From a virus, in IMG/VR virus record IMGVR_UViG_3300010149_000079, positions 1-31,242 of that record: a stretch of 31,242 bases of DNA. The stretch is one strand, 5' to 3'. Within the stretch, counting starts at the first letter, position 1. Every line of letters begins with the position of its first letter. The notes under the pieces were generated by a model. It had not been told where the DNA came from and searched no databases. It was given only the letters and a program-made list of their open reading frames with translations. The translations under genes were made by a program, and so were the position numbers. Below are positions 1 through 31,242 of this stretch, piece after piece.

Positions 1-883
1 CATCTTTCCTGCCCCAATTCAGTAGCTCCATAATGCCCCCCGCGCCACCTAGGAGTGTGGATAGTTCACTAGGCTCAGAATACGAAAAACTTTGGGCTGC
101 AAGAGGCAATCCTTGGAGAAGCGACTGCATGTATTGTGTCTGCTTGTAAGGAAACTCACGTTCTTCCTCAAACTGCAGGTAATCTGCGGCGATACCTTCC
201 TGTTCTATATCCCGCATCTCACGCCCTGCCTGCGATTGGGCGTCCAATACCCCAATTCCATACTCTAGGGCACGGTCTCGGGCAGTTTGGGCGCGGTCCT
301 GTTCTAAGTTGAACTGTTCTGCTGCACGAGAATAAGCATCCCGGTACCCCTCGCCAGTTACCCCAGCCATCTTGTCGAGCATGGCCCTAGTCAACTCTAC
401 GTCTGCCAGCGCCTGTCGAGACCCCCCATAGGCTCCAGCTTGGGCTAACTTGGCGTTCTGTGCGGTACGCGCAATATCGGTCTGCCGCCGAAGCTCATCC
501 AATTGCGGGTTCAGAGCCTGCTGGATGTAGGGGTTCATAAAAGTTTGTGCAGTGCCATCAGCCGTAAATGACTGAGGCTGGTAGGGCTGTAGGGCAGCAC
601 CTGATGCATCCGTGGGGACCCCTAAAGCTGCAATACCTGTAGCAGCCTGCTGCTGTAGCGCCGAAGGGCCAGCCGTAAGCGGTCCGGTATAGGCTTGGTA
701 GGGCATATCCCCCAAAGCCTGCCCTCTACCCAATATGTCAGTGACATACGGCCCCGCCCAACTAGACAGGGAAGATTCTGATCCGGTGTGTTGCCCTACA
801 TTAGGATCGGGACCTAAACCTACACCACTACCCGCTGTTTGTTTCGGGTCTACCCCAGTTCCAGTTGCAATTCCAGTAGCCAT
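1..883 (-). CDS. Conserved marine-phage virion-associated protein, C-terminus beyond window
   Basis: This reading frame starts at ATG 883 and stays open to the window edge, giving at least 294 residues. It starts MATGIATGTGVDPKQTAG. A Ser/Trp/Gly region (SSLSSWAGPYVTDILGRG) and the segment MPYQAYTGPLTAGPSALQQQ follow, then a long Gln/Ala-rich helical stretch with AGAYGGSRQALADVEL and DYLQFEEEREFPYKQTQY. No transmembrane segment or catalytic motif is visible. I remember similar proteins from marine phage genomes, next to the gene carrying the GGYLxGxxDGMxD motif found immediately upstream here. It starts 12 bases after that gene and is the last one seen in the late operon. A role in the virion, perhaps as an internal or ejection protein, is inferred from position only. 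Confidence 0.85.
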   Translation of the reverse strand, partial: MATGIATGTGVDPKQTAGSGVGLGPDPNVGQHTGSESSLSSWAGPYVTDILGRGQALGDMPYQAYTGPLTAGPSALQQQAATGIAALGVPTDASGAALQPYQPQSFTADGTAQTFMNPYIQQALNPQLDELRRQTDIARTAQNAKLAQAGAYGGSRQALADVELTRAMLDKMAGVTGEGYRDAYSRAAEQFNLEQDRAQTARDRALEYGIGVLDAQSQAGREMRDIEQEGIAADYLQFEEEREFPYKQTQYMQSLLQGLPLAAQSFSYSEPSELSTLLGGAGGIMELLNWGRKD

Positions 884-895
884 AGAAATATACCT

Positions 896-1672
896 TTACG
901 CAGGTAACGCTTTACGCGGGTTAATCTGTTTACCTTGGGCGGATCTGCCCGTACGTTGTTGCCGTACACGAGCCATCATTTCGTCAAGGGTTTTTGCCCC
1001 AGCATTGGAGTTTCCATTACCAAGGTGACTGACAACATCAGCAGGTACAACAAACTCCCCATCACTTAATGCAGCGGGTTGATTGTTGTTAATCGTTGCC
1101 GGAACTGCATCGGCCATACCATCGGAATTTCCACCGAGATACCGACCTTGAGCAAGTGCGACTATACCCCCATGACGCATAGTAGACACGGGGGGTGGCC
1201 TAGACTGTCTGGCAGGATTTGCAAGGTTGAATTTGCGTAGCTCTTCCGCTTGTGCGATGGCTTGTTGATTAGCAGCGGCAATACCGGGAGCTTTAGCGTA
1301 CTGAATATCAGAAAAATATCTTTGCCCAGAACTACCGGGACGCCGATTTGGGTCGTACGCATAAGTTTGGGTAACAGGTGCAGCCATTGGCGACTCTGCA
1401 GTTCCTGCCAGCCCTGCGACACCCGCCCCGCCCCCCATAGGAACACCCTGACGCACAGCCGTATATTTAGGTATCCCGCCTTGGTAGCCAACAGGGCGAA
1501 TATCGGGGTCCAACATACCTTGGTTGTCCAGTAACTTAGATATTCCTGCACCAAGCAGTGTGCTACCTAGGTCGGTATCCGCAAAAGCCTTACCGCCGTC
1601 CAACATCTTAGCGAACCAACTTCTATCATCTTTTTTATCTTCATCCGCCTGAGGGTCGTTAAATAACATCAT
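896..1672 (-). CDS. Virion structural protein with GGxxDGMADxxPATI motif
   Basis: The product has 258 residues. The N-terminal half is Gly/Ala/Pro-rich and low in complexity. The C-terminal third carries a conserved block: MRHGGIVALAQGRYLGG, then NSDGMADAVPATIN, then LSDGEFVVPADVVSHLGNG and a basic tail. I recall this block from many uncultured marine phage proteins encoded near internal-virion or tail genes; its biochemical role is unknown. Two adjacent ATG codons (1672 and 1669) are possible starts, with a GAGG Shine-Dalgarno about a dozen bases upstream. The gene begins 8 bases after the giant protein stops, so the two are probably co-translated. It may be an ejected or internal virion component. 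Confidence 0.85.
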   Translation of the reverse strand: MMLFNDPQADEDKKDDRSWFAKMLDGGKAFADTDLGSTLLGAGISKLLDNQGMLDPDIRPVGYQGGIPKYTAVRQGVPMGGGAGVAGLAGTAESPMAAPVTQTYAYDPNRRPGSSGQRYFSDIQYAKAPGIAAANQQAIAQAEELRKFNLANPARQSRPPPVSTMRHGGIVALAQGRYLGGNSDGMADAVPATINNNQPAALSDGEFVVPADVVSHLGNGNSNAGAKTLDEMMARVRQQRTGRSAQGKQINPRKALPA

Positions 1673-1680
1673 AGTCGTTT

Positions 1681-4600
1681 CTAACCTCTACCTCTGGGGC
1701 CAACTAGCCCTAGTAGTTGATCTGTTGTGGCACCTAATTGAGTAGCAAGGGATCTGCCTTGGGGGTCAGTTCCATAAGGACTGGCAAACAGCCCTGCTTG
1801 CTGGGGAGTAGCAAAAATACTACCAAAGTCGTATAGGTAATCAATATTCGTTGGGGGTGGCGTAGTAACAGACACTTCTCGCCTCATCGAAGCAGGGTCC
1901 GACAAGACATCCATAAGGAGGTTTTCCTTCTGTTCCTGCTGAAGCTGCCTGTTAAAGTCAGTCTGTAAGTCGATTTTAGTTTCAGTTAGCGCATCAAGTT
2001 CTCTTTGGGTATTAGCATCTATCGCTGCGTAAATACCTGTGGGCCCCGCAAACGGAGATGTAGTAGCTACATCAACTGGGCGTCCGGCAAGCAGATCATC
2101 CAGCATCTGCTGGTCTTCAATAGTGATCTGGCCGTCCCCGGTGACATCGTACAGCGCAAGCTGGTTCTCTGTTAGAACTTTATTCTGCGCTATGACATCA
2201 GCAACGAAATCAATATCCGTTGCGGTTACATCCTGTCGGGGCTTACCTACTAGATCCGCGACTGCATCAATATCGCTCGCTAAAGCCGCTTCGGTACCTG
2301 TTAAAGATTCTCCAAGAGTAGTCTCAGCGAGGTCTATCCTCTCAAGGACTTCCTCAATAGATATATCTAGGTCAACCGAAAGGTCAGATAAGGCGGATTC
2401 AATAGCCGCGTCACGTTGCATCCCCGCTTCTTCTTTAGCAGCGATGTCCGCAAACAACCCGGTAGGATCAACAGACTCATCGACATTGGGGGTAGAAGGG
2501 TCGTCATCCCGCCCCGGCGTACCCAGTACATCCGCAACGTCTGCAACGTCTTTTGTAACACCTGCTATATCTGCAGCTACGTCTGCAGCCAGACCACCTA
2601 TGATGTTAGTAAGGGTGTCTGCAGTTGTATTTAAATCTCCAGCTAGTGTAGCTATAGCTTCGTCGGTGCTTAGCCCTTGATCTTGTATTAGCTCAGTTAA
2701 CCGGGCCTCGACTCCATCTATATCAGTACCGAGATCAGCCAGACCTGCTTCTAGGTTTTTTATATTTGCAGCTACGTCTGTAGCCAAATCACCTACAAGA
2801 TTAGTAAGGTTGTCTGCAGTTGTATCTAAATCTCCAGCTAGTGTAGCTATAGCTTCGTCGGTGCTTAGCCCTTGATCTTGTATTAGCTTAGTTAGCTCAG
2901 TCTCAACCTCACTTACGCTAGTCCCGAGATCAGCCAGACTTGTTTCAAGGCTTGCTATATCTGCAGCTACGTCTGTAGCTAAATCACCTACAAGATTAGT
3001 AAGGTTGGTCTCGGTTGTACCTAGTTCTGCAGCTAGATCAGCTACAGCTTTATCGACATCACCGTCGTTAGCGTTGATTAGCGTAGTTAACCGAGTCTCA
3101 ACACTGGATATATCAGTCCCTAACTCAGCCAGACTTGTTGTCAGACCCGCTATATCTGTAGCTACTTTTGTAGCCAGATTACCTATGGTGTTAGAAAGGT
3201 TGGTCTCGGTTGTACCTAGCTCTGCAGCTAGATCAGCTACAGCTTGATCGACATCACCGTCGTTAGCGTTGATTAACGTAGTTAACCGAGTCTCAACACT
3301 GGATATATCAGTCCCTAACTCAGCCAGACTTGTTTCAAGATCTGCACCGAGAGATACGTCTGCGGCTACGCTTGAGGCCCAGTCACCTATAAGGCCGGTA
3401 AGGCCCTCCGGACTTACTTCTAACTTATCAGCCAGAGTACTTAAAGCGTCCTCTAGATCCCCACCGTTATCAGTGAGTGACGCAACTAAATCAGCCCTAG
3501 CTTCTTCTAAGCTACTCCCTAGCTCAGCCAGTGCATACGACGCTCCCATGTAGCGGAAGGGGGCTTCTTCATCGTCAACCTCTTCGTCTAGGTCAACCTC
3601 TTCGTCAACCTCTTCGTCTAGGTCAACCTCTTCGTCAACCTCTTCGTCAACCTCTTCGTCTAGGTCAACTTCATCGTCTAGGTCAACCTCATCGTCTTCT
3701 TCTTCGTCATCTTCAGATAAAGGTGGGCCTTCTGTTTGACCACTGGTGCCAGTCATGGGGGCGGTAAAACCTGTACCCTCGTCATCTGCAACGTCAAGAT
3801 CCAAATCAATGGAGCCTTCACCAGTAATACCTGAGCCACCTAGAGAAATTGCATCGTCACCCTCTTCGTCTAGGTCAACCTCTTCGTCTAGGTCAACCTC
3901 TTCGTCTAGGTCAACCTCTTCGTCAACCTCTTCGTCTAGGTCAACCTCATCGTCTACGGCTTCTTTATCGATAATGGCATCGATTTCTCCGTTTAAATTT
4001 TCGGGCGGTTCACTGACAAGGTTGTTTATGTCCCCAACAGTAAACGCGCTATACGCAGACTCTCCGTCTTCAGCAGCCCGGTCGGCTATAGCGTCTCTTA
4101 CATCTGCCGTAGTCGTTATTTCATCTTGGGCAACAGTGCCTAGGATGTTATTGATTAATGTAGTAGCGGTTATACCTGCGCTATTTAACGCCGCTGCGGC
4201 ATTGTCATACAGTGTTGTAAACGCTGTTGGAAGGCTTCCGTCTGCTACATAAGCATCATAGGCGGATTCAAAATTGTCTAATATGTCTCGTACGTCTTCG
4301 TCGGTAGCAATAATCAGGTTAGAGGCTAGATCACCGGTTTGTGACAACCCGTATATCGAACCGGTTGTACCGCCTCCAGCGAGGAACGCCATTACAACAG
4401 CGCCAGAAACATCGCCTGTAACATCAATATTAGGGTCTAACAAGGCCAACTGCCCACTTACATAATTGGCAACAAGTCCCTCCTCAACAGACTCGGTAGC
4501 ACCTTCCTTAAAGAATATCGAAGTTCCTTCCCCTACCCGGTCTACCAACGCATCGATGCTACGCCCAAGCAAAGTAACGCTATCCCCAGCGATATCCCCT

Positions 4601-7600
4601 GTTAAAGGGTTGTATTCCGGGGCATCTGGCAAATTCCGCCCGAATATGTTTTGTTCTAAAGCATCTCCCCCAACCTTGTTTAGCGCAAGAACAGCGGTCG
4701 CCTGAAGCAGGCCAGCGTTCCAACTAATATTGGTCGCATAGGCGCGAGCTTCCTCCTCTCCCAGCCCAGAACGAAGCGCCACATCTAGGGCTTGTTCGTA
4801 GGCCCCGCCAGCAGCCGATCCAAAACTTTCAGCTACGTCGGACATAAGAGCGGCGTTTAGCGATACATTTCCTGCAAGAAGCTCAGCTACCTCATCACTA
4901 CGCCCAACTATTTTAGCAGCGCCCTTAGCTGCTACCCCTGCGGCCCCGCCAATTAGGAGGGGAACAAGTTCTTGAGAAAGTTCTACACCTATGTACTCAG
5001 CGAGAAACATTGTGGGGTGGTCTTCTATAGCCCCGAAAAGCCCCTCAATAACTTCAAGAGAACGCTCCGTTGTGGACATAGCATCCCGTGCGGCTATCGC
5101 TGCTGCTGTAGCTTGTTCTACGGTGAACCCGGCAGCTATGTTTGCTTCATAAGTATCACGGTAAGTCTTCCCCTCTATCGCGGCGGATACCCGTCCGTCA
5201 AAGGCTTCTTTATCGGCTGTGTACTCTTCTGTGAGTCCACCTTCCCCTATTGCAGCAAGATCTTGAGCAAACCGAGTGAACGCGCTCTCTTCAATTTCCC
5301 CGAGTCGCCAGCTATCACTACCTACAGGCTCAATAGAGCTAATAAAATCGTACGTGGTGCCGAATGCTTCAAAAACACCACCTATACCCCTAAAGGTATT
5401 AGCCATAATGTTCTGTACGTTGGTGTTATCCAACGTAAACGTAGCGTCGAAAATCTCGCTACGGGCTTCAAACTCCCACTCGTCACTGTTTACGAAGTAG
5501 TCCATGACGTTGCTTAATTGGTCAACGAGGGACTGATCCATATCTAGGAGTTCTGCAACCTCCTCCCCGTCGCCTTGAGAAGCCGCAGCCATAAATACAA
5601 GCGCACTATCTTCAGGACTAAGGGATTCCCGTAGATTCTCGGAAAAATCTACGATACGGGTAGAAGTTGTGGGGTCACCGTTAGCATCGAAAGTTGTTAT
5701 TTCTTCCTTAAAAACCCCCGGACTAACCATCGTACGTATGACAGTCTCTCGACCATTCATCCCGTTGTACCGCTCTTCGTATTCCGATAGCTGTATTAAA
5801 CTTCCATCTGGCCCTCTGCCTACCGGAAGATTTAGTAGATCTATAGGAGTAGCCGAAACGATACCGGCCCAATCAACTGGAGCGTCTTCTGAATCCTGTA
5901 TCTCGGCTGCAAATATGCTGGCAGATTCACCGGGAGGAAGATTGTCCCCTGCTTCGGTGATAATCTCGTTCCAAGCCGCTAAGAAGTCTTCCTGTACAGA
6001 AGGGTCAATCTGATCGGCAGAGAAAGAACTATTTACCTGTGCAATAGCTCCAAGAATATCGGTTCCGGTCCCATTCTCCGCTACAAACTTATCCCACAGT
6101 GCTCCTAAAGCCTGTTGCGCGTGTGCAGAAGGACTTCCCCCTCTAAGTTTGAATGCATCTTTATCGGTAGCACTTAAAACATTGTTTACAAGTGTGTTCC
6201 AATTTTTGTGCAATCTACGTTGGAAGTCTTCTATATTAGTAACAGGGCTATTATGTACATTTTCCAAATAATGTTGGGCGACTTGCGACTCACTAAGAGC
6301 TTCCCCAAGTTTATTTAGATAAGCATATTCTGCTGCGTTAAAATTAGGATCTAGCGCAATAGCAAAAGCAGTACCTATTTCTTCTTCCTGCGCTATAAGA
6401 GCCTCATCGAGGTTTTCGCTACTGTTGTTTAGGTTTTCCAAAGAATCTTTGTACTCACCCAGAGCAAGGTCATACTCCTTAACTAACGGATCTGCATCTG
6501 CAGCGGTAACAGACTCTAGTGCAGCTTGATACGCATCTAGGTCGGTATCTATGTCTGCAGCAAGTTCCGCAGTAAGTTTGTTTATTTCATCTATCAGCCC
6601 TTGTAGATGCATGTCGCCACCACCCTCATCATGAAGGCGAGTTAGCTCCCGTATCCGCTCTATCTGCGGCATCCACTTGTCACGTAGCGTCTGTAATGTT
6701 TCGGAGTCCTCTTCGTAATTAGGGTACTTGTCTTTCCATTCCTGATAGAGTCCGTCTGATCTGGCAGCTAGTGCTTCAGTTTCTCCGTAATCTCCGGAAA
6801 ATTTATCTAAAATATTTCCGAAAGAAACTCCAAAATCAGTCTCATCTAATAAATCATGGAACTCCTTTGTGGTGTAGGCTTTGAAAGTGTTGTATGCAGC
6901 CCTACCCGCTGCTTCCCCACCTTCCCCACTTAAAATACTTCCTACAACACGTTGTGAAGCTGCGGCTATGTAGGCTAATTTCCTAGGGTCCTCTAAATCG
7001 ATACCTAAATGCCCTGCTACCCCTTGTATAAATTGCGTAGTTATAAGGCTACGGCTAATAGCACGGTTAATAATGTCTGAATTAACATCCTCACCAGTCA
7101 ACGCAGCCGCTAAAGAAGTCCCTATTACATTCTGTACTGCACTAGGCAGAAGTCTAGTTCCGGTTACCTCCCCGTTTTCGTTGACAATATCTATTTCCCA
7201 GTCTAGTCGGTCTGCAATGACGCCCGTCGCTGCATCTATAGCCGGTGCGAGCCCCCCTCTAAGAAAGGCTTCAAGAGGATCTTCCCCGTATATGACCGCA
7301 TTAGTAGCTCCCTCTGCTCCACCAGCAATCATATCGGCAACAAGCTGGCTACCAACTTTGTCCCCTACGGCTTCTCCGACAAAATCTCCTACCTCACCCC
7401 CAACTTTAGCGGACACATAGGATATTGCGGTGGCCTTCAGAGCATCCCCCAGTGAACCTCCCGCACGGTAGGTCTCCACTCCATCTATCAAAGGGAGAGC
7501 CCATAACTGCCCAGTCGCGATTGCGGCTATCCTGAGAGTGGCTGCTAAAGGGTCCTCAAAGAACCCATGCGCGAAATCGTCTACCCACCGCCCCACCGGC

Positions 7601-7716
7601 CTTATAATGTCGTTTACAACAAAATCACCGATGTCTTCAACACGATCAACTACCCAGTCAACCGCACCTTCGACTATATCGAATACTTTCTTACTGAAGC
7701 GTTCTACAGCGGCCAT
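1681..7716 (-). CDS. Giant (2011 aa) repetitive internal-virion-like protein
   Basis: The gene starts at ATG 7716, directly after the TAG of the previous gene. Residues 1-200 contain helical Ala/Gly-rich segments that could insert in or lie on a membrane, including the stretch around LAATLRIAAIATGQLWALPL. The central 1000 residues are mainly helical and acidic. Two Asp/Glu tracts built from EEVDLDEEVD units lie near residues 1250-1285 and 1337-1385. Five helical modules of about 65 residues follow (about residues 1394-1730). A single EF-hand or dockerin-like loop DVTGDGQITIED sits at residues 1857-1868. I see no lytic transglycosylase motif. Its size and its place before small virion genes resemble the internal core and ejection proteins of T7-like podoviruses; a tape-measure-like role is an alternative. 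Function is inferred, not shown. Confidence 0.85.
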   Translation of the reverse strand: MAAVERFSKKVFDIVEGAVDWVVDRVEDIGDFVVNDIIRPVGRWVDDFAHGFFEDPLAATLRIAAIATGQLWALPLIDGVETYRAGGSLGDALKATAISYVSAKVGGEVGDFVGEAVGDKVGSQLVADMIAGGAEGATNAVIYGEDPLEAFLRGGLAPAIDAATGVIADRLDWEIDIVNENGEVTGTRLLPSAVQNVIGTSLAAALTGEDVNSDIINRAISRSLITTQFIQGVAGHLGIDLEDPRKLAYIAAASQRVVGSILSGEGGEAAGRAAYNTFKAYTTKEFHDLLDETDFGVSFGNILDKFSGDYGETEALAARSDGLYQEWKDKYPNYEEDSETLQTLRDKWMPQIERIRELTRLHDEGGGDMHLQGLIDEINKLTAELAADIDTDLDAYQAALESVTAADADPLVKEYDLALGEYKDSLENLNNSSENLDEALIAQEEEIGTAFAIALDPNFNAAEYAYLNKLGEALSESQVAQHYLENVHNSPVTNIEDFQRRLHKNWNTLVNNVLSATDKDAFKLRGGSPSAHAQQALGALWDKFVAENGTGTDILGAIAQVNSSFSADQIDPSVQEDFLAAWNEIITEAGDNLPPGESASIFAAEIQDSEDAPVDWAGIVSATPIDLLNLPVGRGPDGSLIQLSEYEERYNGMNGRETVIRTMVSPGVFKEEITTFDANGDPTTSTRIVDFSENLRESLSPEDSALVFMAAASQGDGEEVAELLDMDQSLVDQLSNVMDYFVNSDEWEFEARSEIFDATFTLDNTNVQNIMANTFRGIGGVFEAFGTTYDFISSIEPVGSDSWRLGEIEESAFTRFAQDLAAIGEGGLTEEYTADKEAFDGRVSAAIEGKTYRDTYEANIAAGFTVEQATAAAIAARDAMSTTERSLEVIEGLFGAIEDHPTMFLAEYIGVELSQELVPLLIGGAAGVAAKGAAKIVGRSDEVAELLAGNVSLNAALMSDVAESFGSAAGGAYEQALDVALRSGLGEEEARAYATNISWNAGLLQATAVLALNKVGGDALEQNIFGRNLPDAPEYNPLTGDIAGDSVTLLGRSIDALVDRVGEGTSIFFKEGATESVEEGLVANYVSGQLALLDPNIDVTGDVSGAVVMAFLAGGGTTGSIYGLSQTGDLASNLIIATDEDVRDILDNFESAYDAYVADGSLPTAFTTLYDNAAAALNSAGITATTLINNILGTVAQDEITTTADVRDAIADRAAEDGESAYSAFTVGDINNLVSEPPENLNGEIDAIIDKEAVDDEVDLDEEVDEEVDLDEEVDLDEEVDLDEEGDDAISLGGSGITGEGSIDLDLDVADDEGTGFTAPMTGTSGQTEGPPLSEDDEEEDDEVDLDDEVDLDEEVDEEVDEEVDLDEEVDEEVDLDEEVDDEEAPFRYMGASYALAELGSSLEEARADLVASLTDNGGDLEDALSTLADKLEVSPEGLTGLIGDWASSVAADVSLGADLETSLAELGTDISSVETRLTTLINANDGDVDQAVADLAAELGTTETNLSNTIGNLATKVATDIAGLTTSLAELGTDISSVETRLTTLINANDGDVDKAVADLAAELGTTETNLTNLVGDLATDVAADIASLETSLADLGTSVSEVETELTKLIQDQGLSTDEAIATLAGDLDTTADNLTNLVGDLATDVAANIKNLEAGLADLGTDIDGVEARLTELIQDQGLSTDEAIATLAGDLNTTADTLTNIIGGLAADVAADIAGVTKDVADVADVLGTPGRDDDPSTPNVDESVDPTGLFADIAAKEEAGMQRDAAIESALSDLSVDLDISIEEVLERIDLAETTLGESLTGTEAALASDIDAVADLVGKPRQDVTATDIDFVADVIAQNKVLTENQLALYDVTGDGQITIEDQQMLDDLLAGRPVDVATTSPFAGPTGIYAAIDANTQRELDALTETKIDLQTDFNRQLQQEQKENLLMDVLSDPASMRREVSVTTPPPTNIDYLYDFGSIFATPQQAGLFASPYGTDPQGRSLATQLGATTDQLLGLVGPRGRG
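2525..3540. repeat. Tandem 195-bp (65-residue) modules in the giant virion gene
   Basis: The segment encodes about five copies of a helical module that begins LAELGTD or LADLGT and continues through a VETRLTTLI-like helix, a short linker and LTNLVGDLATDVA. The spacing is exact: GCGTTGATTA recurs at 3071 and 3266, and CGTCGGTGCT at 2661 and 2856, both 195 bases apart. Two subtypes occur: copies 2 and 3 have NANDGDVD in the linker, copies 4 and 5 have QDQGLSTDEA. The first copy is divergent and slightly longer. The pattern suggests amplification of a coiled-coil or helical-bundle unit. Confidence 0.9.
3566..3700. repeat. Acidic EEVDLDEEVD repeat tract, second block
   Basis: A low-complexity DNA repeat of CAACCTCTTCGTC and TAGGT units encodes runs of EEVD and DLDEEVD on the minus strand, near residues 1337-1385 of the giant protein. 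The units are nearly identical at DNA level, which suggests slippage or recombination. The very high negative charge could bind divalent cations or act as a disordered spacer. Confidence 0.9.
3862..3956. repeat. Acidic EEVDLDEEVD repeat tract, first block
   Basis: The same acidic unit occurs about 160 bases from the other block and lies first in the protein (about residues 1250-1285). A Gly/Ser/Thr-rich linker separates the two blocks. The near-identical DNA units imply a shared recent origin. Confidence 0.9.
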
Positions 7717-8208
7717 CTATCTATTCCGAAGTAACGGTCCCATGAGGGGCTTCTTACCCAAGTGGATATACACGACATACTCATCCGTACCCTTAACCTT
7801 ACCTATACTGAATAAGGTGTCAGAGTTTTGCTGCTGCGCCCTACGGTCAAACAACTTAAACGCATTCAGGAACACGGGGGTACGAAACGTAGTCATATAG
7901 TGCGTGATCTTTCTCTTCTGTAGGTAAGTAAAGTACTTGAACCCATTCAGAATGAAGTTACGCCCTGTATCTACGTTAAACGCACGCCCGACCATCTTGC
8001 GCTTGTTCTTACCCTTCCCCTTGTGCCCTATAAAGACCGTATTACCGATCTGCACTGCATCAGTGCCGGGTATCGTCATCTCAGAGGCAATAAATGCTAG
8101 GTACTGGTCGGGGGAATACTGATCCGTGGTCTGCTTATCGTTACTAGCAGCCATACCGAGGATCACAGGCCCCTCCAAAAGTCGTTCTTTGCTGTTCACT
8201 ATCTGCAT
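7717..8208 (-). CDS. Conserved phage protein, possibly GNAT-like (T7 gp13 position)
   Basis: The product has 163 residues and starts MQIVNSKERLLEGPVILGMA. It is mixed alpha/beta in appearance, with a basic loop HKGKGKNKRKMVGRAFN, then HYMTTFRTPVFLNAFKLF and a strand-like EYVVYIHLGK. I do not recognise a named family with confidence. The order of strands and helices and the position directly before the giant internal-virion gene recall T7 gp13, which has a GNAT-like fold; this is a weak inference. The ATG lies one base after the ketosynthase stop (TAGTATG) and has no strong Shine-Dalgarno, so translation probably depends on coupling. It could belong functionally with the ACP and ketosynthase or with the virion genes downstream. 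Confidence 0.8.
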   Translation of the reverse strand: MQIVNSKERLLEGPVILGMAASNDKQTTDQYSPDQYLAFIASEMTIPGTDAVQIGNTVFIGHKGKGKNKRKMVGRAFNVDTGRNFILNGFKYFTYLQKRKITHYMTTFRTPVFLNAFKLFDRRAQQQNSDTLFSIGKVKGTDEYVVYIHLGKKPLMGPLLRNR

Positions 8209-8209
8209 A

Positions 8210-9325
8210 CTAAGACGCCGGAAGGAACAGCGCGGCAGAGTAAATGTTACCCATGCCAGCAGCTAGACTGAGGAAAGGCCCAGCCGGGACCTCTGCGCTT
8301 TCCGAAAGGAACACAGGGTCGTAGGCCGTACGGTTAAGTATTTTGGGCACGTAGTTACGCTTCATGTCGTCCAACAGTAAACCTGTTTCCAGCAGGCCGC
8401 TTGCTCCCATTGTATGCCCTACCAAGGGCTTGTATGAGGTCGCTATAAAGTCAGGACCTAGGGATCGCAATAAAGCCGTTCTTTCCGCAGCATTGTTTAC
8501 TGGCGTACCAGTGCCATGCGTCTTCACTAACTTTACACAATTTGGGGGCAGATTGGCTATATAGAGGGCACCTTCTATAGCTTTGCTGTACCCACTCCCA
8601 TCAGACCGTTGCCCCAGCGGGTTGGTGTTATCTTCGGCGGAACTATACGCCCCGAGGAACATAGCCGCAGGGTCAGCCATGTTGGGATGTTCTTTCTCAA
8701 AAACCATAACCGCTGCCCCCTGCCCAATATGAAACCCTTGGTTCCGCTCATCGAAAGCGGAAGGCTGCATGTCCTCCTCATCCTTGTACTGCAGGCTGGC
8801 TCCCGCCTCCCCAAAAAACTCTAAGACAAGATTGTTTACGCTGTCTTCTCCGGTAAACACTACAACCCGGTCAAACCCAAAGTTATTCATCAGGTTCTGC
8901 ATATCCATGAGGACTTTCAGGCTGGACGCACAGGCACTAGCATCCGTAGATACGTGATCGTGTACCCCAAACATGCCAGCTATGCGCCCTGCATAGATAT
9001 TAGATAGCACGATAAAAGGTACCTTTATCTTGTAGTGCAGTTGCGCAGAAGGGTCTTTGTCGTAGCGCCCATTGTTGCCCATCCATCCTTGATTACCTGC
9101 GGCAAACAGGAATCCGGTCTTACCCTTAACTGGATTGTCACGGACGTAATTAAGGAGATCTTCATCCAGAAGTCCCTCTAAAAGTTTATGAGGAGGGTAG
9201 GACATCCCACGTTTAGCCCGTTTGAAGGTCTTAGGGAGGATATGGGCGTGTTGAGGGTACGGAACGTCATCAATAAGGGTTTTTTCGGTAGTACTTGCGG
9301 TGCGGTAATGCGTTATATAGATCAC
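8210..9325 (-). CDS. Beta-ketoacyl-ACP synthase (KAS II/FabF-type condensing enzyme)
   Basis: The 371-residue product has the thiolase-fold signature of type II ketosynthases, which condense malonyl-ACP with an acyl chain. The nucleophile Cys132 lies in STDASACASS. The two catalytic His are His270 (KTHGTGTP) and His304 (KPLVGHTMGASG), with Lys299 five residues before the second His, the same Lys-His spacing as E. coli FabF. GFHIGQGAAVMVFE matches the conserved GF-x-GEGA block, and GMGNIYSAALF corresponds to the C-terminal glycine-rich loop. It is somewhat shorter than typical FabF (about 410 residues), mainly at the N-terminus. The GTG start overlaps the ACP stop (GTGA) and has GGAGG at 9333-9337, seven bases away. 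With all catalytic residues kept it is probably active. I would not choose between KAS I and KAS II types. Confidence 0.92.
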   Translation of the reverse strand: MIYITHYRTASTTEKTLIDDVPYPQHAHILPKTFKRAKRGMSYPPHKLLEGLLDEDLLNYVRDNPVKGKTGFLFAAGNQGWMGNNGRYDKDPSAQLHYKIKVPFIVLSNIYAGRIAGMFGVHDHVSTDASACASSLKVLMDMQNLMNNFGFDRVVVFTGEDSVNNLVLEFFGEAGASLQYKDEEDMQPSAFDERNQGFHIGQGAAVMVFEKEHPNMADPAAMFLGAYSSAEDNTNPLGQRSDGSGYSKAIEGALYIANLPPNCVKLVKTHGTGTPVNNAAERTALLRSLGPDFIATSYKPLVGHTMGASGLLETGLLLDDMKRNYVPKILNRTAYDPVFLSESAEVPAGPFLSLAAGMGNIYSAALFLPAS

Positions 9326-9624
9326 CCTAAATCCTCCAGTAACTCTTCTACGGACTCATAGGTGTCTTCAGGATCAACGGTTTTCTCCTTCAGCAGGTGA
9401 TCGTAAAGGTCCTGAACGGTCATACCTTTAGGTAATTCCTCATCACCATCCTCGGGTATGCCATAGGCTTCAGCTAGGACAAAGTACGTCATTGCAACGT
9501 CCAAGCTATCTAGGTTAAGCGTATCTTCATCTACTACATCGTTGAGTGCAGTTGCGGGTACATAATCGGAAGGTATGCTCTTCTGGGATAACGCAACAGC
9601 GTTAAAAAGCTTTAAAAAGTCCAA
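9322..9624 (-). CDS. Acyl carrier protein
   Basis: The 100-residue acidic product carries the 4'-phosphopantetheine attachment motif: Ser40 within LNLDSLDVAM, equivalent to the DSL motif of E. coli AcpP. Helix-II-like sequence follows, then AEAYGIPEDGDEELPKGMTV and QDLYDHLL, matching the typical ACP ending (TVxxxxxYI). An extra acidic tail of about 20 residues (DPEDTYESVEELLEDLG) makes it longer than housekeeping ACPs of about 78. The TTG start is supported by GAGGAG six bases upstream. It overlaps the ketosynthase by four bases, so the pair is translationally coupled. No phosphopantetheinyl transferase is encoded in the window, so the host enzyme would have to activate it. Confidence 0.9.
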   Translation of the reverse strand: MDFLKLFNAVALSQKSIPSDYVPATALNDVVDEDTLNLDSLDVAMTYFVLAEAYGIPEDGDEELPKGMTVQDLYDHLLKEKTVDPEDTYESVEELLEDLG

Positions 9625-9630
9625 CAGTCG

Positions 9631-9636
9631 CTCCTC
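9631..9636 (-). promoter_or_regulatory. Shine-Dalgarno GAGGAG deciding the TTG start of the ACP
   Basis: On the minus strand GAGGAG is followed by six bases (CGACTG) and TTG 9624. No ATG fits as well, so this site fixes the ACP start. The 63-base gap before the gene (9625-9687) is one of the longer spacers in the window, but I see no convincing promoter or hairpin in it. Confidence 0.75.
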
Positions 9637-9687
9637 TAATAAGGGTGCGGTAAGTATAGAGGACTTGATACTAGGAGCAACTAGAGC

Positions 9688-10305
9688 TTATATATTACTA
9701 ATATACGACACCGCTACAGAGGCAGACGGTATACCGGAATGGGGGGATGAGGCGCTCTCCGTATGCAGATTAACGTCTGTGTCACTAGTAGCCCACTTGA
9801 CCTCTACATATTGGGTTGCTGTAAGAGATACATGGAACAGACAATGCAGGCTGGAATAATCCCCCGGACCTACAGTGTATTTCTGTGCTGTGTACGCTTT
9901 GTTTGATCCATTTAACGCAAGCCATACAAGGACGGTCTGTTCAGCAGCGTCGTTGTTCTCTACCTGCAGCATCACATCGAACCCGTACAGCCCATCGTTA
10001 TCGACGGTTATACGACTGCTACTAGCGACACTGACCGCATTGCTCGTGTCAGTGGTATTAAAAGTTACTGAGTATCCGGTATTAATGCCTGCAGCCGACT
10101 GATCGGCTGTGCTATAGAACATACCGTGGGGGGAATATAAGAATTTACCTCCCCCATCAGTCCGCAACAGGGTATCTAACGTACCAGTGAAGCGGGTAAA
10201 GAATAGCCGAAGCACTCCGTTAAGCTGGTCCATGTATGGGCGGTTATACATGTCCGTTGCTTGAGGTAAAGCAGGAGGGGCTCCTCTATATATCTCGTTC
10301 GCCAT
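9688..10305 (-). CDS. Virion structural protein, beta-rich C-terminus
   Basis: The product has 205 residues. Residues 1-60 include a helical region with RPYMDQLNGVLRLFF. The rest is Thr/Ser-rich and strand-like (SSRITVDNDGLYGFDVML, TQYVEVKWATSD), with alternating polarity that suggests a jelly-roll or beta-sandwich as in small tail, fibre or decoration proteins. It overlaps the stop of the nozzle protein by one base, so it probably belongs to tail assembly. I remember similar proteins from marine podoviruses without a defined role. The ATG at 10305 reads MANEIYRG. Confidence 0.82.
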   Translation of the reverse strand: MANEIYRGAPPALPQATDMYNRPYMDQLNGVLRLFFTRFTGTLDTLLRTDGGGKFLYSPHGMFYSTADQSAAGINTGYSVTFNTTDTSNAVSVASSSRITVDNDGLYGFDVMLQVENNDAAEQTVLVWLALNGSNKAYTAQKYTVGPGDYSSLHCLFHVSLTATQYVEVKWATSDTDVNLHTESASSPHSGIPSASVAVSYISNI

Positions 10306-12194
10306 TAACGTCGCCCATCGACCCGCATATCAAATCGTGGGGAACCTAACTGCCACCTGACCCCTTCTGCGGTAGATTCGACCTTGAGCGACATTTGCCG
10401 TCCTCGTACACGGGTGTGTATCTGCCCTGTGTACTGCTCTACAGGAGAGGTGGCCGTGCGAGTTACCGCCCCTGAACTGTTACCACTCTCAGACGTTGGA
10501 TCGTTATAACCGGACCCGGAGTTAGCCAAAGGCAACAGGGATATAGTTGCGGCTGGGGAAGTAGCTGTGGACCCTTCAAACACCATATCGGGCATAACAC
10601 GGCTGATTAAGGCAAACCGATGCCCGTCATCAATATCGAACTGCCCAGAGGTAATACTTGCTGTTATTGCGGTGGTAGTCCCAGTTTCTTTATCGTCCGC
10701 ACCGACTTCGTGGTCTACGAGGTTGTAGGTATAAGTTGCGGCTAAAGGGCTATCCCGCAGGCCGGAATCCATCCACGCTGTGCGAGCCATCGTACCGTAG
10801 TACCAAGTCTTATCTAGGTAGTTATAGACGACATACCTATCAATAGTTGTACTGTCGTCAGAGCAATAAAACCACCACACTTCATGGAAAGCCTCATTCG
10901 TACCCGCGAATACTTGGTCGTACTGAAGCGTATTAAAGTCATCAAATACATACCGGCGAACCGTACATGGCAGGGGCTGGGTGCGCCCGTCATACATGTA
11001 GAACTTGTCTTTTCCCATCCAGAGGGACACTCCATTAGAGTGTGCGACCGCGTTTTGGGATGCAATAGAGACATTATCCCCGACTAGGTTAGCCCCCCAT
11101 ACAGCAGGAGGGCCTTGATATTGCAGAGAGTACAGAGAGGAATCAGTCCACACTAGTATCTCTTCTCTGGACTGTCGGGCACTGACTATCTCTGTACCCT
11201 TAGACAAGCGCAGATCTCCTGCTTGATTAGTAGCCGCAGGAGTCCAGTTCGTAACACTCTCTTGGTCAGACCAACGTATCAACATAGGGTCTGTTGTCGC
11301 GCTTCCCAACACGTTAGTCCCCATGCAAAACACAAACCTACTTACGTCAGATACAAATACCAGACGTTGTGTAGTAGGAACATCGGATGCACCAGATAAC
11401 GATGTAAGCGCAACCGCCCGAGTAGATAAGCCGTTCGTAGCATCCCAGTAGTACGCAGGGCCATCACGAGGACCAAATACAAGATCTTCCCCGAACTGCG
11501 CTTGGGACCAGAGACGTATATTCTCAGTAGACGATAACCCTGTACCCCACGTACCCCCACCCCAAGTACCTGCACCCCAGCCAACCGCAGGCACCTCGTA
11601 GGCTTGCCCCGTAGTTATCTGGTACTTGCCTACAATAGAGCCCCCACCATTTCCACTGTCGGAAGCATTTGCTGCGACCGCAACTCCAGTTGAAGGGTTC
11701 TTGGCTGTGATCTTGTAGCTATTAGCGTTTACAAGTTCAGCTACTTGGTACTCTTGGTTAAGGACTTCCGCAGTTATGGTCCCACCTAACGATGCGGCCC
11801 CTGTAAAGGCTACAAAATCGTTCTCAACGGCCCCATGAGAGGAATCTGTGACGGTTAGGGTACTGCTCCCGTTAGTGGCAGCAAAAGTAACATCCCCGGC
11901 GGAAGTAGTAGCACGTAAAGGAGTTATATCGTTATACGCTGCCCCTTCCTCAAGGTAGAACTTGAGATGAGTGCCCACCCCTATGTACTGGATGCTACCA
12001 AGCGTTACCCAACTTGATAGCGACCTGCATACCCCTAGGAAAGTAGAAGTAGATATTCGTTGCCAGCCCCCTATTTTTTCAGGGTACCCACCACGAAAGC
12101 GAACCTTGTCGCACTCATACCAACCGGGCTCACTGGTATACCGGCTTACTTCACGGTTAACCCCCGGCTTGAAGACCATCTTTTTAAGTGGCAT
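10305..12194 (-). CDS. P22 gp10-like tail nozzle / packaged-DNA stabilisation protein
   Basis: The product has 629 residues from ATG 12194 (MPLKKMVFKPGVNREVSRYT), with AGGTG just upstream; an in-frame start at 12218 is less likely. The N-terminal block SEPGWYECDKVRFRGGYPEK, followed by IGGW, is the signature of the P22 gp10 family, which closes the neck and forms the tail hub or nozzle after DNA packaging. Further family-like blocks are FGEDLVFGPRDGPAYYWD, RLVFVSDVSRFVFCMGT, and GVSLWMGKDKFYMYDG in a beta-propeller-like centre. Residues 60-180 carry an inserted Ala/Thr/Ser-rich beta domain. A WGxGTWGGGTWG run near residue 210 is low complexity. Together with the gp4-like adaptor it supports P22-style neck architecture. 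Confidence 0.88.
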   Translation of the reverse strand: MPLKKMVFKPGVNREVSRYTSEPGWYECDKVRFRGGYPEKIGGWQRISTSTFLGVCRSLSSWVTLGSIQYIGVGTHLKFYLEEGAAYNDITPLRATTSAGDVTFAATNGSSTLTVTDSSHGAVENDFVAFTGAASLGGTITAEVLNQEYQVAELVNANSYKITAKNPSTGVAVAANASDSGNGGGSIVGKYQITTGQAYEVPAVGWGAGTWGGGTWGTGLSSTENIRLWSQAQFGEDLVFGPRDGPAYYWDATNGLSTRAVALTSLSGASDVPTTQRLVFVSDVSRFVFCMGTNVLGSATTDPMLIRWSDQESVTNWTPAATNQAGDLRLSKGTEIVSARQSREEILVWTDSSLYSLQYQGPPAVWGANLVGDNVSIASQNAVAHSNGVSLWMGKDKFYMYDGRTQPLPCTVRRYVFDDFNTLQYDQVFAGTNEAFHEVWWFYCSDDSTTIDRYVVYNYLDKTWYYGTMARTAWMDSGLRDSPLAATYTYNLVDHEVGADDKETGTTTAITASITSGQFDIDDGHRFALISRVMPDMVFEGSTATSPAATISLLPLANSGSGYNDPTSESGNSSGAVTRTATSPVEQYTGQIHTRVRGRQMSLKVESTAEGVRWQLGSPRFDMRVDGRR

Positions 12195-12201
12195 GACACA
12201 C

Positions 12202-12411
12202 CTATAATGTTTGCCCAAAGATAGGGGGCAATGTAGTTACAGTAATAGACACACTCTGCTTTAGCTCTAAAGGTTCCCCACAATCCGAACACGTTGCCGC
12301 AGCTAGTTCCGCCTCATCTAGGTCAAATCCGCAGTACCCACAGACTACTTCGATAGTGTGCAGGGGCTCGACTGCATCCCCATTCGTGTGAGGAAACACA
12401 ACTTTACGCAT
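12202..12411 (-). CDS. Small zinc-ribbon protein
   Basis: The product has 69 residues from ATG 12411 (MRKVVFPHTNGD); a GTG two codons upstream (12417) is also possible. Four cysteines form a rubredoxin or zinc-ribbon knuckle pair: VVCGYCGF at about residues 24-27 and TCSDCG at 41-44 (CX2C-X13-CX2C). The rest has no recognisable domain. The start overlaps the lysozyme end by eight bases and the stop is seven bases before the nozzle gene. Function is unknown; it may be a small regulatory or structural metal-binding protein. Confidence 0.78.
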   Translation of the reverse strand: MRKVVFPHTNGDAVEPLHTIEVVCGYCGFDLDEAELAAATCSDCGEPLELKQSVSITVTTLPPIFGQTL

Positions 12412-12823
12412 ATTCACCCGTGCGTATCATCTTGCAAATTTCTCTGGCCCTGTTCCCTACCTGTGTAGCCCACCTACTGTCGTAGAACTCTTCAGAGGCT
12501 CGATCAAAATCCTCCTCTGCCATCGCAGCTAAAGCTTTTACAAACCCCCGCAAGCGGGTCTGCCCGATGTTGAAGGACAGGTCAATCATAGCGTGCTGTC
12601 GAGCCTCGTTAAGCGCCGGAAACCAGAAATACTCCTCAGTCAACTCCGTCCGGACCCGTTCTATATCGTTAGTAAGCAGGTAGTCGATTTCGTCATCGGA
12701 TAACCCAAGACCGGACTTAGACACGTTACGGCCTACACCAATTGTTTCATGCCCCTCACTACATAAATAAATATGGGCTTCTACGCCCTCATGGCGACGT
12801 AGCATTTCAATCAATTTGTCCAT
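12404..12823 (-). CDS. T4-type lysozyme (GH24 endolysin) with Cys at the Asp20 position
   Basis: The product has 139 residues and aligns by eye with T4 lysozyme: MLRRHEG gives Glu12 (T4 Glu11), and IYLCSEGHETIGVGRN gives Cys21 in place of T4 Asp20 and Thr27 for T4 Thr26. LGLSDDEIDYLLTNDIE and ALNEARQHAMIDLSFNIG match the middle of the family, and WATQVGNRAREICKMI the conserved VPNRAxR end. It would cleave the MurNAc-GlcNAc bond in peptidoglycan. There is no signal peptide or N-terminal anchor, so it needs a holin to reach the periplasm. Its ATG overlaps the o-spanin stop (TAATG), which completes a compact lysis cassette. The Asp-to-Cys change is compatible with activity, as reported for the T4 D20C mutant. 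Confidence 0.92.
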   Translation of the reverse strand: MDKLIEMLRRHEGVEAHIYLCSEGHETIGVGRNVSKSGLGLSDDEIDYLLTNDIERVRTELTEEYFWFPALNEARQHAMIDLSFNIGQTRLRGFVKALAAMAEEDFDRASEEFYDSRWATQVGNRAREICKMIRTGEYA

Positions 12824-13224
12824 TAGTCCACCAACTCTTCCTCAGGCACTTCTTCAGTCCGATTCAAGTCCTGATAATAATCTACTATGTTCAGGATCTG
12901 ACGTAGGTACCGTTTTATATCTGCCATATTGGCAGACAGGTTTTCATACCCTTTGGTTGTAAGGCCGTACCATACATTTACGGGGGCCTCCCCGGCCTTC
13001 AGATCCGTAATGTACTGCTCCATCTCACTGGGAGTAAGAATCTTCCATTCTACGGGTAGGAACACAATCTGTTCTGGTAGCACCGGATGGAACACAGGCG
13101 CAGGCTTCTCTATCGTAACTATCTCAACAGGTCTAACTTGCGGGACAGGTTCGGGCCTATCTAAAAGCGCACAAGAAGGCAGAAGCAGACTAGCGAGCAG
13201 GATCAGTGATCTGGGCAAGTTCAT
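12823..13224 (-). CDS. Rz1-like outer-membrane spanin lipoprotein
   Basis: I chose ATG 13224 because it begins a clear lipoprotein signal peptide, MNLPRSLILLASLLLPSC, with the lipobox Cys at residue 18, and has GGGG six bases upstream. The mature part is Pro-rich (RPEPVPQVRP, PAPVFHPVLPEQ), as usual in o-spanins. A longer C-terminal region of mixed helix follows (about residues 60-133, containing LTTKGYENLSANMADIKRYL), making it larger than typical Rz1. The start lies 35 bases inside the end of the i-spanin gene in another frame, the partial overlap typical of Rz/Rz1 pairs. It would join the i-spanin across the periplasm to fuse the two membranes. Confidence 0.85.
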   Translation of the reverse strand: MNLPRSLILLASLLLPSCALLDRPEPVPQVRPVEIVTIEKPAPVFHPVLPEQIVFLPVEWKILTPSEMEQYITDLKAGEAPVNVWYGLTTKGYENLSANMADIKRYLRQILNIVDYYQDLNRTEEVPEEELVD

Positions 13225-13588
13225 CGCCAACCCCTTTCGTAGCTTTATTGACAATTTTCTCAATTAGACCGGGTTTCCGTATAGAAAGGTTGTTGAGGTC
13301 GTGCCGAGCGAACTTCTGGCGCAAGGTGGACACTTCTGTCGCAGCCTCCCGATTTTTCTGCTCCAGCCCTTGAATCTGCTCCTGCTGCTGTTTTTGCGCC
13401 TCTATAGCACGAACGATACGGTCATTTTGGGCTTTAATCGTACCTTCCAACACTTGTTGATTATCTACTGCGGCTTGCAGTTCAACACGTAACGCGACTT
13501 TTTCGGCCTCAGTGCGGTCGTAATAAACCTTAAAAGACACCACGCACAGAACCAGTGCGGCCCCTAAGACCCCCGAAATCTGCCACAT
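13190..13588 (-). CDS. Rz-like inner-membrane spanin
   Basis: The 132-residue product has one N-terminal transmembrane helix (about residues 3-21, ISGVLGAALVLCVVSF). A long periplasmic coiled coil (about residues 28-95) follows, rich in Gln, Glu, Ala and Leu (VELQAAVDNQQVLEGTIKAQ, EQIQGLEQKN). This is the i-spanin layout. The C-terminus (KIVNKATKGVGDELAQI) is coded in the DNA that also holds the o-spanin start. The ATG overlaps the stop of the EF-hand protein (TAATG). Confidence 0.85.
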   Translation of the reverse strand: MWQISGVLGAALVLCVVSFKVYYDRTEAEKVALRVELQAAVDNQQVLEGTIKAQNDRIVRAIEAQKQQQEQIQGLEQKNREAATEVSTLRQKFARHDLNNLSIRKPGLIEKIVNKATKGVGDELAQITDPAR

Positions 13589-13905
13589 TACTTACGCGCC
13601 ATGTAAGCCGTAGCCCCGAAGTACAAGCCCACCACAGACGCTTGAGAAAGAAATAACATATCACTCAGGCTTGCGAGCGTAGCTAACCGTGCTTCAGGGA
13701 CAAAAGGCATCAAGGGCAGGATTGCAAAACCGCACATGGAGCACATGGCTACCCACGCCATACGACGCTGGGTATCAGCCTTTTCCTCCCGCATCTCCAG
13801 TTCAAGCATATCCTGAGAGCGACGGATCTCGTCATCTGTAACCGTGCCATCGCCATCTAAGTCAAACTCAGCGTATTGAGATTTGGGTTCTAATTTCTTA
13901 GGCAT
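13588..13905 (-). CDS. EF-hand membrane protein, holin candidate
   Basis: The product has 105 residues. Residues 15-26 (DLDGDGTVTDDE) form a complete canonical EF-hand loop with Asp15, Asp17, Asp19, Thr21, Thr23 and Glu26 at the calcium-ligand positions. A charged helix follows, then two hydrophobic segments at about residues 49-69 (WVAMCSMCGFAILPLMPFV) and 75-102 (TLASLSDMLFLSQASVVGLY). Small size, two membrane helices and a place directly before the spanins and lysozyme fit a holin. I recall similar EF-hand plus membrane proteins in marine phages. Calcium control of pore formation is only a hypothesis. The ATG directly follows the TAG of the gene before. Confidence 0.82.
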   Translation of the reverse strand: MPKKLEPKSQYAEFDLDGDGTVTDDEIRRSQDMLELEMREEKADTQRRMAWVAMCSMCGFAILPLMPFVPEARLATLASLSDMLFLSQASVVGLYFGATAYMARK

Positions 13906-14379
13906 CTATTCAGCCCCGTAAAAGAAAGTAAAAAATAACCAAAGCGCAACCATTGCCATTAAAAATATACCCAGCATGATCGAAAATATTTGCCCAATCT
14001 CTCTCCAAAATTTAATCCGTCGTTTTCGCTGGGCTTTTATTCGCGCAACTTCTTTTGCCGCATTTTCTTCGGCCTCAGCCATTCTCTTTTTGATCGACTT
14101 GTATAAGTCTCCTTGGCCCTGCAGCAAGCACACGTCATGCAGCATTCTGTCGTAATTGGCTACTTGACGGGTAACACTCTCAAGTCGCAGAGCTTCTTGA
14201 TAAGACATCTTCCCAGCGGCCTGAACCTTCTCGCACTCTTTAGCTGCCATTGCAGCTTCGGACCAACTGCCCAAGATGCTGCCAAGATCACGACCGTGCC
14301 CGTGAGCATCACGAAGACTTTGAATGCCTTCGTTGACTGCTTTTAATGCAGCAAACGCTGCTGAGAGTTCAGCGATCAT
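13906..14379 (-). CDS. Membrane-anchored coiled-coil protein, lysis cassette
   Basis: The product has 157 residues. The N-terminal 90 residues are helical and amphipathic (LSAAFAALKAVNEGIQSLRD). A basic coiled coil with AEENAAKEVARIKAQRKRR is followed by a single strong C-terminal transmembrane helix (IFSIMLGIFLMAMVALWLFF) ending FYGAE. I do not recognise the family. The topology, a soluble helical domain on a C-tail anchor, and the position among lysis genes suggest an antiholin, a lysis regulator or another membrane protein. It overlaps the preceding gene by four bases (ATGA). Confidence 0.78.
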   Translation of the reverse strand: MIAELSAAFAALKAVNEGIQSLRDAHGHGRDLGSILGSWSEAAMAAKECEKVQAAGKMSYQEALRLESVTRQVANYDRMLHDVCLLQGQGDLYKSIKKRMAEAEENAAKEVARIKAQRKRRIKFWREIGQIFSIMLGIFLMAMVALWLFFTFFYGAE

Positions 14380-14597
14380 ACTTTTATGTCTATCGTAGAC
14401 ATCGACCGGCTGATGTCGGTAACTGACACTCTGTTCCCGCGTAGCTGATAAAGCTGAGTCTCGGAAACTTCGGTTACCTTCTTAACAGGAGCGCCATCAG
14501 ACGCCATGACCAACTCTTGCATCTGACGATTAGCCACCCGCCTCCAAGCAATCACTGGAGGGTTCCCGGTTGTCTGGTCGATGCTGTTAATAGCCAT
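14376..14597 (-). CDS. Hypothetical 73-residue protein
   Basis: I do not recognise this gene. It starts MAINSIDQTTGNPPVIAWRR and has VSETQLYQLRGNRVSVTDIS near the end. It is soluble, of mixed charge, and has no cysteine, transmembrane segment or metal motif. It sits between two membrane protein genes of the lysis region, one base after one and overlapping the next by four bases, so it is expressed with them. A regulatory or chaperone role in lysis is possible but unsupported. Confidence 0.72.
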   Translation of the reverse strand: MAINSIDQTTGNPPVIAWRRVANRQMQELVMASDGAPVKKVTEVSETQLYQLRGNRVSVTDISRSMSTIDIKV

Positions 14598-14598
14598 G

Positions 14599-14802
14599 TT
14601 AAGTCACAAGTTTTAAGACCTGTGGGAAAATAACTACCGCGATAAGGGCTGCGTAAATTCCCCAGATCATGTTATCGAGCTTGTCAAAACGCTTTTCCCC
14701 GCGTTTAAGGCTCGCTTCAATCGCTTCGTATCTCAGCCGACACTCTCGTTCGTGGGCCTCGATTTCAGCAAGAGCTTTATTTGCAGGGTCTAGCTCGCTC
14801 AT
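14599..14802 (-). CDS. Small C-tail-anchored protein, XhlA/holin-like candidate
   Basis: The product has 67 residues. A charged helical or coiled-coil region (about residues 5-45, ANKALAEIEAHERECRLRYE) is followed by one hydrophobic segment (MIWGIYAALIAVVIFPQVL) and a short basic end. The topology resembles haemolysin XhlA-type proteins found beside phage lysis genes, and also pinholin-like proteins. It overlaps the gene before by four bases (ATGA). It is one of three holin candidates in this region, the others being at 13588-13905 and 13906-14379. Confidence 0.75.
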   Translation of the reverse strand: MSELDPANKALAEIEAHERECRLRYEAIEASLKRGEKRFDKLDNMIWGIYAALIAVVIFPQVLKLVT

Positions 14803-15062
14803 TGGACAGATACAGCCTCATCCGGTTCCGCTACAACACTGATGGAATCCCGTAAGGCACTCTCTCTATACCCAAGAGCTACCTGCAGATTAATTAACGC
14901 CTGCTGGTTAGCGAGTACCGCTCGCTTGTGCTCATCTATCTGTCTCTTAATGAGTATGACCTGTTCCAAATGGATCTTAGCGTCAGTGCTCAGATCCTCT
15001 ATGTTGTGGTCAGTTCCATCAATTTGAACAACTGCAGGAGTTTGCTGTGCTTCTTCGCTCAT
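14799..15062 (-). CDS. DUF6447-like small helical protein
   Basis: The 87-residue product starts MSEEAQQTPAVVQIDGTDHN. A short beta element and the block IEDLSTDAKIHLEQVILIKR are followed by a second helix ANQQALINLQVALGYRE, so it looks like a helical hairpin. I recall the pattern 'IDGxxYxxEDLSxxAK' with two helices from a small phage family annotated DUF6447; this is from memory. No enzyme motif is visible. It overlaps its neighbours by four bases on both sides, directly after the fibre and its 86-residue follower, so it may be an accessory or assembly factor. Confidence 0.75.
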   Translation of the reverse strand: MSEEAQQTPAVVQIDGTDHNIEDLSTDAKIHLEQVILIKRQIDEHKRAVLANQQALINLQVALGYRESALRDSISVVAEPDEAVSVQ

Positions 15063-15319
15063 GATGCTATATACGCCTTTCCGTTAATGATCGCTGCCTT
15101 TGAAGCCGTCATGTCTTCAGACCCCCAATCCTCACGGGAGACCATGTTCTCAAGATGACCTACGTGCCTCGTAACGATGTCCTTGAGTTCTTCATCCGTC
15201 CTGTCTTTTTTGTATCCGGGGTCAGAGTCAGCCCTGATTTTGTCAATTAGCTCAACTGAGTGACCCATTGCCATGTAATCTTGCGCTTTCCGCTCAGTGG
15301 TGCGTGATTCTGCTGCCAT
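15059..15319 (-). CDS. Hypothetical small charged protein after the fibre gene
   Basis: The product has 86 residues. I chose ATG 15319 (MAAESRTTERKAQDYMAMGH) over an earlier in-frame start at 15343, because it has GGAGAG about eight bases upstream and avoids running into the fibre coding end. The body is helical with EELKDIVTRHVGHLENMVSR and a last segment GKAYIAS. The N-terminal TTERKAQDYMAMGHSVELI is not a motif I can name. As it follows a large fibre gene it could be a fibre assembly chaperone, but no feature proves this. Confidence 0.75.
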   Translation of the reverse strand: MAAESRTTERKAQDYMAMGHSVELIDKIRADSDPGYKKDRTDEELKDIVTRHVGHLENMVSREDWGSEDMTASKAAIINGKAYIAS

Positions 15320-15323
15320 GTGA

Positions 15324-18300
15324 TTAACTCTCCAACGCGGCAATTCTTGCCGTCAGCGATTCGATCAATACCTGCTGTTCTTGAATAGCCTTAACCAACA
15401 TAGGGACAAGGTTTCCTTTGGCAAGTTGCTGCGTGCCGTCAGGGTCTTCGCTCCAAATGTTGTGGCCGTCAGCAATCTCGGAATGCGCGTCAATCGCAGC
15501 CTTAACTTCTTGAGCTATAAATCCGTGATTTGTTTTCCCGAACCCCATGACAGGACTGTCGTCATCCGGGTCATATTGAGACAACGACGGATCGATTGCG
15601 TTTTTGGAATCCCACTTAAACGTCACCGGACGCAAATCGTTGATAAAAGACAATCCGGCAGTAGAGTCCGCAACTTCTGTCTTGAGCCTACTGTCTGAAG
15701 CCGCAGACCACGACTCATCCGACCCGTCGAGTGAAAGCGTCGCATTCCCGGCAGATGTCCCGATTCTTACCGTGTTATCCCCGCCGCCGACAATGCCGTA
15801 TCCGATGACAATCTGAAAATCAGAATCAGCCGCAGAGGTGTCCGTTCCATATCCAAGGCACAGGTTTTTTTGACCTGATTCAATGACATCTCCAGCGGCA
15901 TAGCCGACTAGCGTGTTTTGGTGCCCGTCTGGCTCGCTGTTAATGTTGATGCGTTGTCCGGCACCACCTCCAATGACGACGCAATTGTTAGCCACCGTCG
16001 CATTTTCAAGCGTTCCAAAACCTAGCCCCGTATTTGCAGTCCCGGTGGTCATGGACGCCATCGAGCGGTGCCCGAACGCACTGTTGTACGTGTCCGCATT
16101 CCCTGACGGGTTCATGGTGGTCAGAGCTTCGTAGCCTACGGCGGTGTTACGGTCGCCCTGCTGATTGGCATCCAGAGTCAGATACCCCACCGCGACATTC
16201 CTGTCTCCGGTGGTATTGTTCTGCATCGAAAAGCCGCCGACGGCGACATTGCCCGATCCCGCAGTAGTGTTTTGGAGTGCTGCAAACCCTAACGCTGTTG
16301 CATACGTCGCTTCAGTCGAATTGAGCATGGCATTCTTGCCAATTGCCGTATTGGAATGCCCAGTAGTAACTGCCCCGAGGGCATTGTCCCCGGCGCTTGT
16401 ATTGTTATCGCCAGTCACCGCGGAACCACTTGCTCCGCCCCCGGCCTGATAGCCAACCGCGACATTTGAATCGCCGCTTGTAATTTCTGCTCCCGAGAAA
16501 CTTCCTAAGAGAGTGTTTTTTACTCCTGTGAAATCGGTCCCTGCGCTTGCGTTTGTACCCGCCTTAAACCCAAGCCCCACGTTGTACATGTCGGTTTTTG
16601 AGGCAGGTTCCACATCACGCAATGCCTCATAGCCCACTGCCGTGTTGCGATCTCCGACAGTGCTTTCTGTGAGCGCCTTGTAACCATACGCGACGTTCAA
16701 ATCCCCGGTTGTCGTTTTTCCGAGAGCTTCAGCGCCCACTGCCGTGTTGTATCCAGACGTGGTGACGGCATCCAGTGCATTGACGCCTATGGCTACGTTG
16801 TAACTTGAACCTGTGTCAGTGGTTCCAGAAGGATCAGAACCAATCCAAATTGAACTGTTCTCTTTAAGGGCTGGGTCAAGGACGTTGAGTTCTGCTGCGG
16901 TTGATGTCACGGCGGTACTGCCAATAACTAATCCGCTTGCAGGAACAACAACTCTTGCTGCGCCTGCCAGAATAAGATCATCTGCGGACTCATCCCAGAG
17001 CATGTAAGCACTGGCGGTGGCCCCGAAGAACTTAACGTCGTAACCGGTGTCATCTACGCCGACCGTGACCGTGTTATCAATCTGGACAGCACCGTCTATA
17101 TCGACAGCATCTAGGTTGGTTGTTCCGTCTACGTCAATATTACCGCTTATGTCTAACTCAGTTGCGATAATTTTGTCATTGAATGTTGCAGCGCCTGCTG
17201 CCGACATATCAAGAGTAAGGGCGGTAATTGCAGACCCACCATCACTACCTTTAAAAACAATATCACCATCTGAAATACTTGAGTGAATGTTTAAATTATT
17301 GCTTGATAAATTAAATTTTCCGTACTCAGAACCTGAACCTTGAAGACTTATATCCCCACCGCCTACGTCCAGATTAATATCACCAGCAACATCTAGTGTA
17401 AGGTCACCAGAAGACAGATCAATTTCAGTACCGTCAATTGTAATGTTGTCTACAACTACACCCGCGTTTGCAGTAACTACACCACCAACAGCCAGTGTAG
17501 ACGCCATATCTACAGCACCATCGATGTCTACTACATCAAGATTAGCCGTACCGTCTACGTCTATATCACCAGATACATCCAAAGATCCTGCATCAAGTTC
17601 TCCGGTTAGTGTGATGTTTCGGAAACTTGCTACGTCTTTATTGGAATCTACTGTGACTACTTTACCGGCTACTACAGTCCCTACTGAGCCGCCAAGATCA
17701 ATAGCGTTAAGCTCTGCAGCGGTAGCTGTAACAGCCGTACTCCCGAGAACTAACTGCCCATCAGGGATGACAATACGTGCAGCCCCAGCAAGGATGAGGT
17801 CGTCCTCATCTTCGTCCCAGAGCATATAAGCACTAGCTGTAGCACCGAAAAACTTAACGTCGTAACCGGTATCATCAGCGCCGACCGTAACCGTGTTATC
17901 AATCTGGACAGCACCGTCAATATCTACGGCGTCGAGGTTGGTCGTACCGTCTACGTCAATATCACCAGATATATCTAGCGAGGCTGCGGTAAGCGCTCCG
18001 GTAAGCGTGACGTTCCGGAAGCTGGACGCATCTTTATTAGCATCCACCGTTACAACTTTGCTGGCGACTACAGTACCTACAGCAGCACCAGTGTCAGAGT
18101 AATTAAGCTCAGTCGCGGTAGCCGTTACACCGTCAAGGATATTTAGTTCAGCGGTTGTGCTGGTTACACCGTCAAGGATATTCAACTCAGCAGTTGTGCT
18201 GGTTACACCGTCAAGGATGTTCAACTCTGCGGCTGTCGAACTAACCGCCGTACTCCCAAGTACTAACTGCCCGTCAGGAATAACAATACGTGCCGCTCCT

Positions 18301-19664
18301 GCGAGGATGAGGTCGTCAACATCTTCATCCCAAAGCATGTAAGCACTAGCTGTAGCACCGAAGAATTTAACGTCATAGCCGGTGTCGTCTGCGCCTACTG
18401 TCACTGTGTTGTCAATTTGGACAGCGCCATCAATGTCTACGGCGTCAAGGTTGGTCGTACCGTCTATGTCAATATCACCAGATATATCTAATGAAGCCCC
18501 GGTCAATACCCCCGCTACGGTAAGCGTAGATGCCATATCTACGGCACCGTCTATATCGACAACATCTAGGTTGGTCGTACCGTCTACATCGATATTCCCA
18601 GAAATATCTAACGATGCCGCTACAACTTCCCCAGCAAACGTAGCCTGAGTCGTTCCAGTTGCGATAGACATAACTGTCGCATCGGCGTCGTTCTTGATCG
18701 TGACATCAGTGCTACTACCTTGACCGGTAATAATGATGCCTTCCGCGCTGGTGTAGCCGATTGCAGCGTCGTCCCCGGCAGCGGTATCCCCGGTAGCCTG
18801 TAGCGTGCCTGCAGTAATAATGTCCCCGACAACTGTTACATTCGTTGTCCCTGTAGGTATCTCAAGAACATCGGCATCAGCGTCGTTCTTGATCGTCACA
18901 TCATTTGTACTACCTTGACCCGTAAGGATCAGACCTTCTGCGCTGGTGTAGCCGATAGCTGCATCATCCCCGGCAGCGGTATCGCCGGTAGCCTGTAGAG
19001 TACCTGCAGCGATGATGTCTCCTGTAACCGTTACATTTGTCGTCCCGGTTGGGATCTCAAGAACATCAGCGTCAGCATCGTTCTTGATCGTGACATCGTT
19101 TGTACTTCCCTGCCCCGTAAGGATCAAACCTTCCGCGCTGGTGTAACCCATTGCAGCGTTGTCACCAGCCGCAGTATCCCCAGTCGCCTCAACGGTTAGG
19201 CCAGTAATAACTCCAGTAGCAGTGACGGCCCCACTAACATCTAAAGCCGTAAGGTTGGTAACTGCTTCATTTACGTTAGTACCGTCACAGAAAACAATAG
19301 AAGATTTTCCGTTGGGTATGGCGATACCAGTACCACTAGCTGTCTTAACAGTAACCTGTTGCCCAGAACCGTTCTTACAAACGTATACCTTGGAGGCAGC
19401 GGGGCAGATAACAGTCGCAGCGCCAGACAGATCCGTAGATGTATCCGTAAATTCAAGGATAGCCGCTCTTGCTTCAGCCGTAGTACCGTCTGCGGTAGTC
19501 AAGGTATGCGAGTTACCGGACCACGAGTTAATAACCGAACGTCCTGCAACGGCCTCTTCGACCATAGACGTTATATTGTTATTAACAACGTCGCCCCATG
19601 TCCCACTTAATTCACCTTGAACCGGAAGCGCGAGTTTAAGTATCGATGTGTATTGTGTAGCCAT
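15324..19664 (-). CDS. Large tail fibre (1446 aa) with C-terminal S74 chaperone domain
   Basis: Residues 1-45 (YTSILKLALPVQGELSGTWG) look like an attachment domain. A 65-residue beta-repeat region follows (about residues 155-340). Three copies of a module containing DIDGAVQIDNTVTVG, DTGYDVKFFGATASAYMLWD and DDLILAGAARIVIPDGQLVLG lie near residues 410-500, 580-670 and 860-930. Residues about 930-1310 carry NTAVGYEAL-type repeats like the beta-roll head of trimeric adhesins. The C-terminus is an intramolecular chaperone (peptidase S74), with the Ser1323-Lys1328 pair of SDSRLK followed by FIAQEVKAAID. In this family the domain trimerises the fibre and then cuts itself off before that Ser, here releasing about 124 residues. 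The protein is a receptor-binding fibre or spike. Start: ATG 19664, AAAGG six bases upstream. Confidence 0.9.
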   Translation of the reverse strand: MATQYTSILKLALPVQGELSGTWGDVVNNNITSMVEEAVAGRSVINSWSGNSHTLTTADGTTAEARAAILEFTDTSTDLSGAATVICPAASKVYVCKNGSGQQVTVKTASGTGIAIPNGKSSIVFCDGTNVNEAVTNLTALDVSGAVTATGVITGLTVEATGDTAAGDNAAMGYTSAEGLILTGQGSTNDVTIKNDADADVLEIPTGTTNVTVTGDIIAAGTLQATGDTAAGDDAAIGYTSAEGLILTGQGSTNDVTIKNDADADVLEIPTGTTNVTVVGDIITAGTLQATGDTAAGDDAAIGYTSAEGIIITGQGSSTDVTIKNDADATVMSIATGTTQATFAGEVVAASLDISGNIDVDGTTNLDVVDIDGAVDMASTLTVAGVLTGASLDISGDIDIDGTTNLDAVDIDGAVQIDNTVTVGADDTGYDVKFFGATASAYMLWDEDVDDLILAGAARIVIPDGQLVLGSTAVSSTAAELNILDGVTSTTAELNILDGVTSTTAELNILDGVTATATELNYSDTGAAVGTVVASKVVTVDANKDASSFRNVTLTGALTAASLDISGDIDVDGTTNLDAVDIDGAVQIDNTVTVGADDTGYDVKFFGATASAYMLWDEDEDDLILAGAARIVIPDGQLVLGSTAVTATAAELNAIDLGGSVGTVVAGKVVTVDSNKDVASFRNITLTGELDAGSLDVSGDIDVDGTANLDVVDIDGAVDMASTLAVGGVVTANAGVVVDNITIDGTEIDLSSGDLTLDVAGDINLDVGGGDISLQGSGSEYGKFNLSSNNLNIHSSISDGDIVFKGSDGGSAITALTLDMSAAGAATFNDKIIATELDISGNIDVDGTTNLDAVDIDGAVQIDNTVTVGVDDTGYDVKFFGATASAYMLWDESADDLILAGAARVVVPASGLVIGSTAVTSTAAELNVLDPALKENSSIWIGSDPSGTTDTGSSYNVAIGVNALDAVTTSGYNTAVGAEALGKTTTGDLNVAYGYKALTESTVGDRNTAVGYEALRDVEPASKTDMYNVGLGFKAGTNASAGTDFTGVKNTLLGSFSGAEITSGDSNVAVGYQAGGGASGSAVTGDNNTSAGDNALGAVTTGHSNTAIGKNAMLNSTEATYATALGFAALQNTTAGSGNVAVGGFSMQNNTTGDRNVAVGYLTLDANQQGDRNTAVGYEALTTMNPSGNADTYNSAFGHRSMASMTTGTANTGLGFGTLENATVANNCVVIGGGAGQRININSEPDGHQNTLVGYAAGDVIESGQKNLCLGYGTDTSAADSDFQIVIGYGIVGGGDNTVRIGTSAGNATLSLDGSDESWSAASDSRLKTEVADSTAGLSFINDLRPVTFKWDSKNAIDPSLSQYDPDDDSPVMGFGKTNHGFIAQEVKAAIDAHSEIADGHNIWSEDPDGTQQLAKGNLVPMLVKAIQEQQVLIESLTARIAALES
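18105..18240. repeat. 39-bp tandem repeats (TAAELNILDGVTS) in the fibre gene
   Basis: ACACCGTCAAGGAT recurs at 18127, 18166 and 18205, every 39 bases, encoding TAAELNILDGVTS in tandem followed by a related TATELN unit. The near identity at DNA level suggests recent copy-number change in the fibre shaft. Confidence 0.9.
18650..19200. repeat. Three 195-bp tandem repeats in the fibre gene
   Basis: CGCTGGTGTA recurs at 18746, 18941 and 19136, exactly 195 bases apart. Each copy encodes a 65-residue unit with ATGDTAAGDDAAIGYTSAEG and DVTIKNDADADVLEIPTGTT. The last unit in the protein is the most divergent. This is a fibre-shaft beta repeat. Confidence 0.9.
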
Positions 19665-19673
19665 AGGGTACCT

Positions 19674-20195
19674 TTATGCCGCTACTTGCCATGTAACAGT
19701 TTGTGAATCAGACACCGAACTCCACTCAGGGCTTTGGGAGCTACTTACTGTGCTCCAGCTAGGCGTCTGGCTGTCAGAAACAACTGACCATGTGATGGAC
19801 TGGGAATCATCAATAGTTCCCCAGCTTGGGGTTTGGCTATCTGAGACAGCCGCCCACGTTACAGACTGAGAATCATCAATAGTTCCCCAGCTTGGGGTTT
19901 GGCTATCTGAGACAGCCGCCCACGTTACAGACTGGGAATCATCAATAGTTCCCCAACTGGGGGTCTGACTATCTGAGACAGCCGCCCACGTTACAGACTG
20001 GGAATCATCAATAGTTCCCCAGCTTGGGGTCTGACTATCTGAAACACTACCCCATATATTAACAAGGACAGTCCCCAGACCAGAAGTAGCAGCCAGACCT
20101 GAAACATCGATAGTAAGACGGTCAGAACCCCACGCAGTCTGCCCCCACGAACCAGACCCCCACGAGGCGGTATATGTTGTAGAGGAACTAGCCAT
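19674..20195 (-). CDS. Tandem-repeat Ser/Trp-rich virion protein
   Basis: The product has 173 residues. A WGSGSWGQTAWGSD-type N-terminal segment and a short beta region precede about six copies of a 22-residue unit, VSDSQTPSWGTIDDSQSVTW, four of them nearly identical. Regular Trp and Ser-Gln spacing suggests a stacked beta structure, as in small spike or fibre-associated proteins. I recall comparable SQTPxW repeats in other phage structural proteins next to fibres. It lies between a small structural gene and the long fibre gene, so a role at the tail tip or fibre base is likely. The ATG is two bases after the previous stop. Confidence 0.8.
   Translation of the reverse strand: MASSSTTYTASWGSGSWGQTAWGSDRLTIDVSGLAATSGLGTVLVNIWGSVSDSQTPSWGTIDDSQSVTWAAVSDSQTPSWGTIDDSQSVTWAAVSDSQTPSWGTIDDSQSVTWAAVSDSQTPSWGTIDDSQSITWSVVSDSQTPSWSTVSSSQSPEWSSVSDSQTVTWQVAA
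19800..20065. repeat. Nearly identical 66-bp tandem repeats
   Basis: TCATCAATAGTTCCCCA recurs at 19807, 19873, 19939 and 20005, every 66 bases with only a few substitutions, inside the Ser/Trp-rich gene. The low divergence implies recent expansion or active copy-number change. Confidence 0.92.
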
Positions 20196-20197
20196 TG

Positions 20198-20626
20198 TCA
20201 GGCTAACCTGATTATTGCGTTACTAGCGTCTGCCACAGGGAACTTAATTTCAAAAGCTCCCCCAGTGGTGCTTTTATCTGCCCCGAAATCTAAAACAGCT
20301 ATCGCCGGGTTCCCAGTAGTAGATCTATAGATCAAGGCCCCCCTAGCTGTGATAGTAGCGGAGTTCCATATGGTGTCTGCAAAATCCAAATAAGCAGTAG
20401 TACCGGAAGTAGTAGGAGCAACAACTGTTAGCGTGTTGCCCCCCGCTGTATATCCGGTACCAGAAACTTCATTAGTCGTTGCGTACGCCGTAGTAGACGC
20501 ACTGAGATCCGCACTGGAAGTGTACAGGGCTATCTTAAAAGTCTGAGAAGAGTCGGCGCTGAAGTCCACCTCCCCATCAAACAGAGCCTTCTTAAACGAA
20601 GTACATAAGGTCTGTGTTATTGCCAT
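20198..20626 (-). CDS. Conserved small virion structural protein
   Basis: The product has 142 residues and starts MAITQTLCTSFKKALFDGEV. It is beta-rich: FKIALYTSSADLSASTTAYA, then TNEVSGTGYTAGGNTL, AYLDFADTIWNSATITARGA and AVLDFG. I recall this 'Y-x-T-x-NEVSGTGYTAGG' pattern from many phage structural proteins in tail or fibre regions; its precise role is unknown to me. GGAAG lies six bases before ATG 20626. The gene sits between the adaptor-like protein and the repeat protein, in line with a tail or decoration role. Confidence 0.85.
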   Translation of the reverse strand: MAITQTLCTSFKKALFDGEVDFSADSSQTFKIALYTSSADLSASTTAYATTNEVSGTGYTAGGNTLTVVAPTTSGTTAYLDFADTIWNSATITARGALIYRSTTGNPAIAVLDFGADKSTTGGAFEIKFPVADASNAIIRLA

Positions 20627-20636
20627 ACATAACTTC

Positions 20637-21266
20637 CTACAAGCTCGCTACTCTGAATTGCCCAGATCTATAAGTATCCTCACGGAGTCTACCGTCCCCA
20701 AGATTACGCAGCAGTTCAATAGACTGCACGTAGAGCTTTTCATACAACGCAATAACGTCCGGTTCACCTTTCATAAACCGTATAGCCTGTATTAACGCCC
20801 CGTTCAGGAGCGCCGAATCAAACTCGTTGCCTAGCCAAGTACTACCTGCACTGACTATAGAAGTCGGGTAATACCCATAATGAAGTTCTACTGTGTAACC
20901 GCTATTGGGAGTGGGGCCTACAATGAACGTAGTATCGTCAAAGTACGCATAGTGCTTGGGTTGCCCTGTGGAAGCGGGGGTGGGATACGCATCGCGAATA
21001 AAGTTAACGTCCTTATTCAGAAGATAACTGTAGGCCCCACTGCTGTTAAGTACTGCTAGGCTATAGCTGTACAAAAAGTCCGAAGGTACGGATAGATACT
21101 TATTACCTGAGGTTAACGTTCCCGTTACATTTTTACGTAACGCAGGGATCTGAACAGAATTATAAATAAGCTGCTCAGCCTGTTTGACGAACATAGCCAA
21201 TTGGTCAGCCGTAAAGGATGACTCACATACATCTTCGATGTTCGTTGTAAGCTCAGTGTAATTCAT
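20637..21266 (-). CDS. Head-tail adaptor-like protein
   Basis: The product has 209 residues. A helical N-terminus (DVCESSFTADQLAMFVKQAE) is followed by beta segments (KYLSVPSDFLYSYSLAVLNS, TTFIVGPTPNSGYTVELHYG) and a helical C-terminus with ALIQAIRFMKGEPDVIALYE. This order matches phage adaptor proteins that dock on the portal, of the type described in phage SU10; I recall the YP-x-T-P and W-L beta-hairpin features from memory. It lies three genes after the gp4-like adaptor, so the neck may contain two adaptor rings, or this may contact the tail hub. The ATG is two bases after the 39-residue gene. Confidence 0.78.
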   Translation of the reverse strand: MNYTELTTNIEDVCESSFTADQLAMFVKQAEQLIYNSVQIPALRKNVTGTLTSGNKYLSVPSDFLYSYSLAVLNSSGAYSYLLNKDVNFIRDAYPTPASTGQPKHYAYFDDTTFIVGPTPNSGYTVELHYGYYPTSIVSAGSTWLGNEFDSALLNGALIQAIRFMKGEPDVIALYEKLYVQSIELLRNLGDGRLREDTYRSGQFRVASL

Positions 21267-21268
21267 AA

Positions 21269-21388
21269 CTAGCCCATAGGACCGCGTGCCATAGTGCCTT
21301 TAGTAGCCGCTCCGGTACCCCGTATTTTAATCCCAGAGGTTTTAACACCCTTCCCGGCTTTTTTCGTCTTACCTTTCGACTTCTTCAT
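21269..21388 (-). CDS. 39-residue lysine-rich phage protein
   Basis: This short gene encodes MKKSKGKTKKAGKGVKTSGI followed by KIRGTGAATKGTMARGPMG. The TSGI-IRGTGAATKGxxARGPM pattern is one I remember as conserved in marine phages, which makes it a real gene despite its size. A strong AGGAGG at 21394-21399, overlapping the previous stop, lies five bases before the ATG. It is very basic and probably binds DNA or fills a charge-complementary site in the virion. No domain is known to me. Confidence 0.85.
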   Translation of the reverse strand: MKKSKGKTKKAGKGVKTSGIKIRGTGAATKGTMARGPMG

Positions 21389-21393
21389 AACCA

Positions 21394-21399
21394 CCTCCT
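21394..21399 (-). promoter_or_regulatory. Strong Shine-Dalgarno (AGGAGG) for the 39-residue gene
   Basis: AGGAGG followed by TGGTT and ATG 21388. It supports the very short gene and overlaps the TAG of the zinc-ribbon gene. Confidence 0.8.
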
Positions 21400-21751
21400 A
21401 GGTAGTTACCACTGTTACTGTTCCTACAGCCCCGGAGGCTACTAGGTTATTCGGTACAAGCCCAAATGGGTCCCGTCCACCTCCCACAGGAGCCCAACCC
21501 CACTGTATATCCCGACTCGGCTCTAACTCCGCACTATCCGGGCGGGGGTCTCGTAACGCCTGTGGATCATCTACCGGGAACTCCCCCAGACGTAACTGAG
21601 GATGGTCCTTGTTCCAACATTCAGGACAGGCTTTAACGTTAGTGTCCCTACCCTTCTCTACAAGTGATTTTAACTTGTGGAGTCTATACTGGAACCCGCA
21701 AACGTCACATATGCCTAGGGCCTTTTTGCCTGATGCAAAACGTGCAGCCAC
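21398..21751 (-). CDS. Zinc-ribbon virion-module protein
   Basis: I chose GTG 21751 with TAGGA six bases upstream, giving 117 residues; an in-frame TTG at 21778 would overlap the adaptor gene by 26 bases. Two CX2C knuckles are visible (ICDVCGF at residues 15-18 and ACPECW at 42-45) around a basic helix RLHKLKSLVEKG. HPQLRLGEFPVDDPQALRDP and a Pro/Gly-rich tail follow. I recall the 'CDRCGFQY ... CPEC ... DPQALRxPRPD' pattern from marine phage genomes. Zinc binding is expected from the cysteines; the role beside the neck genes is unknown. Confidence 0.82.
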   Translation of the reverse strand: MAARFASGKKALGICDVCGFQYRLHKLKSLVEKGRDTNVKACPECWNKDHPQLRLGEFPVDDPQALRDPRPDSAELEPSRDIQWGWAPVGGGRDPFGLVPNNLVASGAVGTVTVVTT

Positions 21752-21752
21752 T

Positions 21753-22439
21753 TCAGATCCTAGTCGCCCGTGGTACAAATCTAGCAGGGGTTTTTTCTCG
21801 GTCCTCTGCAGCAGCTAACGAAAACTGTTCGTCATAGACCTGTTTAAGAAAAGGAAGTCTTTCCGCGAGTTCAGGGTCCTTCATCGCAATATTGTACGCA
21901 AGCCCTGCTACCAGACAGGGGATAAACCGGAAGTTCATATCTGCGGTTTCAACACCATCACCTGCGTCTTGGATACGGCGCATACGCCAGTACCGAAATT
22001 TGTAATCCCCGCTATCGGGCACAGGCCAGACATTTATCTTAGGGTTATCCCGAAGCCGCTCTATCCATACCTGAATAGGACGCCCCTTGGATAATTTGTT
22101 CGGGATAGACGCATAGGTGCTGACACTGATACGAGGGATTGTAAGGTCAGATTGTGTAGATACATTACCGTCTCCGGTACGTATAACCTGCTCCAGCAAA
22201 TCAATAGTATCCGCAGGGAGGTCGTACTCAGACGTACCCTCCACAAGATCTATAGACCCCTCGTCAATCGTCCACAGGTTTATCCCACGGTTCTGCCACT
22301 CAATCGTAAGCAGATTCATGGACCGGCGAGCCGTCCTAAGGTCATACCCAGACCGCATCTCACGGCCTGCGCGTTCCCAAGCCTCTTCCGCGATCTCAGT
22401 AAAATCTAAACTGAATGCTGTCGTACCGGATGTAGCCAT
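21753..22439 (-). CDS. P22 gp4-like head-tail adaptor
   Basis: The product has 228 residues. The N-terminal helices (FTEIAEEAWERAGREMRSG, TARRSMNLLTIEWQNRGINL) and SEYDLPADTIDLLEQVIRTG match the tail accessory factor family of P22 gp4, which binds the bottom of the portal ring after packaging. GRPIQVWIERLRDNPKINVW and PDSGDYKFRYWRMRRIQDAG continue the pattern. P22 gp4 is about 166 residues; this version has a longer helical C-terminus (LAYNIAMKDPELAERLPFLK). It overlaps the previous gene by one base and fits with the gp10-like nozzle and P22-type portal. Confidence 0.85.
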   Translation of the reverse strand: MATSGTTAFSLDFTEIAEEAWERAGREMRSGYDLRTARRSMNLLTIEWQNRGINLWTIDEGSIDLVEGTSEYDLPADTIDLLEQVIRTGDGNVSTQSDLTIPRISVSTYASIPNKLSKGRPIQVWIERLRDNPKINVWPVPDSGDYKFRYWRMRRIQDAGDGVETADMNFRFIPCLVAGLAYNIAMKDPELAERLPFLKQVYDEQFSLAAAEDREKTPARFVPRATRI

Positions 22440-22768
22440 TAGATATACAACGTCTTTTTACGTCGCCCTGCTTTTACTGCTCCACACCCACGGGCTATAG
22501 AGCGTTTACCTTTGATTAAGCCTCCGCTACGCAACTTTACTGTCGCAGCGGGGGTATTCTTAACCACTGTCTTACCTTTCCCTCCCTCCTGCTTTTTCTT
22601 TTTAGCAGTAGCGGATAACTGTGTCTTCGACAAACTTTTGGCCTTACTCCTAGGCAAACAGCGGTCAGGGTTTTTCGTATCCTTGGAAGTACCGCACGGG
22701 CCTTTAATCTTCCCATCAGTACCGATACGGACCCAATCCTGTTCCCGCCATTTACGTAACTGGCCCAC
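22439..22768 (-). CDS. Basic DUF5872-like phage protein
   Basis: The product has 109 residues from GTG 22768, which overlaps the TAG of the 51-residue gene by one base. It reads WREQDWVRIGTDGKIKGPCG, then TKNPDRCLPRSKAKSLSKTQ, a Lys-rich stretch, and KLRSGGLIKGKRSIARGCGA. The W-x-x-IG ... PCG ... P-x-C-x-P-x-x-KA arrangement resembles small basic proteins I remember under DUF5872; the assignment is uncertain. Two paired cysteines (GPCG and RCLP) could bind metal. It is one of five basic proteins clustered here, perhaps nucleic-acid binding or capsid associated. Confidence 0.8.
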   Translation of the reverse strand: MGQLRKWREQDWVRIGTDGKIKGPCGTSKDTKNPDRCLPRSKAKSLSKTQLSATAKKKKQEGGKGKTVVKNTPAATVKLRSGGLIKGKRSIARGCGAVKAGRRKKTLYI

Positions 22769-22923
22769 TAGCGTGCCTTCTTACTTTTGCCATACTTAGG
22801 GTCTTTGCAGTATTTCGACGCTGCCATGTTGGCGTACGCTGACGGATACGTGTCAAAGGTTCGCTTAGCCCAAGCCTTACCCTTGGCACATATCTTACCG
22901 CCGCTTTTGTAGTATCTACGCAT
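22768..22923 (-). CDS. 51-residue basic phage protein
   Basis: This short gene starts at ATG 22923 (TGATG overlap with the previous stop) and ends at TAG 22768. It encodes MRRYYKSGGKICAKGKAWAK, then RTFDTYPSAYANMAASKYCK and DPKYGKSKKAR. The GGKIC-x-KGKAWAKRTFDTYPSAYANM-x-ASKYCKDP pattern is one I remember as conserved in uncultured phages, so it is a real gene. It is strongly basic with two cysteines and no known fold. It is coupled by overlaps on both sides to two other basic genes. Confidence 0.87.
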   Translation of the reverse strand: MRRYYKSGGKICAKGKAWAKRTFDTYPSAYANMAASKYCKDPKYGKSKKAR

Positions 22924-23711
22924 CAACGCATCTTAGCGGGACGAACGCCTTTTCGGGCTATCCCTGCACCACGAACTTTGCCCCCGGCCTTATAGCCTTT
23001 GGTCTTCATCTTCCCACCGGCCTTATAGCCTTTGGTCTTCATCTTCCCACCGGCCATATAGCCTTTGGTCTTCATCATGCCGCCACCGCGCATTTTCTTC
23101 GCAGGCCCAAAATCAGCCTTTGTGGGACGCCTGCCGAGTTCATCGTACTTATTTAAGTACGCCGTCAGCCCCACCCCGGTCGCCGCTAACTGCTCTCTCG
23201 TAACGTTGGCCTTTCCATCTTCAGAACCTTTCTTACCTACGTTACGATCCGCCATACCGGTGCCCTTACCGGTAACACGCGGTTTCTTTTTAGGCAAGGA
23301 TGGCGGTGTTTCGGGTTTTGCAATCATAGATTTCTTGGATTGCAAATCCTGCATAGCAGCCTGTCTTTTGGCACCTGCCGCTCTTGACTGCGCGGGGGTT
23401 TTACCTCTTAGGGTCTCGGTTCGCGGACTAACATCCTCGCGTTGTGCCCTAGGGACGGGCTTAGGCTTAGACTTAGGCTTTGCTGGAGGAACCTCTGGAC
23501 CTTTGAAAGCTAATCTAGCCCCTTGAGAGGGAGGTGTCGATGTTCTTGCAGGTGCTTTTGGAGCAGGAGGTTTCGGCTTTGCTGGGGGAACCTCTGGACC
23601 TTTGAAAGCTAATCTAGCCCCTTGAGAAGGGGGTTTCGATGCAGAAGCCGCTTTACGTTTGGCTCTGGCCTCTCTGCGCCTTTTAAGTACAGAAGCAGGT
23701 AGTTTAGGCAT
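22923..23711 (-). CDS. Lys/Pro-rich repetitive protein
   Basis: The product has 262 residues and is very basic and mostly disordered. The N-terminal part has two 33-residue repeats (PPSQGARLAFKGPEVPPAKP). The middle has a short ordered block with NVTREQLAATGVGLTAYLNK, then YDELGRRPTKADFG. The C-terminus has three to four copies of KMKTKGYKAGG, a unit I recall from many marine phage proteins. The short ordered block may be the functional core. Probable roles are nucleic-acid binding, or packaging and ejection with the genome; neither is shown. The ATG is two bases after the previous stop. Confidence 0.83.
   Translation of the reverse strand: MPKLPASVLKRRREARAKRKAASASKPPSQGARLAFKGPEVPPAKPKPPAPKAPARTSTPPSQGARLAFKGPEVPPAKPKSKPKPVPRAQREDVSPRTETLRGKTPAQSRAAGAKRQAAMQDLQSKKSMIAKPETPPSLPKKKPRVTGKGTGMADRNVGKKGSEDGKANVTREQLAATGVGLTAYLNKYDELGRRPTKADFGPAKKMRGGGMMKTKGYMAGGKMKTKGYKAGGKMKTKGYKAGGKVRGAGIARKGVRPAKMR
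22985..23075. repeat. 33-bp tandem repeats (KMKTKGYKAGG)
   Basis: TATAGCCTTTGGTCTTCATC recurs at 22991, 23024 and 23057, every 33 bases, encoding the 11-residue KMKTKGYKAGG unit on the minus strand. Confidence 0.9.
23478..23640. repeat. 99-bp direct repeat in the Lys/Pro-rich gene
   Basis: TGCTGG and the following bases recur at 23481 and 23580, 99 bases apart and nearly identical over about 58 bases. They encode two PPSQGARLAFKGPEVPPAKP units. Confidence 0.9.
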
Positions 23712-23713
23712 GA

Positions 23714-24394
23714 CTAAGAGTCCTCATCGTTATACAGGTTGTCAAACACCTGATTAATATCTAACGTATAGTCCAGATCGGACTTACTGTAATGGATATG
23801 TTGGGACGGCTTGAAATCCGGTGCACCTTCCCCGGTTTCAAACCATGCAGGATGAGTCACTCTCACCCGATTATTCGGCAGGGCAACTATGTTGCCCGTC
23901 CACTCCCCTGCGTCTAGCAACTCAAGTACATGCGACTGCTTATGTTGTGCAGGGTCGTCCGCTATCTCGTTCTCTGTGTAATCCACAGTAAAGTAATACT
24001 TAGCGGGGTACATCTCACCGTCTATTTTGGCGAGCCAAGGTGTGGGGGTAGCACGGTCCAAGGTATACACACTATGCGTCCGCGAGGAACAATCCCACGG
24101 CTGAGCCGCCCAAACAGGCATAGGTTCGGGCCAATCCTCTAACGGGGTGTCCCCAACTAACGCTGTAATAGGCATTCTGGCCCACATAGCTCCACCGTGT
24201 ACATTAACCTCGTCCTCATCGTAAGACTCAGCTCCAGTAAAAATGAGCTGAAAACTTAAACACCTACAAGGTATCGTTGTCACCGCAATAGCCATAGCGT
24301 GTATAAATTCGCCATGATATTTCAGGTGATTATGTGTGTACTCCTTCCTTACCCAACATTTGAAATAAGGTATGTTGCTCTGTAGGTAAGCCAC
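23714..24394 (-). CDS. Conserved hypothetical phage protein
   Basis: The product has 226 residues from GTG 24394 with AGGAG four to five bases upstream. It has beta-rich stretches (IPCRCLSFQLIFTGAESYDE, GGAMWARMPITALVGDTPLE), a Trp-rich block (DWPEPMPVWAAQPWDCSS), then AKYYFTVDYTENEIADDPAQ and RVRVTHPAWFETGEGAPDF. I recall similar proteins in marine phages with no assigned function. There is no transmembrane segment or catalytic signature I can name. Its position among basic proteins and structural genes suggests a virion or assembly role. Confidence 0.8.
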   Translation of the reverse strand: MAYLQSNIPYFKCWVRKEYTHNHLKYHGEFIHAMAIAVTTIPCRCLSFQLIFTGAESYDEDEVNVHGGAMWARMPITALVGDTPLEDWPEPMPVWAAQPWDCSSRTHSVYTLDRATPTPWLAKIDGEMYPAKYYFTVDYTENEIADDPAQHKQSHVLELLDAGEWTGNIVALPNNRVRVTHPAWFETGEGAPDFKPSQHIHYSKSDLDYTLDINQVFDNLYNDEDS

Positions 24395-24401
24395 CCGTCT
24401 C

Positions 24402-24716
24402 CTAGCACTTCCAGCGCCGTCTGGCCTGCCGTATCCTAGAATTAGGATCTTTAGCGGCTTTAGGGAACTTCTTCATCTGCCCTGCAGATCTGGCACAAAA
24501 CGACTTACGTCTCTTGGCGTCCTTACTCCCCTTCTTAACTTTACCCGTTACTGCTGTCTGTAACTTACTACCGGGATTCTTACGCCTATACGCAGCTACT
24601 CCCGCTTTGGTCATACCAGCACCGGCCTTCGTGGGCCTAAAGTTACGCTTATTGCGCTTAGGCATACCCCCACCAGAAAAGGTGGGGCACGCAGGTTTTT
24701 TGTAGTAATTACGCAT
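24402..24716 (-). CDS. DUF6321-like basic protein
   Basis: The product has 104 residues with a very basic core: TKAGVAAYRRKNPGSKLQTA, VTGKVKKGSKDAKRRKSFCA and RSAGQMKKFPKAAKDPNSRI. The 'AGVxAYRRxNPGSKLQTAVTxK ... KRRKSFCAR' pattern matches a family I remember as DUF6321. Its charge points to nucleic-acid binding or electrostatic packing inside the head; no function is established to my knowledge. The ATG (24716) overlaps the preceding structural gene by eight bases. Confidence 0.85.
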   Translation of the reverse strand: MRNYYKKPACPTFSGGGMPKRNKRNFRPTKAGAGMTKAGVAAYRRKNPGSKLQTAVTGKVKKGSKDAKRRKSFCARSAGQMKKFPKAAKDPNSRIRQARRRWKC

Positions 24717-25314
24717 AGAACAGGGTTAGGGACGACAACGTTGTCTGTCCGTACAGGACATACCCCCCACTAGCAAACACGATCCCGTCATCCGGAACAT
24801 CCGGATACTGAGTGGTATTCGCGGAAGCGACAGTATTGAACTGCATACGAACAGTGCCTGTTGCAGAAGTCTCTCTGAACGTAATAGTCCCTGCTGTAGC
24901 AGTATTTACTGCGTACAAACCTCTGAGACGCAAACGCCCACGGAATATAGGCCCAGCGATATTCGCACCGGACCCTACCTCTACAGCCCCTGCCGTAGCC
25001 GCACTAGAAGCAACCTGAGTTATGGTTGCGAAATAGCCCGTACTAGTGACCGTTGTGGCATTAGGGCCAGTAATTACTTCAGAAGCCGCCGTTCCGGTTT
25101 CATCTGTGCCGGTTACAGTAAAAGTCTTACCAGACTCATCACTACCACCGTACACCGTGACCTGCCTAGGCTGGTCAAATGTCACCGATCCACCGCTGGC
25201 TAATGCACCATTGATGGTTAAATTAGCCGCACCAGAAGGAGTCTGCGAAGCACAAACCCCATCTCTGTCAGCGGTAGCGGCCTCGATAAAGGTCGATTGA
25301 ATGTCAGAAGACAT
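24709..25314 (-). CDS. Beta-rich virion structural protein
   Basis: The product has 201 residues rich in Thr, Ala, Ser and Gly. Strand-like segments include GGSVTFDQPRQVTVYGGSDE, GKTFTVTGTDETGTAASEVI and RGRLRLRGLYAVNTATAGTI; it ends in YGQTTLSSLTLFYA. This looks like a decoration or minor head protein with beta-sandwich folds. AAGGA lies six bases before ATG 25314 and overlaps the previous stop. It follows the terminator with its partner gene (25324-25881), so the two probably form the first genes of the second late transcript. Confidence 0.82.
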   Translation of the reverse strand: MSSDIQSTFIEAATADRDGVCASQTPSGAANLTINGALASGGSVTFDQPRQVTVYGGSDESGKTFTVTGTDETGTAASEVITGPNATTVTSTGYFATITQVASSAATAGAVEVGSGANIAGPIFRGRLRLRGLYAVNTATAGTITFRETSATGTVRMQFNTVASANTTQYPDVPDDGIVFASGGYVLYGQTTLSSLTLFYA

Positions 25315-25323
25315 AAAAAATCC

Positions 25324-25881
25324 TTATTCAAAAGGCGTTGCGAGCGTACCGTCCCCGTGCAGGAATGCCTCGCAATGCCAGACTGCGGCAGTGGTGGCTT
25401 TCAACCTGATGATGCCTCCGACAAGCCAACCTTGACCGGCGCTTCCCAGATCTATCGTATCGTCATTGCTGGCGTCAGGGATAAACGTATTTACGTCCGT
25501 AGCCGTTGCCGGATCGAAAATCTGAGCAAACCCAGAGTAAAGGTCACTCGTATTCTCGGTGTTTATCTGACCTGCCCCAGTAAACGTCGTACCCACAATA
25601 AAGGTGTAGCTCAAACCAGCGGCTGCTGTAGGCAACGTAACCACAATACCTGCGGCACGGTTCAGCGTGAATACTGCACCGGACTGGGTAGAAGCCACGC
25701 TGTAGGTAGCATCCGTGATGTCCACAACGTTGTCGTAGGAAGAAACGTACCCTGTCGTGGTGACGTTACCACTCGTATCTACATCGAGATTGGTGGTAAT
25801 AGCCCCAGTCGTGGCGTTTTTTGTAATCTGCTCAAACCCGTTTTCAGAACGAACCGGGCCGTTGAAAGTCGTATTAGCCAT
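25324..25881 (-). CDS. Beta-rich virion structural protein, first gene after terminator
   Basis: The 185-residue product starts MANTTFNGPVRSENGFEQIT, a common N-terminus of marine phage head or tail decoration proteins as I recall. GAVFTLNRAAGIVVTLPTAA, then GLSYTFIVGTTFTGAGQINT and GWLVGGIIRLKATTAAVWHC follow, consistent with beta-sandwich proteins. Strong AGGAG six bases upstream of ATG 25881 suggests high expression. It lies directly after the capsid terminator. Confidence 0.85.
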   Translation of the reverse strand: MANTTFNGPVRSENGFEQITKNATTGAITTNLDVDTSGNVTTTGYVSSYDNVVDITDATYSVASTQSGAVFTLNRAAGIVVTLPTAAAGLSYTFIVGTTFTGAGQINTENTSDLYSGFAQIFDPATATDVNTFIPDASNDDTIDLGSAGQGWLVGGIIRLKATTAAVWHCEAFLHGDGTLATPFE

Positions 25882-25957
25882 GTGTTTCTCCTGTCGTGGC
25901 TAGTGTCAGGCACAGGACGTACCTGTCAGGGAACAGTTTCATGTTATAGAAATAGAA

Positions 25958-25978
25958 AAGGGGCGACAAGCGCCCCTT
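25958..25978 (-). terminator. Rho-independent terminator after the capsid gene
   Basis: A perfect 8-bp stem (AAGGGGCG with CGCCCCTT) and a five-base loop lie 13 bases after the stop of the major capsid gene. On the minus strand the stem is followed by TTCTATTTC, a short U-rich tract. A terminator just after the capsid gene matches the position of T7 T-phi and would set a capsid-rich transcript, with read-through to the rest of the late genes. Confidence 0.85.
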
Positions 25979-25990
25979 CCCTTGTGGAGC

Positions 25991-26899
25991 TTACGCTCCC
26001 GGCGAACCAAAAATCCCGAGTGGGTCACTTACCCCGAAACTATAACGCTCACGAGCTTTATAGCGGGAGTTACCCGTATCGAAATCTGCGTCCATTGAGG
26101 TGGACATCGGAGTCCGCGTGAAGTGCTTCAGGCCATTAGGCACGTCAGTCATAAGGAACCAAGCGTCCGTGTCCGTCAGGTAATGGTTAACGGCATACCC
26201 TTCAGGGATAGCCCCATTACTACGGATGGCGTTCAGATCATTATCTGCTGTACCAACACGACCTTCGGTCTCAAGCAACCGAGTAGCAACAAACTGCAGG
26301 TTGGGCGGGATGATGAGTTTACGTGGCTTAGCTGCAATGAGCAGGCTACGTTCGTCAGTCCATCCAGCGATCTGAATTACGGTGGCTTCCAGAGAAGTCT
26401 CGTTCAGATCAGCAGCCGTTGCAGGCTCGTTGGAGTTTGTGCCACCGGAAACCAAGGGATGGTCGGTTGCACAAAGCTCTTTACCATCACCGTACGTTGT
26501 ACCAGAGGAGAAGGCATTATTCAGAATAGCTGCTGCCTTAACCTGCTTGGTGTACGCCATTGCACGAGCGAGGGCCTTTGTATAACGAGCCGAAAGCGAG
26601 TCGTACAAATTGTCCTCAATAGCCTCCTCAGTAACTGAGAAGCCCATAGCAATGGTTTCGTGGTTGTAACGAGCCGTCCACGCTTCCTGTGCCGCATCGT
26701 ATTCGATGGCGCTACCTTCGTCCTTAACAGGGGCAGCGGAGAATCCTGACAGCTTCGTTTCTTCTTCAAACGAGCGATCTGAACTCTCAGACTCGAAAAC
26801 TTCGGCGTGTTCTTCACCGTACTTAGCATACTCCAGCCCGAACAGCGCATTGAGGCCGGGAAGGAGTTCTTTAAGTAGCTGGGCGCGAGAAATTGCCAT
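25991..26899 (-). CDS. Major capsid protein (Mu gpT-like family)
   Basis: The 302-residue product starts MAISRAQLLKELLPGLNALF and has the features of the Mu gpT-like HK97-fold capsid family: GFSVTEEAIEDNLYDSL, GDGKELCATDHPLVSGGTNS and KPRKLIIPPNLQFVATRLLE. It ends with DFDTGNSRYKARERYSFGVS and a short tail. Its place after the portal, co-chaperonin, scaffold-like and decoration-like genes, and the terminator directly after it, agree with a highly expressed capsid gene. AAGGAG is nine bases upstream of ATG 26899. Many capsids of this size have no separate delta domain; the start gives no evidence of a cleaved N-terminus. Confidence 0.92.
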   Translation of the reverse strand: MAISRAQLLKELLPGLNALFGLEYAKYGEEHAEVFESESSDRSFEEETKLSGFSAAPVKDEGSAIEYDAAQEAWTARYNHETIAMGFSVTEEAIEDNLYDSLSARYTKALARAMAYTKQVKAAAILNNAFSSGTTYGDGKELCATDHPLVSGGTNSNEPATAADLNETSLEATVIQIAGWTDERSLLIAAKPRKLIIPPNLQFVATRLLETEGRVGTADNDLNAIRSNGAIPEGYAVNHYLTDTDAWFLMTDVPNGLKHFTRTPMSTSMDADFDTGNSRYKARERYSFGVSDPLGIFGSPGA

Positions 26900-26912
26900 T
26901 GTACTCTACTCC

Positions 26913-27506
26913 TTATATGCCAGTGGTGTTGTCAAACATGTGGCCTGCGTTCCATTTAACGTAAGCCTCAGTAAAACCACCAGATGAATTCTTCGTCTCC
27001 TCAACCAGCGCAACAATGCGGAATGGCAAGGTGTTCGTAGTCGCAGAAGTATCAGAGACCGCGCACTTGGAATTACCGGTAACCGTGCTGCCAGTGTTAT
27101 CCACTCCAGCAACATTAGCTCCGATGTCCGTTATTGCGAAATCACCAATCGTCGTGCCAGAAGACACAACTGCAACCTTAAACAGAAGATCCGTAGCATC
27201 CGCAACGTAGGCCACAATATCTGAGGCTACAGTGCTTGCAGGATAATACTGCTTAAAGGTTTTCTGTGACGTACTTGGGTCCGTAAACGCGCACCCAAGA
27301 AAAACCCCAATAGGGGTCATGGCAGCGTCAAACGTATCACGTTCAACCGTGCCCCCGGTAACTAGTTGTACAGCGTCCCCATTGAAGATGTTAGTACCGT
27401 AGTTACTGGCAATAGAGTATTGCCGTGTAACACCTGCAAAAGGGGTGCCGCTCAACAGTTTTACCGGAACAAGCCCATAAGGCCCATCAATTGTCGGGTA
27501 AGCCAT
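26913..27506 (-). CDS. Head decoration-like structural protein
   Basis: The 197-residue product starts MAYPTIDGPYGLVPVKLLSG and is beta-rich with SIASNYGTNIFNGDAVQLVT and YVADATDLLFKVAVVSSGTT. I recall an upstream neighbour of this type, starting MAYPTxDxPYGLxPV, before the capsid gene in marine phages; a capsid decoration or minor head role is inferred. AGGAGG is seven bases before ATG 27506. It is separated from the capsid start by 13 bases. Confidence 0.87.
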   Translation of the reverse strand: MAYPTIDGPYGLVPVKLLSGTPFAGVTRQYSIASNYGTNIFNGDAVQLVTGGTVERDTFDAAMTPIGVFLGCAFTDPSTSQKTFKQYYPASTVASDIVAYVADATDLLFKVAVVSSGTTIGDFAITDIGANVAGVDNTGSTVTGNSKCAVSDTSATTNTLPFRIVALVEETKNSSGGFTEAYVKWNAGHMFDNTTGI

Positions 27507-27525
27507 AGCTCATCCTCCTAAAGAT

Positions 27526-27975
27526 TTATGTTCCACTACCGAAAGTGACCTTCGATTGCCTATCACTAAATAAGGGCATACGAGGATCGTTCTCTCTCAT
27601 GAGGTTGTTATCGACAGATTCGATCTGGGCACGAGTCTGATCTGCATAGTACTGCGTGCGTTCTTCGACCAATTCTGCTGGAGCCTTGCAAAGCATGAGC
27701 CCACCGATGACTACATTGTCCTTAAAGCGTTCATGCTCTACGGCAACGATAGTTATCTCAGGGTGGTCTGAGGCTTTTACTGGCTCCCAACCTTCACGGA
27801 GTTTTGAGGACACATTAGTGGCATCAATCTGACCTTGAGTACTTACGCGAACCCAATGAAATGCATACCCCGGCTCGGGATGAGGTGACGGAAGCACCTC
27901 GGGGCGCGACCAAGCCTTTTTACGGGACGTTTTTTCACGGGTAGAAGTTTCTCGATTAAGCCGATTTTCAGCCAT
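27526..27975 (-). CDS. Conserved hypothetical head-module protein
   Basis: The product has 149 residues from ATG 27975 (MAENRLNRETST), with GGGGA upstream; an earlier in-frame start at 27999 would lie deeper inside the scaffold-like gene. A basic N-terminus is followed by a domain with GYAFHWVRVSTQGQIDATNV, then PEITIVAVEHERFKDNVVIG and GLMLCKAPAELVEERTQYYA, and an amphipathic helix. The start overlaps the stop of the scaffold-like gene by eight bases. No function is known to me; its position suggests a role in capsid assembly. Confidence 0.82.
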   Translation of the reverse strand: MAENRLNRETSTREKTSRKKAWSRPEVLPSPHPEPGYAFHWVRVSTQGQIDATNVSSKLREGWEPVKASDHPEITIVAVEHERFKDNVVIGGLMLCKAPAELVEERTQYYADQTRAQIESVDNNLMRENDPRMPLFSDRQSKVTFGSGT

Positions 27976-28969
27976 TCTGTTTCCCCATATCAATTGCAAC
28001 CTGTTTGGCGTACTGTTCAGGGGTTAAACCCAACCTTTTAGCAAGTGTCAACTGTGTCTGCGTTAACCTAATTCGTTTAGGAGTAGTGCTCCGCGTAGCG
28101 GGGGCAACCACATTTGACCGCTTTTTCGGTTTTCGTACCTCTTCATCCCCCTCAAAATTTTCAGGGAATGTACTTCGCATCCGAGCATCGAGACGCTCGT
28201 AGTATTCATCGGAGACGGGATTTACTCCGTCTTCATTAACGAGCTTTGTATGCACCGCCATCGCAAAGCCCGTCATTTCAGTATCTTTGTTGAACCAAGG
28301 ATTGCGTTCTTGCCAAGCAACCAATCTAGGGTCAACGTTCGGTGGCGGGGTAGTTGTTTCGCTTTGTACCGGAGTTTCTTCTTCCTGTAAAGCCGGTACT
28401 TTGAAGTTAGTCAGCTTGTCAGCTTTAATCTTCGCCGTAGTTAGCGTGTCTTGAGCAGCGACAACGGCATCTGAGTCTCCCCCCTCGTAGGCGTCTTTAT
28501 ATGCCTGCTTCGCGGAATCAAGCTCAAACTCAGCCGTTTTACGTGCTTGCTCAAGGAGGGCTGTCTGGTTTTTGTTGACGTTACCCTTTAACTCCTTATT
28601 TTCATCTAGGAGTTGTTGAGTCATCCGTTCCAGTTCTTCACGTTCTCGCAATGCCGTTTCTTTGGCACGACGCTCGTCGTGGTAGCCCTTGCTGAAATGC
28701 TGGATACGGCGGCGGACTTTCTCTGAATATTCCTGAAGTTCGTCCTCCGTTACCTCTGCAGGAGGCTCAGAAGGAGTTCGACCACGGTCCGCTTCGGGGG
28801 TGTCGTCAACGACTTCTAGTTCATAGTCTTCGCTGCTGTCAGCCTCAGACTCGACCTTGGTTTCCTGCCCCATAACCGTGGCGCTGGAGGGTTCAATTTC
28901 AATCTCAACCTCATCTTTGTCGGACTCCGACTCGTGAGGGAACTCAAACTCAACTTTTTGAAAAGCCAT
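27968..28969 (-). CDS. Scaffolding-like protein
   Basis: The 333-residue product has an acidic N-terminus, a central charged coiled coil (about residues 85-185, containing RRRIQHFSKGYHDERRAKET and REELERMTQQLLDENKELKG) and a basic C-terminus (KPKKRSNVVAPATR) with LAKRLGLTPEQYAKQ at the end. Acidic front, long helices and basic C-terminus are typical of podovirus capsid scaffolds, whose C-terminus binds the shell. It lies between the co-chaperonin and capsid-associated genes, where scaffold genes are usually found. AGGAGG four bases before the ATG (28974-28979) gives strong translation. I do not see a named family domain. Confidence 0.82.
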   Translation of the reverse strand: MAFQKVEFEFPHESESDKDEVEIEIEPSSATVMGQETKVESEADSSEDYELEVVDDTPEADRGRTPSEPPAEVTEDELQEYSEKVRRRIQHFSKGYHDERRAKETALREREELERMTQQLLDENKELKGNVNKNQTALLEQARKTAEFELDSAKQAYKDAYEGGDSDAVVAAQDTLTTAKIKADKLTNFKVPALQEEETPVQSETTTPPPNVDPRLVAWQERNPWFNKDTEMTGFAMAVHTKLVNEDGVNPVSDEYYERLDARMRSTFPENFEGDEEVRKPKKRSNVVAPATRSTTPKRIRLTQTQLTLAKRLGLTPEQYAKQVAIDMGKQNG

Positions 28970-28977
28970 ATCGCCTC

Positions 28978-29358
28978 CTAGACCGTCATAATCCCACGAG
29001 GATCAGGGATAACCGCTTCAATAGAATCATCGTTCATAAGGCGGTATTCCTTCCCGTTTACTTTGAATCGGGTCCCGGTGTTCATGCGAAACATGACGTA
29101 ATCGCCCCGTTTACACCAAGGTCCGTTAGGATAACGATCAGGGTCCTTATAGGCGTCTTCGCCCATATCTAGGACGATACCTAGGATTGAGAGGATAAAC
29201 TCTTTGTTCTTCTCCCCTTCTGTCTTCAGGATCTCACTACCTTCGTAACGCTCTTCAATATCAGGGAGCGCCACTAAAACCCGGTAGCCCACAGGAACAG
29301 GTAGCTGGGCTTCCCACTCCTCTTCAGTCAAAGAAGCGACGTTAGCCTCACTCATCAT
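28978..29358 (-). CDS. GroES-like co-chaperonin
   Basis: The product has about 126 residues (MMSEANVASLTEEEW), with candidate starts at GTG 29364, ATG 29358 and ATG 29355, all overlapping the 64-residue gene. The GroES fold is seen in VPVGYRVLVALP (first strand), the mobile loop region with RYEGSEILKTEGEKN, ILGIVLDMGEDAYK, and GDYVMFRMNTGTRFKVNGKE followed by EYRLMNDDSIEAV. It is longer than E. coli GroES (97) through an N-terminal extension and an insertion. Phage GroES-like proteins such as T4 gp31 replace host GroES to help fold the capsid protein. Its position between portal and scaffold supports this use. Confidence 0.88.
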   Translation of the reverse strand: MMSEANVASLTEEEWEAQLPVPVGYRVLVALPDIEERYEGSEILKTEGEKNKEFILSILGIVLDMGEDAYKDPDRYPNGPWCKRGDYVMFRMNTGTRFKVNGKEYRLMNDDSIEAVIPDPRGIMTV

Positions 29359-29542
29359 TATCACCGTAATTGCGCGAGAGGTCTTCTACAATAGCCTTGC
29401 TGGACTGCAGACCCCGAAGCAGCCCAACAACTTCCCGATAGTTCGCAAAATCCTTCGCGGAACCAGCGGTTAAAAATTCAGTGGATGATGAGATCTGATC
29501 GTCTATCCGATCCGTAAGCACCTCAAAGAGGGTTTTCGCCAC
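29348..29542 (-). CDS. Small conserved protein between portal and co-chaperonin
   Basis: The product has 64 residues from GTG 29542, overlapping the portal TAG by one base, with AAGGA upstream. It starts MAKTLFEVLTDRIDDQISSS and continues with FANYREVVGLLRGLQSSKAI. It looks like two short helices with no cysteines or charge bias. I recall such proteins upstream of GroES-like genes in marine phages. A role in head assembly is only positional. Confidence 0.78.
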   Translation of the reverse strand: MAKTLFEVLTDRIDDQISSSTEFLTAGSAKDFANYREVVGLLRGLQSSKAIVEDLSRNYGDNDE

Positions 29543-31242
29543 TAGGTATCCTTAGTATTCCTAGGCTTCGCCATAGATGAAGCCATCTTCGCTAACTCCA
29601 GATCCAGTTTTGTCCGGTCCCGGCGTCGGTCTGCTGCAAACTTAACGCCTTCCTTTTCGGCGTCCATTTCAAGTTCTTTACGCTCCAGAGCCAGCTTTTC
29701 AGACTCAACTACGCTGTCAACCATGTCCTTCTGTGCCTTGCGCTGCAGTTCCTGCTGCTTAACAGTGGCATCAAGTTGATCCTTAGCGGTCTTACGCTGT
29801 ACCTCTTGCGCCTTAATCTGAAGCTCCTGTTGTTGTAATTGTAACACAGGATCTTGCGCCTGCTGCTGGGCTTTCTGCTGCGCTGCTTCCTTCTGGTGAG
29901 TCTGGGTTAACTGTGTACCCGCCTTAGCCAGTAGCTGCGACAGTTCTACTTCAATATTCTCCGGTAGCTCCTCATTAGGCGGCGGTAACGCAACGCCCAA
30001 TTTCTCTTCCATCTGCTTCCGGTACTTGAAGCCCAAGTGCTCAGCGATATGCGCTTGCAACGAAGCCATGATCTTTTGCGCCTGAGGATTCTGCCCAACA
30101 AGCTGAGCAACCATTGGATCTTGCATGAAAGATGTATGTGTAGTGATGTGAGCGTCGTGGTCCTGATTGAGAAATGCCTTGAGAGGCTTACCAACCAGAG
30201 CGTCCATGTTCTCACTAACTGGATCAGCCGGTTTAGCATCATCACGAGTCGGTACCAATTTGTCTGCGTTTTTAACCCCCAGCACCTCAATCATCTGGCG
30301 GTGCAACTGGGGCAGGTCATATATCTGCGGAGCAGACTGAGACATCTGTAGCACAGCCTGATACTGCACCACCCGCTGCGCCATAGTAGAACTATTCGGG
30401 TCACTGACAGGCAGCACATCGACCATCGCGTAGTCGTCCTGCTTTGCGCTTATCTCCCCTCGGAGGGGCTCGTACCCGTACTCAACAGGGGCGTACTCCG
30501 CAAGAATCGATTTCAGGAGCTTGAACTCCTGTTTCATAGCGTAGTGCACACGAGCCTGTACAGCCGCCATAGGCTTGAGCGTGCGTTCCAACAAGGCCAA
30601 CGTCGTACCTACCGGCGCGTTAGCAGACATGTCAGAAATATTCATGTCACTGATGGCCCCGAGTCTACGGCCTTCCTGCGTTATCTGATTCAGTAACGCG
30701 ACCAGTGTCTGACTCGGTTCCTTATAAGGAAGGGGCATGATGTTGTCGCGGATCGATCCGGACGGCACATCAACGTCTTTCCACTCCCCCGGCTCAATCG
30801 GGGTGTCATCACCCTTTATACGCAACCCACGGGATTTCAGACCCCCCGGAAGGTTAGACAGGGTGCCTGCGTCCACCAATTGCCGTAGGAGCGATGTTCC
30901 CGCTCGGGCGTACCCCCCTATGATATGTATCAGCCCCAGCCCATAAAAGCCGAAACCCGGTACATATACATAGTGGACAAAGTGCTGCCGCTTCAGGGTC
31001 AGTGGGTCTGTCTCGTCCCAGTTCCTGCGTACCGCTAAAACTTCATTACTACCCTGCTCAATAGTAACAACGTAAGGCTTAGCAATATCATCGTCGTCAT
31101 CAACACCATCGATAATAAGATCCGCATGGACCTCATATAGGGTGTACCGCCCGTCATCATTGAGGGTAAACCCACCTTCTTCGGCTTTTTTCTCTTCGAT
31201 GTCGGTGTGGTACGGCTGGGGGTCACCCAATTCAACATCCGC
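29542..31242 (-). CDS. P22-type portal protein, N-terminus beyond window
   Basis: The frame is open to the window edge (first codons read ADVELGDPQPYHTD), so the N-terminus is missing; the visible part is 566 residues. VYVPGFGFYGLGLIHIIGGY and ARAGTSLLRQLVDAGTLSN, then LPGGLKSRGLRIKGDDTP and NAPVGTTLALLERTLKPMAA, mark the portal family of P22-like and marine podoviruses. Downstream are segments around AVLQMSQSAPQIYDLPQLH and a long Gln/Lys/Glu-rich coiled coil (KEAAQQKAQQQAQDPVLQL onward), the C-terminal crown or barrel-like region. The portal is the dodecameric ring through which DNA enters. The terminase genes usually found before it must lie beyond 31242. Confidence 0.88.
   Translation of the reverse strand, partial: ADVELGDPQPYHTDIEEKKAEEGGFTLNDDGRYTLYEVHADLIIDGVDDDDDIAKPYVVTIEQGSNEVLAVRRNWDETDPLTLKRQHFVHYVYVPGFGFYGLGLIHIIGGYARAGTSLLRQLVDAGTLSNLPGGLKSRGLRIKGDDTPIEPGEWKDVDVPSGSIRDNIMPLPYKEPSQTLVALLNQITQEGRRLGAISDMNISDMSANAPVGTTLALLERTLKPMAAVQARVHYAMKQEFKLLKSILAEYAPVEYGYEPLRGEISAKQDDYAMVDVLPVSDPNSSTMAQRVVQYQAVLQMSQSAPQIYDLPQLHRQMIEVLGVKNADKLVPTRDDAKPADPVSENMDALVGKPLKAFLNQDHDAHITTHTSFMQDPMVAQLVGQNPQAQKIMASLQAHIAEHLGFKYRKQMEEKLGVALPPPNEELPENIEVELSQLLAKAGTQLTQTHQKEAAQQKAQQQAQDPVLQLQQQELQIKAQEVQRKTAKDQLDATVKQQELQRKAQKDMVDSVVESEKLALERKELEMDAEKEGVKFAADRRRDRTKLDLELAKMASSMAKPRNTKDT

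Follow-up and report, generated by a model that had tools for sequence, protein, structure and literature searches.

Small basic genes beside the neck genes of a podophage window: linked module families with relatives in T4-type marine phages and a probable role as internal head proteins

Basic genes beside the neck genes

The window (the whole stretch of viral DNA analysed, 31,242 nucleotides, IMG/VR record IMGVR_UViG_3300010149_000079) contains, on its minus strand, five ORFs encoding strongly basic proteins of 39, 109, 52, 262 and 104 amino acids (Table 1), so that all five Lys/Arg-rich products named in a preliminary description were found. Their pI ranges from 10.2 to 12.0, against a median of 4.9 for the 37 genes of the window (listed by hand); in size (39-262 aa) and pI they have the small, strongly basic character of T4-type internal head proteins. 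All five fall within 8 consecutive genes out of 37 (permutation p ~0.0025, for a group picked post hoc). They had been described as almost together; they are close but not contiguous, with three other genes interleaved, encoding the acidic 226-aa PHROG_3704 protein, an SU10_adaptor-like protein and a 126-aa Cys protein. The position beside neck genes holds, with two SU10_adaptor-like genes in or next to the cluster. The gene of module B (A, B and C are our labels, A for the 'W..W...C..C.P' family and B for the 'YPSAYAN' family) shares 4 nt with the end of the 262-aa gene and 1 nt with the start of A; counted from the ATG one codon in, its product has 51 aa.

Table 1. Coordinates of the basic genes, the genes among them and the adjoining neck gene
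Feature	Coordinates	Strand	Match
Module C, DUF6321 protein, 104 aa, pI 11.8, C-terminus ..RRRWKC	24402..24716	-	PF19846, phrog_10346
Acidic 226-aa PHROG_3704 protein (called 'ferredoxin' or 'PurM' in records), separating C from the 262-aa gene	23714..24394	-	PHROG match
262-aa basic protein, pI 11.4, 33-bp repeats, C-terminal tag KVRGAGIARKGVRPAKMR	22923..23711	-	no PHROG/Pfam family
Module B, 52 aa, pI 10.2, pattern 'C.KGK..AKR.FDTYPSAYANMAASK.C'	22768..22926	-	phrog_27331 3.3e-22
Module A, 109 aa, pI 11.0, 'W..W..IG...PCG..C.P', GTG start, C-terminal tag ARGCGAVKAGRRKKTLYI	22439..22768	-	phrog_23735 2.2e-27
SU10_adaptor-like neck gene within the cluster	21753..22439	-	PF24175 7.7e-12
39-aa basic protein, pI 12.0, tag KIRGTGAATKGTMARGPMG	21269..21388	-	tag class; no Pfam/PHROG family
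Second SU10_adaptor-like neck gene, after the 39-aa gene	20637..21266	-	PF24175 1.2e-20

The 33-bp repeats noted earlier in one product were confirmed as three copies with spacings of 33 and 33 (22978-23084) inside the 262-aa gene, which also holds a 70-nt repeat in two copies (23473, 23572). A tblastn search of the phage collection with the 262-aa protein gave no match at E<=0.1, a result in which the low-complexity filter of BLAST may hide some matches. By the part preceding its C-terminal tag, this protein groups with 28 other tagged ORFs. The tag, 'RGxG[AIC]A', is common to several podophage basic proteins, three of them in the window, and the tag class of the 39-aa protein recurs at other loci; the pattern was drawn up after examples had been seen, and in the tagged ORF set 52% of positions lie near the C-terminus anyway, ORFs of at least 100 aa being the better measure.

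Interleaving with SU10_adaptor-like genes, together with the capsid, scaffold or tail-tube genes that adjoin module C in several phages, would suit minor structural components, in the neck, at the portal or inside the shell, that help to assemble the head or to hold the DNA and remain outside the host. We consider this quite unlikely. In the available parts of the cryo-EM report on P-SCSP1u, the only components named are capsid, portal, adaptor, nozzle and fibre, with no decoration protein, and module C is present in its relative P-SCSP1d. A decoration-free P-SCSP1u capsid says nothing about disordered cargo.

Families of the modules and linkage of A and B

Where two products with family patterns had been counted, families do exist, but the count was too low: computation assigned three PHROG families, one of which is also a Pfam family. 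Module C is a member of DUF6321 (PF19846; 50.2 bits, gathering cut-off 28.5, E 4e-13) and matches phrog_10346 with E 3.9e-25. One search matched it in 332 of 50,697 phage records; a limited literature search for DUF6321 by name found no paper.

The neighbourhood of C varies among the named phages examined: it is flanked by scaffold and capsid genes or by capsid and tail-tube genes, directly precedes terL, or separates TerS from TerL. The TerS-TerL position is its place in T4-type cyanophages, and in S-TIP28 and Venkman it lies near terL. In some phages C is far from head genes, as at the end of the late region in HTVC010P and HTVC203P; in LMM01 it is near helicases and in one Vibrio phage at the contig end. 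The C protein of P-HM1 belongs to cluster T4-GC119, a name under which another report lists a hypothetical protein encoded in a mobile gene cassette. A tie between C and endonuclease VII genes, suggested by Venkman and RN05-S, was dropped because other C contexts do not show such neighbours.

Modules A and B are linked to each other. Among the matches listed from viral contig scans (600 stretches, the best 80 loci per scan, hence best matches and no census), separate A and B genes were on the same strand and in the order B then A in 111 of 111 dereplicated loci. Among the same listed matches, 83 of the 111 loci also contained C, on the same strand in 83/83; C preceded the pair in 57 and followed it in 26. 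Conservation of gene order, proposed earlier as a check, holds for the B-A pair; for C the strand is kept but the place varies. In 17 C-bearing named phages, hand-picked from the search rows, 8 had both A and B and the remaining 9 had neither.

DUF5872 (PF19197) was matched by 9/50 A rows (best 1e-13) and 13/37 B rows (best 2.5e-6). Fused proteins hit it over two stretches, both below the cut-off, so that DUF5872 looks like B and A joined in a single chain. Neither A nor B of the window itself matched any Pfam family at E up to 1, DUF5872 included. One DUF5872 member is listed for the algal virus CpV-BQ1 in the accessible part of the source (PMC12085832). The expectation of a conserved Cys pair in each module was given up for B, several rows of which carry no Cys.

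In the AlphaFold model of A, blocks over residues 1-60 have mean pLDDT 77-90 and the remainder is mostly below 60; the compact predicted core weakens the idea of A as a pure protamine tail. Foldseek searches of the PDB gave 5 matches for A, the best at E 4.0 and so none within E <= 0.001, and 0 for C at E <= 10, so that neither model was matched to a solved DNA-binding protein; since the mean pLDDT of the models is 69.2, these negatives are weak evidence. Profiles of A, B and C against solved structures yielded nothing below E 0.3, and phmmer with module C gave chance-level matches only. In BFVD, the A model matched phage relatives, including DUF6321, DUF5872 and one S-SCSM1 'Virion protein'.

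A protease-like motif before the modules and relatives in virions

In T4-type phages the modules lie within longer, often fused proteins. The T4 prohead protease gp21 cuts after L/I-x-E, according to the accessible portion of PMC9026906, and we searched with a looser form of this rule, [ILVM]-x-E. The motif occurred at one fixed position before A in 43/60, B in 43/68 and module D in 19/21 cases, against a background of 737/38274 (1.9%); the position was missed in 17/60, 25/68 and 2/21, respectively. A recount with more loci gave 42/59, 43/68 and 19/21, and the strict [LI]xE gave 33/59, 36/68 and 14/21 (background 385/38202). After removal of identical upstream hexamers, the register stood at 42/53 for A, 29/40 for B and 18/20 for D, with at most 6, 6 and 2 at 11 other offsets. 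Module D of S-SCSM1 gene 29, missed by the pattern and assigned by eye, is preceded by F-N-E; the cuts predicted in gene 29 follow VSE, MTE, FNE and VSE. In podophage A ORFs the nearest Met stood 3 residues before the anchor in 77/100; in T4-type forms the E is at -2.

Peptidase_S77 was matched in 11 of 20 records that we grouped as T4-type or long-protein (some have a short B or A ORF) and in 0 of 24 separate-gene records; S78 was matched in 0 of 44, so that the separate-gene records examined hold no detectable prohead protease of S77/S78 type. The nine S77-less records of the first group may be fragments, because the same nine also lack Gp23 over the cut-off and the T4 portal. Neither S77 nor S78 was matched in the window, which may itself be a fragment; in one of these two scans the controls were silent too, but the model used there had matched 11/44 records.

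Packaging into virions, raised in the preliminary description, is indicated through relatives only, by these module-border motifs and by proteomes of CsCl-purified particles of S-SCSM1 and S-CREM2. Gene 29 of S-SCSM1, between TerS and TerL, carries A, B and C and is labelled 'virion protein'; its authors found 45 proteins by mass spectrometry, and because we counted 48 such labels in the record the label is not exact proof. In Table 3 of S-CREM2 (52 virion proteins), ORF137, carrying C, has 4 unique peptides at a low coverage of 4.1%, and ORF160, whose coordinates hold A and B, has 7 unique peptides (13.1%). On the other side, the C protein of S-SZBM1 (gene 192) is absent from its 30-protein virion table. 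The accessible text on S-SM1 mentions 41 virion proteins, and that on S-CREM1 14.

Proteins made late in the cytoplasm to bind nucleic acids, such as packaging helpers or DNA/RNA regulators, might merely stick to purified particles. Their strong basicity, the place of C in the TerS-TerL gap or near terL, the likely passengers in the S-CREM2 list (e.g., a Cas9-like nuclease) and the unlisted S-SZBM1 protein fit such a role. It leaves unexplained the protease-like motif at a fixed position before three different modules, and why the S-CREM2 table holds ORF137 but not the two terminase genes adjoining it. We judge it rather unlikely. Far less probable still are host-takeover proteins made in the cell and detected in virions by contamination: the families are of unassigned function and the proteomes do not come from podophages, but the genes have late structural genes as neighbours, both here and in the majority of the named phages inspected, and relatives appear in two virion proteomes (S-CREM2 and S-SCSM1).

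Probable head cargo and comparison with known systems

The cluster probably encodes small basic internal head proteins, carried in the capsid with the DNA and, in T4-type phages, cut from longer proteins. We consider packing in the head with DNA probable because relatives with likely cut sites are reported in purified particles. A, B and C would be mini-domains that T4-type marine phages make inside longer, often fused proteins, and the prohead protease would probably release each one by a cut immediately ahead of it, after [ILVM]-x-E. In the separate-gene records examined, the window podophage included, these modules have genes of their own that overlap or are closely spaced, and the start Met of A lies no more than two residues from the predicted cut. 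If podophage forms behave like T4-type forms, they would lie in the head interior, associate with DNA and perhaps be ejected with it. Neutralising the charge of the DNA and binding host DNA early in infection, both raised in the preliminary description, would be further candidate roles.

A bolder version, which we also hold to be rather improbable, is that marine podophages and T4-type phages draw on a common, exchangeable set of mini-domains as capsid cargo. T4-type phages would load longer proteins that the prohead protease cuts up, and protease-less podophages would load separate tagged proteins, the 'RGxG[AIC]A' tag being a capsid-loading signal. The invariant Cys pairs of A and C might form cross-links in the particle that open again in the cell, much as in protamines. 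T4 has an N-terminal capsid targeting sequence, of which the podophage C-terminal tag is the proposed counterpart.

If internal head cargo is the correct reading, DUF6321 and the linked A and B families gain a function class, and one set of head-cargo modules occurs in unrelated phage types, as protease-cut longer proteins or as separate genes. Small basic ORFs beside marine phage head genes, 'hypothetical' in records, then pose a testable question of virion cargo accompanying the DNA.

Among Pfam families, DUF6321, of which module C is a member, has no assigned function, and DUF5872 is matched by relatives of A and B but not by the window's own. The inner-body and ejection proteins of phiKZ and SPN3US are alike in being head proteins matured by cutting after Glu, as the accessible accounts describe them; these phages are far larger, and the likeness is one of description. 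The T4 internal proteins are separate proteins, whereas T4-type marine forms carry several modules per protein and podophage forms are accompanied by no detectable S77 or S78 protease. The likeness lies in IPI, IPII and IPIII (and Alt) being, in the accessible descriptions, small basic head proteins whose precursors are cut by gp21 after L/I-x-E; many T4 internal proteins are ejected, and ~300 copies of each basic one are suggested per head (PMC9026906, accessible portion).

Layout and families of the basic modules

The five basic ORFs claimed in the preliminary description, encoding a 39-aa protein, module A (109 aa), module B (52 aa), a 262-aa protein with 33-bp repeats and module C (104 aa), are present in the window as described. 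All cluster genes and the structural genes listed lie on the minus strand, and successive overlaps of 4 nt and 1 nt join the 262-aa gene to B and B to A. Matches to portal, GroES-like and major-head genes lie upstream of the cluster; two SU10_adaptor-like genes are located within and after it. The best phage match to window C is the C gene of pelagiphage HTVC023P (73% over the full length), and the order of the GroES, capsid and C genes is alike in both; judged from sequence, the window virus, an IMG/VR record of 31,242 bases, is related to this pelagiphage.

The PHROG_3704 protein of the window is matched by 108 phage records, which name it ferredoxin in some cases and PurM in others, so that the names conflict. 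A repetitive protein of 1446 aa, which carries a Peptidase_S74 chaperone at its C-terminus (3.5e-10), is probably a tail fibre. A beta-ketoacyl synthase-like gene (PF02801, 7.9e-16; PF00109, 1.4e-10) directly follows the gene of a very acidic 100-aa protein, which is acyl carrier protein-like by eye and gave no such Pfam match. This pair is unusual for a phage.

Features of the window and of related loci (L numbers, phages or viral contigs gathered for comparison)
Feature	Location	Strand	Remark
C-terminal tag	window 21272-21328	-	each of the three tags belongs to another small basic protein; the spacing to the stop codon hardly varies
C-terminal tag	window 22442-22495	-	
C-terminal tag	window 22926-22979	-	
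PHROG_3704 protein	window 23714-24394	-	
Beta-ketoacyl synthase-like protein	window 8210-9325	-	
100-aa acidic protein	window 9322-9624	-	
1446-aa repetitive protein	window 15324-19664	-	
Small basic LKGNQKK.D.NKDGKIS..DF protein	L009 3171-3296; L003 11121-11486		beside A and B in P-SCSP2 and HTVC023P; EF-hand loop-like by eye
SLYRNINKRKKAGTSR and LYANIHAKRKRI..GSGEKMRK.GAKGAPT proteins	L006 3245-3376; L014 1325-1465; L008 4186-4362; L007 3819-3968		recurrent small basic ORFs adjoining C

C corresponds to Pfam DUF6321, and A and B to PHROGs without assigned function. Single-sequence tblastn matched 332 phage records with C, 6 with B and 1 with A; profile searches gave A and B a wider spread. 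In the literature collection searched, the name DUF6321 found no paper, and searches that combined cyanophages or polyproteins with internal head proteins and the prohead protease listed none whose title or abstract deals with these families. DUF5872 appears in one paper of that collection, as a row of a gene table.

AlphaFold predicted for A a compact core that spans residues 1-60, is made up of a helix, three strands and two helices and has blocks of pLDDT 77-90, and a low-confidence tail ending in the C-terminal tag; for C it predicted four helices in the conserved part. A PDB structure search with the two models gave no match for either. Invariant positions in the alignments include W12, C25 and C37 of A and C74, W102 and C104 of C; in B, SAY is kept and the cysteines are not.

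Linkage of A, B and C

Among the best 80 C-relative loci listed, 52 carry A and B, 27 C alone and one A and C; where C was flanked by 4 kb or more on each side, A and B lay within 4 kb in 15/17. Of the further matches listed, loci found via B contained A in 75/76 and those found via A contained B in 73/76. Separate A and B ORFs were on the same strand in the order B then A in all 111 dereplicated loci (median gap 78 nt). C was present in 83 of these, always on the same strand, preceding B-A in 57 and following it in 26; the remaining 28 had no C in the stretch examined. Whole-record searches of 17 C-bearing named phages placed A and B together in 8 and found neither in the other 9. On bacterial and archaeal genome contigs, by title mostly metagenome or single-cell assemblies, C was found at 72 loci, with A and B also in 29, B in 2 and A in 1.

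A tag, 'RGxG' followed by [AICVSG][AV], recurs on A, the 262-aa type, the 39-aa type and other proteins. Among ORFs of at least 100 aa from the window and L001-L223 (mostly podophage type, with five T4-type named records), it ended 9-20 residues before the stop in 76/84 distinct instances versus 7.4 expected at random positions; among all ORFs of at least 40 aa in L224-L400, 0/11 instances ended at this distance. The 116 carriers fell by their N-terminal part into up to 30 groups, probably over-split, and the ten proteins tested that bear the tag or are of a tag type all lacked a PHROG. That the tag is a loading signal is a guess.

Fused forms and a cleavage-type motif

In T4-type phages the modules sit within longer proteins, located between the terminase genes in cyanophages such as DSL-LC02 and S-SCSM1. 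Multi-module ORFs across loci (not dereplicated) comprised A+B+C (26), A+B (47), B+C (5) and A+C (1). DUF6321 formed the extreme C-terminus of the fused examples inspected, with one extra residue in DSL-LC02, and the longer proteins share another recurrent motif, module D ('ACWKGY...GMK').

In T4, the protease gp21 cleaves head proteins behind L/I-x-E (PMC9026906). Among longer ORFs (100 after dereplication), an E preceded at two residues' distance by I, L, V or M stood at one fixed place before A in 43/60, B in 43/68 and D in 19/21, compared with 737/38274 elsewhere in the same ORFs; the strict L/I form gave 33/59, 36/68 and 14/21 (background 385/38202). With repeated upstream hexamers removed, the counts were 42/53, 29/40 and 18/20, and the other 11 offsets reached at most 6, 6 and 2, respectively. 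VAEG linkers were seen 25 times versus 3.4 [ILV]AEG expected from composition. The start Met of podophage A genes lay 3 residues before the module's reference position in 77/100 ORFs, so that cleavage of a longer protein would leave nearly the same first residue as translation of a separate gene. In silico cutting of S-SCSM1 gene 29 at these sites yielded acidic linkers and basic pieces with A (net +15), B (+7) and D (+7); a chance site inside C would also split C into pieces of 18 and 63 residues, the latter net +14, a weakness of the simple cutting rule.

Peptidase_S77 was found in 11/20 T4-type or long-protein records versus 0/24 separate-gene records. The nine others of the former group also lacked Gp23 over the cut-off and the T4 portal, and may therefore be fragments. 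The S78 protease was found in 0/44 records, and a search of the window found neither peptidase.

Virion proteins of relatives and comparison with T4

S-CREM2 ORF137, which bears C, and ORF160, which spans the A and B matches, are both among the 52 virion proteins in Table 3 of PMC10665884. S-SCSM1 gene 29 (A+B+C) is labelled 'virion protein' in its record, which has 48 such labels versus the 45 proteins detected according to the text available of PMC9602691, and which leaves terminases and several predicted baseplate genes unlabelled. The C-bearing gene 192 of S-SZBM1 is missing from the 30-protein virion table of PMC9146016; a search of that genome gave no A or B match. No decoration protein is reported in the text available of the P-SCSP1u cryo-EM paper, and the relative P-SCSP1d has C.

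The best explanation of the set is that these are basic proteins housed inside the head, comparable to the T4 IPs. For the window phage this assignment is putative, as are location in the head, cutting and ejection.
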